From Allacma fusca (Eukaryota; Arthropoda; Collembola; Symphypleona; Sminthuridae): a stretch of 64,000 nucleotides of DNA. The position numbers and the translations under genes were made by a program. The DNA lies in NCBI GenBank assembly GCA_947179485.1, contig OX359245.1, positions 47,417,067 through 47,481,066 on the forward strand, in the 5' to 3' direction. Under the pieces are notes generated by a model. It was not told where the DNA came from and did no database searches. It saw nothing but the letters and a program-made list of their open reading frames with translations. Positions 1-64,000 of this stretch are shown piece after piece; the first letter of the stretch is position 1, and each line of letters starts with the position of its first letter.

Positions 1-445
1 GAAACTTATTAGAAGTGAGCCAAGGCAAAAATGGCAATGATTTGTATTATAACTGTTCGTTTTAACTTAAGTCACGGATCATATGCCGTAAATCCAGCTA
101 ATTATACCAGGGCGTCAGTAAACCACAATAATAATCAAACTGTATTAACATTTGAAATTAAAATTGAACCAACCGAAATAAGCATTATTAACCGCCCGAA
201 CGTTTATAACATCATGTTATACTTTTGTAGCCATTATCTAGCTATTTTTATGCCAACTGCCATTATAATTTCGCATTGTCTGGGCCACCGTAACACCTAA
301 TAGTGTCATTATAGAGGGAATACCATTATAGCGGGTGCCACTATACTGTATACCTTTAACATTGCAAACCTCTAGGCAGGGATTTTTGGTGCCATTAAAG
401 AGGGAATGCCATCTAAGAGGAAACCACTATATGGGAAATTCACTG
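1..445 (-). mobile_element. Pogo/Tigger-like non-autonomous element, family A, cut by window edge
   Basis: This segment is the reverse complement of most of one half of the complete copies at 25103-25982 and 31084-31968. Its right end reads CCACTATATGGGAAATTCACTG followed by TA at 446-447, the inverse of the CAGTGAATTTCC terminus of the other copies. The outer part lies before position 1. No coding capacity is visible. A CAGT-type terminus next to TA is known for pogo/Tigger members of Tc1/mariner; assignment to that group is by terminus only. Confidence 0.8.
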
Positions 446-447
446 TA

Positions 448-2276
448 TGGCGTTGATTCAAAAGTATTTCCAATTGATTCGATTTGATTCCAACAAAATG
501 AACTTTGCATCACAACTACTGATTTTCAGAGCTATGCCAAATAATGTCTCTCGGAAGTACATGTGAGAAAAAAAGCGAAAATACAAAATCCCATGAAAAA
601 TAAATTTAACGAGTAAATGTTCCCATGCATAGTAATTTCAGCTGAATTGTTGAAAAATATGTACAATGGAATTTTAGGTCGTAGTAAATAAAGCTGAAAA
701 TGCAACGGGACAATCCAACTAGCAGGCACGATGTTTCAGGTGTTCAGGTTTTATTTTGCTTAACCTTACAAGTCAAAATCAACTATGGAATCTCAAAAAC
801 TACTTACTTATGAGCAAAATGTCTCGTGTGGCGTTAATGTTAAAATATTTAAATTTAAGTTTAAATAATTTATTTTATTTTTGCTGAGATTTCAAAACCG
901 TTACGAATAAGTGCCGCTTGTCAATAGTTGACCTTAAGCATGGTCAAAAATTCTAGCTTTTATAATCTTATTGTAACCAGGTCCTTCAAATATTGGGGTT
1001 GCTGCCATTTGAAATATTTTAAGCACAGCACTGTGCATATTGAAATCGTTTAAAATCTTGTATGTTGTTTATTTGCTCTCAAATTTGTTGTTACTAGGAT
1101 ATAAACAAAATATTGTCTTGTGCATGTATACATGCACAATTTTTTAAAAAAATTTCAAAAAAAATTTTAAAGAAATTTTGCGAGCTTATAACTATAGGTA
1201 TAAGCTCGCATGTTTAATAATATTTAAAAACAGCTTATTTTGCTTAAATCGCATTCTATGAACCCTATCCCATTTTTGTAAAGATATATATGGTATGCTA
1301 TCGTATATACATAAACATACAATGATTTTAGGTAAAAAGTGCAAGATGTTTAATTTCCTATATCTTTTGTTGAAATTTATTCACATAGAGCATAATGGTT
1401 ATGAACTCTACTATTAGTAATTTTTAGCCTCTTATGTACATTAATAATATTCACGAATTTACCCGTCAACTGAATTGAGATTATGACACAGAAATATTTG
1501 CAGCGGCGTAAAATCTAAAAATATTTAAAAAGTAACTTAGACCTTTGAAGTATTTATTGTTCCTGAAAGTCTCAAAGTGTTAAAGTCTAAAAATAAAACA
1601 CTCAAATTTGGGGAAAAAATGAGTAGAAAATTGTAGTAAAGATTGCGATGTTGAATTTGATGAGATTTTTAATAATAATTTTTAATTCTCAGCAAGCATT
1701 GGCTCGTGAAAGTTTGTCTGGTGATTTGTTGAACGTTTTTATGAAGTATCAAAAAGTGGCGTCACTCGCAAAGTGAGATTATGTAATCCATTAACCCCTG
1801 GGCGTTAGGTTTACTTATGAAACATATTTTTCTCGGAATTTGCTACCGCCGTCATGTAATACTGAAACAACTGTAACAAAAATACCTTCTTCATAATACC
1901 TCTTAAGGATCCTGGGGAATAGATACAGTGGTGTTGAATAAAAAGTTTTTTCTAAATTTTCGTATTTTAAATCGACAAAATACATTTTGCTTCAAAGCTG
2001 CTGATTTTCAGTACGTGATACGTAGCTTGACATGAATTTTTAAACACTTTTAAAATATCAAAAGACAAATTGAATTCAGCTGGGCGTCATAACTGAACGT
2101 TTTTCGGACCAACTGACGTTGCAAATATCGTGTGTGACTTGAATGCTAAAAAATTTACCAAATATCTAGGCAACAACTGTGAAGAATAATTTGTTATATG
2201 ATTGATATGTATGATAAAGGAAGTTGCAGAAAATATTTTCGTTCTGAATGGAGTAGTAAAAATGCCGAAAATGCTG
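448..2276. repeat. Degenerate copies of the dispersed multi-kb repeat
   Basis: No gene is supported here. The stretch 448-560 matches 55626-55720 (common string GATTCAAAAGTATTT). The stretch 1730-2020 matches 7760-8075 (GGATCCTGGG, then GCTTCAAAGCTGCTGATTTTCA). A hub motif variant TGGCGTTAATGTT lies at 829 and recurs at 43718. The rest is AT-rich, with stops in all frames. Confidence 0.6.
1179..1210. repeat. Perfect 12-bp inverted repeat (hairpin)
   Basis: TGCGAGCTTATA at 1179-1190 is followed, after the 8-nt loop ACTATAGG, by its exact complement TATAAGCTCGCA at 1199-1210. The flanks are A/T runs. Function unknown. Confidence 0.7.
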
Positions 2277-3219
2277 TAGGAGTGGGACTGTTCCGGAATG
2301 TTCCCGGATTTCTTGGAATGGTCTGATCCTTGAGCCTGGACAAGGCCATCTGATCTGTTCACAGTTTAGGACAAAGACCATAAGGTCTTTTATACCGTTG
2401 GACCGGAACCATCTGGTCCGTACAAATTGCTGGAACAGGAAAATATGTTTTGTTCGTCAAAATAACTCGGACAAGACCGGAACAGACCAGACCAGACCAC
2501 TAGGACCGAATAGGTTCATAATACGATCACAACATGCAAGCATTTGACAATTTAGATAATGTTTTGAATAATTTTTTTGATTATTTGAAACAAAGTGTAA
2601 AATTGTCAGCAAAATGATAATGAACGAAGCTCTGAAAATTGTAATAATAATAATTATATTAATATATATTATTAATATTATATATATTATTATTAATATT
2701 ATATATTATTATTAATGTTGTATATATTATTAATGATAATGTTTGAGTATTTTCTAATATTTTTACAACAGGAATTTTCACAAATGTCTTCCTTACTAAC
2801 CAATACTAAATATCAACGTCTCGCGGACACAATGAATGAATGAGGAGGCAAGAATGTTCTCCACGGAAAGTTGAGAACTCTCCTTTGATTTCATCCAGCA
2901 TGTAGTATCGTGTCGTCTCGCGATCGTATCATGCTATACAATCTAGAAATGTTATTCTATTCGCGGGAACTGGAAATACTTAAATGGTCATCAATCGAAT
3001 CTGGTCCGACCATTTGAAATGTTTGATCGAACGTTCCAAATGGTCTGGGCCAAACAAAGGATCAAACATTCTGTTCTGTTCTTTGAGCTGGACCAGGTTT
3101 AATTGGTCTATGAAGGTTCTTGGACCAGCTACATTTGGTCCTTTCGTAACCAGGGAACAGACCGGAGCAGACCAGAGCGGACCAAAATTTCTGGTCCGGA
3201 CCAGAACAGTCCCATTCCT
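2277..3219. mobile_element. hAT-like non-autonomous element, GGTCC/GGACC family, copy 1
   Basis: The ends are TAGGAGTGGGACTG and its near-inverse CAGTCCCATTCCT, the same termini as the better-defined copy at 35215-36238. Both ends are packed with GGTCC, GGACC and CAGACCAG words. The flanks share TGCCGAAAAT (left 2263-2272, right 3220-3229), a probable but slightly displaced target duplication. No transposase ORF. An AT microsatellite lies inside. Confidence 0.75.
2641..2745. repeat. AT-rich TAATATTAT microsatellite-like tract
   Basis: An irregular run of TAAT, ATTA and TATATATTATT words inside the hAT-like element. Simple-sequence expansion; no coding content. Confidence 0.8.
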
Positions 3220-3529
3220 TGCCGAAAATAGTCAAAACAACTCTAAACTCTTTCTATTTCCTTTGTCAAAACATGAATATTTTTAAAAACCCCGAAAGAA
3301 ATTTCTTGACAGCGTAGTATTAATTACGCCTTCCCGTATTGGAACTAGTGATCCAAAAACATGTGGGATAGTACCTGATATTAGCGGAAAATTAAAGTGT
3401 AAAGTATTTATTATAAGTTTGAAAAACACATTTAAAGCGCCGTGGTAGTAAAATTGTTTTTAAAAATAATATAATTGAAATTCGCATTGTTAACTTCTGC
3501 AGTTTAATTTAATTTTTAGATAACGTTTA

Positions 3530-3970
3530 CATGCATCATTATGTATATTCCAACAAAATGGAGAGGAAGTTATTAAAGAGTTTTAGCTCCCCGCTTAAAA
3601 ATGAGAAAGTATAAATTAAAGAAATTCTATTTTAGGCATTTATAATGGATAACCTGACCTTCATAAAAATATTTCGGTATATGTACCTCTTACTGAAAAT
3701 GTTTGAGAATTTACTTGTGTACAAAGATTAGGAATCTCAAGAATAATCTTCCTTAGGGGAAAATTGAGGTCTCAGGAGTTTAAAACATAAACTTGAATTT
3801 AATCAGTTTTTGAACGTTAGAATTATTATTCAAATTTCGTTCTCGTGTGTTGTATTTTGAAGTTATACTCAAGAAATGAATCTTGGTTCGCAATTTATTG
3901 TTATGTGGATAATCATGTAACTCATCGAACCTAAATCTAAAGCCAGTAACGTAAAACTACTCATGATTTC
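3530..3970 (+). repeat. Dispersed repeat block, paralogous to 49370-49800
   Basis: The two blocks share order and orientation, for example AATGGAGAGG, then ACCTTCATAAAAATA, then CAAGAATAATCTTC or GAGAATAATCTTC, then AATTTAATCAGTT. Both are AT-rich and non-coding as they stand. The preceding 3220-3529 shows nothing I can identify. Confidence 0.6.
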
Positions 3971-3976
3971 AAAATA

Positions 3977-4405
3977 TTGGACCTTCCCACCGACCCATCC
4001 TATAAGACCGAGGAAATCTTAACGGATCTCGACATTCTCCGTAACCACATGAGTGAACCCGGATGGCCCCGTTTTGTCATTTTGACACGTGTCCTTACGT
4101 TACAAAACCGCGACCTCCCCGCACAATTTTGTCTCCATTGTACATCCTCTAGCCACACGAAAAGGGATTGTTCCGACGCACCGGCCAACGACCTTGCGTT
4201 GAACACACTCCAAGACCGCTTGGCTCGTCTCCAACATCTTGTGTTCCGGACTGAAACATTTCTCTCGAAAAAATCAGATCCGGCCACCCCATGGCGGGAG
4301 ATCGCCGTTCTTGAGTCCATTCCCGAAACCGAGCCGAATCCTGGATCTTCCAACAGATCATCCGCAGATTTTTGCAACCCCAAAATCGGTACGAATAAGA
4401 CATAA
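3977..4405 (+). pseudogene. Retroelement gag-like fragment with a CCHC zinc knuckle
   Basis: This is an open frame of about 142 codons with distinctly higher GC than its surroundings and no ATG at its start (the frame opens from TTG), so it is a fragment. The translated segment FCLHCTSSSHTKRDC fits the C-x2-C-x4-H-x4-C zinc knuckle found in Gag/nucleocapsid and in ORF1 proteins of some non-LTR elements. The segment after the knuckle is rich in Ser, Pro and Glu. The left edge abuts AT-rich repeat, and the right edge runs directly into a hub-type repeat at 4412. No LTR, reverse transcriptase or poly(A) tail is beside it, so element class is unresolved. A host CCHC exon captured by a repeat is also possible. 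Confidence 0.5.
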
Positions 4406-4407
4406 GT

Positions 4408-5170
4408 TACGTGGCCTGAAAGCGAAGCACTAAATATTTCACGTCATTATCATTTTCTAAATCAGCATCATCTCTTTGATAGGAAATGTATTTGACCCGG
4501 CATGTTTCTAACTGTCTATGTAATTTATTCCAATTTTAATTAACTTCAAAGTTTAATTTTAACGATTTTGATCGTCTTTATTTTTGGGTAAATAAATTTG
4601 AATTAACGATATTAATTATCACTTCCTGTTATTTAAGTCATATCAGTTATTAACTTTAATTGTGCTAACCCCCATTAAATTTTAAAAGTAAATCATCATC
4701 CAAACTGAAACTGATGCTCTTTCGCATGGGAAAGCCACATCGGATTCGTCCAAGAATAAAATTAGTAAATTCAAATCATAGTGCAAGAAGTCAATAAAAT
4801 GCTTTTACCAAACCGCAAAGTTTGAAATGCTAATTTTGATTTAAATCAGGGATTTATTTCCAAAACCTCATGTGATTTGAATCTGTTCTGTGGGGATTAA
4901 ATCTATTCACTAACAACAGCAGTTGAGCTTCAAATGTTCCCGGGGGAATTTTCGCTGAAATTGTTTCACTTACAGGAAAAACAATTCTCAAAATCTTTTT
5001 CACAACAAATTTTGTTTGGAAATTCAAAACTGTTTTTATTCATTTACTTTGAAAGATTTGCAATTGTCAGTACAAAGTTCAATAACATTTCATCTACCAT
5101 TAGGCCAGAAAAAGGAAAACCGTTGAAAAACCGAGAATTTCTAAGAGTTCATCGTAAATTACGAATTAAG
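4408..5170 (+). repeat. Dispersed repeat, hub block copy (variant TGGCCTGAAAGCG)
   Basis: It starts with the hub motif at 4412 (one base changed) and continues with TTTCTAAATCAGCATCATC, then GACCCGGCATGTTTCTAACTG, then the AT-rich TTAATTTTAATTG section. It is the closest paralogue of 47972-48620: both continue with TCGCATGGGAAAG and GATTAAATCTATTCA. Small ORFs over it are not conserved. Confidence 0.75.
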
Positions 5171-5340
5171 ATAATTTAAAGTAATGATAATGCACATTAC
5201 CTCAATAATTACCTCCAAAGGATAATTTTCTGGATTTCAAATTGATTTAATCAAATTAAAGTGGACGAAAATAAATGTATTAATTAATTAAAATAATTAA
5301 TTAAAATAAAATTACTAGAAATTAAGCATGTGCTGCAGAA

Positions 5341-5376
5341 AGCTCGAAATACGCTGGGTCTCACACATTTCGAGCT
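5341..5376. repeat. Perfect 10-bp inverted repeat (hairpin)
   Basis: AGCTCGAAAT at 5341-5350 and ATTTCGAGCT at 5367-5376 are exact complements around a 16-nt loop. Confidence 0.6.
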
Positions 5377-5589
5377 GTTGTAGATGAATAGATTTAATCC
5401 CCTTTATTGGAAAAGTTTCTCATCACCTATGCACTGGATTTGTAACCAAATTGTCACATTTTACTAGAAAAATTCGAAATATCAGTTATTTTTTTTGACA
5501 TGTGTTTGGAAAATTCATCTTAGATTAATACATACATAGTCGTGTCAATGTGCAGATACACCAATAAGTTATTCCGGACAGAAATCATC

Positions 5590-5770
5590 TAAAACGTCAA
5601 TCTGTCATGAGACTCTTGGTTACCCAATAAGATGAGGTTACATGACCTCTGATTGACCTTATTGTGTCAATAATAATTACTTGACCTCATATTGACCATT
5701 TTGTTTCACTAATACCCACATGACCTCGTATTTTTATTGTGGCAATAATACTCACATGACCTCAGAATGA
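5590..5770. repeat. GACCTC/TTGACC word-rich segment
   Basis: Several ACATGACCTC, TTGACC and TGACCTCA words occur in imperfect tandem. Similar GGTCA words fill the piggyBac-like element at 45916-47967, so this may be a fragment of a related element. No ends are visible. Confidence 0.4.
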
Positions 5771-5889
5771 TCTTGGATCAAAAAATAGATTGGTGCCAAA
5801 GTGTGCAACCTTTAAAATTGGACTGTCAACATGCTCAATGCATCTTATACGGGACATTATTTAATGACTGGTTTTTGTGCTTTCATGTA

Positions 5890-6060
5890 ATTTTAAATGA
5901 CATAAGTTACACAAATCAATTCCTACGGGCTCTTGAGCTCAGATACATCAATACAGCAATCAATTTAGCAAATGTCTAGCGTCTTCAAGAACCTTGCAAC
6001 AATACAATACGGATTGTACAAAAACAAAAACAATCCAGTGGAAGTACTAAACAAAACAAA
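5890..6060 (+). repeat. Dispersed repeat paralogous to 30405-30560
   Basis: Both contain TACAGCAATCA, then a CTTCAAGAACCTT-like or CTTCTAGATCCTT segment, then AATACGGATTG or AATACGGATCTG and ACAAAA-rich sequence. Non-coding. Confidence 0.5.
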
Positions 6061-8600
6061 ACTCGGACAAAACAGCACCTAACTTGTCCTACTTTTGCAC
6101 TCTACGTCAAAGTACAAAACAAATACAAAAGTACAAATTACAGCACTAATTTATTGTACTTACTAAAAATATTTTTCTAATCACCCCAGTAAAAATAAAA
6201 TTAATTTTAAGCTACACATATGTACCGACGAAACACAGATATAGGGAAAGCGTCAATTTATATTGAATTTGCTCACTCAGTTCTGATATTTTTTGGAATT
6301 CACGCATCTCTGCAAAAAGTAATATTTTTTGAAAGTGAATTTGAAAGAGCGCAATTATAAATGCGGTTAGAAGTTGCAATATTTTGAGAAACTTTTAATT
6401 GGGGCATGAATTGACGGTTACCTTGAAATACTGGTCTCCATGTAATATTTTCGACTTCTTTTAACCATGGTACAATCCTGAGTGGGCAAGTCACGATATT
6501 TGCTTGTAAACCTTCGTATTTTTGAATCCTGCCCCTGGAGTATGGAGACACTGTTTTAAACTTTTATTCACTAATTTTTTTGTTAAACTTGGTAAAAACG
6601 AGAGTTAAATTTGAAAAACTATTGATTTTCTAAATTTCAGTTTTTCTAGAAAATCGTTGGTAACCACTGGTTTCACAATAAAAAAAACTAATTTGGTTTT
6701 CAAAATTTACAGTAACCCTCATTTTAAATTCCAACTAAAAGCGAGGACCGTTTTTTTGGAAATGTTGGGTTTACACGCCTCCTCAAACTTTTCTTCGCGT
6801 TATACAAGTATAGAAGCTGTAGTTGGCAATTGATACACGCATTTTCGAGAAATTTTGTACATCTTTTAATGTCCAGTGTTGAAAATGCCAGGATGTCTTG
6901 GATATTTGACAGTAGCATTTTGGATACATTTACCGAAATATTCACATTGTATAATTTGCAGGACTCAGGACACTATGGTCACGGTCATAATTTGGTTGGT
7001 TCAGCCCTCAATAACACAGAGATGAAAATTTTCAATTTTACGATTAATAATTGCTAAACGCCGTCGATGATTGCTTCGGATAAATTAGTAGTTGGAATAC
7101 TTCGGTTCTTAATTCTTATTAACACAATACTTTTTTCCTAAAGAATTTCGTTTAAAAAAAATTAAAAAATATGCAACTGCAAGATAGAAAAGTCAAGGAC
7201 GAAGTTTAGTTGAACTGGAACTTATAGGACAGTTAGCCTATAATTTCTATTCTGTTAGTTTATTCTATTGAATAAAAATATTGTTTATTTAAAATTCAAA
7301 AAAGGTGTCAAACTGCTGTATAACCATTTAAACATAATTTTGTTGTTTTCAACAACGAGCGTCACTTGCTGGTAAATAGGTTTTTGCATCAGACTAAGAG
7401 AAAATATGATTTGGTGAGTTACTCCAGCCCCTACATAAATGAGAAGAGGGACTGTAGAATAATCATTACTGGCTACATGACTATAGTCAGGCATACCTTG
7501 TTCATCAAAATTTAAAAACAAATAATCACAACATTTAGTTTCACAAAAGGGCCGGAATTTTGTGGGAAAAAGGGAATACTTTCTCGCAGCGAAAAAATTT
7601 AAGCAAGGGCAAATTCGTAGAGCAGGGTCTTAGGATTGGCCAAAAAAATTTTTACTACAACTTTGTAAAACTGCATTGGCTTTTAAAGGGACATATACCT
7701 TTGGATATAGGAACATAGTTTCAGCATTTTGCTATTTTTGTAATCGGTTGTAAGATTTGTTAATTTGTTTATGAAGTATCAAAACAGTGACATTCCTTGC
7801 AAACTTAGATGAAGTTGTGTTAATATTACCTGTAAAGATGTTGATATGTCATCCAGCAATCCCTTGAGGTTGGATTTACTGATAAAACATATTTTCCTAG
7901 GATTCCGATTTCGTCGTCATGTAATATTGTAGCTGATTTACGACCTGATTGATAATACCTTGGGAGGATCCTGGGAAATAGATACATCGGAGTCGAAGGA
8001 AAAGTATTTTCAAAGTTTTTGGTAATTTAATTCTGCAAAATAAATTTTGCTTCAAAGCTGCTGATTTTCAATAAGTAGTGTGACATGTTCAGAAATTTTT
8101 AAATATCGAAAGAAGATTTCAATGGGCAAATATGTTTCCGTTGTCAAAGCCAACAAATTGTGTTCAGCTGAATGCCACAACCGGACACTGTTTGGACCAA
8201 TAAACGATACACTTTAACACCATTTTAATGATGTTGACTTAAATTTCAACTGTTACAGAAACCTGCAAGGTAACTGAAATCCTAAACTGCGATTTCCATT
8301 GATAATATCTTGTGTGGCGTGAAAGCCAAAACATTTTGGAAACAATTAGTCACCAATGATAATTAACTATTTGTTAGGTGACTGTCATGAGCTGTAAATG
8401 GACATCTATTCTTCAAGAAATATTCCAATTGGCCTCGAAAATCACCATTTGAAGGAGTTGATGTTCCTGAAGTTTTGCATTGAAATTTTATATTGATTTC
8501 ATGGCGTTACACAAACTTGTTGATTTTCCTCCTAGAAACTATTTTCTCTGTTTCATATATAAAATTGGTTTTTTCATTAAATTGTGAATTTATCACAATA
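6061..8600. other. Degenerate repeat DNA without a supported gene
   Basis: The stretch 6480-6545 matches 13780-13835 and 33470-33490 (GTATTTTTGAATCCTGCCCCTGGAGTAT type). The stretch 7760-8110 matches 1730-2040. A hub motif TGGCGTGAAAGC lies at 8315. ORFs of 60-80 codons are no longer than chance for this composition and show no domain. Confidence 0.5.
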
Positions 8601-9494
8601 CAGTAAAACCTGTATATAGTGGCCGTTCATATAGTGGATTCCTGTTTATAGTGGACACATTTTACATCCCGGTCCCACCTCCTATCCTTTAACATAGGAA
8701 ACTCCCTCTATATAGTAGTTTTCTATATAGTGGAAACCTGCTCATAGTGGACTAATAATCATACCCCTTCAGTTAAAAATGCAGCTTGAAGTACCTGTAT
8801 ATAGTGGTCACCCAGTCAGAACGAAGGAATACAACTCGCGCGAACCCGAAACAATAACACGGCAGCTTGAATTTAACTCAATTACAGGCATTTGGACTAC
8901 GTTTTTATTTTCAGAGGTTTCGTATTGTATGTATCTGTACTAAATCAAATGCTTATTTATTATGTCCATTGTATCTATGTAATTTGTTTCTTATTAGTGC
9001 TTTGAAGTATTTTAAAGTAATTACTAGTTGTTTCTACTCATAATATAATTATTAGTTGCTTTGCAATAATTCAAATAATTTAGTCATGATTCGACCAAAA
9101 TTACGCAAAGTACTTACACTCTCAAATCAATTAGTAAAAAAAATATTTAGACCAGATTTCCCTATGGATAATGTCTCAAGACACAGAGTGCTCTGAAAGT
9201 CACTGCAGTGTTCATCAATTACAAGATTTCCTAGCAAAGATGAAAATTCGAAGTCTGAAGCAGAAAAAAATTAGTGGTTATTTTAAAAAAGACTGATTTT
9301 GACTAATTTAACTAATTTAAACTGATTTTCGATACCGTGTAAAAGTAAAACTTTGTTGGGTTCGTGCTGGTATACGTATATGTGTATGTATTTATATAGT
9401 GACCCCTGACCACTATATACTTATATAGTGGTCCCTGTCTATAGTGGACAAAGTTTGGCGTCCCTAGGAAAACCACTATATACAGGTTTTACTG
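8601..9494 (+). mobile_element. Pogo/Tigger-like element, family B, internally deleted, with TA duplication
   Basis: The termini CAGTAAAACCTGTATATAGTGG-type (left) and CCACTATATACAGGTTTTACTG (right) are inverted repeats flanked by TA at 8599-8600 and 9495-9496. ATATAGTGG words recur inside both ends. The 894-bp body keeps the 3' end of a transposase gene (9171-9296), so it is a deletion derivative of an autonomous element rather than a fully non-coding one. Confidence 0.88.
9171..9296 (+). pseudogene. C-terminal remnant of pogo-type transposase with PCNA-binding-like motif
   Basis: The frame from ATG 9171 to TGA 9294-9296 encodes 41 residues and is open upstream to about 9138. It ends in QKKISGYFKKD. 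QKKISGYF (9261-9284) fits the PIP box Q-x-x-[ILM]-x-x-[FY]-[FY]. Pogo transposase is an established PCNA-binding protein whose PIP box lies at its C-terminus, which matches the element type called independently from the termini. The helix-turn-helix and DDD catalytic parts are absent, so this piece cannot transpose anything. Placement just before the 3' terminus is where a transposase end should lie. The short length leaves a chance match possible, but terminus and motif agree. Confidence 0.65.
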
Positions 9495-9779
9495 TATAAA
9501 TATTGTGCTACAAAACGTTGTACAATTGTGTGACGCTTTACTTGGAGAGAAAAATATTTGCAAATGTTGAATGCAAATTTTGTCACATGTAGTCAGTCAT
9601 CTTAGGAGTTTGTTCAGTGTATTTTACTGGAAATATTTGCAATGTCTTCAAAACCAAATTTGTGCAACTGCATATTTTGTTTAAACTAGCGTGCTTTGCT
9701 AGTGCTTCTAGCTACTCGTAAGAGTCACATAAGCACGCTTAAATAATTATGAATTCTCAGAAAAATTGTTTTTAAAAAG

Positions 9780-10740
9780 TGTCACACAGTAAAAACTCGT
9801 CCTTATATTTGTAGGACTTAAGACCGGATTTGTTCCCTGAATTAAATGATCCTAGACTCAGATGGATCCCCATTAAATTTTCTGCCAACTAAGCTTTCGG
9901 AAAAAAATTGAGATCAGGAATGTAAATGAAAATTTGAATATCAGAAATTACATCATTCGACTACTTTCTCCCTTTTGCTCTTGAAGCTCCAAAAATTAAA
10001 AAATTAATATTTTGGAAAACATCAACTTTGCTTGATCCTCCTCGACCCTGTGAGCTCATATATTGCCCCAGGTCAATGGAGTGAATTCTGGGAGATACTT
10101 AAATTAAAATTTCGAAGTACACCAACTTTGCTTAACACTTTATCCTGTGAGCTCAAATATTGACACAGGTGGATGGAGTTAATTTTAGAAAATTTGTAAC
10201 GCCATTTACTACAACCTTGGCACGAATCAAATACTTTATGATGTATTCACTTTTGCCGGCTTGAGGTGAACACTAAAGTTATGGTCTTGTATGTATGTCA
10301 TATTTCATTTTTTCGTGTCCACTGTCGCTCCCTTCATTTTAAATGAATTTCAAAATGAAGTGAAGGTGTAAATTACAAATAACCTACTAAAAAATGTTTA
10401 TCAAATCTTAAAAATATTTCCCTGACTTCCGTGAATTTCAAGGGGCGGTATTTCTAGAACATTCTGAGGGGTTTCCAGGGAAACCTATGTGGAGGATATT
10501 TGCCGTAAAGACCACATGAATTAATCATAATAAACAACCATAAAACAAATATATAGTTCCAATCCCAGGGGTCAAAGTGAACACCTATATACATATATAA
10601 ATTTGGGGGACGCATCAAATAGTTATTTTTGCGAGGCTGACTAAATTTTAAAAAACCATCACTTTTGGGGAAAATGGTTCCGCTAATTTTAATAATTTTG
10701 GTTCGAAATGCTTTCACGCAGTTATATTTTTACATGGGAA
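9780..10740 (+). repeat. Dispersed repeat block, TGTGAGCTCAAATATTG family, copy 1
   Basis: Markers in order: GATCCCCATTAAATTT, TCAGAAATTACATCATTC, CAACTTTGCTT, CCTGTGAGCTCA.ATATTG, GGATGGAGTTAATT, TTATGGTCTTGTATGTATG. The same order and strand occur at 23620-24420, 44050-44362 plus 45368-45790, and 53400-53930. No intact frame. Confidence 0.7.
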
Positions 10741-10806
10741 ACATCTTCAAATAGATTTTGATAGGAAATTAGATGGTACAATTTTTCCTTACGATTTACT
10801 TCTAGC

Positions 10807-11247
10807 CAGGGTTGGTTTGGTTTAAACCAAACGGTTTTTTTATAAAAACCAATGGTTTAAATCAAACACCTAAAATTTTAATATTTTCAATCCAAAATGC
10901 TTATATTTCGTCGTGCACAAAACTTGTGCAGTTACTGTGAAATTGTGTAGTTAAACTTTAGTGAAGTTAATAATACTATTAGCTTTTAGTCTTGTACATT
11001 TACAAATTCGGAATCATTTGTAAAATGAAAAATGCCAAACTTGTGTTTATGCTGCAAAGTTATCGTTAAAATTATATCTAAATTATTAAATATTTAATGC
11101 TTTGTGATACTTACTGAGTTTGGGAAATAAGTAAATTTTTTCAAATTCACATGGTTTTGAATATTAATGAATTTTTTGGATTGAAAATTTGTTTAAACCA
11201 AAAAAACCTGATGTTTGGTTAAAAAAAACAAAAAAAACCCAACCCTG
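10807..11247. mobile_element. hAT-like element, GGTTTAAACC family, 8-bp target duplication
   Basis: The termini CAGGGTTGG and CCAACCCTG are exact inverses. The flanks are CTTCTAGC (10799-10806) and CTTCTATC (11248-11255), one mismatch in 8. Words such as GGTTTAAACCAAAC crowd both ends. An unoccupied relative of the site is at 17015-17032. The interior is non-coding. Confidence 0.85.
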
Positions 11248-12210
11248 CTTCTATCAAAGTACGTCAGAATTTTATAGCAACACTACAGAAAAAGGTCTCT
11301 AACTTTCTGAGTTTAATTTCTTTCTTCAGCAATCTCATTTGAATCCGATTTCAGAAATTCAACGTAAACGGGACTGAGTGGATCAAATTATTTTGAATTT
11401 ATATTAAACTAAAGAGAGAAAATCCTAAAATACTTAATTCCCCCAGTTTGAAGAAAAATCCTTGACAGATTATCTAAAATTGTGTTCATTGACTGGTTAT
11501 CCAATGGGTTTTAAAGCAGAAATTAATTGCGGAGTTGAGAAGAAATCCCAAATTATGAGGAAAAATTCAGGAGCGCAAAAATAACCCATCTGGTGACACA
11601 ATTATAATTCTTAACAATTTACCAATTTAATTGTTTTCAATTTCATTTGCTGCAAATCCAGTTGTAGGCCACAACAAATTTTGTTACTGACCCGTTTTAT
11701 AGGTGTAAAGTAGGGTTTAGTATAACTCTGTACTAAAATGTACCCGTTTCCTTGAGGTAATTTTCCTGAGTGTTTTGTAAATTTCTGGCTTTCAGAAAGA
11801 ATTTGAAGTCAACATTAGGTGAACGTCTGACATTGTTGATACCCCATTGTAATAAATCTGGTGAAGCTTTTTGACTTCATTGTACTACTATGCCCAGGAG
11901 TATGAAATACTAATGTGGCGTGAAAGCAAAGCAAGTCATTCTCATTTTCTAAATCAGCATCGTCTCTCTTGTAGGAAAGGTGTACCTAATTTACTGTAAT
12001 TTTAATTAACTACAAAGTTCAATATATTGATTTTGATCACCTTAATTTTTGAGTAAATTAATTTGAAATCCAGATGAATATCTGATGCTGGTATTTAAGT
12101 AATATCAGTTATTAATTTTCATTGTCTTAATTCCAATTACATTCTAAGAGTAAAGCTTCTCTCCAAACTGAAACTGATGCTACAGGAAATTATAAAAAAT
12201 CTACATTGTG
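11248..12210 (+). repeat. Dispersed repeat copy with hub motif at 11916
   Basis: Positions 11256-11575 align with 17025-17360. The hub TGGCGTGAAAGC at 11916 is followed by TCATTTTCTAAATCAGCATCG and the AT-rich tail, ending in CTACATTGTGGAGCG. It pairs with 16925-18130 over more than 1 kb. Confidence 0.75.
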
Positions 12211-12239
12211 GAGCGTATTTTGAAAAAAGGAAAAATTCC

Positions 12240-12620
12240 TTCCGCAAACGTATCAACTCCTGTACAAAATTCGACGCACGTAGACCAATTTGCCTATTCT
12301 GTGATAATGTATCACATGTAACAACAATCTAAATGCAGTCATATCCCCATAGAACAGTAACCTGGCGTGGAAATTTTAAAAATTATAATATGACATTTCT
12401 TGTTGTCTCTCAATCAATATCTTCTTTTGTATCAAAAGTTTATCTGCAGGGCAGAGATTTATGTCACTTTGATTTCAATCAAGATCCGAAATTGATTTTT
12501 CGAAATTTCAACACCATATGGCATAAAAAAAATTAAATGTGTTTGGAACATTTATCAAGGATTAATTTATCATGACTCTGGGATGGGGGGGGCAAATCTC
12601 AGATTATTTGTTCTTGCAAT
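12240..12620 (+). pseudogene. Decayed coding segment shared with 19855-20230
   Basis: Both copies encode, in the same frame, TVTWRGN followed by a stretch with FVSKVY and GRDLCHFDFNQDPK, then a [LF][IV]FRNFN segment. Substitutions between the copies (for example LQ against RP before GRDL) sit on a conserved reading frame, as expected for a once-coding sequence. This copy has an open stretch 12333-12536 but is frameshifted or stopped before and after. I do not recognise the protein family. It belongs to the same old repeat unit as the hub motif. Confidence 0.5.
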
Positions 12621-12894
12621 ATATTGACAACAGTTCCACAAAATTTTGAAATTTTAGTCGAAAAATCGATGAACTTGAATATCCCACCCAAATTTCGACT
12701 AGGATTTTGAGATTTTGGTTGAAATGATAATTTTAGATTTTAAAACCTAATAATAGGTAACTATTATTTATTAACGATTTAATCACACTTCAACATGAAA
12801 TTATGACATGTTCGGCAGCTCCTCCGATAATCTTCCTAACATCTGTGAATGTTATTCTCTATAAATTTTCTCGCATCAAATTAGATTTATCGTA

Positions 12895-12940
12895 TAGTAG
12901 TAGATAGATAGAGATATAGTAGAGTATAGTAGTAGTGTCA
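12895..12940. repeat. TAGTAG/TAGATAGA microsatellite
   Basis: An irregular TAGTAGATAGATAGAGATATAG-type tract of about 45 bp. Confidence 0.7.
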
Positions 12941-14017
12941 ATGCCCAGATAAACCAAGAAGTTATTCCGGACTGAAATCATGAATACTATTTATGTGACA
13001 TTAAATGGGAAGTAAATCAGAAAGTTCAAGTCAATTATGGACAATCAAATATATTTTGCTAGTTATTCGATTAATTTAAATTTAATCCTGATTTTAAATA
13101 GCAATAGAATTAAAACTTTTAAAAAAATTATGAGTATTAATGTCGCACAAGATATTTATGAAATCATTGGATCGTATAATAAATAGATTTATTATGTTTT
13201 TATTTGTATTCACACAAGATTATGCACTTGTCCCTTTGCTTAAATCAAAATCAGAGACTTTCTGAAAATTTTGTTTAGCGAAATCAGGGATTACTGTTAA
13301 AACAGGGAATGCTTCCAAGCATTCACAATGGCTGTATATTTTTCAAAATGGCGTCCCAAAGAGAAGCAACTACATACGTCCGTTCAGTTTCGTAAATTCC
13401 GTGTTTGGGGCCCAGATGAAGACTGTAAAATTATTTTACTCTTTATATTTTTTATAAAGGGATTTGCAGTCGTCATCCGGACTCCAAGCATGAAACTTGT
13501 GAAATAGTATTGACTTCCTATCCTCATTTCTGGACGTCATTGTGAAAATCCTGTCAACACATGCGCATACTTGATGGCGTCCCTGAAATAAGAATGTTCT
13601 TACTCTACTCATTAAACGGACTGTTTTGCAACTTTTGTTCAACAAAATCAGAGATTTGTTGAGAATTTTGTCCAACAATATTAGGAATTTTTTGAAAATT
13701 ATGCTCCACAAAATCGGATACGGGTTTCCGTTTCGATTTTTCTGCTTGTCTTAACCATGTTCCAATCCTGTTTGGACAAGTCACGCTATTTTCTTGTAAG
13801 TTTTGTTTCGTATTTTTGTATCCTGCCCCTGAAGTATGTGTTAAAAGTTAGTTAAACGTAAAAGTAAGTAAGTTAAGTCCGTTTTAAACTTTTATTCACT
13901 TATTATTTTCTTCAATCTGGTAAAAACGAGCGCTAAATTGGAAAAAATATTGATCTTCTAACTTTTATTTTTTCTAGAAAAGTTACCACACTCACTTGAC
14001 CACAGTATTGATGATTT
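12941..14017. other. Degenerate repeat DNA without a supported gene
   Basis: Only fragments shared with other copies are seen (13780-13835 resembles 6480-6545; 13920-13990 resembles 6590-6650). The minus-strand frame of about 91 codons at 13436-13711 shows no domain or splice evidence. Confidence 0.4.
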
Positions 14018-14094
14018 TTGATCCTGCGCAGTAAAATGAGCAGTTTTGAAAAGTCTAAACTGAATTGGAAAAAGACAGAACAGGTCAATAATTT

Positions 14095-14185
14095 TCATTT
14101 TGGTACGTGGACGAAAGGGACAGTAAAACTTGTTCGGATCCAGCAACTATTGTTTTTTGAGCAACATTTGCCCAAGTGGATTGTA
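14095..14185 (+). pseudogene. Decayed coding segment shared with 20293-20375
   Basis: Starting at ACGTGGACGAAAGGGACAG, about 85 bases are nearly identical in the two places. The upstream sequences differ, so only this module is shared. One frame reads TKGTVKLVRIQQLLFFEQHLPKW through both copies, though no full gene is present. Family unknown. Confidence 0.4.
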
Positions 14186-14189
14186 CAAT

Positions 14190-14274
14190 TTCAACTATCA
14201 ATTTAGTCATTATAATTGGGAACTTCCACAATTTCAATTTCAAATGGCTGCGTTGAAGAAAATTGATAGTTGAA
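14190..14274. repeat. 15-bp inverted repeat with 55-nt loop
   Basis: TTCAACTATCAATTT (14190-14204) and AAATTGATAGTTGAA (14260-14274) are exact complements. Confidence 0.6.
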
Positions 14275-14795
14275 GTTGATAATTGACAACTAGTAAATGT
14301 TAAGGCAAGAACGCGCGCCAAGGTAGGAATGTGTAATCAAAGCGATATATGTAGCAACTATTTAGTCCCAGGGGTCAAACAAAGCATCTGTAACAATTTT
14401 GACTTTGTATCGTGAGTGACCGCTGGATTCTCAAGAATTGACAAATAATACAAACACTACTGGACATTATTTCCACGTCCAATTATATTTATTTTATAAA
14501 TGATGTCAGCGTAATTTTGTTGCAAGGAAAAATATCAAAGTTGGTACTACAATAACTAAAATTTATAATAATTCTCGTTGTATAAGGAATGGGACAAAAC
14601 CGAGTTTAGCTGAACTCTGCACTAAAATGCTCAAATTTTTCAAGGTACTTTTCACGAGTGTTTTCTAAATTTCTTGCGTTCAGAAAGAATTGCAAGTCAG
14701 CGCCAATTGAACGTCTGCTGTTATTGAGACTCCGACGGAACAGACATATACAAATTCGAATTAAAGGCACTGCTTGAATAGGTAAAACAGTTATT

Positions 14796-15092
14796 TGGCG
14801 TGAAAGCGGAGCCTTAAATGTACCATGTCATTCTCATTTTCTAAATCAGCATCGTCTGTAGGAAAGGTGCGTGAACGGGGGTGTTACTAACTGTTTGCAG
14901 AATATGCGTAATTTATTGCAATTTTAATTAATTAGAAAGTTCAATTTTATTGATTTTGATTCACTTTATTTTTAAATTAATTAATTTGAAGTCACGATAA
15001 TTATCTCTTGCTGGTATTTACGTAACATCAGTTATTAATTTTAATTGTCTTAATTCTAACTACATTCTAAGAGTAAATCGTCTCTCCAAGTT
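14796..15092 (+). repeat. Hub block copy, uninterrupted reference
   Basis: TGGCGTGAAAGCGGAGCC, TTAA (14814-14817), TGTACCATGTCATT, TTTCTAAATCAGCATCG, then the AT-rich section. This uninterrupted TTAA site shows what the locus at 45894-45915/47972 looked like before its piggyBac-like insertion. Confidence 0.75.
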
Positions 15093-16920
15093 AATCTTAA
15101 TACATTTGGTTCCAACCCCGACATGCTTTCATGTAATAATGTTTTTACACGGGAAATATTTTCAAATATAATTTTGTCTTACCATTTACTCCAGAAATGG
15201 TATAGCATTACAAACCTTGAGTGCATGGTCACCAACCTTATACTCCAGTTTAATGGTTTTCATGAACAATGTAGTTCTAAAATACACATGTGTCAACCCA
15301 TGTAAAAGGCGCTCAGTGGAAGCACAAATTATTTTTAGTTAATATTCCACTTTTCATCAAATTATTAAAGTGAAGTAATTAGTACGTAGAAAACTTATTT
15401 TTGTTCCATGGAAAAATGGTAGTCACCTAGTTGGTGACAATTATAATTTACAACAATTTACCAATCGAATTGTTTTCAATTACATTTACTCAAAATACAG
15501 GTGGAAGTCACTCCGAATTTAAAGCTACTTCAAAAATTTTGAATGGCCCCTTTTATACGCTTAGGGGTAAAACCGGGTTTTCGAACGCTGTACTAAAATG
15601 TACACATTTTTTGAGTATATTTTTCCAAGTGTTTTGTAAATTTCTCTTGCTCATACAGAACTGTAAGTCAAAATCAAGTGAAAGTCTGAAATTGTTGAGA
15701 TTCCAATGGAATACAGAAACATTGAACTTTTAACAATAAAATGACCACAGGCCGAGGAACCAGGAAAAGTTATCTGGCGTCAAAGCGAAGGGTTATTTAT
15801 AACAAGTCATTTACTACTTCTAAATCAGCGTCGTCTCTCGGGTAGGAAGGCTCTGTGACCCGGCGTGTTTCTAAATGTATGCATAATATGCGCAAGTTAT
15901 TGTAGTTATTCTAATTAACTTCAAAATTTAATATATGAAGCTTTTAATCTTTTTAAATTTTGAGTGAATAAATTTAAAATCCAATTTTATATTATTATTA
16001 TAACCATCAGTGTTTTTAATTACCGTAATTTACGTTACGTTCTAAGAAATTCGTTTTTAACACGGTTTCCTTTTTTCTGGTTTAGTTGGAAACAATAAAA
16101 TAAAATTGTGATTTAAATTGTTACATTGACGTTTTATTAAATTTTTTAGCATTGATATTGTAAATATTTATGCATGAATTTGGTCGAAATCTAGTCATTA
16201 ATTTCTAATATGAAACCCTGTAAGTTTGTATACATCTGACATAACGGAATCAACGTTTCATGAAAACAATCGATTTCGGGTAGGTCGTAGTTGTTACAAA
16301 GTTGTTATCATCAATTGTTTTTCGTTTTGTACGGGAATAAAAAATCAGAAGAATATATTTTGAAAATTGAACGTTCTCCAAAACAGGGTCACTTGAAATG
16401 ATATTTTGTTCCCCTAGTCCTTATTGAGGGTACCATCCCAAGTAACGCTACATAAGTTAATAAATGTACTCAAATGTGTGTTTCTAGAAAATTGATGGTA
16501 ACAACACAGGTTTTAAACATTTGCTCACATATTTTCTTAATTTTGGTAAAAACGAGCGCTGAATTTGAAAAAACAATCTAGAAAATCATTACGTGTCTTA
16601 CTTGACAACTGTAATGATAATGTTTGATCCTGCGCAATAAAATGAGCAGTTTTGAAAAAATCTAACCGAAAGAATTGAAAAAAGGCAGAAAAACTGAATC
16701 ATTTTAATAAACCTAGTATTTTAATGAATCTGCTCCAGCAACCACTGTCATTTAAACCACATTTGCTCTTTCAATTTAATTTGCTGTAAATATAGTTGGA
16801 AGTAACCCCAAAATTAATGTTACCTCCAAATTTTGTTACTGAGCTGTTTTATAAGGTTAGGTGTAAAGCAGAGTTTAGTTGAACTCTGTAATAAAATGTA
16901 CACGTTTTTTGAGTGTTTTT
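15093..16920 (+). repeat. Long direct duplication, copy 1 (paired with 32039-34830)
   Basis: Collinear similarity starts at TTAATCTTAATA and runs through ACATGCTTTCATGTAATAATG, the hub TGGCGTCAAAGCGAAGG (15775), GAAACCCTGTAAGTTTG and TTAATAAACCTAGTATT. It ends near GTGTAAAGCAGAGTTTAGTTG. At 16796-16803 it holds the empty GTTGGAAG site that is occupied by a hAT-like element in the other copy. Confidence 0.85.
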
Positions 16921-18150
16921 GCTTCGAATGGCGAAATGATTTCATGCAGTTATAATTTTTCACCTTCAAATAGATTTTGATAGGAAATTTTATGGTACAA
17001 TTTTTCCTTGTGATTTATTTCTAGCACGTCAGAATGTTATAGCAAAACTCGAGAAAAAGGCCTCGTTAGTTTCTGAGTTTAATTTCTTTCTTTAGCAATC
17101 ACATTTATTAGATAAACTTCAAAATTCAACGGAAAGAGGACTGAGTCGCGCCTAAGCTCAAATTATTTTGATTTTTTATTAAAGTTAAGAAAGCAAACCC
17201 TAAAATACTTAAATCCCCCAGTTTGTAGAAAAACCCTTGGCAGATTATCTAAAATTATGTTCATTGTCGGGTTACCCAAAGGTTGTCGGGTGTTTTAAAG
17301 CAGATAATAATTGTGGAGTTGGGGAAAAATAATTACCAAATTATGAGGAAAAATTCAGGTACGCATCTATAAGACCTGTAATTTATTTACACATTCAAGG
17401 ATGCTCATTTTATGTATGCTGTCAAAGTATTTTTGTACCAACGAAAAATATCCCAACAGGTGGCACAATTATAATTCATGATAGTTTACCAATGGAATTG
17501 TTTTCAATTTCATTTGCATAAACTCTAGTTAGACGTCACTTCAAATTTAGTTACTTTCAAGTATTTTTAATGACCCGTTTTACATGGCTAGATTCAAATA
17601 AGGGTTTATTTCAACTCTGCACTAAAATTTGCCCGTTATTTAGGTAATTTTTCCGAGTGTTTTGTAAATTTCTTACGTTCAAAAAGAATTGCAAGTCGAC
17701 GTCAAGTGAACGTGTGACAATGCTAACACGCCATTGGAATAAACCTAAACTGTCTTTTCAACTTGATCTTTATGACCATTCGAGGAGCAAGAAATACTAA
17801 GTTGGCGTGAAGGCGCAGCAAGTCTTTCTCATTTTCTAAATTAGCATCGTCCCTCTATTGTAGAAAAAGTGTGTGACCCGGCGTTCTTCCAACTGTATGC
17901 GTCTGCGCCATATGCCTGATTTAGTGTAATTTTAATTAACTTCAAAGTTTATTATATTAATTTTGATCACCTTTATTTTAGAGTTATTAAATCAATTTGA
18001 AATCCAAATAAATATCTCTTGCAAGTATTTAAGTCATATCAGTTAGTAACTCCAATTTCTATGTAAACTGAAACTACTGCTACAGGAAATTATAAAGAAC
18101 CTACATTGTGGAGTAGATTTAAAAAAAAGCAAGGAGACAATTGTAGTTGA
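16921..18150 (+). repeat. Dispersed repeat copy with hub motif at 17803
   Basis: It aligns with 10700-12210 apart from the hAT-like insertion there. Hub TGGCGTGAAGGCG at 17803. Ends near ACAATTGTAG, where an LTR-like block begins. No gene. Confidence 0.7.
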
Positions 18151-18159
18151 CATTTTTCT

Positions 18160-19330
18160 GTTACGTACTTTTTAAATAAGAATAGGAGCTCTATGGTTAA
18201 AAAGGGGCGTGGACTAAAATTAATCAATACGATGAACAGAAAAATCAGAGACTTAGCCACAGAAGATTCTGGAAGATCTTATTCCTTGAGTAAAGTAAAT
18301 ATTTGTGGAGGATATTCTTAGTTAGGGAATAGGAATGGAATGTTCTAGAAGGTCCGGAGGAGAGGGCAAAATCGGTGACACGTGTTATTGTTTTGTCCTC
18401 CGAGGTTAGGATCTTAAGGCAACTTACCGAGATTAAGTGGAGGAAATAAGGAAGTCGTAAAGTTACGATGGAGTAAACAAAAACTAACCCATTCGCAATA
18501 AAAGTGGCGACAGTAAAAATCAATACCTGTACACCTATGTATTATCATGTGGTGGAGATTTTGGAAAAAGAACTAACTGTCCAAAATAGGTATGTATGTT
18601 ACTTTCGGCTCCAGAATGTCGGTGCGCCTCTCGTAAAAAGTCTGATTGAGATTTTGTCCTCGGAGATTAAATCTAGTAATAAAAGTACCGGCTGCGGATG
18701 AGAATCTCAAGCCGCTAATACATAAGGGAAGTTAAAAGTATAAATAGGAAAGTAGAAAGAGTTGAAGATTCACTGAGTATTTGGTCTTGAAGCGGGCTTC
18801 AGCTCTGCTGGACCTCTCCTAAACATCTTAGATACTTTAGTCCCTGTAGTGTGAGAAAGTTGTCTCACCTACTTGTATCTTTCTTATCTTTCTTATCTTT
18901 CTTAGAGAATTCTGTATTTGTACTTGGAAGATTTAAGTTAGTATTTGAGAATTTAAGAACGTAGTCTAGTAAAGAGACCTAAGGAATTAGCCAGCCTTGG
19001 TAGCATGGAGCTTGTCCATCTACGGGTAGTAATTTATAGTTTGGGAATAATAGGACACTGAGATAGAAGTAAAATATCACTTGTAGATTTTGTATAGATC
19101 ATAGACTTAAGGAATTAATAAAGAATTGTCTAGTTATAGTCTAGTAATAAGTTGTGCCTATTGAAGACAAGGTAATTAAACTTTCAACTATTTTGTAATT
19201 ATAATTATTAATAATTAATAGAGTTTGATTTAGAAAATCCATTGGTAAAATATGTTGAGTTGAATTCATATACTAATTGTGTAATTAATAAATTTCATCC
19301 TGGACGCGGGAAGATTTCCCAAATTGAATT
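18160..19330 (+). mobile_element. LTR-like block, possible solo or decayed LTR
   Basis: This block interrupts the dispersed repeat, which resumes near 19400. It has a promoter-like TATAAATAG at about 18739, a run of three TTATCTTTC units near 18890, and an AATAAA-type signal near 19115. It ends at ...AATTTCA followed three bases later by TGGACGCGGG, where a tRNA primer site would sit. The exact left end and a target duplication were not found, so identity as an LTR is inference. Confidence 0.35.
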
Positions 19331-19339
19331 AATGGTTTG

Positions 19340-20258
19340 ATAATAAGGAATTATTTAGCTATGTGTGGTGAAATAAATTCCCCTGCATTTTTAGCTGAGA
19401 TTCACCCCTATCATTTCTTTCAAATTAACCAATATTTTATTAATTTTCCTCTTTTACTCCTCACCTGTAAAAACGTTGGTAAAAATTGTGTCCGGGATTT
19501 ATTTTTGAATTATATTTCCGACAAAGCATAGATTAAACTTTAATTAGAAAATTGCAGACTCAAATACTCTCTAGCAAGTTGTTTGTAGAAATTCAAACGA
19601 TTTAAACGGGTTCAAAAGCTTCCGTTCCAAAACAAATAAATTTCGAAGATCTCACAGAAAATTTGCTATCGAAGGGGAAATTAAATTTTTTGTAAGACAA
19701 CCCTTTCCGGGTCTAATGAGGGATTTAATGATAGGAAATCGGGACGGGCAATTACAAATTCTCCAAAATGGTTTGGAATTTACAAAACGACGTTGTTGTG
19801 AAAAAGATGTTGACAACTATTTTTCCGTTAGTGTTACAATTTCATCAAAATGCCTTCCGCAAACGTATCAATTCCTGTTGAAAATCCTTTCCCCGTAGAC
19901 CAGTTTGCCTATTCTGGGACGATGTTCCACAAGATTCCTTGTTAAATGTAACAGTCACATACAGATAGAACAGTCACCTGGCGTGGAAATTGTAGAAATT
20001 AAAATAGGACATATCTTTTTATCTCTCAACCAATATCTTCTTTTGTATCAAAAGTTTACCGGCCGGGCAGAGATTTATGTCACTTTGATTTCAATCAAGA
20101 TCCGAAATTTGTTTTTCGAAATTTCAATATCAGATGCCATCAATTTTTTAAAATCTGTTTGGAAATTTTATCACGGATTAATTTATATTGAGTCTGGGGG
20201 GCAAGTCTCAGATTATTTGCACTTGGCGAGACAAAATATTGAAATTTTAGTCGAAAAA
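19340..20258 (+). pseudogene. Decayed multi-module coding relic of the dispersed repeat
   Basis: Three modules recur elsewhere in order. At 19476-19530 is NCVRDLFLNYISDK, matched by NCVRDLLRSYISDK at 36317-36358 and by a decayed form at 54186-54240. At 19855-19920 is the segment encoding PSANVSIPVE, matched at 12235-12290. At 19974-20135 is TVTWRGN ... GRDLCHFDFNQDPK, matched at 12348-12510. Stops and frameshifts lie between them. Recurrence at protein level across diverged DNA implies an old gene, but I cannot name the family. An alternative frame of 147 codons at 19905-20348 crosses these modules out of frame and is not the gene. Confidence 0.5.
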
Positions 20259-20293
20259 TTGATGAACTTGAATATCCCATTCAAGTTCATCAA
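20259..20293. repeat. Perfect 15-bp inverted repeat (hairpin)
   Basis: TTGATGAACTTGAAT and ATTCAAGTTCATCAA are exact complements around ATCCC. In the paralogue near 12668 the left arm is kept but the right arm is not, so the hairpin was created at this locus at the junction with the 20293-20375 module. Confidence 0.65.
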
Positions 20294-20455
20294 CGTGGAC
20301 GAAAGGGACAGTAAAACTTGTTCGGATCCAGCAACTATTGTTTTTTGAGCAACATTTGCCCAAGTGGTTTGTACAATTTACAAAATTTAATGTCTTGTTT
20401 ATTCACTGGGAATGATATGAAAATATGGGGAATAAATACCATTAGTGGTCGGATC

Positions 20456-21415
20456 TAGAGCTTCCAACGTGTTCAACATTTTTGTTCCGTACGAAACTCC
20501 GTTCCGAAACCTACAAATAATATTGTTCCCGGTTCCGTTCCGGCTGTCGGGACATTGGAACATTTGAACTGACACCGTTCGGAACAAAGGAGTAAAGTAT
20601 TTTTTCCGTTACAGGTTGTGTTCCGTTCCGTATTATGCTAGTTTTTCCGTTCCGAAATATCCCGGAATTTTTCACAACATATACATGAAACGCGTGTACA
20701 AATTACTGAAAACTTAATATACATGATATACTTTTAATAGATTGGATGCTAGGGAATGCTATTATTTAATTATATAAAATAATATTTAATAATAATTAGG
20801 CCATATAAAAAGAACTACTGTGCAGTATTATATAATTATTATTAATTATTTTTTAGCAATAAATATTTCTAGCGTGTACATTTCAATGTTCTAACAGTGT
20901 TAATTTCCTGCAAGCTTGCTTCATTGCTGCTAATAATTTCGATTTCAGAATTTTCATTTCAAGAAAAATCGCCCATGCCCATGTTTATTAAACAAAATTA
21001 GTTATTCTGTTGATTTTCATGGAAAACGATACTCGCATTACATATAAGCATTTGCGTAAATTAAATCTAACTGTGTTCATCCAATTTCGTTATTTTGGCA
21101 AAAAACTGCTTACAAGCCAGAGCGATAAGAAATGTGTTTCCATTCTAGTTGAACGATGGCGCGACACTTCAGAAATTGTACCGGGATCGGTTCGGAACGG
21201 AACAGAACAATTCCGCTTTCCGGTGAAATAAATTATATGGGACATTTTTCGTACCGATGCTCTGAACCGTCCCGGTCCCGATATTATCGGTACAAGTGCT
21301 CATGTTCCGGTTTTGTCCCGATTCAATGACGGAATCAAAAAGAATGTTCCGAAATTGTTCCGTTCCGTTTCCGAACACGGAACTTCGGGATTTCGGAAAC
21401 CCGAAGGAAGCTCTA
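20456..21415. mobile_element. hAT-like element, GGAAC/GTTCC family, perfect 8-bp target duplication
   Basis: Termini TAGAGCTTCC and GGAAGCTCTA are exact inverses. GTCGGATC is repeated at 20448-20455 and 21416-21423. GTTCCG, CGGAAC and GGAACGGAAC words fill both ends while the centre is AT-rich. Short ORFs in the word-rich ends are compositional. Non-autonomous. Confidence 0.9.
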
Positions 21416-21423
21416 GTCGGATC

Positions 21424-21740
21424 GATTCAATTTGATTCAATTTGAGGCGTAAAACCGATTTTCGATTCAATTTTTCCCAAAGTAATTCAATTCGATTCAG
21501 TCCACTCATTGTCAGTGAATTGAATTAAACCATACATTACTATACATATTATACATGGTATAGTAAAGGCTACGATAAAATATTAAACGTTGTGGTGTAA
21601 GTAGTATTTGGACTTCGAATATTGCAAAGAAAAATTACCCGTGCGCAGTCGAATCGGTTTTGATGAATTGTTTGAATTGCAATTCACACGATATGATTCA
21701 TTTCAGTTCAATACCACAAGGCGCAAAAACAACTTCACTT
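21424..21740. repeat. GATTCAATT word-rich segment, probable host element of the hAT insertion
   Basis: GATTCAATTTGATTCAATTT and related words occur on the right flank of the hAT-like element. Joining the flanks gives TAGTGGTCGGATCGATTC, itself shaped like a hAT end, so an older element may have been hit. Its other end was not located. Confidence 0.35.
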
Positions 21741-23515
21741 TTTAACCTATTTTAGCTATTAATTTATTTCTATCTTTTAGACTTGTAAAACTATTGCATA
21801 GCCTAGTAGAAATATTTCAGACAATAAAGGTTTTTTGCCAGTGAAGTGCGTGCACGTAATTGTTGACTATTTTTTGGAGATTTTGTTAACGTGGAAAATT
21901 CAAACTTCAACCATCCAGAGCGCTATCAACCATGATAGCTGCATCATTTTAATTAATGTCGGACACGTGTTAATGGACCCCAAAGTTAATTTTATACTGT
22001 ACTTACTCCCTTACCCAAAGTTAAAATTTAATCATGGCGGTTAAAAGTTAATGAGTAATCATATATTCAAAGGCGTACCCAAAAAGTGTTAACTTATTCG
22101 AATTAACCATTCAAATTCCAAGATACAAGATTTGGTAACTTGTTTAGCAATTCGGTATTTCCTTTCTTTTTTTTCTTTTTTGTACTCTAAAATGGCATTA
22201 TGTTTCGTTGACTTGGACAGGACTAAGTTGTATGAACACTTGATTACTATAATTTAAGCCTGCACAAGTAAACAAAAAATAAATTAAAAAAAAATACAGC
22301 GATTCATTGTTTTCTTGCATTTGTGGAAAACATTCTTTCAAATAAAAATCAAAGCATTTTTTGCACGAATGAAATAAAAAAATGAACCGGTATGCTCAAC
22401 ATGTCATGTACATATGTGACAGGTAATACAGTTTAAGGATTCAACTAATATTTAATGGGTGATCCCTTAAAGATCACATCAGAAAAATGTTATAGTATCA
22501 TCCTAGTTAGAAAAAGCGTCTCACAATAAAATTTCGCGCATTTCTGATTAGTCGAGCACCCTCATATATATACTTTCCAATGTTAAATGAACGGTCACCG
22601 TACAACTTAATTTTGCCGTTTGTCTCCAATTTGTTTATATTTTTCCGAAGGGCTCTACGACTTTAAGTGTTACAGTAACACAAAAAATTATGAAGATTCG
22701 CAATGATGTCCCATTAAATTTAAGCTTTTGATGGTAGAATTACAATAAGCTGTTCTGGATGTATTCAGGAAAGTTACTTTTTGAGGTATGGGTGAAAGCA
22801 TTGAGGTTGCTTTTTAGGGATTCTAGACAGACCTGAGCGCGTAATCTTTAAAAGCAACTTCTCTAAAACTACTGTTGTTTTTAAATATTTAAAAAATAAC
22901 GCTTTAAAATTCAATCATAGTGTATGTTAGGACTAAATTTGCCTAAAAATTAAAAGCGAATCAATTTAAACTCACTTCCCCGAACTGAAAACCCCAATTT
23001 GTGTTATAATTACAAACATATTGTGGCAATTCCGATTTGGGAAATGGTACGAAATCCTAAAATCAGTAAAAAAAAGCTGGTAATTATTACACTTTAGTGT
23101 CTTTTCATTTTCAACTCAAATTTTGTCTAGTAAATTTGTTTTTGGAATTTCAAATGATTTAACCTGGTTTAAAATCTTCAGTTTCAAAAAAAGTTTTTAA
23201 AATATTTGCTGTGAAGTGAACACAGTTGTAATAACGGCGGAAATCGACAAAGCAGCCCTAAATGCATTCTATCAGTAGAGCAAACGAGCATACGATAACT
23301 CTGGAATTCAGATTTTGGCATTTGCACGAAAACGAAATCCTAAAATCAGTAAAAAAAATTTGACAATTATTACAATTTAATATTTTTTTCATTTTTATTT
23401 ACGCAGTACAACATTTTGTTCATGTTCGTTTCACAGACACATTTTTACTGTGACATTAGTATGAAAACTTGTCAACAACGTATAGCAACATGTTGGCAGC
23501 TAAAATTATTTTAGA
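21741..23515. other. AT-rich DNA without a supported gene
   Basis: Nothing above chance was seen apart from a local duplication: 23040-23100 resembles 23325-23390 (GAAATCCTAAAATCAGTAAAAAAA). ORFs are short and without domains. Confidence 0.4.
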
Positions 23516-24420
23516 TGGCGTGAAAGCTATAAATCCATAAAAAGGAATTCAAGGGATACTTGTGTTAAGAGAAACTCTTTTTATAGCTATTGAAAAACTT
23601 TCCCTTGTATTTATATGTTTTAAAACGAATTTGTTCACTTAGGTAGACGGGACTCTGGACTCAAATGAATCCCCATTAAATTTATTGCAAACTTAGCACC
23701 CCGGAAAAATATATGAAGGCCGAAATGTCTATGAGAAACTGAAGATCAGAAATTCCGTCATTCTGCATATTCCTCGCTTCTGCTCGTGCAGCTGAATTTC
23801 TTTTACAGGTTTTGGTCAGGTCCATATTTCTTACCATAAAGTCCTTTATAATAGTAGCTTACAGAATCCATGAAATGTTTTATAAATTAGGCTCGAAACT
23901 TTCTGAAATATAAAATTCTACAAGACTCACAAACATTTGAAATTGATATTTAAAAAAACATCAACTTTGCTTGACAATTCTCGACTCTGTGAATCCATTT
24001 TTGACCTTGATCAATGGGGTAAATTCTAGAAAATATAAGCCGACATTTATTACAACCATAGTGAGAATCAAATATTTTATTAGACACGTTTGCAGACCGG
24101 AGGTGCACGCAATAATTATTGCGTGTATGTTCCATTTCATTTTTCCATATGTGCACTGCCCCTTCGTTCAAGTTAAATAATTTCCGATATGAAGCGCACG
24201 TTCAGATTTTAGAAAGCCTAAGAAAACAGGTTTTCCACACTTAAAAATGCTTCCCAGACCTCCATGAAATTCAACAGTCGCAGGAGTTTTTTTTAAAAAT
24301 ATTATGTTCTAACGCTCTTTAAAGAAAATTCTGACGGTTTTCCAGGGAGCTAAGTAGACGATCTTTAGCCTGAGAAATGAGGACACAAAACCTTAATCAA
24401 ATCAAACAAGCTTGAGACAA
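23516..24420 (+). repeat. Dispersed repeat copy, hub at 23516 and TGTGAATCCA/ATTTTTGACC block
   Basis: Hub TGGCGTGAAAGC, then the same marker order as 9780-10740 and 53321-53930 (TGAATCCCCATTAAATT, AATTCCGTCATTCTGCAT, CAACTTTGCTTGACA). Confidence 0.7.
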
Positions 24421-25102
24421 ATAATTAGTCCCACGGGTCAAACAGTCAAACTAAACATCTGTGAAAATTCTGACTTTGTCTAGTTAGCGACCGCTGGGAC
24501 CTCAACAACTGACAAATAAAACAAACACTACTGGAAAAGAATTTCCGAGCAAATTTTGGAATCAAATGTTTTGTGAATTACTCCCTGATATGGTCAAATA
24601 TAGAGGAACTAAAATAGTGTAGAGAACTAAATGAGCGTAGAGATAAGAACTGACATTATTTCCACGTCCAAGGATATTTATTTTATACCTGAAGTCAACG
24701 TAATTTTGTTACAAGAAAGAATATCAAAGTTGGTATTACTGTAACTAAAATATATAATAATTTTCGTTGTATAAGGCTTGGGACAAAACCGAGTTTAGCT
24801 GAACTCTATACAAAAATGTTCAAATTTTTTAAGACACTTTTACCGAGTGTTTTCTAAATTTGTCTTGGTTTCGGAAAAAATTGCAAGTCAACACCAAATG
24901 AACGACTGCTGTTATTGAGACTCGAACGGAACGGACATATGCAAGTCTGGATACCAGGCATTGCTTGAAGAGTTAGAAATAGTCATGTGGCGTGAAAGCG
25001 GAGCCTTAAATGATAATGATTTTTTATTTTTGTCAATAACAGCATACGCACAACCAGCACCTTTACAAATGATGTGATCATTAGGTAGCTAGCATGAAGA
25101 TA
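24421..25102 (+). repeat. Dispersed repeat copy with hub at 24988
   Basis: It aligns with 14360-14820 (GACAAATAA.ACAAACACTACTGGA, CCACGTCCAA, ATATCAAAGTTGGTA, GGACAAAACCGAGTTTAGCTG). The hub TGGCGTGAAAGCGGAGCC is followed by an intact TTAA (25006-25009). Confidence 0.75.
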
Positions 25103-25982
25103 CAGTGAATTTCCCATATAGTGGTTTCCTCTTAGATGGCATTTCCTCTTTAGTGGCATCAAAAAACCCTCCCTAGAGGTTTGCAATGTTAAAGGTATAC
25201 TATATAGTGGCACCCGCTATAATGGTATTCCCTCTATAATGGCACCATTATGTGTTACGGTGGCTCGGCCATGAAAAATTATAATGGCAGCTGGCATAAA
25301 ATTAGCTAGTTAATGGTATAACAAGGTGTTATAAAACGTGCTGGAGGTAAATAATGTTTGTGTCGATTGGTCCAATTTTAATTCTAAATGTTACTGCATA
25401 ACATGGAATTCTTATTGAGGTATACTGAAGCTCTAGTATGATTATCTGAAGTTACGTAATAGTATCATTGACTTAAAAGGTAAAACGAACAGTTACACAA
25501 CAAAGCATTGGTATTTTTATCTTGGCCCACTTCTAATAAGTTTCAATTCGTTATTTATTTTTTAACGTAATTTAAACGTTTTCCATAATCTGAAGCCGAA
25601 ATTCGGTTTCTGGAAGGACGCTATATTATTTTGATGATGTTTTGAAAAGTGCACATGCCATAAAAATGTGGATTTCTTCACAAGTAGCTCCGACCAATCG
25701 GTCTGGAATGGTGACCTTGCAGTTGGAAAGTTTGCTACTACTTACAATATTACCAGTGTGAGGGTATCTATATTTACTGAATATTTTAAACTTACTGACC
25801 TTTGCACACCTCATAGGTTTACGCATTCTGTACAAATAAATTATTTTATAAATATATTTAGCCAGTTATTAGTTATAAACATTAATAGTATATAGTTAGC
25901 CATTAATACCATATAGTGGCATCTCTATATAGTGGCAGGAATTTGCCACTCCCTTGGAAACCACTATATAGGAAATTCACTG
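25103..25982 (+). mobile_element. Pogo/Tigger-like non-autonomous element, family A, complete copy
   Basis: CAGTGAATTTCCCATATAGTGG-type left end and CCACTATATAGGAAATTCACTG right end, flanked by TA at 25101-25102 and 25983-25984. ATAGTGG words recur at both ends. The AT-rich interior has no transposase. About 85-90% like 31084-31968 by eye. Confidence 0.9.
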
Positions 25983-26210
25983 TACTCTAAAAACTTTTTC
26001 AGGGTAAATGCCACTAGTTACCACTACACTACCAACAAAAATGGTCTGCGACAACTACTCTACTCGTCCTCTATTTTGTTGACAATCAAGACTACCACTA
26101 CACTACTTTCTACTAAAGTTTTACTTTCAGATACCACCTTTACTCTACTCTGCCACTACTTGCCGGAAGCTAAAAATTAGCGTTACTCTACACTACAACT
26201 ATTGTTCGAG
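25983..26210. repeat. CTACT/CCACTA word-rich segment
   Basis: ACTACCACTACACTAC and similar words recur from 26005 to 26205, resembling the word-rich ends of the hAT-like elements. Termini not found; could be a fragment. Confidence 0.3.
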
Positions 26211-26740
26211 TTCATACATCTTAAATCTGTAAATGACTGGAAATTTGAAATGTGTAGGTCCGCACCTTAATGTATATTTGCACACCTAGTACGGTAAAAA
26301 ATTATTAGGTTCAAACAAGTTCACTGTCACTAATGTAAATTACTAGCCTACAATAGATTATAAATGAACTTTGGTGATTCGAGATGTCCTGTTCTGGTTA
26401 GGTAAAACTAATTAGACTAAAATACATATAAATTATAAATATAAGTTGCGTGCCATTGTGAAAAGCAAGCCTTATCATTCCCATCAGCCTTCCACCAGAA
26501 CACTGATTCTTTGAATTCTAGTAACTTCCACTCTGAAACTCAAACGTTATTCACAAAGTACCAAGTTGTTTTTTCAGTAATACGGTCAAAATCTATAATA
26601 ACACTTACCTAATTCAGTTTTGTTTGCTCCAGTAACTATCTATATTCAGTTTTTACATCATTATTCACATTGCGCGCATTAATAACTACAGCCATTCAAA
26701 TCACGTTCAAACTCGTATAAATATTCATAGGAACTTAACT
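26211..26740 (+). other. Possible 5' LTR region of the BEL/Pao relic
   Basis: Upstream of the gag-pol relic there is TCGTATAAATATTC near 26714 (TATA-like). LTR ends were not defined; no second copy is in the window. Confidence 0.25.
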
Positions 26741-28570
26741 TCGCCACTAGGTGAGTTGGCGGCGTACTTACCAACATTTTTGGTCCTTCGAGCCGGATAT
26801 TGATCCTCTTCGTGATATTGTGTGGAATCGAAGTTATCTCCATTACATCACAGCTGAATCTTGGGAAGTCAGCCGATTCGGAGTCGAGCGAACCTCACAT
26901 CGTAGGCAACTGCGTTGTGGGGCAATCCGCACCTCTGAATACTACAAACATCTTTGAACAGCTGAGTCATCATGGAAGTCATGTACTAGAAGAGAAGAGG
27001 CTAGTACTAAGTAAAATTGCACAATACATGAATAAAGTTAAAGGTATGAATACAGAGTACTCGATTCTTGTGGAAGTCGCCGTGTATCTGGAGAAGGTCG
27101 ATAAAGAAGAGAAGGAACTGGAAAACGGATGTATCAGATGTTCTAGACGACGCGACGTATGAGCGTTTTGCTGAAGGTTACGCAGCAGCATTGAAGTCTA
27201 TCTGGGAGATGGAAATCAGCCTGAAGAAGCTCCCGAAGGCTATTCAGCAGTCAAGGGACACCGGGAAACTAAGTCTTCACAGACGTCAAATTGCCCGAGT
27301 TGGAGCTGCCCACGTTTTCCGGAGTCCCATTTTAAATGGTTGTTATTTGACCATGTTCTTTTCATGGCCAGCATCCACAATAACGCTTCCTTAAAAGGAT
27401 CCCAAAAGATGCAGTACCTGGTTTCGTCGACGACGATTATTGACCGAGACTGCTAAAATGGCAGATTACTGTAAATTCATACAAGAGTTTTCTTTAGAGA
27501 AGTCTTTAGGACATATAATGCAGGTAGAGTCTAGTGTATATGAATCTTACTCTCAAAATTACTATCTTCCTCATCACGCGGTGATAAAAGAAACTAGAAC
27601 CACCACTAAACTCCGAGAGGTATTTGGTCACCTATGTATCGACAGATTCAAGTGCATACAGATGACACACCGTACCAACGAATTGTTTGGAGAGAATCAC
27701 CACAGGGTCCTGAACTGGACTATGAATTACTAACCGTGACTTACGGGACTACCAGTGCAACCTACCTGCAACAGGACCTTGAAGCAGTTAGCCGAAGACG
27801 AGAAGGAATAGCATCCTATTGCTATTTAAATTCTCACCCACGATTTTTACGTCGATGACCGTTTGACTGAAACTAAGAACGTAGCGGCGGCTGGGGCTCT
27901 GAAAGGAGAACTTACAAGGTTACTACATCTAGGAAGGTTCACAAGATGTAAGTGGGCGTCAAATTACAATACCGTTATTATGTCCGATAGTGATAAGTTT
28001 AGTGTAGAAGAAGCCCAATTTACCTTCATTTAAGAAGAGCACGTCATGACGTTGGGTGTGCGTTGGCTTCCAATTACAGACGTGTTTAGCTTCCGAGTAA
28101 CTCAGCCTAAAAGGAAAATCCCTACTAAACGAAGGGTCTTGTCAGACGTAGCGAAAGTGTACGACCCGTTGGGCTGGCTTACACCTACAACCATTAAAGC
28201 AATTAATTCAAATTATTCTACAATCCTTATGGAAATGGGAGTTAACTTGGGGTGAGTCCTTACCTGAACAGGAGTAACGAGAATGGCAAACATATCAGTC
28301 ACAATTGTCATCATTAGAGAAAGCAAGTATCCCAAGATGTTGTAGAAAATTAGGTTCGGGCAAATGCAATCTACACGGATTCTGTGATGCCTCTGATTTA
28401 GCGTATGCGGCAGTAGTGTATGTCCGAACTCTTGACGAACATCTGGTAGTTACCATTGTTGCTGCATAAATCAAGATAGCCTCTCTCAATTAACATTGCC
28501 AAGGCTAGAGTTATGTGGTGGAGCATTATTAATCAAATTATTGACACTAATCTTGTCATCCGTACCTGAG
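26741..28570 (+). pseudogene. BEL/Pao LTR-retrotransposon gag-pol relic
   Basis: The leader motif TTTTTGGTCCTTCGAGCCGGAT (26776-26797 region) is typical of BEL/Pao elements. A gag section ends with LPELELPTFSG and SQKMQYLVS (about 27290-27430, in shifting frames). The reverse transcriptase follows with YYLPHHAVIKETRTTTKLR (27560-27620), then MYRQIQVHTDD (27634 on), and the catalytic YVDD at 27848-27859. RPTKRR-like IPTKRRVLSDVAKVYDPLGW (about 28110-28175) and a DASDLAYAAVVY RNase H-side motif (about 28390-28425) end the piece. Gag runs almost directly into reverse transcriptase, so protease and part of the polymerase are deleted. Several stops and frameshifts show it is dead. Integrase and 3' LTR are missing. 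Confidence 0.85.
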
Positions 28571-28889
28571 AAACCGTTGAATCCAGGCACGTATAGCAGC
28601 TGCCACAAAATTCCCATGGTCTGGCATTTTGAGGGGGTCCATGGGGTGTCGGCTCTACCATCCAATTGCACATACGGTTAATTATATTAACCCTTCTGAT
28701 TCCCCTACGCACTGCCTCTGGATCCAATTGAACGCGGGGTTGGTCTCCGTGTTCTGGATGGGCGTCGCCATTTGACTGTGCCTCTTCATTGGGCTGATGG
28801 TCTGCCTGCACTTTTTGGGGCTCAAAAATCTCCCCATTGACCCACACTCGAGGCTCTTCTGCTTCATCCGCAGGCATAGGTTCATCCAT
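28533..28889 (-). pseudogene. Gag-like N-terminal fragment of a minus-strand LTR element
   Basis: This 118-codon frame starts with ATG at 28889 on the minus strand. It encodes an acidic, Glu/Asp/Pro/Gln-rich protein start (MDEPMPADEAEEPRVW) with a segment RRGIRRVNIINRMCNWM. It lies downstream, on the same strand, of the LTR (29381-29856) and primer-binding site (29369-29378), exactly where gag should start. No zinc knuckle or protease is reached because the element is cut where it meets the oppositely oriented BEL/Pao relic. The low-complexity composition means the product call rests on position more than on sequence. Confidence 0.45.
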
Positions 28890-29368
28890 GCCATTGTATC
28901 CCTTGATCGTGTTCGGGAAAACGGGGAAAATTTAAAGGGGCCATCCTGTTGGGTTGTATGACTTGGATTAATATTACTCTTATGTGTTAAGTACTACTTA
29001 TTAATGACTGGAGAAAAACATCCTGTATAGCCCAATCCACTAATACCCTTTAAATACTGTTAGATGTATGCACACACAGGTGCAGAAATTACTATCTATA
29101 TATACAGGGTGTTTATATAGAGTCATAAAACCACTGTATGCACACAGTACCGAGACAATACCCCAGGTACTTGACTAGTAGACCTGTACTAACGACGTAA
29201 AAATAAACAACTATGAAAAAATGCGGCATTGGATATGCCATATAAACTGACGTTAGTCTTCAATTGGAAGTACACATGTACGTTTTGCATATGTACCTCC
29301 GCTCTCACGTACTAACTATAGTTTACGCTCACCAACACAACACTATATAACACAGAGTTACATTTACG

Positions 29369-29378
29369 TTGGGCGCCA
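29369..29378 (-). promoter_or_regulatory. tRNA primer-binding site
   Basis: On the minus strand this reads TGGCGCCCAA, a common retrotransposon primer-binding sequence, two bases after the LTR end. Confidence 0.7.
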
Positions 29379-29380
29379 AA

Positions 29381-29856
29381 TGTAACCGGGTAAAATGAGA
29401 CACTTTTACTATATGTATGAAATGGAAATTACACTATATACTTACGTGCATATACGCCCGATTACTCGTATGCCAATACTTGATGCAATATGAAGGAAAT
29501 AATAAAGTTCGAGGACTTTCCAATATATTTAATAACAATAAAATTGATACTTTATTTTATCAAAATTTCGGATCGTGAAATGGAGACTCTTGAAGTTTAT
29601 CTGACAGGTTTGAAATAACGAATGAATTCTGTCAAGAGTCTCCGGATTATTTATATAAATAATTGGAATGTGTAAAATCTAAACTATTTACAAAACGTTC
29701 TCGGATGTGTCCGGTTTCGGACAAATTCCGAAACCGAATTAAGTTTTAACTATATTTACATAAAAGGGAAAACAAATTCTTCCTTTTTAATTTATCCAAT
29801 TACGTCTTACAAATAATTTACTAATTCACATATGTATGTGTAATCTCGTGGTTACA
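29381..29856 (-). mobile_element. 5' LTR of a minus-strand retrotransposon
   Basis: A 476-bp segment bounded by TGTAACC and GGTTACA, a perfect 7-bp terminal inverted repeat of TG...CA type. It abuts the primer site on its internal side. No second LTR is in the window, consistent with truncation at the BEL/Pao junction. Confidence 0.75.
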
Positions 29857-30400
29857 CTTGAGTAAGAACTCCCATTTGAATTCCATGACCGTTTCCTGAC
29901 CTCACATATGTATAAGTACCTTTAGCTGGTCGAAATTATAAGCCAGTTATGCTCAACACAGGCACCTATTTTGACAAGTATCACCCTCTCCACGAAAAGT
30001 CCATTTTGTGTTGTTGTTTTTAATGAAATGCTGAACCATGATTTGGAGACTAAGCTCTAAACGTTTGAGACGAAAATTTTCAAACTAACCTGGCTGAGTT
30101 CGCAGGAAGACAACAGACATGGAAAAGGTACAGACAGTTTAATAAAAATAAGGGTTGTTAATTTAATGCATGTGCTAGGGTTACACAAGCCGACGAATAA
30201 GAGTTCCACAAGGCGAGACAAACCACACTAGAATATTGCACATGAGTTCACTGTTACAAGGAACTTTACAGAAACTCTTGTTCATAGTACATATTAGCGG
30301 ACGAGCGTTACCTCCTTCGAAACGATCAATAACAACCGCAATGCTTATTTTATATGGGCGTTGTAAATTCAAAAAATTAATTCAAGCTCGCGTTTGGTTA
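29857..30400. other. Unassigned DNA
   Basis: No gene or recognisable element. Minus-strand frame 30181-30372 shows no domain. Confidence 0.3.
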
Positions 30401-30655
30401 TAACGTATAGTTGACACACTCAAATTACATCAATCAACTACCACATGCTCTAGTACTCAAATACAGCAATCAGTTTCAGAAATTGATACTGTCTTCTAGA
30501 TCCTTAAAACAAAATAATACGGATCTGACAACAAGCAAAACTACACGGAAAAAACAAAATTCTTCTATTATTGTTCATTTACGAAGAGAACAAAACAAAG
30601 AGACACCACTACTGATAGACAGACTTATGCCGTATATATAAATACGTCAGTGCTC

Positions 30656-30870
30656 GGACTGGGTACAGAAACCATGTACCCGAATATCGGGTACGACAAA
30701 CCTATACCCATACCCGAGTACCCGGGTAAATTATTTCAGTACCCATACCCGTACCTGAAACTACAATTTAGTACATGTACCCACAATTTACCCGTACCTG
30801 TAATGTACCCAAAATCTGTACCCGTACACGTGTACCTATTGTGTGTACGCGGGTATTACTCGGGTACTGG
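30656..30870. mobile_element. hAT-like GGGTAC-family fragment
   Basis: It begins CAGTGCTCGGACTGGGTAC, the terminus of the complete copies at 44363 and 46160, and is full of GTACCC/GGGTAC words, but no matching right end exists. Confidence 0.65.
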
Positions 30871-31083
30871 AAGTTTGGCCGATTTAAAATCCCCGACGAC
30901 ATTTGCCTGCCCAGCTGAAAATTTTTAATTTGTCAGTTTTTTCACCTCCATTATCAGTAAAAGTGTCCGGGATTTTGGGAATTTTCCGTAGGTTTTAAGG
31001 TCATCCTAATTGATTTTTGTTAAATCATTTAAGGCCTTTTGTGATTTTTTTTAATAAACACTGACGAAATTCAAATGCTACTA

Positions 31084-31968
31084 CAGTGAATTTTCCATAT
31101 AGTGGTTCCTCTTAGATGGCATTCCCTCTTTAATGGCATCAAAACACCCTCCCTAGGGGTTTGCAATGTTAAAGGTATACAGTATAGTGGCACCCGCTAT
31201 AATGGTATTCCCTCTATAATGTCACTCTTATGTGTTACGGTGGCTCTGACAATGCGAAATTATAATGGCAGTTGGCATAAAATTAGCTAGATGATGGCTG
31301 CAAAAGTATAACATGATGTTATAAAATGTGCGGGCGGTTAATAATGCTTATGTCGGTTGGTTCAATTTTAATTTCAAATGTGAATACAGTTTGATTATTA
31401 TTTTGGTTTACTGAAGCCCTGGCTTGATTAGCTGGATTTATGTCATATGATCCGTGACTTAAGTTAAAACGACACAAATCAATGCCATTTTTGCCTTGGC
31501 TCACTTCTAATAAGTTTCAATTCCTGTTGATTTTTTAAAATAAATTGAATAATTATTATATTGAAATTTTAATTGACATTAAACAGACAGTCAAGCAAAA
31601 CCCCATAGTAAAAACCCGCAGAGTACTCAGTGGAAGTAATTCCCATTTTCATAATTCCAAGAATTTGAAGACGGGAATTTGGTTTCTGGAATGGTTACCT
31701 TGCAGTCGAAAAATTTGTTACGACTAACATTATTAATAGTATGAGGAAACCTAAAGTTACTGAATATCTTAAACTTAATGAAGCTTAGCATACCTCATAA
31801 TTTTGAGTATTCTGTAAAAATAAATAAATTTATAAATATATTTAGTTACAGTTATTGTCTACAAACATTAAAATTATATTGTTAACCATTAGTAACATAC
31901 AGTGGCATGCCTATATAGTGGCAGGAATTTGTCACTCCCTTGGAAACCACTATATAGGAAATTCACTG
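31084..31968 (+). mobile_element. Pogo/Tigger-like non-autonomous element, family A, complete copy
   Basis: Ends CAGTGAATTTTCCATATAGTGG-type and CCACTATATAGGAAATTCACTG, with TA on both sides (31082-31083 and 31969-31970). Same orientation as 25103-25982, opposite to 1-445. Non-coding. Confidence 0.9.
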
Positions 31969-32038
31969 TAGCAAGAAAAGCTTAAATGTACCATGTCATT
32001 AATTCTAACTAAATTCTAATAGTAAATCGTCTCTCCAA

Positions 32039-34830
32039 GTTAATCTTAATAATTTTGGTTCCAACCCCGACATGCTTTCATGTAATAATGTTTTTACACG
32101 GGAAATATTTTCAAATATGACTTTTCCTTACCATTTACTCCAGAATTGGTATAGCATTACAAACCTTGAGTGCATGGTCGCCAACCTTATACTCCAGTTT
32201 AATGGTTTTCATCAACAACGTAGTTCTAAAATACACAAGTGTCAACCTATGTAAAAGGCGCTCAGTGGAAGCACAAATTATTTTTAATTAATATTCCACT
32301 TTTAAGCAGCTTATTAGAATGAAGTAATTAGTAAGTAGAAAACTTGTTTTTGCTCCATGGAAAAATATCATAGTTGATGACAATTGTTATAATTTATAAC
32401 AATTTACCAATCGAATTGTTTTCAATTACATTTGCTCAAAATCTAGTTGGAAGTCACTCCGAATTTAAAGCTACTTCAAAATTTTTGAATGGCCCCTATT
32501 ATACGCTTAGGGGTTAAACTGGGGTTTAGAACGCCGTACTAAAATCTACAGAATTTTTGAGTGTATTTTTCCGATTGTTTTGTAAATTTCTTACGTTCAT
32601 ACAGACCTGTAAGTCCAAATCAAGTGGACGTCTGAAATTGTTGAGATTCCAATGGAATTCAAAAACATAAATAAGTCAGACACTGTGTAGTGAGTCGCGG
32701 AGTAGTAGGAAAACGTTATCTGGCGTCAAAGCGAAGGGTTATTTATAACAAGTCATTTACTATTTCTAAATCAGCATCGTCTCTCTGGTAGGAAGGCTCT
32801 GTGACCCGGCGTGTTTCTAAATGTATGCATAATATGCGCAAGGTATTGTAATTATTCTAATTAACTTCAAAATTTATTATATGAAGTTTTTAATCTTTTT
32901 ACATTTTGAGTGAATTTTAAAATCCAGATAATCGCCACTTGCTAGTATTTAAGTCGTGTAAATCCTCATTATTTTTAATTTCCGTAATTTACGTTACGTT
33001 CTAAGACATTATTCGTTTTTTAACGCGGTTTCCATTTTTCTGGTTTAGTTGGAAACAATAAAATAAAATTGTGATTTTAATTGTTACATTGACGTTTTAT
33101 TAAATTTGTTCGCATTGATATTGTGCAGCATAGTAGATCGAAATCTAGTTTATAATTTCTAATATGAAACCCTGTAAGTTTGTATACATCTGGCATAACG
33201 GAAATAACGTTTCAAGAAGACAATCGATTTTGGGCAGGACGGAGTTGTTACAAAGTTGTTTTCATCACATGTTTTTCTTTTCGTATGGGAATAAAAAATC
33301 AGGAGAATATATTTTGAAAATTGAAAGTTCCTTTAACAAGGTCACTTGAAATTATATTTTGTTCCCCTAGTCCTTATTCAGGGTACCATCCCAAGTAACA
33401 AAACATATGTTAATAAATGTACTCAAATGTGTTTTTCTAGAAAATGGATGGTAATTATTGCTTCACATTTTTGTATCCTGCGCCTGGAGTATAACCACAC
33501 AGGTTTTAAACATTTGCTCACATATTTTCTTAATTTTGGTAAAAATGAGCGCTGAATTTAAAAAAAGAATCTAGAAAATCACTACGTGTCTTACTTGACA
33601 ACTGTATTGATAATGTTTGATCCTGTGAAAAAAATGAGCAGTTTTGAAAATCTAGACGAAAGAATTGGAAAAAGGCATAATAACTGAATCATTTTAATAA
33701 ACCTAGTATTTTAATAAATCTGCTCAGCAACCACTGTTATTTAAACCACATTTGATCTTTCAATTTAACTTGCTGTAAATATAGTTGGAAGCATACTTGC
33801 AGTTTTGTTCCAAAGTTCAAATTCAGTTCCATTCATATCCCCAAATTTGTCGTGCCGTTCAGTTAAGTTCAGTTCCCGTTGTCCAAAGCCTGTCGTAGTT
33901 CAATTCAGTTCACTGCGTACTTTCCAGTCGTTACGTTCAGTTCAGTTCACTCTTGCAGTATTTTTCCAAAGTTCAATTCAATTCATTATATAATTTTCGG
34001 TCGTTCAGTTAAGTTCGCTTCAGCTGTCATTTGCGAGCCAATTAGTTAGTCATTTATGATATATTTAAGTGACATTTAGTTTGATTTTTATAACTGACTT
34101 TGAACTTTTACTAAAAAACTATTTTTGGTTAAATGACTGATTAAATAACTGGTTTAAAAACACCGGAGTTTTAAAAGCAGTATTGATTTTGAGCTTTCTG
34201 GTAAACAAGTTAATAAATCATGTAAATATGTTTACAATTATTGCGCGTTTTAATTCATACGATTTCGCCCGAAATGTGCCAAATATGCGTTATTATATAC
34301 ATATAAGAAACCAGCTAACTATTTTTTGATTTGTAATGTAATGTCATTCAAATGAATAGTCAAAAACCAGCGTGCTAGCTTTTGAGATTATAACTATAAA
34401 ATATATGGTCATGCAATTTATAGATATATAGTTGATATTCGTGTTGCTTTCACGAATATAAAAGTTCATATTCAAACCTGGGCTCTTAAGTTCAATTCAG
34501 TTCAGTTTGTGTTACTTGAACGTACGATGAACGTTCGTTCACATTCATAATAAGTTCTGCTGAGTTCAATTCAAATTCATTCCATCACAATTTTGCATTC
34601 AACTAGTTCGTTCAAGTTCATTCAAAAACAATGAAAATAAGGGCTAGTTCAGTTCAGTTCACCACTTTATGAACTGAACGGCTGCAAGTATGGTTGGAAG
34701 TAACCCCAAATTAAATGTTACCTCCAAATTTTTGTTACTGACACGTTTTATAAGGTTAGGTGTAAAGCATAGTTTAGTTGAACTCTGTAATAAAATGTAC
34801 CCGTTTTTTTGAGTGTTTTATAAATTTCTT
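32039..34830 (+). repeat. Long direct duplication, copy 2 (paired with 15093-16920)
   Basis: Collinear with copy 1 on the same strand, including the hub variant TGGCGTCAAAGCGAAGG at 32721, but lengthened by the hAT-like insertion at 33792-34692. Stops interrupt all frames. Confidence 0.85.
33792..34692. mobile_element. hAT-like element, GTTCA/TGAAC family, perfect 8-bp target duplication
   Basis: Ends CATACTTGCAG and CTGCAAGTATG are exact inverses. GTTGGAAG is present at 33784-33791 and 34693-34700 and only once at the empty paralogous site 16796-16803. TTCAGTTCA and GTTCAA words crowd both ends. Non-coding interior. Confidence 0.93.
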
Positions 34831-35206
34831 GCTTTCAAAAATAACTGAAAGTCAACATCAAGTGAACGTCTGGAATTGTTAATATGCCATTTGAAACATA
34901 CGGAGGTTACTCTCAGATTTAACACATGTCCAGGAGCAAGAAATACTAATGTGGCGTGAAAGCGAAGCCAGTCATTCTCATTTTCTAAATCAGCCTCGTC
35001 TCTCTTGTATGTGTTGGAACGGCGTGTTTCCTAATGTCTGCAACATATGTAATACATCGATTTTGAAGGTCCTTAATTTTGAGTATATAAATTTGAAATT
35101 GCGATGATTGTCTCTTACAGGTATTTTAGTCATGTCAATTAACATTATTAAGAAAATTATAAAGAAGCTATTTTGTGGAGCGGATTTTGAAAAAACCAAC
35201 GCGACA
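34831..35206 (+). repeat. Hub block copy (hub at 34952)
   Basis: TGGCGTGAAAGCGAAGCC, then TCATTTTCTAAATCAGCCTCG, then the shortened AT-rich tail, ending in GGAGCGGATTTTGAAAAAACC. Confidence 0.7.
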
Positions 35207-35214
35207 ATTGTAGC

Positions 35215-36238
35215 TAGGAGTGGGACTGTTCCGGAATGTTCCAGGATTTCTTGGAATGGTCTGCTCCTTGAGCCTGGACCGGACCATTTTATCTGTTCTC
35301 AGTGTAGGACCAGGACCATTAGGTCTTTTAGACTGTAGGACCGGAACCATCTGGTCCGTACAAATTGCTGGAACAGGAACATATGTTCTGTTCCTCAAAA
35401 TAACTCGGACCCGACCGGAACAGAACAGACCAGACCACTTGGACCGAATTGGTTCATAGTACAGGAAAAACTCGATATAACGGATGGCTCTACAACGGAA
35501 ATTTAGTTACACCGGACAGATTTGTCCGGCTCCCATATAACCAATGCTAAAATTATTGCATACAACGGGCATTTTTTATAGCGGACAAATTTTACTGGTC
35601 CCCTGGAAATCCGTTATATTGAGGTTTTCCTGTACGATCACAACATGCAAGCATTTGACAATTTAGATAATGTTTTGAATAATTTATTTGATTATTTGAA
35701 ACGAAGTTTCAAATTCACGGCTCAAATTCAAAAACGGTTTCGGGTCAATATTTTAAAGAACCGTTACATTTCGGTCCGGTTTCGGGTCATCGGTTTATGA
35801 ACCATCAAATTTCGGGACGGTTTCGGGTACAAAATTCAAAACCGAAAGTTTTCGGGAATGGTTTGTTAAATCTGCCATTTTGGATGAAAACGCGAAACTT
35901 GCATTTGGCCAGCATTTGTCAACTATCATTTGAAAAGGCGACACAATTTTGGCTTCCATAAAAATGAATCATATACATTTTCTGTCGGTTCGGAAAGGAA
36001 CCAGAACCGGTTCGGGAACCGCTTTTATTTTCCGGATCGGTTCCGGGAAGCCAAAAATGTCCCGGACTCGAAAATATCGGTTCCGGTTTTGGGAACAGAA
36101 TTGAGATTTTTTTCGGTTCGGGAAAACGAGTCGGGTCGAGTCCATGTTTTGGTACCGTTCAGAAACACTAGAACAGACCATGGAACAGACCAGAACGGAC
36201 CAAAATTTCTGGTCCGGACCAGAGCAGTCCCATTCCTA
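35215..36238. mobile_element. hAT-like element, GGTCC/GGACC family, copy 2, perfect 8-bp target duplication
   Basis: Ends TAGGAGTGGGACTG and CAGTCCCATTCCTA. ATTGTAGC at 35207-35214 and 36239-36246. Both ends are built from GGACC, GGTCC, GGAAC and CAGACC words. A pogo-like element is nested at 35462-35632. The ORF at 35930-36382 crosses the right end and is compositional in most of its length. Confidence 0.9.
35462..35632. mobile_element. Short pogo-like non-autonomous element nested in a hAT-like element
   Basis: A 171-bp palindromic element. Left CAGGAAAAACTCGATATAAC and right GTTATATTGAGGTTTTCCTG, flanked by TA on both sides. Copy 1 of the host element has the uninterrupted site at 2514-2530 with a single TA. 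Confidence 0.9.
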
Positions 36239-36246
36239 ATTGTAGC

Positions 36247-36382
36247 TTTTGATTCCAAGTTACCAACATATTTTAATTTTCCTCTTTTACCCCTCAACTC
36301 TAAAGACTTGAGTAGAAATTGTGTCCGGGATTTATTAAGAAGTTATATTTCCGACAAAATAAACGAGAAACTTCAAGATTAA
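36247..36382 (+). pseudogene. Decayed coding segment with the NCVRDLL..YISDK module
   Basis: Reads FNFPLLPLNSKDLSRNCVRD then LLRSYISDKINEKLQD before a stop. Related to 19420-19530 and 54150-54260. Protein family unknown. Confidence 0.45.
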
Positions 36383-37190
36383 ATAATAAAAATGTGGTGG
36401 TAAATTAGTTAAATTGGGACTAAACCAGAGAATTTTAAAAATTATCCTACAAATTTATAACTACACTGGCCTGTCTTACCTACCCGTGTTACGTTTCTGG
36501 AGTGGATGGAAAAATGTTTTGTGTGGCGTTGTTATTATTTTAAAAATATCTAGGGGGATGAATATTACATTACAAACAATTTATTTTATTGCAATTAAAA
36601 TCTCAAGCAATAAATTTCATGTCTCATATTTTCCAGGCGCTTGTGATTTACAACTGAATTAGAGGGAATCTGGGGCGATAAGTAAACTGTAATATTTTTC
36701 GGGTTAAATATTTGTCAATTCATCCCGAAGAAATTGCAGTCACGAAATTTACACGTCCAAGTTTTGTAAATATAGCCCAGACGTTCTTATGTGTTACATG
36801 CATCATTTATGCGCCACGTACACCCTGGTACCTGTTATTGCCCACAGGTCCAGTAATGAGACTCATTTTGGGTACAGGTACATTTGATGCAAAGGTACAA
36901 TGATTTAAATTGAGATCAGATACATGGCCAACAAATTTGGATCTGTTAATTCAACTTTGTTATGTTCCAATGAAGCATGCCAAATTCTCAACGTAGGAAA
37001 TATATTATTTCAAAATGTATTCGTGAAAAAATCAAATAAGCCCATGTGTATTTGAAAATTAAAATCTCTAATAAATTTTAGCCTCATTATTTTCCCTTAG
37101 CGACCGCAGAGACCAAAACAGGTGAATTAAACGAGATTTAAATGTTTGGGAAAAAACTTGCTTCAAAAAAAATCTTACTTAAAAATCTTA
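36383..37190 (+). repeat. Dispersed repeat block, hub variant TGGCGTT at 36524
   Basis: It aligns with 56010-56310 (TGTGTGGCGTT, CAGCAATA.ATTTCAT.TCT.ATATTTTCCAG, CTTGT.ATTTAC). No gene. Confidence 0.55.
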
Positions 37191-37191
37191 T

Positions 37192-37386
37192 TTGGTAGAT
37201 GTGATTTTGAAACGCTCGAAAGATTATTGGCCGACAAAAATTTGTACGACGCTTCACTTCAACCCAATACGGAGTAACAATTTTCAATTGTGGATCCGGG
37301 GAATTTCAGACTATTTCAGAAAGCTTTGTCAAAATATGAATTTACGTCAGCAAAATGCTAAACATGGGAATATCCTGTTAAAGTAA
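37192..37386 (+). pseudogene. Decayed coding segment, paralogous to 49180-49290 and 55205-55325
   Basis: The likely original frame encodes CDFETLERLLADKNLYDASL and, after a stop, QFSIVDPGNFRLFQKA. The same order is seen in the two other copies in more decayed form. Family unknown; part of the old repeat unit. Confidence 0.4.
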
Positions 37387-37778
37387 ATAAAGATGAAATT
37401 GCTGCGGGGTGATACAACGGTACAAGCACGATGTTTAGCTTTGTCAATGTCGATTTTATTTTGGCATTCGTTAAACCGCTGAAGCACTATCTGAATTAAT
37501 TACCGTTAACCACTTGGAGATAGAATGTCTTGTGTCTAGTGCTAAAATATTTAAACAAATATTTTGTAGACAATTATTATATTTATCAATTTTACTTTAT
37601 TTTAATTGAAACCACTAGCAATGCATTTCCTTTCTAGTATTTTTAGCATTTTACTAGCACTTGTCATTTACTACTGAATTGCGGCACATGTTTCAAAATA
37701 ATTTTTAATTCTTAGCAAAAAAATGACTTCTTCATTAAAAATCAAGGCTTTGCTCCAGTTTAGTGTTTAGCAAGGGTT

Positions 37779-37857
37779 CGTATTTTCTGGTATCTATACC
37801 CGTACCCATACCATAGTACATATTCGGGTACAAATTTTTGGCATCCATACCCATAAT
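37779..37857. mobile_element. Short hAT-like GGGTAC-family fragment
   Basis: CCCGTACCCATACC, TTCGGGTAC and CCATACCC words just outside the left end of the 5.6-kb element. No complementary end on the far side. Confidence 0.4.
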
Positions 37858-38240
37858 GAGTTATTTCATTGAGATCCTGCACGCCAAAGTCTGGTTGTCG
37901 TACGAATTTATTGTTTACGTGCATGTAAGAAGTGTGCAGTATGGGTGCCTTAAGTGCACTTGAATTTCCCGGATATATCTAATACGTCCCGAGATACGGG
38001 AGTTTTTCGGATTTTTCGGGGAAAACGATATCTCGACAACGGAAAGTCGGATTTTGGCTCTGCTTAGTGATTCGGAAAGAGGAAACAATACTCTTTGGTA
38101 GCTTTTGACGCTTTGATTTTTTTAAAAAAATTGCATTCAAAATTTCGATTTGTTTTTCAAAATTGCATGCTAACGTGACTATTTGCACGCTAAACTAAAC
38201 TATATGCAGTCATTTCCCAATACAACTAAATCATTACACT
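37858..38240 (+). repeat. Left terminal inverted repeat of the 5.6-kb element
   Basis: Contains CCCGAGATACGGGAG and GGATTTTTCGGGG, found inverted at 43083-43469 with only a few differences. Similarity fades after CCCAATACA at about 38223-38240. Confidence 0.9.
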
Positions 38241-38366
38241 TCAGCAATCATTTTCAAGCAAAATATAGGTAGTACACATGAGGAAGTGTGGATTTCCGGG
38301 TGAACAATGACGTACATCTGATACGTGCAAGGCAATATAACGAAACGTCACATACATTAACAAAAG

Positions 38367-38372
38367 TTTATT
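38367..38372 (-). terminator. Poly(A) signal for the transposase-like gene
   Basis: AATAAA on the minus strand about 120 bases after the stop of the last frame. Confidence 0.45.
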
Positions 38373-38490
38373 ATACAATATGTGAAGGGATTTTTGAAGT
38401 GATACAAGACATGAAACGAGGAGGTATACAAAACGAAACGGTAAGACGCCATAGAAGTAGTAAATTAACGGTGAGTACTTACGATATTAC

Positions 38491-41120
38491 TTACAAATTC
38501 GATAATTGCTTTAACTTATCCACTACAACTTTTTCTAACTGTTGAAACTCGTGTTTCTCCAGAGCATAAACTCTACCGGATGATGAGCACGAGGGCGGCT
38601 GCAGTAGCTGAAGGAAATAACGAATAGCTACAATCTGGATGTTTGGAATTTCAGGCCAACGGAAGCTGTTTCTTCGCCCAAATCGTTTCATAAAGTTAAT
38701 TTCCACGTCTTCGAATGGTTCATTAAACTTGTCGACCACACCTATTTGGAAGGTGTCCAGGATCACGATTGCAACATAGTTTCCTACTGCCAGTGAAGGC
38801 GGAGTTGCCACATTTGTTGCAGTTATCGGTGTAAAAATTTCATAAGTTGAGCAACTGGAGAAGCGCTTTGCCATGATCTCATTGCTGTTTAGTGGAATCA
38901 TTGAATGCATTTTTTGAATTCCAACAAATTTTTGCGCAGCATTAAAGCGCTGTTGTAAGTCCACTGCTGCTGCATCAACGTCGCCAGATTTTACTAATAT
39001 AATTTGCATTGTTCTGGAATCCTGCCATTTGGTGACACAGAAGGCGAACATTTCGTCAACATTTCGTATAAAAACATCCGGTTTTAGGCTTGCCAATCGG
39101 ACCACACGTTTAATTACAGCAGACATCCCGTCACAGACAGATTTACCGTGGGAGGTTGCTGAGTACGTCCACGTTGATGGGATTGCAAAATCGGCTTCGT
39201 GATTAATGAGATTCGCAAGTAACTTGTAATTTTTGTACTGGGAACCACTTCCATCAGAGATGTAGTGCAGTTTGTTGACAAACGGAAGATCTCTACAAAT
39301 CATAGGTATGACTTTCTTTTGGAAAGCATAAAATGTTGTAGTATTGTGATCAAGATGGTCACTTAGGACGATGTAGGACTTGTAGACAAGTTGGTATGCT
39401 GATCTGTCTTAAAATAAACAACAAAGGGATGGACAGTTGCCTGGGCTGGATTCCAATGACTGGACTGGACTTCATCCTGGTGGATAAAGCGATAGTTCAT
39501 GGCAAAATCCACGTAGCATATAGCTTCTGTATCATCTTCCAAAACGCTTTGCTTCAATTTTGCGATATGTTCGTTTTGTTTGGTGTTAATGAAGTCGTGA
39601 GCTGACACTTTGGGAACGTAGGCATGGAATCTACTGCCAAATTCTTCAGTTTTCTCGGTGTATTTATTGAGTGCAGTTCGATCTTGATGCTCCCATTGGT
39701 AGAATTGCATGCTGTCCTCTGTGTTGATAGCCAAAAAATTGTCAATCTTTGATGGATTCGGACATTCCGTACAAAACCCGAGGTGGCACTCATCAGTACA
39801 TGGATCGCAGCGGAATTTTTTTAAAAGCTGGGCTGTACTTTCCATAACATTCATGGCTTTACAAAGGAGTTTAAAGTTTTCGTGGATTATGCAAACACAT
39901 GTAGTATGATGCCCTCTCGGTCCCGGCCAAGTGCATTGTCGTGGACGAAGTAGCGAAAACTTTGTCCGGCCAACCTTAAAGTTTGGGTATTGTTTGAGAA
40001 ATTCTTCGTGAAGCTCACTAAGAGTAACGTAAATTAGACGTTTGTTGACCGGCATTTTTAGACCTTCTTGGTTTTTTATGACGACGGTTTGGCGTTGACC
40101 CGGTAAACTACGACTATTTCGATCGTCCAAATAGAAAGCTGTTATAGCCTGAACAACTGGTTGTGGTAACCTATCTCCCGCCAGATTTGCAGGGGGTGCG
40201 TAGAACGCCCCATAAATTCTTTTGTATTCAGAAGCCTTTCTAGATTCGTAAGTACTACATTGGAAATTGAATTGGACCTCCTCTAAGGTAAAGCGCTCGG
40301 GAATACAAGTTAAATTGAGATATTTTTCTCTCTTCGACTGCAAGGATGGGAAAGTTTTCCCCAAGTCTGCAAATATCCTTTCACACTGTCCACATGCTTT
40401 CTTGGGCGTTAGTGCTACATCCACATTGCTGACACTTCTAAATCGTTCTTTCAATTCTTCTTGAGTTCTGGCATACTTTTCCTTGAGATCAGCTGGTCTA
40501 TGAGTGCTCCGTTTTTGAATGGGTGTTTGGTCGAGTGTTGTCATGGTAACGTTAATTTTTGCCAGTTGAGTTTCTGAATCCGCATAAGAGGACTGTGATG
40601 ACACTTCAGACGTATCAGTTTCATAAAGACTTGCCATTGTAATACTGGAGGCTGTCGCAGAAGGCATTGCATGGGGTAATTTAGGTACTCAAAACTGTGG
40701 TGTATTACCCTGCATATGTTCCCATGCAGTTTCTTCAGGTGATTGGAAATCTTCGGGGTCGACAGGTCGGGCATCTAATGCGGTTGCTGTGGGCAAAACG
40801 ATACCTTCGCTCGGCTGTGCAACTGCTCGGGTACGTTTGCCTGTTGGTGCAAACAAATCCAATGGCCGTCTTTTCGGAGGAACAAAAGATTGTAAAGGTG
40901 ACGACGGACTGGGTGCAGGAGGTGGTGAAGTTAAAATTCTTTCCAAATTTGCTACATCCTTTTTGCATGCAATGCAGAGTCTCGACTCGTCCAAGACGAG
41001 GAAATCTGGACGGTGATTTTGGAGAACTAGTTTTTCAGGGTCTGAGATTTTATTCTTCCCGGAAGTCCTGGAATGTCCTAGTTTTTTGAACGGATTACAG
41101 CAAACGACCGTTTTCCCCAT
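38491..41120 (-). pseudogene. Transposase-like protein, broken by one stop and one frameshift
   Basis: The start is ATG 41120-41118 in an ACCATGG context (MGKTVVCCNPFKK). The first segment ends at a TGA at 40691-40689, and the same frame resumes at once to 39363 (434 codons from ATG 40667). A -1 frame change near 39380-39400 then leads into the last frame, which runs to 38491. Total about 890 codons. Visible features in order: CCNPF and CIACKK, ACGQCE, an LPGQRQTVVIK to KVGRTKFSLLRPRQC stretch that looks like a DNA-binding region, HTTCVCIIHENFKL, then CYVDFAMNY, SDGSGSQYKN and ATSHGKSVCDG. These match in order a widespread family of uncharacterised animal transposon proteins that I recall without a firm name. 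The conserved Asp residues in VDF, SDG and CDG are candidate catalytic acids of an RNase H fold (inference). Introns instead of lesions are not excluded at either break. Confidence 0.7.
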
Positions 41121-41241
41121 GGTACACTTTGTGCTTTCAAGTAACGATAATGTAATTTGTGAAAATCGGGAACACAATTATACTGAAATTGTTCCAAAAT
41201 TTTGAAGGACCAAAACCTGATTCACATTACTGCCTTATGAA

Positions 41242-41247
41242 TTTATA
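41242..41247 (-). promoter_or_regulatory. Possible TATA box of the transposase-like gene
   Basis: CTATAAAT on the minus strand about 125 bases upstream of the ATG. Start site not evident. Confidence 0.3.
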
Positions 41248-41422
41248 GTTTGAGTATGCAAAGTTTCCAGAACTGAACTGGATAATCGCCTACAAAGCTC
41301 AAGCTAATAATAATTTGAACTAACATTGATAGCATTTACTGATTCAACTACGTAAACAAAATTAGTTTGCACGACCTATTTAATACTGTTAAGCAAATAG
41401 ACTAAAAGAGAAAGTATCTAAA

Positions 41423-41450
41423 GTCATGACTATAGTCATCCCGTCATGAC
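41423..41450. promoter_or_regulatory. Paired GTCATGAC palindromes between divergent genes
   Basis: The 8-bp palindrome GTCATGAC occurs at 41423-41430 and 41443-41450, exactly 20 bp apart (about two helix turns), with a partial GTCAT between. It lies just upstream of the plus-strand TATA box and between the two transcription directions, so it could bind a dimeric regulator (inference). Confidence 0.5.
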
Positions 41451-41463
41451 TACTTTGACAGCG

Positions 41464-41470
41464 TATAAAA
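41464..41470 (+). promoter_or_regulatory. TATA box of membrane-protein gene A
   Basis: TATAAAA, 31 bases before an initiator-like TGTCACT (A at 41495) and 66 bases before the ATG. Confidence 0.6.
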
Positions 41471-41529
41471 TGTAAGGAAACTTTCATGCTTGTCACTTAG
41501 TTTCTTGAATTTCCTAGTTGGACAAAATC

Positions 41530-42207
41530 ATGGCTCTCGTTGCGTCTTATTTTATTGTTGCTGTGATATATTCTGCAGCGTGTAGGTGTGTTGGCCCAAC
41601 ATGTGACGATATTCGAAGCCCAAAGGCTATGAAAGTTTTTCTCCAAAAGCAGCCACCCCATGTCCACGATTTTCCGACGCAGCCACCAAAGCCCGAGTTG
41701 TTTGTGCCATATTTGCTTTCTCCCATTCTGCCCATCAACGATGCTGGAGACGTGCAGAAAGAAGTTATTTACAAAACAGTTATTGGTGCAGCTGAAGTTG
41801 TTGTCCATGAAGCTTCAAAGGTTTCCGAAAGCGTTGTAAATCTTGAAGAGGAAATCGCAAACATGACATCTTCGGTTGTTCTCTTCGCTGAAGATACTGT
41901 AGAAAGCTACATTCACTTTTACATGTAAGAATATATATTCCAATATAATTCCTCCAATATATATTTAAGGACATAAACTTGCACCTAAAACTTCATATCA
42001 AGCTTATTGAATGTATCAACTTATTTAGACGTATCGTCAAAGTTGTGTGCTTTGGTCTCCTTGTTGGTGTTCTGATGTTTGTGTACGTCTGTGCACGCAA
42101 CTACCTATCCATGATAAGGTTCGTTCCTTGAATCACTGTCATGACAATATCTGTGTTCACTATACGAAAACTGATAATTTTGTTTGCAATCTATTTTCAG
42201 CTTCTGA
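41530..42207 (+). CDS. Gene A: predicted type I single-pass membrane protein, three exons
   Basis: Exons 41530-41924, 42029-42118 and 42201-42207 are joined by GT-AG introns of 104 and 82 bp, both phase 2, giving 163 residues. ATG 41530 is chosen because it starts a signal peptide (MALVASYFIVAVIYSAACRC). The ectodomain has a Pro-rich part (QPPHVHDFPTQPPKPE), then a long helical stretch with regular Val/Ile spacing (VQKEVIYKTVIGAAEVVVHE onward) and one N-glycosylation site (NMT). Exon 2 encodes the membrane span (VVCFGLLVGVLMFVYVCA) and a very short tail ending SMISF. If the second intron is retained, a stop still follows within a few codons. It has its own TATA box and runs divergently from the transposase-like gene, inside the same inverted repeats. 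I do not recognise the family. A role in cell-surface binding, membrane fusion or signalling would be speculation. The last 7-bp exon is the least certain part. Confidence 0.65.
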
Positions 42208-42281
42208 CGGTTCTCCGATGAATACATGTGAGTGTTATGACTAATTACGGTATTTTTGTTTGTAACTTTCACTATTTAGGG

Positions 42282-42289
42282 TATAAGTA
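42282..42289 (+). promoter_or_regulatory. TATA box and initiator of membrane-protein gene B
   Basis: TATAAGTA at 42282-42289, followed 27 bases later by TTCAGTCAG, close to the arthropod TCAGT initiator (A at 42309), and then ATG at 42362. Confidence 0.6.
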
Positions 42290-42361
42290 GACACGGTGAT
42301 GTCGCTTCAGTCAGTTATAAATTTCGAGCTTTCATATTCTCTTCTTTTGAAGTCAGCTATA

Positions 42362-42736
42362 ATGAATTATTTTCAAGTTGTAATTATTATTTTTGGTACG
42401 CAACTTTGTTGTGCTCAAGCAGATGATGTTGTCACGAATGTTGTGAATTATACCTTGTAAGCGCTATTTTCATTATTTGTAAATTCAAACTTAATAGAAA
42501 TTGTATATGTTAACTAATCTAATTTTTTGCAGGAGAGGCTTGGAGATAGCTGGAGCTTTCTGTGTCCTCATTTTAGTTATGTTGATTTTTAAAAAACTTC
42601 ACAATCTGTATCATTTCGTCCGAAAGTAAGAAACTAAGACTTTTCTAAGTTGGGTTAAATTTTGGGAAATTACCATACATTATTTCTTACTTTATTGTTT
42701 AGGCATTCTGTTGTGGACACGCATGCCGCCGTCTAA
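42362..42736 (+). CDS. Gene B: predicted small single-pass membrane protein, three exons, related to gene A by structure
   Basis: Exons 42362-42456, 42533-42625 and 42703-42736 are joined by GT-AG introns of 76 and 77 bp, both phase 2, giving 73 residues. The protein has a signal peptide (MNYFQVVIIIFGTQLCCAQA), an ectodomain of only about a dozen residues with an N-glycosylation site (NYT), a membrane span on exon 2 (AGAFCVLILVMLIF) with a basic follow-on (KKLHNLYHFVRK), and a tail ending DTHAAV. The exon plan (signal and ectodomain, then membrane span, then tail), the phase-2 introns and the exon-2 length (93 against 90 nt) match gene A, so the two look like tandem duplicates that diverged. 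Sequence identity alone would not show this. An unspliced reading of exon 2 ends at a TAA right after VRK. Confidence 0.62.
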
Positions 42737-42899
42737 TATTCCAGTCTTCCTGTTTTACCAACGAGATTGCCACATAAACCAGCCGATAAGTGTCCACAAA
42801 TAAGGCGTACTCACTACTGACATGTTATGTCTGTTGTGTTGAATCTACTATATTGTTCTTTTATTTCATGCTTGCAAATACTTGTTAATTATTATTTAC

Positions 42900-42905
42900 A
42901 TTAAA
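42900..42905 (+). terminator. Possible poly(A) signal for gene B
   Basis: ATTAAA about 165 bases after the predicted stop, before the right inverted repeat. Confidence 0.35.
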
Positions 42906-43082
42906 GCAATCACTGCTTCGAAATTCCATTAGTAACTTTTGTACTACAAATCGTGGAGGCTACTTTGATTTGTTATAAATTTGTGCATTGTGTCATTCTT
43001 GTGTGCTTACATGTGGTGTAGCAGTAGTCTATTGTAACCATACTAGCACATACTTACATTTAATACTCACAATGTGCTTGAA

Positions 43083-43469
43083 AAGTGTAATAATTTGGCT
43101 GTATTGGGAAATGACTGCATATAGTTTAGTTTAGCGTGCAAATAGTCACGTTAGCATGCAATTTTGAAAAAAAAAATCGAAATTTTGAATGCAATTTTTA
43201 AAAAAAAATCAAAGCGTCAAAAGCTACCAAAGAGTATTGTTTCCTCTTTCCGAATCACTAAGCAGAGCCAAAATCCGACTTTCCGTTGTCGAGATATCTT
43301 GTTTTCCCCGAAAAATCCGAAAAACTCCCGTATCTCGGGACGTATTAGATATATCCGGGAAATTCAAGTGCACTTAAGGCACCCATACTGCACACTTCTT
43401 ACATGCACGTAAACAATAAATTCGTACGACAACCAGACTTTGGCGTGCAGGATCTCAATGAAATAACTC
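43083..43469 (-). repeat. Right terminal inverted repeat of the 5.6-kb element
   Basis: Reverse complement of 37858-38240. The most obvious differences are in A/T runs and a 2-base gap near CTTGTTTTCCCC. Confidence 0.9.
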
Positions 43470-44049
43470 AATATAATCTGAATCTATTCTTCTTATTTTA
43501 TTAAATATTCTCTCCTGTACCAAATAATCCCGTATAAATAATTTTCTTTTTAATAATCATTTTTCCTAAGTTAAGCAAAGCTATAAAACAAATCAAGCTT
43601 AACACGTTTAAATTTTATTTTTTTGCAGTCAGTACAAACAGCTGTTTCTACCCGTTTGACAAGCACAATTATCAACTGAATCAAACTGAAATAGTTATAC
43701 TCAAAGAATGTCTCATGTGGCGTTAATGTTAAGTATTTAAATTTAAGTTTATATGATTTCATAATTTAATTTTTATTTCTATTTTTATTATTATTTTTAT
43801 TTATAATTAATTATTCCACAAGCAAAATAAGTATCGCTTGCCAATATTTGATATAAAACTATAATAATTATTGTTTTTGAAAATATTTTAAAATATAATT
43901 GGAAAATAAAATTAAATAAAGCAAAATTTGGTTTGCATGATGCTCAACTAAAAAAAATGAAAAATGCATTCATTTAAACTCAGTTCTTCTTACTTAAAAC
44001 ACAAATTTTCCCAGTTCCAGCGTTTTTATAAAAATTTAATATCTTTCCC
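43470..44049. repeat. Degenerate repeat with hub variant TGGCGTTAATG at 43718
   Basis: 43705-43770 matches 816-880. Otherwise AT-rich; nothing coding is supported. Confidence 0.5.
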
Positions 44050-45790
44050 TCGCATTTACAGGTTCTGTAAATTTGGCTTCCCGGAAATATGTATCTATGA
44101 ACGCCGGGCTGTCCATGAAAAATTGAAGGTCAGAAACGCCGCCATTATGCATATTTCTTGCCTTTGCTCCTGAAGCTGAATTTCTTTAAAATTTTTGGTC
44201 ATGTTCATTTTTGTTTCCTTACAGTCCTAAGTCTTAAAAAATCTTTGAAATGTTTTGCAAATTAGGCTTGAAACTGTGTCAAAATAACTTTCAATCAATA
44301 CTTTGAAAATCCAACTTTCCTTGACACTTCTTGATCCTGTGAGCTCAAATATTGCCCCAGATCAGTGCTCGGCACGGGTATGGGCAATACTCGGGTAAAC
44401 GGGTACGGGTGTGGGTACTATCCGGGTACATTTTTTGCACACGATTTTGTGTACCCGATCAATTTTGGGTATTACCCGGGTACACTTTGCTCGGCTCAAA
44501 ATTTCGGGTACGGATATGGGTATGAGTACGGATTCAAGGATTTCAAAATGATTATATACCCACTGGGTTCGGGTATAATGGGATTATTTACTCGTACCCA
44601 CGATCATTGTACCCGAGTATTTGGATACGTTGAGAATTGAGACATTTTAAAGAATTTTATGCCATCATGCCCGTACGTTGGAAACTTCTGTCAATATTTT
44701 TAGTGTTTCTGAATACATATAGCTTAGTGTTAATACCCTTTTAACCTTACAACATAGTAAATGTATTTTGGACTGTAGCTAAAATATATGCTTTTAGGGA
44801 AACATGTTTTAGGCCGTATAAATAAATAAACACAAACGAGGAATAATAACAAAATAGAAGTGGAGAATAGGATTCAACTAAATTTTGAACGGTTGGTAAT
44901 ATTTTGAAGAATCTGCAAGTATGCAAATTAATTTTATTTCTAATAAAAAACGCTTCTAGTTTTTCTACTCTTCAATGAAAATATACAATATTAAATACGG
45001 CTCTAGCTAGCCAAATTATACACTAAGGTGTCAAACAATATTATACCTAACGTGCTATGTACAACATTTAGAGAAATCTGGATATAAAGTACCAGAGTAC
45101 GAGTACGGGTACGACACTGAGATAAACGAGTATGGGTACAATTTTCGAGTATTTTTCGGGTACTGGTACAATGCGGGTACGGATACATAGTCTGAGATTA
45201 CATTGCGGGTACGCCTACATAGTTTGAGATTACATTGCGGGTACGGGTAGGAAAAATTTGCACCCGGATACTCGGGTATGGGTACGGATATAGATACCAG
45301 ATATTGCATTACCCGCACTTCGGGTACGGATACGGGTACCGATTTTTCGTTCCCGTGCCGAGCACTGCCCCAAATGGATGGAGTGAATTCTAGAAAAAAT
45401 TCGGCAACATTTAACACTGGGACGAATCAAATATTCTATCACACAAACACCTTAGCAGTCTTGAGGTGCACACAATAATTATGGTATTGTACATACATGT
45501 GTATGTATGTCCCATTCTTTTCCGTATGTCCAGTTTCGCTCCTTTCATTTTCAATAAATTTGAAGATGAAGTGCAGGTTAAAATTACAAAATATCTGAGG
45601 ATGGTTTCTCCCACTTAAAAATATTCCCTTGACCTCCGTAAGTTTCAACAGGCGCTTTTTGTAGAAAATTCTGAGGGTTTCCAGGGAAAGCATGTGGAGG
45701 ATCTTTATTATGAGAATTGTGGCCACGAGTCTTAATCATAATAAACAAGGCTAAAACAAATGTTTAGTCCCAGGGGTGAAACGTGATTCA
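44050..45790 (+). repeat. Dispersed repeat block, TGTGAGCTCAAATATTG family, interrupted copy
   Basis: Same marker order as 9780-10740 but split by the hAT-like element 44363-45367. Joining the flanks restores ATATTGCCCCAGAT/CCAAATGGATGGAGTGAATT. Confidence 0.7.
44363..45367. mobile_element. hAT-like element, GGGTAC family, copy with 8-bp target duplication
   Basis: Ends CAGTGCTCGGCACGGG and CCCGTGCCGAGCACTG are exact 16-bp inverses. CCCCAGAT (44355-44362) and CCCCAAAT (45368-45375) flank it, one mismatch. GGGTAC/GTACCC words fill both ends, with an AT-rich core. Apparent ORFs rich in Tyr, Pro and Gly are products of the word repeats. Confidence 0.93.
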
Positions 45791-45915
45791 GCATGAATTG
45801 AAAGTGTGGTAATGTTGAAATTCCAGTTGATGGTGGCGGGGTAGATGTGATCTAAGATCAAGTAATACGCATGAGGAGGAATAACTAGTTATGTGGCGTG
45901 AAAGCGAAGCCTTAA

Positions 45916-47967
45916 CCCGTTGCCTCCCAACCTAAATTAGTTACATATATTCCCAAGGTATGGACAGCCTGTCCAATGGAATTTTCCATGCAAGGGTCCA
46001 TCAACAAAGTTACAAAGGAGTTGTCACATGCAGTAACCCAATTTCCTCCAGGCTGCTTTGAAAACTGAAACACCCTTCCACAAATTCCCCGTGTAACCCA
46101 ATAGGTCAACCATCAGGTCAACTAGGTTGACCTGAGGTCAGTTAGTAGATCGTCTGGACCAGTGCTCAGCACGAGTATGGGTAATACTCGGGTAAACGGG
46201 TACGGGTATGGGTACTACCCGGATACCAATTTTGTGCACCCGATCAATTTTGTGCACCCGATCAATTTTGGGTACTACCCGGGTACACTTTGGTAAATAA
46301 AAATTTCGGGTATGGATACGGGTATGGGTACGGGTACACGGATTTCAAAATGGGCATATACCCACCGGGTACGGGTATAATGAGGTCATTTACTATCGTA
46401 CCCACGACTATTGTACCCGAGTATTTGGATACACTGAGAACTGAGACATTTTAATGAATTTTATACTATAATGCCCGTACGTTGGAAACTTCTGGCCTTA
46501 TTTTTGGTGTTTCTGAATACTTATAGCTTAGTGTTAATACTATTTTAACCTTAAAACATACAGTAAATGTATTTTAGACTGTAGCTAAAATATATGTGTT
46601 TAGGGAAACAGGTTTTAGGATGTATAAATGAATAAACACAAACGAGGAAAAATAACAAAATAGAAGAGGAGAATAGGATTCAGCAAAAATTTGTACGGTT
46701 GGTAATATTTTGTTAAATCTGCAAGTATGCAAGTTAATTTTATTTCTAATCAAAAACGCTTCTAGTGTTTCTAATCTTCAATGAAAATATAGAAAATCAA
46801 ATACCGCTCTAGCTAGTCAAAATTACACACTAACAATAAGCTGTCATACATTATTATACATAACATACTATGTACTACATTTAGAGAAATCTGGATATAA
46901 AGTACCCGAGTACGATTACGGGTACGACACTGAGATACCCGCGTATGGGTACAATTTTCGAGTATTTTTCGGGTACGGGTACAATGCGGGTACAGGTACA
47001 TAGTTGGAGATTACATTGCGGGTACGGATATGAAAAATTTGTACCCGGATACTTGGGTATGGGTACGGGTATAGATACCAGATATTACAATACCCGCACT
47101 TCGGGTACGGATACGGGTACCGATTTTTCGTACCCATGCCGAGCACTGGTCTGGACGAAACGTTTTGATAACCCCGCTGTATTCAACCTAAAAATGGTTA
47201 GATTGGGCCACTTTTTTGCTAATAACTGACGCGACCTTTACAGGTCAACTTGGATCAAATAAGGTTAGACAGTGTAAATGACGAATAATGTCTGCTTTCC
47301 CCTCCAAACATATCCTCATTCAAGACCGTGATCCTGGATGTCAACTAGGTTATCAGGAGGTCAAACACTACATGGAAAATAAATCGGAAACAAATACCGA
47401 GTAGAGAAAAAAAGAGTATGATGAGGTCAACGTCAAAATCGTCATTTTATAGCGTGGTGCCCCTCAATATTTGTCAATAGGACACAATTACCACCAGTGC
47501 CTCCTATAAATAAAACTGAAACTCTCAGATGGCTTTTATTTGGGAGAATTCCACTCGTTTTTATCGTGACCTCAAGTTGACCTATGTGACCTGCAAAGGT
47601 GATAGGGACAATCTTTGGTATCCCTGCTACACATGTGTACCACTTTGAGCCTTACCAGTGGCTTCAAAATAATAGAAATTGCCTTTTCATTTCGTAGAAA
47701 TATTTTGATGGCCCCTATGCAATTGCATGGACCGCTTATCTAGCATTGAAAATGGCGGAAATATAAGGATTTTAATTTTTTATAATTTTATTGCAGCTTT
47801 GTTTATAAACCTGGAATGTTGAAAATTTTTAAAACAGCAGAAAACACTTCCGGAAACGAATACATTTTTTTTCAAATCTGTAGGTTTAACTGGAGTTTAA
47901 AAAAATAATAGTATTCCTCAAATTTTTCCATTTTGGACAGGCTGGGCATAGGTTGGGAGCAGTAGGG
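45916..47967. mobile_element. piggyBac-like non-autonomous element containing a nested hAT-like element
   Basis: Ends CCCGTTGCCTCCCAACCTA and TAGGTTGGGAGCAGTAGGG are imperfect inverses starting with CCC, flanked by TTAA on both sides, as known for piggyBac. Interior parts are rich in GGTCA words, including an AGGTCAAC-TAG-GTTGACCT palindrome near 46120. Without the nested element it is about 1.05 kb. No transposase. Confidence 0.82.
46160..47148. mobile_element. hAT-like element, GGGTAC family, nested copy, perfect 8-bp target duplication
   Basis: Ends CAGTGCTCAGCACG and GCCGAGCACTG. GTCTGGAC at 46152-46159 and 47149-47156. About 80-85% like 44363-45367 by eye, in the same orientation. Non-coding. 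Confidence 0.93.
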
Positions 47968-48620
47968 TTAAATAAACCACGTCATTATCATTTTATAAAT
48001 CATCATCGTCTCTTTAGTAGTAACCAGGGGCGTTTCAAACTGTTTAAATAAGCGTAATTTATTGAAATTTTAATACACTTCAAAGTTCAATTTTAATGAT
48101 TTTGATCGTCTTTAGTTTTTGTTAAATTAATTTGAAATAACGATAATCCCTTGCTGGTATTTAAGTCATAGTTAATAATTGAAACTGTCCTAATTAACGT
48201 TAGATTGTAAAAGTAAATCGTCTCTCCAAACTGAAGCTGATCCTTTTTTCGCATGGGAAAGTCATATCGGATCCGTCCAAGAATAAACTTAGTAAATCCA
48301 AATTATAGCGCAAGAAGTCAACCAAATTTCATCAGCTTTTACCAAACAGAAAAGTTTGAAATGGTAATTTTGATTTAAATCAGGGATTTATTTCCAAAAC
48401 CTGATGGGATTTAAACGCGTTCTGTGGGGATTAAATCTATTCATTTACAACAGCTATTGAGCTTCATATGTTCCCGGGAGCCCGGGAGGATTTTTGATGA
48501 AATTGTATCACTTACGGAGAAAAAAATTTGTAGCAAATTTCATTGCAGATTTTTTAGAATTCACTTCATCCACCTCCTCCCAGGTCAATATTTCAAGTTT
48601 AAGAAGTGTCAAGTAAAGTT

Positions 48621-49369
48621 GGTGTTTTCCAAAATAATAATTTGAAAATTTTATTCAGTTACAATTTCGGACCTAATTTGGGAAGCATAAAATGGATTTC
48701 TAAGCTGCTTTATTATTTATAATTATGATTCTAAGGTAAAAAATATGGGCATAAAAAACAAAAACTGTAAATAAATAATAAATAATTCGTAATTCAAATT
48801 TAGACGAAAAAAAAAACAGATTTGCTGCAATATAGACAACTGAATATTTTTGACGAACTATTTTATATATCAGTGAGAGGAATTGATGTTTGCTAACACC
48901 TTGCAATAAAACTTGAACTTAAATTTTCGTTCAATAAATAGCCACTTTTTACATTGCAACAATCGAGTGAGTCCTATCAATATTGTATTTTAAAAGAAAC
49001 GAAAATTAAAAATAATGTATGTTGTGACGAGGTGACGACACTGAATGGTTACATGGTCACTTTTATTACGGAATTTTAAGTGATAAGGGAAATTTTGCCG
49101 AGGTTTTGGACTTAGTTCTGTGCTAAATAATTCCAGAGTATTCCTAACTCCGTGAATGTGAATCTGTCATAAATTAATTGTTATACAAAACTTTGTTGGA
49201 CTGTTCACTTCACCCCAAAGGGAAACTAAATTTTTAATTGTGAATCAGAAGATTTTTGGACTATTTTAGAAAGCTAAGTGCTTGGATAAAATGTTGTAAA
49301 TAGAGTCACATATATGTATACAACAACGTTTATTTGTTTTTTATGAAAAAATAAATATGTCACTACGTT
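48621..49369. other. AT-rich DNA with one decayed coding segment
   Basis: 49180-49290 is a decayed copy of the segment at 37230-37330 (TTTGTTGGACTGTTCACTTC, then TTTTTGGACTATTTTAGAAA). No other feature. Confidence 0.4.
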
Positions 49370-49800
49370 AAAAGACATCGTAATGACCGGGAAAATGGAG
49401 AGGTAGTTTTTAAAAAGCTTTGCCTTCAAGCGCGAGAATGAGAAAAATGCAGGGAATTGATTAAGAATTTCTATTGTTAGCATTTATCTTGGATGACATT
49501 ACCTTCATAAAAATAGTATTTCGGCATACCTCTCGCTCTAAGTTTTTGGGAATTCACTTGAGTCCAAAACTTTAGAAACTCGAGAATAATCTTCTGAAGG
49601 CAAAAATTGAGACTTTTGAATTTTAAAACTTGAACTTCAATTTAATCAGTTGTTTAGCATTGGAAACTTTTTATCCAAATTCTTTCTCTTTTATTGCATG
49701 TTAAAAAACTGTGTACACAAGAAATGAATCTTGACTCACAAATAATTTTTACAGGTAATTCACTTAGCTCGAACGTAAGTCCTGTGAGTAGTCAAAGTGT
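49370..49800 (+). repeat. Dispersed repeat block, paralogous to 3530-3970
   Basis: Same marker order as 3530-3970, more decayed. Confidence 0.55.
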
Positions 49801-49904
49801 TGAGTTGCCACACCGCTTAAGATGTATATTTGCGTCGGTGTGTCAAAAATGACTAATCTATGTCAATAATATTTTTTTTTAATATATGTTATCCAACACT
49901 TGGA

Positions 49905-50145
49905 CCAGACCAGATACAGTTGGTCCAGCTCCAGGAACAGACCAGACCATGGTCCAAAAAGTATGCAAAATGAAAAATTATGAGGTAACGAAATCCCATG
50001 TAATGAATTAAAAATGTCATTTCTAGTGATAAAACAAAAATTTCAGTGGATAAAATGTGACTGTTGGTCTGAACTGGTCTGAGCTTCGGACCAGACCAGT
50101 TTCATAAAATCTGGATCAGACCAGACCATTGGCATTACTATTGTA
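49905..50145. mobile_element. GGTCC/CAGACCAG word-rich fragment
   Basis: GGACCAGACCAG, TGGTCCAG and CAGACCAGACC words are inverted across a short AT-rich centre, as in the elements at 2277 and 35215, but their TAGGAGTGGG ends are absent. It could be a related small element or a truncated one. Confidence 0.45.
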
Positions 50146-50571
50146 CAACAGGGTTCTAGCAAAAGCATGACTCTTTAAAGCCTAATCTATTAATTCTGCC
50201 TCAAGAAGCCTGAAACAGGAATTTGACTTAGGAAACTGATATTGACCTAAATGAATCCCCTTTGGAAATTTCTACAAAAGCTTATATGAACGATAAACCG
50301 TTCAAAAAGAATCCACGACCAAAACTTATTTTAGCAGGTGGATTCGAAAATATTGAGAAAAATTTGAAAATACAGAAATCAAACAGTAATCTGTCCATAT
50401 ATGATCTCTTTGGATTCCTTAGAGAGCCCTTTAAAAGTGTTATTATATTTGTGTAATTATTACGTTTTACCAATTTGACTCTCAGATTCGGCAAAGAATG
50501 CTCTGCCATTGTCAGTCAGTAGTAAATCTGATAGTGTAGTTACGCATGCATAAAAGCGACCTATTAAAAAT

Positions 50572-50925
50572 ATGTTTTTTTATGAAATTTGCAGGATTTG
50601 GCAAATTTTTCCCCAAATGAACGATGAACCGATTGAAATGATGTGTCAAATGGACTCTTATATTGAGCCTTCACGGACCAAAAAGAAGATTCGAAAGGTT
50701 CAATGCCGGTTTTGCCTTTTATCATTTCAACCCGGGAATTGTCTCATCGAGCACGAAAGGGTTCATACCAGTCAAAGGCCTTACAAATGTTCCACCTGCG
50801 GCCGTTCTTTTGGCCGCAATTATGCTTTTACCCTGCACTTGAGGCTCAACACAGGAGAGGAGAGAAGCCAAATGCGTCCAGTTTGTGGAAAACGTTTCCC
50901 AGACATTCATCCTTCAAACAGTTAA
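50572..50925 (+). pseudogene. Decayed C2H2 zinc-finger exon
   Basis: The frame follows an acceptor-like TTTGCAG (ends at 50594) and stops at 50923-50925. Finger 1 is complete (CRFC, 12 residues, HERVH), followed by the linker-like TSQRPYKC. Finger 2 keeps CSTC and one His, but its last His is replaced (HLRLN). Finger 3 keeps only CGKRF and lacks a proper first Cys pair and His pair. C2H2 fingers in tandem bind DNA or RNA in established cases. The loss of ligands in two of three fingers indicates decay or a recent frameshift at the end. Upstream exons were not found. It may be a retrocopy or a remote exon of a longer gene; AT-rich repeat surrounds it. Confidence 0.6.
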
Positions 50926-51003
50926 AATTATCCCGAAACACTTCTCTCCCGAGTTTAAAAATGTTCTTGCTATTTAAACTTGCATTTTAACCTTAACATT
51001 TAA

Positions 51004-51524
51004 CCCTTTACAGGCCAAGAAAATGTAGCTGCACGATAGGTCAACCCCTGGCCAGAGTGGCCAGGCTCCTTACATAGCATATATATAGGCAAAGGGCTCG
51101 TCACATATTACATACAATTGGTCTGTTTCGACAAAGGCGCAGATTTGTAACACCCATGTGTGGCGAGTAGAAGAAACCTCTATGTACTTCAAGTATTACA
51201 TTGCTTATCTAGCAAGTAGTAGTAATAATAGTACATTTCTAATAAGCAAGTAGTGTTTACATGGCCCCTGTGTTTAATATACGGCCATATACATGGCATT
51301 GAAAATGGCCGTCACTTTCTTTTTCTCTAAAATATAAAAAATTCCAGCAGACACAGTAATTAAGTTTTTTAGCTACAATTTTTAGAGTTCATTCATAAAA
51401 TTATGGGGAACGATTAAAAAAATTCCTTAGATTCTAGTTAACAGTTTTACTTTGTCATTTTGTTAACTTTACTCTAAAAAATGTATGCTTTGGTCAGCGT
51501 GGCCGGGGGTTGGCCTGTATAGGG
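51004..51524. mobile_element. piggyBac-like non-autonomous element (521 bp)
   Basis: Ends CCCTTTACAGGCCAA and TTGGCCTGTATAGGG, flanked by TTAA at 51000-51003 and 51525-51528. The inner segment CATGGCCCCTGTG ... GCATTGAAAATGGC resembles 47708-47755 in the larger element at 45916, so the two are related. Non-coding. Confidence 0.88.
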
Positions 51525-51528
51525 TTAA

Positions 51529-52133
51529 GCTTGTCTTGCAGTTTAATTGTCAACGGTGATTTGTAAAATTAAAATTTTCCAGTGAAATCTAACTATACAT
51601 GTATTTTTTGTACTGGATTATTTTTATTCCCTATAAGAATGATAAGTTTTTCTAGTCCATCGGAACTGACCAACAGAGTATTCACGATCACAATTTACGA
51701 TATCGTACACATATTACGATTTCGTAATTTTGACTAATTGTTTTTGCTATAAAAGACCAAAGGTCTGAGTTACTCACCACAGAGTTGGCTCAACTCATTC
51801 CCTATTTGATTTTCACCATTTAGAAAAACAGAAATTAATAACAAACTTGATGGACTACAAATTTTCAAGGGTGAAGTTCTAGATTTTTACCCAAATTTTC
51901 CAAAAATATTTGATTCCATATTTTTGTGGAATTATTCTGGGATTTTTTTTTAATCGTCATTGATTGTTTTTAGATGCCATTAAAATTATATTAATAGGAT
52001 TTTTAAAAAATGTTCAGAGAAATCAGAACTTGACTGTGAAGAATCCGATAAAGGAATAAAATAAAGGAATTAAAAACTTACAATTAAGTGCTTGTTGACT
52101 TCGTGTATAGCACAAGAGATTCGGAGCGATCCC
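51529..52133. other. AT-rich DNA without a supported gene
   Basis: Nothing recognisable. It may contain the 3' untranslated part of the minus-strand prediction at 52134. Confidence 0.35.
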
Positions 52134-52432
52134 TTACTGTATTTCCTCGCCATTCTGTTTCTTTAGTAGGGTCAACTCAATGTTTAGAACGTAGCACTGA
52201 AACACGTAGTCTTCAATAGGAACGATGGACAGGTGCATGTTGCATCTCCAAGGGAAAACGTAAACTAAGGTCAGAGGCTCCAAGGTACAGGCTTCTGTGA
52301 AGTGGAGTAGAAAAAGTGAAAGGGAACACTTAATGTTTTGGGACACTTTTAAAGCGTCCATGCGTTCTACTCACGCATGGCAGGAGCAACTTCCACATTA
52401 GAACCTTTTCCAGAAGAAGCAGGATTTGACAT
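52134..52432 (-). CDS. Predicted two-exon small protein of unknown function
   Basis: Exon 1 is 52432-52375 (MSNPASSGKGSNVEVAPAM) and ends at a strong donor GTGAGT. The 80-bp intron 52374-52295 ends in a pyrimidine-rich acceptor (CTTTTTCTACTCCACTTCACAG type). Exon 2 is 52294-52134 and joins in frame to give 72 residues, ending KKQNGEEIQ before TAA. Local GC is higher than in the flanks. The second exon has alternating hydrophobic residues and Cys (VYVFPWRCNMHLS, YVFQCYVLNIELTLL), possibly beta-strands, with no membrane span. Another reading has a donor GTAAGG overlapping the stop, with further exons. Family unknown. Support is splice signals and frame only. Confidence 0.4.
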
Positions 52433-52599
52433 ATGTATGTACAGAACACTCTATACAGCACACTCCTGCCATTCGTGCTTCCTTTTTAACTGAACCTGCG
52501 AAATACATTTCGCCAGGGTTGCCATAAATAAGCGAAGGATTTCTTATGTATGTCTTTTCTACTGTAATGCGTATTTTCATTTAAGGGGGATGTATATAA

Positions 52600-53320
52600 A
52601 AATAAGCATTATATTCCTACCGATGGATGCAGTTTAGGGTTTAAGGGAATGTATCTTCTTAACTATAATGACCCATGGGAAAACATCACACTTACGTTAA
52701 GGATATGACTCTGATCCCAGTTAATCTCATCTGGGAGGAATTTGAAGCTGACAATTGCCCCACGTTGGCCGGGAGGCAAAAAATATTTATTATTTAAGTA
52801 ATTAACTCTATCTCTTATATTGTTAACTCATAATAAAATATTGTTGCAAAATTAAATAACGGCGAGATAAACAGTTACTCGAACGTCACTAATTGTTTTC
52901 ATAAAAGAGGAAAAATAGAAGCGAATAAAACTTACAATTAGCTTGCAGGGGTCGGATTTAGACGTAAAAAATCAGTTCCCGGACTTAAAACCCAAGTTTA
53001 CAAAAATATTGTGGTTGTTTTTAAAAGTTTCACGCCTTATAAGATTTTGAATTTGATTTTTCATTCCTAGAAATTTGACGAAATTGAACTGTACTTCTGA
53101 ATTGCAATGAAGAGCCGAAGAGCATACGATAAATCTAGAATTCAGATTTGGTCATTTGAAATCCTAAAATTAGAAGGTTTGTAATTATTAAATTTTAGTA
53201 TTGGTTCACAAAGTACAGACGTTTGTTTAAGTTCGTTTAGCAAACGCATTTAAACTACGACTGTGTAGTCAATAAAACTTAACTTTGACTGAACCTGTCG
53301 GCAGGATCAAATAATTGATA
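52600..53320. other. AT-rich DNA without a supported gene
   Basis: 53100-53200 resembles 23270-23350 (AGAGC.AA.GAGCATACGATAA.TCT.GAATTCAGATTT). Otherwise nothing. Confidence 0.4.
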
Positions 53321-53930
53321 TGGCGTGAAAGCTGTAAATCCGTAAAGATTAAATGAGGTGAGATTGGTATTCAGAAAAACTAGTTTTATGACAATTCATA
53401 AGCGTCGCTTTATATTTGTAGGTTTTAAAACCAATTTTGTTCACATAGTTGGATGGAGCTAGACTCGAATGAATTCCCATTAAAGTTTCTGCAAACTAAG
53501 CTTCCCGAAAAAAATCCGTGATCTCCCGGATTGTCCATGAAAAATTGAAGATCAGAAATTCCGTCATTCTGCATCTTTCTGCGTTGTTAATGAAGCTGAA
53601 TTTCTTTATGCTTTTTGGTCATGTTCACATTTTTTCCCTTAGTTACTTACCTTAAGTTACCGCAGTTTAAAAATCCATGTTATGTTTTGCAAATTAGGCT
53701 CGAAACTGTGTCAAAATAATGTTTAAATTTATATTTCGAAAAACCAACTTTGCTTGACACTTCTTGATCCTGTGAGCTCAAATATTGATCCAAATCAATA
53801 CAAGGAATTCTAGAAAATACGTGGTAACATTTGCCACAAACATCGGGGTGAATCAAATATTCAGTAAGACATACCCCTTTGCGGACTTAAGGTGAACATA
53901 ATAATTATGGTATTATGGTATAATGTGTTT
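53321..53930 (+). repeat. Dispersed repeat copy, hub at 53321
   Basis: TGGCGTGAAAGCTGTAAATCC, then the same marker order as 23516-24420. Ends in a hub-tail segment from 53930 (GTGTTTGACCCGGCATGTTTC). Confidence 0.7.
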
Positions 53931-54129
53931 GACCCGGCATGTTTCTAACTGCCTGCAAGATATGCGTAATTTGTTTCAATTTTAATTAAATTAAATTTTA
54001 TTGATTTTGATCCACTTTATTTTTGAGTAAATGAAATTACAGTTACGATAATTATCTCTTGCTGGTATTTAATTCACATCAGTTAATATTTCTAATTGTA
54101 TTAATTCCGAGTCCGGTAAAAAGTCCAAG

Positions 54130-54450
54130 TAATGAACGTTTTAGTTTAGTTTTCCTCTTTTAATCCTCAATTGTAACGACTTTGGTAGAACTTATTGCCT
54201 AGTAGAACAATTTAGTATGAAGTTAGATTTCTGACAAAACAAACGAGAAACTTAAATTAGAAAATTAAAAACTCAAATTCTGTCTATAAGTTTTTGTAAA
54301 AATTCGAATGATTTAAACTGGTTTGAAAGCTTCAATTCTAAAACAAATCAATTTCGAGAATCTCAAAGAGAAATTACTGTCGAAGGGTAAATTAAATATT
54401 TTGTAAGACGGTTTCCCTTTTTCTGGTTTAATGAGAGACGAATTTTTGTG
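54130..54450 (+). pseudogene. Decayed coding segment of the dispersed repeat
   Basis: Matches 19430-19700 module by module: TTTCCTCTTTTA, then TCTGACAAAACAAACGAGAAACTT, then AAACAAATCAATTTCGA and GTCGAAGGGTAAATTAAAT. Stops in all frames. Confidence 0.45.
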
Positions 54451-56640
54451 AAATTTGGGGCATTTACAAACTATTATAATCATCAATTATTAATTGCCGT
54501 GTACAATTTTCAATTAGCTTACTTCAACTGTTTAGTATTGAATTAGCAAATTATTTATCACCTAAGGTTTAAGGGACATTCCTACTAAGAAGAAATACAT
54601 TGAGTGGAGTCTAAAGAGTAGTTGTCTTAATTTTGTTTATTTTTAAAAAGCATAATTGACAGCAGTCACAGGTTTGTAGCTCTGTGAAAAAAGGAAATTT
54701 CTTTCGGTGTTTTCACAACAAATTAAAACGCTATTGCTGGAATCTTTAAATGCAATAGCAAATCACTATTTTGACATTTATCTTCCTGCCAACAAACAAC
54801 ACACATTAGTCGAACATCAGCTGTTTTCATCTAATTATTGAAAAATAATTAATGTCATTTGCATTTAGAATTTTTATAAATAATAATTTAAAATTATTAT
54901 TATTCACAAGTGAGTTGCATATTTTTAGGATAATGGGTTCCCACTCTTCATTGAGCATGTTGATGAGATCATTGATGATTGCTTCCATGTAATTTTGTTT
55001 GCATTCTCATTCTCTCTGAATTGAGCCAGGAAAAGAAAAATGTTATTAGTGTTGATTTTTAAAATGACAACTTCTTACTGGACCATATACTTAACAACTT
55101 AACCTCGCTGAATTCTCACCCATATCGTAAGTGAACATGCCCTGAAGTTTGCTAATTATTTATCTGATTTGATAATAAATTTAAAATATCCTATTTAAAA
55201 ATCCTATTGATTTGGTAGATATGATTGTGAATTTGACCGCAAATATTTGTTCGACTTTTTACTTCACCCCAAATAATTTCAATTGGGAATCAGAGGATTT
55301 TCAGAATATTTTAAAAAGCTAAGTTCCGTGGTTAAAACATTTTCAAAAATATGTAATTCGACATGTAATTGTGGATACAGGATGAATTTCCAGATTTTGA
55401 TCGAAATCGGATGTGGGATTTGTTTTAAATTTGTTTTATAAAGTTTTCAAATGATACCAACCCTCGCAAACCCCGTTAACGGAAGTGTTATTAACTGTAA
55501 ATATTTTGCTGGTAATTTCTTAACGTTGGATCTACTGATAAAACATATTTTCCTCCGATTTCGATAATCCTAATAATTCCTCCGACGTCGTATAATGTAC
55601 ATTAGGTGGCTAGACAAGAAGCTGGAGAATAGGTACGTTGGCGCCGAATCAAAAGTATTTTCACAATTTTTGTTTCCATTCCGACAAAATAACTGATTTT
55701 TAGAGCTATGCAAAATACCTGGTCTATGCCTCGAAAATGCCTTAGAAACAAAGTAAAAATAGGTCTTTTAACTCGAATGGTTAATATTTTGAGTGAATTT
55801 TCCCACACATATAGTAATGTAAACGGAATTATTTTTGCAATTGTAGTTTTTAATTGACAAATATTATTATACCTTGCAAAGGATTATTAACGCTTGAGTA
55901 ATTTATACCGCTGGCTACATTATTATAAAAATGTACGTTAAACCAGTGTTATATTCATATATCCGATGTTAAAATTATCGAAACAACCAAATTGCGTGTG
56001 CACCAGTAGAATTTCTTGTGTGGCGTTAGTTTAGAAATATTTGAAAAAAATTCCACAGGACAGTTATAACTAGTAATTTTATTAATTATAAATAAAACCT
56101 CCAGCAATACATTTCATTTCTCGTATTTTCCAGACAATTGTCATTTACTGCTAGATTGTAGGGAATGGACTAGAGCACGATACTTTTTTCGGGGTATTTG
56201 TCAACACATCCACCGGAAATTTAAGTTGAAGTAAATTTGAACTTAAGTCCAATTTTTTGTATATACAGCCAATAAATTTTGTTCGTAAGTGTTACAACAT
56301 ATCATGTAAGTAGTTTAACACCACCTGCAATTGTACTTATAAAATGTACACTTGAGTGACCTATAAAGCTTTGAATGAATAGTTTTGCAGCAAATGTTTT
56401 TCAAATTTTGATCCAACATTTTTTGTAGGCAATGTAAAATATGTAACGTTTTTCCAAAATTAGCTTCGACGCTTATTTGTACAAAATGTAGAGGTTTTCT
56501 GAAGAGTTCCATAGATCCCTACTTGGAAAGTTATGGGCATGGCCTGCAAGAACAGAAAGCAAGTCTGGGGAAATTTTATCTAAAGTAGCTGGCAAAAGTA
56601 AAATAGAATTTATGACAGCCTAGCTAGTGTTTCTGTCGGT
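54451..56640. repeat. Degenerate dispersed repeat, hub variant TGGCGTT at 56021
   Basis: 55205-55325 resembles the coding segment at 37192. 55620-55760 resembles 445-590. 56010-56310 resembles 36515-36790. No supported gene; the minus-strand frames at 55602-55808 and 56315-56512 lack domains. Confidence 0.5.
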
Positions 56641-56649
56641 GCAAGTATT

Positions 56650-56890
56650 GGGAATAACTGAACTTGCAATTACAATTATAATTGATAATGCAAGTACCAG
56701 TAATGCCGTAACTGGTACATGTGGCAATTTAATTATGCAAAAATAATGCCGAAGTTGAACTTGTAATTAGTTCATAAGTTACTTGCAATTGGTAAAGCAA
56801 TTGCAAAAACATTTGGAAGTAATTGCACGGATAAGTACAATTGCAAGTGCAATTGCAATTTGTAATTGCAAGTTAACTGATACACAGTAT
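56650..56890. mobile_element. Small palindromic element, ACTTGCAATTACAA word family
   Basis: ACTGAACTTGCAATTACAA near 56666 is mirrored by the inverse TTGTAATTGCAAGTTAACTG near 56862, and GCAATTGCAA words fill the space. The build resembles the word-rich hAT-like elements, but exact ends and a target duplication were not found. Confidence 0.45.
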
Positions 56891-57505
56891 AAATAGTCGG
56901 CGAAGAGACAATATGGTCTGTTCATTTTTGATTGCTAGCAAGATGGTATACATGCTGTTTCACTAAATTGAACAAAATGTATTAAATAAAATAATCTAGA
57001 TGTAATGCATAATGAAACAGAGATGCACAAATGAAATTGCCTTCCTTCAAGGCTTCCAAGGCTAAAATATTGTAAAATTTCAACGTTCAGCATATCGTTA
57101 CTGTCCTTAAAATATTTGGCCTATTTTCCTATAATTTTGTGCAAATGGGAACATTTTGATGCTAATAAAAAAATCTTATTTCGTTCTAATTCAAGACTGA
57201 GCATAGCCCGGAAAATTTTTGAAGAAGTGAAACTTTCAAAATCAATTTATTTTCGCTGAGGATTCAGAATTTTTAGAAAATAAGTGGTCAATGTTGACTT
57301 TAAGCATAAGGAATACAATCCAGCTTTTACACTCTTATTGTAAACAGATACTTACTTCAAATTTTATCTTTCCCGCTATTTAAAATGCTTTAAGCACAGT
57401 TCTGCATATCGTCGGTGAAACTTCCTAACCGGCTAAAATAAAAAATGCTTAGAATGCAGACCGGCTATTTAACGCTGTCGCTCAATACTCACACCAGCCA
57501 TAATT
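56891..57505. other. AT-rich DNA without a supported gene
   Basis: 57250-57400 resembles 930-1040 (GTCAATGTTGACTTTAAGCATA against GTCAATAGTTGACCTTAAGCAT). Nothing else. Confidence 0.4.
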
Positions 57506-57850
57506 CCCCCATTTCCCTCAACTTGACCACACCTTCCGCTCCCATTACACTAATCCCCACGTACTACCCATCTAAACTCTCCATCCCATTATTTACCCTC
57601 CAATTCCCTTCCACTTCCCCTCCACCTCCAGTCCACTTCCTTTCCCCTCCATTTCCCCATCACTTCCCCTCCACCCCACATTCAATTACATTCCCCACCA
57701 CTTCCCCTCCACTTCCCCTTCAATTACATTCCTCCCTACTTGCCCTTCAATTACATTCCCCTCCACTTCTCGTCGGCTTACCCTTCAATCACATTCCCCT
57801 CCACTTCCCCTTCGAATACATAAACCGTCCACTTCCCCTCCAATTTCCAA
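57506..57850 (-). repeat. Inverted segment of the 28-bp satellite, diverged
   Basis: CCACTTCCCCTTCAATTACATTCCCCTCC and variants are the reverse complement of the satellite unit to the right, but less regular. The segment forms the array edge, where units are expected to be oldest. Confidence 0.8.
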
Positions 57851-60800
57851 GTGGAAGGGTGATGTATTTGAAGCGGAAGTGGAGGGGTTATGTATTGGAA
57901 GGGGAAGTGGAGGGTTTATGTATTCGAAGGGGAAGTGGAGGGGTTATGTATTTGAAGGGGAAGTGGAGGGGTTATGTATTCGAAGGGGAAAAGGAGGGGT
58001 TATGTATTTGAAGGGGAAGTGGAGGGGGTATGTATTTGAAGGGGAAGTGGAGGGGTTATGTATTTGAAGGGGAAGTGGAGGGGTTATGTATTCGAAGGGG
58101 AAGTGGAGGGGTTATGTATTTGAAGAGGAAGTGGAGGGGTTATGTATTCGAAGGGGAAAAGGAGGGGTTATGTATTTGAAGGGGAAGTGGAGGGGTTATG
58201 TATTTGAAAGGGAAGTGGAGGGGTTATGTATTTGAAGGGGAAGTGGAGGGGTTATGTATTTGAAGGGGAAGTGGAGGGGTTATGTATTTGAAGGGGAAGT
58301 GGAGGGGTTATGTATTTGAAGGGGAAGTGGAGGGGTTATGTATTTAAAGGGGAAGTGGAGGGGTTATGTATTTGAAGGGGAAGTTGAGGGGTTATGTATT
58401 TGAAGGGGAAGTGGAGGGGTTATGTATTTGAAGGGGAAGTGGAGGGGTTATGTATTTGAAGGGGAAGTGGAGGGGTTATGTATTTGAAGGGGAAGTGGAG
58501 GGGTTATGTATTTGAAGGGGAAGTGGAGGGGAAGTGTAGGGGAAGTGGAGTGGAAGTCTAGAGGAAGCGGAAGGGAAGTGGAAAGAAGTTGGGATGGACG
58601 TGAAGGGGAAGTGGAGGGTAGTGAAGGGTAGTGGAGGGAAGTTAAGGGTAGTGGTTTCGAAGTTGACTGGAAGTGGAGGGGGTATGTATTTGAAGGGGAA
58701 GTGGAGGGGTTATGTATTTGAAGGGGAAGTGGAGGGGTTATGTATTCGAAGGGGAAGCGGAGGGGTTATGTATTTGAAGGGGAAGTGGAGGGGTTATGTA
58801 TTCGAAGGGGAAGTGGAGGGGTTATGTATTTGAAGGGGAAGTGGAGGGGTTATGTATTGGAAGGGGAAGTGGAGGGTTTATGTATTCGAAGGGGAAGTGG
58901 AGGGGTTATGTATTTGAAGGGGAAGTGGAGGGGTTATGTATTCGAAGGGGAAAAGGAGGGGTTATGTATTTGAAGGGGAAGTGGAGGGGGTATGTATTTG
59001 AAGGGGAAGTGGAGGGGTTATGTATTTGAAGGGGAAGTGGAGGGGTTATGTATTCGAAGGGGAAGTGGAGGGGTTATGTATTTGAAGAGGAAGTGGAGGG
59101 GTTATGTATTCGAAGGGGAAAAGGAGGGGTTATGTATTTGAAGGGGAAGTGGAGGGGTTATGTATTTGAAAGGGAAGTGGAGGGGTTATGTATTTGAAGG
59201 GGAAGTGGAGGGGTTATGTATTTGAAGGGGAAGTGGAGGGGTTATGTATTTGAAGGGGAAGTGGAGGGGTTATGTATTTGAAGGGGAAGTGGAGGGGTTA
59301 TGTATTTAAAGGGGAAGTGGAGGGGTTATGTATTTGAAGGGGAAGTTGAGGGGTTATGTATTTGAAGGGGAAGTGGAGGGGTTATGTATTTGAAGGGGAA
59401 GTGGAGGGGTTATGTATTTGAAGGGGAAGTGGAGGGGAAGTGTAGGGGAAGTGGAGTGGAAGTCTAGAGGAAGCGGAAGGGAAGTGGAAAGAAGTTGGGA
59501 TGGACGTGAAGGGGAAGTGGAGGGTAGTGAAGGGTAGTGGAGGGAAGTTAAGGGTAGTGGTTTCGAAGTTGACTGGAAGTGGAGGGGGTATGTATTTGAA
59601 GGGGAAGTGGAGGGGTTATGTATTTGAAGGGGAAGTGGAGGGGTTATGTATTCGAAGGGGAAGCGGAGGGGTTATGTATTTGAAGGGGAAGTGGAGGGGT
59701 TATGTATTCGAAGGGGAAGTGGAGGGGTTATGTATTTGAAGGGGAAGTGGAGGGGTTATGTATTGGAAGGGGAAGTGGAGGGTTTATGTATTCGAAGGGG
59801 AAGTGGAGGGGTTATGTATTTGAAGGGGAAGTGGAGGGGTTATGTATTCGAAGGGGAAAAGGAGGGGTTATGTATTTGAAGGGGAAGTGGAGGGGGTATG
59901 TATTTGAAGGGGAAGTGGAGGGGTTATGTATTTGAAGGGGAAGTGGAGGGGTTATGTATTCGAAGGGGAAGTGGAGGGGTTATGTATTTGAAGGGGAAGT
60001 GGAGGGGTTATGTATTCGAAGGGGAAAAGGAGGGGTTATGTATTTGAAGGGGAAGTGGAGGGGTTATGTATTTGAAAGGGAAGCGGAGGGGTTATGTATT
60101 TGACGGGGAAGTGGAGGGGTTATGTATTTGAAGGGGAAGTGGAGGGGTTATGTATTTGAAGGGGAAGTGGAGGGGTTATGTATTTGAAGGGGAAGTGGAG
60201 GGGTTATGTATTTGAAGGGGAAGTGGAGGGGTTATGTATTTGAAGGGGAAGTGGAGTGGAAGTGGAGAGGAAGCGGAAGGGAAGTGGAAAGAAGTTGGGA
60301 TGGACGTGAAGGGGAAGTGGAGGGGTTATGTATTTGAAGGGGAAGTGGAGGGGTTATGTATTCGAAGGGGAAAAGGAGGGGTTATGTATTTGAAGGGGAA
60401 GTGGAGGGGGTATGTATTTGAAGGGGAAGTGGAGGGGTTATGTATTTGAAGGGGAAGTGGAGGGGTTATGTATTCGAAGGGGAAGTGGAGGGGTTATGTA
60501 TTTGAAGAGGAAGTGGAGGGGTTATGTATTCGAAGGGGAAAAGGAGGGGTTATGTATTTGAAGGGGAAGTGGAGGGGTTATGTATTTGAAAGGGAAGTGG
60601 AGGGGTTATGTATTTGAAGGGGAAGTGGAGGGGTTATGTATTTGAAGGGGAAGTGGAGGGGTTATGTATTTGAAGGGGAAGTGGAGGGGTTATGTATTTG
60701 AAGGGGAAGTGGAGGGGTTATGTATTTAAAGGGGAAGTGGAGGGGTTATGTATTTGAAGGGGAAGTTGAGGGGTTATGTATTTGAAGGGGAAGTGGAGGG

Positions 60801-63800
60801 GTTATGTATTTGAAGGGGAAGTGGAGGGGTTATGTATTTGAAGGGGAAGTGGAGGGGAAGTGTAGGGGAAGTGGAGTGGAAGTCTAGAGGAAGCGGAAGG
60901 GAAGTGGAAAGAAGTTGGGATGGACGTGAAGGGGAAGTGGAGGGTAGTGAAGGGTGGTGGAGGGAAGTTAAGGGTAGTGGTTTCGAAGTTGACTGGAAGT
61001 GGAGGGGGTATGTATTTGAAGGGGAAGTGGAGGGGTTATGTATTTGAAGGGGAAGTGGAGGGGTTATGTATTCGAAGGGGAAGCGGAGGGGTTATGTATT
61101 TGAAGGGGAGGTGGAGGGGTTATGTATTCGAAGGGGAAGTGGAGGGGTTATGTATTTGAAGGGGAAGTGGAGGGGTTATGTATTGGAAGGGGAAGTGGAG
61201 GGTTTATGTATTCGAAGGGGAAGTGGAGGGGTTATGTATTTGAAGGGGAAGTGGAGGGGTTATGTATTCGAAGGGGAAAAGGAGGGGTTATGTATTTGAA
61301 GGGGAAGTGGAGGGGTTATGTATTCGAAGGGGAAGTGGAGGGGTTATGTATTTGAAGAGGAAGTGGAGGGGTTATGTATTCGAAGGGGAAAAGGAGGGGT
61401 TATGTATTTGAAGGGGAAGTGGAGGGGTTATGTATTTGAAAGGGAAGTGGAGGGGTTATGTATTTGAAGGGGAAGTGGAGGGGTTATGTATTTGAAGGGG
61501 AAGTGGAGGGGTTATGTATTTGAAGGGGAAGTGGAGGGGTTATGTATTTGAAGGGGAAGTGGAGGGGTTATGTATTTAAAGGGGAAGTGGAGGGGTTATG
61601 TATTTGAAGGGGAAGTTGAGGGGTTATGTATTTGAAGGGGAAGTGGAGGGGTTATGTATTTGAAGGGGAAGTGGAGGGGTTATGTATTTGAAGGGGAAGT
61701 GGAGGGGAAGTGTAGGGGAAGTGGAGTGGAAGTCTAGAGGAAGCGGAAGGGAAGTGGAAAGAAGTTGGGATGGACGTGAAGGGGAAGTGGAGGGTAGTGA
61801 AGGGTAGTGGAGGGAAGTTAAGGGTAGTGGTTTCGAAGTTGACTGGAAGTAGAGGGGGTATGTATTTGAAGGGGAAGTGGAGGGGTTATGTATTTGAAGG
61901 GGAAGTGGAGGGGTTATGTATTCGAAGGGGAAGCGGAGGGGTTATGTATTTGAAGGGGAAGTGGAGGGGTTATGTATTCGAAGGGGAAGTGGAGGGGTTA
62001 TGTATTTGAAGGGGAAGTGGAGGGGTTATGTATTGGAAGGGGAAGTGGAGGGTTTATGTATTCGAAGGGGAAGTGGAGGGGTTATGTATTTGAAGGGGAA
62101 GTGGAGGGGTTATGTATTCGAAGGGGAAAAGGAGGGGTTATGTATTTGAAGGGGAAGTGGAGGGGGTATGTATTTGAAGGGGAAGTGGAGGGGTTATGTA
62201 TTTGAAGGGGAAGTGGAGGGGTTATGTATTCGAAGGGGAAGTGGAGGGGTTATGTATTTGAAGGGGAAGTGGAGGGGTTATGTATTCGAAGGGGAAAAGG
62301 AGGGGTTATGTATTTGAAGGGGAAGTGGAGGGGTTATGTATTTGAAAGGGAAGCGGAGGGGTTATGTATTTGACGGGGAAGTGGAGGGGTTATGTATTTG
62401 AAGGGGAAGTGGAGGGGTTATGTATTTGAAGGGGAAGTGGAGGGGTTATGTATTTGAAGGGGAAGTGGAGGGGTTATGTATTTAAAGGGGAAGTGGAGGG
62501 GTTATGTATTTGAAGGGGAAGTTGAGGGGTTATGTATTTGAAGGGGAAGTGGAGGGGTTATGTATTTGAAGGGGAAGTGGAGGGGTTATGTATTTGAAGG
62601 GGAAGTGGAGGGGAAGTGTAGGGGAAGTGGAGTGGAAGTGGAGAGGAAGCGGAAGGGAAGTGGAAAGAAGTTGGGATGGACGTGAAGGGGAAGTGGAGGG
62701 TAGTGAAGGGTAGTGGAGGGAAGTTAAGGGTAGTGGTTTCGAAGTTGAGTGGAAGTAGAGGGGGTATGTATTTGAAGGGGAAGTGGAGGGGTTATGTATT
62801 TGAAGGGGAAGTGGAGGGGTTATGTATTCGAAGGGGAAGCGGAGGGGTTATGTATTTGAAGGGGAAGTGGAGGGGTTATGTATTCGAAGGGGAAGTGGAG
62901 GGGTTATGTATTTGAAGGGGAAGTGGAGGGGTTATGTATTGGAAGGGGAAGTGGAGGGTTTATGTATTCGAAGGGGAAGTGGAGGGGTTATGTATTTGAA
63001 GGGGAAGTGGAGGGGTTATGTATTCGAAGGGGAAAAGGAGGGGTTATGTATTTGAAGGGGAAGTGGAGGGGGTATGTATTTGAAGGGGAAGTGGAGGGGT
63101 TATGTATTTGAAGGGGAAGTGGAGGGGTTATGTATTCGAAGGGGAAGTGGAGGGGTTATGTATTTGAAGGGGAAGTGGAGGGGTTATGTATTCGAAGGGG
63201 AAAAGGAGGGGTTATGTATTTGAAGGGGAAGTGGAGGGGTTATGTATTTGAAAGGGAAGCGGAGGGGTTATGTATTTGACGGGGAAGTGGAGGGGTTATG
63301 TATTTGAAGGGGAAGTGGAGGGGTTATGTATTTGAAGGGGAAGTGGAGGGGTTATGTATTTGAAGGGGAAGTGGAGGGGTTATGTATTTAAAGGGGAAGT
63401 GGAGGGGTTATGTATTTGAAGGGGAAGTTGAGGGGTTATGTATTTGAAGGGGAAGTGGAGGGGTTATGTATTTGAAGGGGAAGTGGAGGGGTTATGTATT
63501 TGAAGGGGAAGTGGAGGGGAAGTGTAGGGGAAGTGGAGTGGAAGTGGAGAGGAAGCGGAAGGGAAGTGGAAAGAAGTTGGGATGGACGTGAAGGGGAAGT
63601 GGAGGGTAGTGAAGGGTAGTGGAGGGAAGTTAAGGGTAGTGGTTTCGAAGTTGACTGGAAGTGGAGGGGGTATGTATTTGAAGGGGAAGTGGAGGGGTTA
63701 TGTATTTGAAGGGGAAGTGGAGGGGTTATGTATTCGAAGGGGAAGCGGAGGGGTTATGTATTTGAAGGGGAAGTGGAGGGGTTATGTATTCGAAGGGGAA

Positions 63801-64000
63801 GTGGAGGGGTTATGTATTCGAAGGGGAAGTGGAGGGGTAATGTATATGAAGGGGAAGTGGAGGGGTTATGTATTCGAAGGGGAAGTGGAGGGGTTATGTA
63901 TTTGAAAGGGAAGTGGAGGGGTTATGTATTTGAAGGGGAAGTGGAGGGGTTATGTATTCGAAGGGGAAGTGGAGGGGTTATGTATTTGAAGGGGAAGTGG
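57851..64000 (+). repeat. 28-bp satellite array with higher-order organisation, runs off the window end
   Basis: The unit is GGGGAAGTGGAGGGGTTATG plus TATTTGAA (28 bp), with the main variants TTCGAA, TTGGAA, TTTAAA, GGGGAAAAGG and GAAGCGG. A linker of about 150 bp made of unit-like pieces (GGGATGGACGTGAAGGGG, GGTTTCGAAGTTGACTGG) recurs near 58528, 59434, 60852, 61702, 62607 and 63513, plus a short form near 60252. The GATGGACGTG marker spacing is 906, 800, 620, 850, 906 and 906 bp. Variant units occupy the same places in successive blocks. Confidence 0.95.

Follow-up and report, generated by a model that had tools for sequence, protein, structure and literature searches.

A DNA transposon of Allacma fusca that carries a conserved pair of genes for predicted membrane proteins

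Cut-and-paste DNA transposons are usually seen as a transposase together with the sites to which it binds. In the window analyzed here, a 64,000-nucleotide stretch of contig OX359245.1 of the collembolan Allacma fusca, an element of this kind holds two additional genes, A and B, which raises the question of whether they are working parts of the transposon or passengers within it. A reading of this DNA from the sequence alone had claimed near-identical inverted repeats of 385 bp, and this was borne out by repeats of 384 and 387 bp that share 97.7% identity across 387 columns (Table 1). Their outer 32 bp occur at two sites only in the window (0/100 shuffles), and vacant copies of a tandem repeat of ~32 bp within the same window, compared by eye, provide an empty site matching the AAT insertion. 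When all frames of at least 45 aa were listed, the long frames in the element were the transposase, A and B.

Table 1. Positions of the transposon, its ends and its genes within the window.
Feature	Position	Strand	Description or basis
Transposon	37858-43469		5.6 kb; transposase + A + B only
Left target-site duplication, AAT	37855..37857		sequence; empty site in neighbouring repeat copies
Left terminal inverted repeat, 384 bp	37858..38241	+	97.7% identity to right repeat
Transposase gene, DDD family	38491..41120	-	36 homologues; frames; fold of closest homologue
Putative core promoter of gene A: TATAAA, initiator TCACT, A at 41495	41464..41497	+	sequence pattern
Gene A exon 1: hydrophobic leader and ectodomain	41530..41924	+	predicted; homologues
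Gene A exon 2: membrane span, 90 bp, phase 2/2	42029..42118	+	predicted; homologues
Gene A exon 3, stop at end	42201..42207	+	predicted
Putative core promoter of gene B: TATAAG, initiator TCAGT, A at 42313	42282..42315	+	sequence pattern
Gene B exon 1: hydrophobic leader and short ectodomain	42362..42456	+	predicted; homologues
Gene B exon 2: membrane span, 93 bp, phase 2/2	42533..42625	+	predicted; homologues
Gene B exon 3, stop at end	42703..42736	+	predicted
Right terminal inverted repeat, 387 bp	43083..43469	-	match to left repeat
Right target-site duplication, AAT	43470..43472		sequence; empty site in neighbouring repeat copies

The minus-strand transposase-like gene of the sequence-only reading is present, and the window copy is broken by two lesions that went unmentioned there, an in-frame TGA at 40689-40691 and one frameshift at 39363-39408. 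Its 36 homologues come from beetles, wasps, stick insects, thrips, flies and sponges and make up an unnamed family; identity between the window transposase and animal homologues is 28-38% over the searched region, with D, D, D conserved in both. We found an RNase H-like core and three conserved acidic residues, by which DDE/D transposases and integrases are recognized, and the closest homologue has an integrase-like core in its fold. Structural matches included Mos1, tied with integrases and IstA. When 38 members of the family were scanned against Pfam-A, no transposase model was among the best 25 of 40 families (E <= 1; best E 0.0045), and three pieces from the window matched no transposase model either. 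Two scans of viral contigs with the transposase, as well as sequence searches of the PDB, gave no useful match. A search of genome contigs matched 24 stretches, one of which was confirmed as a distant relative (L028); on its 4-kb contig, which may stop short of the ends of the element, the transposase alone is visible.

A and B are each predicted to be spliced from three exons, giving products of 163 aa and 73 aa, respectively. Their introns, with splice sites picked by eye, run from GT to AG, and both introns of each gene are in phase 2. Each product begins with a hydrophobic stretch and contains a single strong span (best 19-residue means of 2.59 for A and 2.26 for B), and on this hydropathy A and B are predicted surface proteins. 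Where two plus-strand spliced genes with signal peptide, ectodomain and one span had been described, the exon structure, the hydrophobic leader and the span stand, while "signal peptide" is to be read as a statement about hydropathy. The A/B stretch contains two promoters of the form TATA-31-TCA[GTC]T, a number equalled in 0/500 shuffles, with the pattern set after the sites were seen. A scan for bacterial promoters, which are of another kind, was uninformative. Searches of phage DNA with the A/B stretch, and of PHROGs, gave no useful match. A and B are not put forward here as paralogues, as the direct similarity between them is weak (z of 0.8 in the window, 0.9 in L043, 4.5 in L050 and 4.7 in L049) despite the exon structure that they have in common.

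Full-length copies of the element without A and B would speak against these genes being its regular cargo. The 393-Mb genome yielded one other full-length copy, and in it the frames of both A and B are open. These two near-identical copies differ by two changes in A, both of which change the amino acid, and an old remnant (L018) has retained pieces of A and B. Comparison of exons with introns against this remnant gave no significant excess of conservation in exons (p 0.43; exon 2 alone 0.065) and was dropped as evidence.

The A+B cassette is present in several diverged families. Three families besides that of the window element carry it (L043/L046, L049 and L050), with matching intron phases and with the order, orientation and exon structure of the window genes; the two whose ends were read have different inverted repeats and 3-bp duplications. 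All four distant homologues of A, at three loci, adjoin a related transposase. Among the relatives, L040 has A and no recognized B, L052 has a different membrane-span frame instead, L046 has stops in A, and B has an early stop in both L043 and L046. Similarity across families is partly weak, with z of 2.1 for B between L043 and either L050 or L049, and of 3.3-5.1 for A across groups. Amino-acid constraint was observed, as pN was lower than pS in 6/6 comparisons in a test built on amino-acid alignments, which favour low pN. That several transposons of this genome, only distantly related to one another, have this pair at an equivalent position suggests that A and B are a working part rather than a chance passenger. 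The earlier proposal that the element keeps them as regular cargo is supported by the other full-length copy and by these long-diverged families, and given this presence across copies and families together with the pN/pS result, A and B are very probably long-kept, selected genes of the element. The element is a member of a cut-and-paste lineage with a DDD transposase and, divergently oriented to it, A and B in tandem, each with three exons and each predicted to encode a small membrane protein with a single span. Complete examples of the lineage measure 5.2-6.5 kb, with inverted repeats of about 385-460 bp and 3-bp target duplications; the latter were found in six of the eight elements with both ends read (AAT, AAT, TAA, TAT, AGG and AAT), and TTAA was absent.

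As genes of the element, A and B would be made in the host cell from their own promoters, and their hydrophobic leaders would take them into the secretory pathway. Within a membrane they may work as a pair, by way of the conserved spans and juxtamembrane stretches of both, with A also exposing an ectodomain of ~110 residues that would have an amphipathic helix at its end. A DDE/D reaction of the transposase would cut the element out and insert it, leaving the 3-bp duplications. The purpose that we judge most likely, at somewhat less than even chances, is to act on host-cell membranes or signalling in the favour of the element. That A and B anchor or regulate transposition at a membrane is rather unlikely, and some other purpose is about equally so. 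Alternatively, they may be a transmission device, using vesicles or membrane fusion to carry or admit the DNA of the element from one cell or host to another. Predicted membrane proteins within a mobile element are consistent with this, for which the precedents are confined to much larger virus-like elements (Mavericks and Teratorn); however, a Pfam search with the transposase, A and B recognized neither a fusion nor a capsid domain, the ectodomain of B is very short, and there is no sign of transfer in the data, so that we give this reading perhaps one chance in several.

Transposons capture host genes, and A and B may have been captured once by an ancestral element and carried passively since, without benefit to it. 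The transposase lesions in both full-length copies of the family would fit passive decay under way, and in one relative (L051) neither A nor B was seen. However, all matches to A in the genome lie in transposase-bearing loci, with no free-standing host gene among the best candidates, which were those scored, and the frames, order, splice phases and amino acids of A and B have been kept at near-saturated synonymous divergence, making passive carriage improbable. A recent chance capture was rejected, as A and B are retained in diverged families. Finally, although the A frame of 132 codons was by itself reached in 2/500 shuffles, and 5.8 billion proteins searched with A exon 1 and spliced B held no homologue at the sensitivity of the search, it is scarcely credible that both are chance open frames with imaginary introns, since homologous spliced frames occur in the three other families, and this conservation in other elements is the deciding evidence.

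MULE/Mutator elements make target duplications of about 9 bp, and this assignment was rejected on the 3-bp duplications and the lack of a MULE model among the best 25 of 40 Pfam families. PIF/Harbinger elements have a 3-bp T(A/T)A duplication and a Myb-like second protein; here the duplications are varied, the extra genes predict membrane proteins and no Harbinger model was among the best 25 of 40 families, and this assignment was likewise rejected. Mavericks/Polintons, which encode a protein-primed DNA polymerase and capsid genes, and Teratorn, a transposon-herpesvirus composite, are far larger, have virus gene sets and can bear membrane-protein genes. The window element resembles them as mobile DNA with such genes, but at 5.6 kb has only a transposase, A and B; with these as its long frames and, for the transposase, A and B, no polymerase or capsid match above the Pfam cut-off, Maverick/Polinton was rejected. 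Among the titles listed in literature searches, which covered few subscription journals, none described a DNA transposon with membrane-protein genes, virus-transposon composites (Teratorn, Mavericks) apart. Kolobok elements, as described in PMC9587614, are similar in that they have inverted repeats, encode a DDD/E transposase and keep accessory genes that are specific to their lineages. Their transposases bear a C/DxxH signature, placed after the second acidic residue and before the third. They differ in their TTAA duplications and in named accessory proteins that are nucleases, a RecQ helicase and KolX; "transmembrane" and "membrane" are absent from the text of that paper (PMC9587614). As the window element has a 3-bp duplication of varied sequence, no 4-bp TTAA duplication and accessory genes that predict membrane proteins, Kolobok was rejected. 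Zator, considered together with IS630-Tc1-mariner, has an IS630-like transposase (PMC7386202).

The accessory proteins known from such transposons act on DNA (PMC9587614). If a conserved pair of predicted membrane proteins is standard equipment, such an element would also act at cell membranes, the persistence of DNA transposons in cells and species and their crossing between them would become a directly testable question, and genes of the A/B type would offer hosts a further supply of small membrane proteins to domesticate, one not seen before. It is possible, if doubtful, that this is a widespread and overlooked cut-and-paste lineage with a two-protein membrane complex as standard, which moves DNA between cells or individuals or reprograms the host cell, a virus-like surface function with no virus. 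The Pfam version searched does not recognize the family to which the transposase belongs, which occurs in arthropods and sponges.

The two full-length copies, with their ends, account for four of the 16 matches to the inverted repeat in the genome and the remnant for one; the remaining 11 are pieces that are shorter or have diverged. Among these 11 are short elements with two such inverted-repeat ends (L024, L026 and L027).

Genes A and B lie on the plus strand, beginning 410 bp from the transposase start, and have three exons each. The A product (163 aa) has an N-terminal hydrophobic stretch, a CRCVGPTC motif, a predicted ectodomain of ~110 residues with an amphipathic helix close to its end, and one predicted membrane span. 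The B product (73 aa) combines a hydrophobic N-terminus, a very short predicted ectodomain and one predicted membrane span with a basic juxtamembrane stretch and then the tail HSVVDTHAAV. GC content is 44% (A) and 37% (B) in coding exons, and 25% and 32% in the A introns. Each gene has one putative promoter, with a TATA 31 bp upstream of the A in a TCA initiator; two such promoters in the A/B stretch were matched in 0 of 500 shuffles, for a pattern defined post hoc. Judged by consensus, these promoters look to be of the arthropod type, and each gene seems to be transcribed as a unit of its own. Searches of public proteins found no homologues of either.

The sequence-only reading raised the question of whether A and B are regular cargo of the element or a chance capture. 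Our survey of A and B rests on one genome (392.7 Mb, 91 contigs). The inverted repeat gave 16 matches: two ends each for the window copy and a second copy, L017, a single end for L018, and 11 pieces that are shorter or diverged; the DNA of the A/B stretch gave five, only in these same three loci. L017 is 99.25% identical to the window copy over 5614 columns; two of the 44 differing columns lie in A exon 1, both changing amino acids, and none in B exons. L018 is a remnant that retains B and part of A at ~75% DNA identity, with broken frames. L022, L024, L026 and L027 are inverted-repeat pieces whose ends resemble GAGTTAATTCATTGAGATCC; the last three, with two ends each, look like short non-autonomous elements.

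A search with A exon 1 found four additional matches at three loci (28-33% identity), each 0.5-1 kb from a divergently oriented transposase homologue. Two are elements, L043 (6505 bp, flanks TAT/TAT) and L046 (5172 bp, flanks AGG/AGG), whose inverted repeats of ~440 bp have little in common with the window's except (C/G)AGTTA. In L043, A (175 aa) has RCIGPDC and VPFIMAPVVPVSEDG where the window has RCVGPTC and VPYLLSPILPINDAG, and a B homologue lies downstream (DYILRGWEVIGAMLVLVLV versus NYTLRGLEIAGAFCVLILV); both are present although the transposase has decayed. A is interrupted by stops in L046. B reaches a stop early after a T run in both elements, and is therefore broken or shorter there; since T run and stop are the same in both, either the two share this truncation or it is real. 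In L040, a tandem duplication contains fragments of A, and we recognised no B; in the middle part of its transposase, the first 428 residues are 54% identical to the window's.

We also sampled relatives by transposase, blind to A. The transposase C-terminal part gave 72 matches, and upstream stretches were fetched for four (ranks 4, 5, 6 and 10) and judged by eye. A and B were present, in order, in two of the four: L049 (40% transposase identity) and L050 (43%), the latter a complete element of 5916 bp with inverted repeats 97% identical over 457 columns, termini GGGTCA and flanks AAT/AAT. Nothing was recognisable by eye in the upstream stretch of L051 (38%). L052 (36%) has a different frame with a membrane span at its end, and a hydrophobic leader in another frame of the same stretch; these frames may represent yet another, third type of cargo encoding membrane proteins.

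We compared the A and B models from the window, L043, L049 and L050, eight in all, with splice sites picked by eye. Exon 2 is 90-93 bp long, entered in phase 2 in all eight and left in phase 2 in seven. For B, shuffle z-scores of the window were 12.8 with L050, 10.5 with L043 and 9.2 with L049; L050-L049 reached 26.7, and L043 only 2.1 with either. For A, window-L043 (22.1) and L050-L049 (23.6) form two groups, with 3.3-5.1 between them. Synonymous differences are near saturation (pS 0.69-0.83) whereas nonsynonymous ones are unsaturated (pN 0.37-0.53), with p < 0.01 in 6/6 tested pairs; the alignments were made by amino acids, which biases towards low pN, and the result agrees with the retained frames and phases.

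In B, conservation is highest at the membrane span and adjoining residues, which suggests that A and B work within a membrane, perhaps together. Our first choice is that the two would assemble into a small complex that works on the host cell to the element's benefit. They could also serve as a transmission device; against this, we recognised no fusion domain in either, and the outside part of B is tiny.

The element's inverted repeats (384 and 387 bp, 97.7% identity) lie inside a ~32-bp tandem repeat. Because insertion was within one GGTACCC-rich repeat, an empty site is available: a nearby repeat copy has TACCC-GC-AAT-GTAATC, and the occupied site TACCC-AT-AAT / element / AAT-ATAATC. From this comparison we read the AAT flanks as a 3-bp target duplication. 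L017, on another contig, has the identical triplet. Among the eight elements read at both ends, six (window, L017, L027, L043, L046, L050) are flanked by perfect 3-bp duplications and two, L024 and L026, are not. Given the fold, inverted repeats and duplications, the DDD transposase would move the element by cut-and-paste, acting on the long inverted repeats.

Positions of features in the window and in loci fetched for comparison
Sequence	Positions	Strand	Feature
Window	37858-43469		DNA transposon
Window	37774-37852, 45167-45246, 46990-47095		GGTACCC-rich dispersed repeats
Window	50554-50922		C2H2 zinc-finger motifs in an open frame (identified by eye)
Window	57849-64000		28-bp minisatellite array, ~217 copies, continuing past window end
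L021	4905-6971		Long frames resembling transposase of another family (by eye)
L028 (JAAEPJ010000558.1)	967-3039		690-aa relative of the element's animal transposase
L040	3543-9886		Tandem duplication, ~3.1 kb, containing transposase genes and A fragments, two of each
L043	~6500		T run and early stop in B
L046	~6350		T run and early stop in B
L052 (G000 C9:45628870-45631770)	662-1369	+	Long frame ending in membrane span (YTLIAVCAFVLFSVIVICYQIKLLRDEK), upstream of transposase relative

Three transposase relatives from Frankliniella fusca (P0030, P0032 and P0035) carry the public names RecF, Trigger factor and Protein piccolo, which look wrong. L028, a distant transposase relative in a record labelled bacterium MAG, has GTACGTCCAACAC motifs repeated on both sides and is probably eukaryotic contamination. 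In the window's minisatellite array, G is almost entirely on one strand (GC skew ~0.94).
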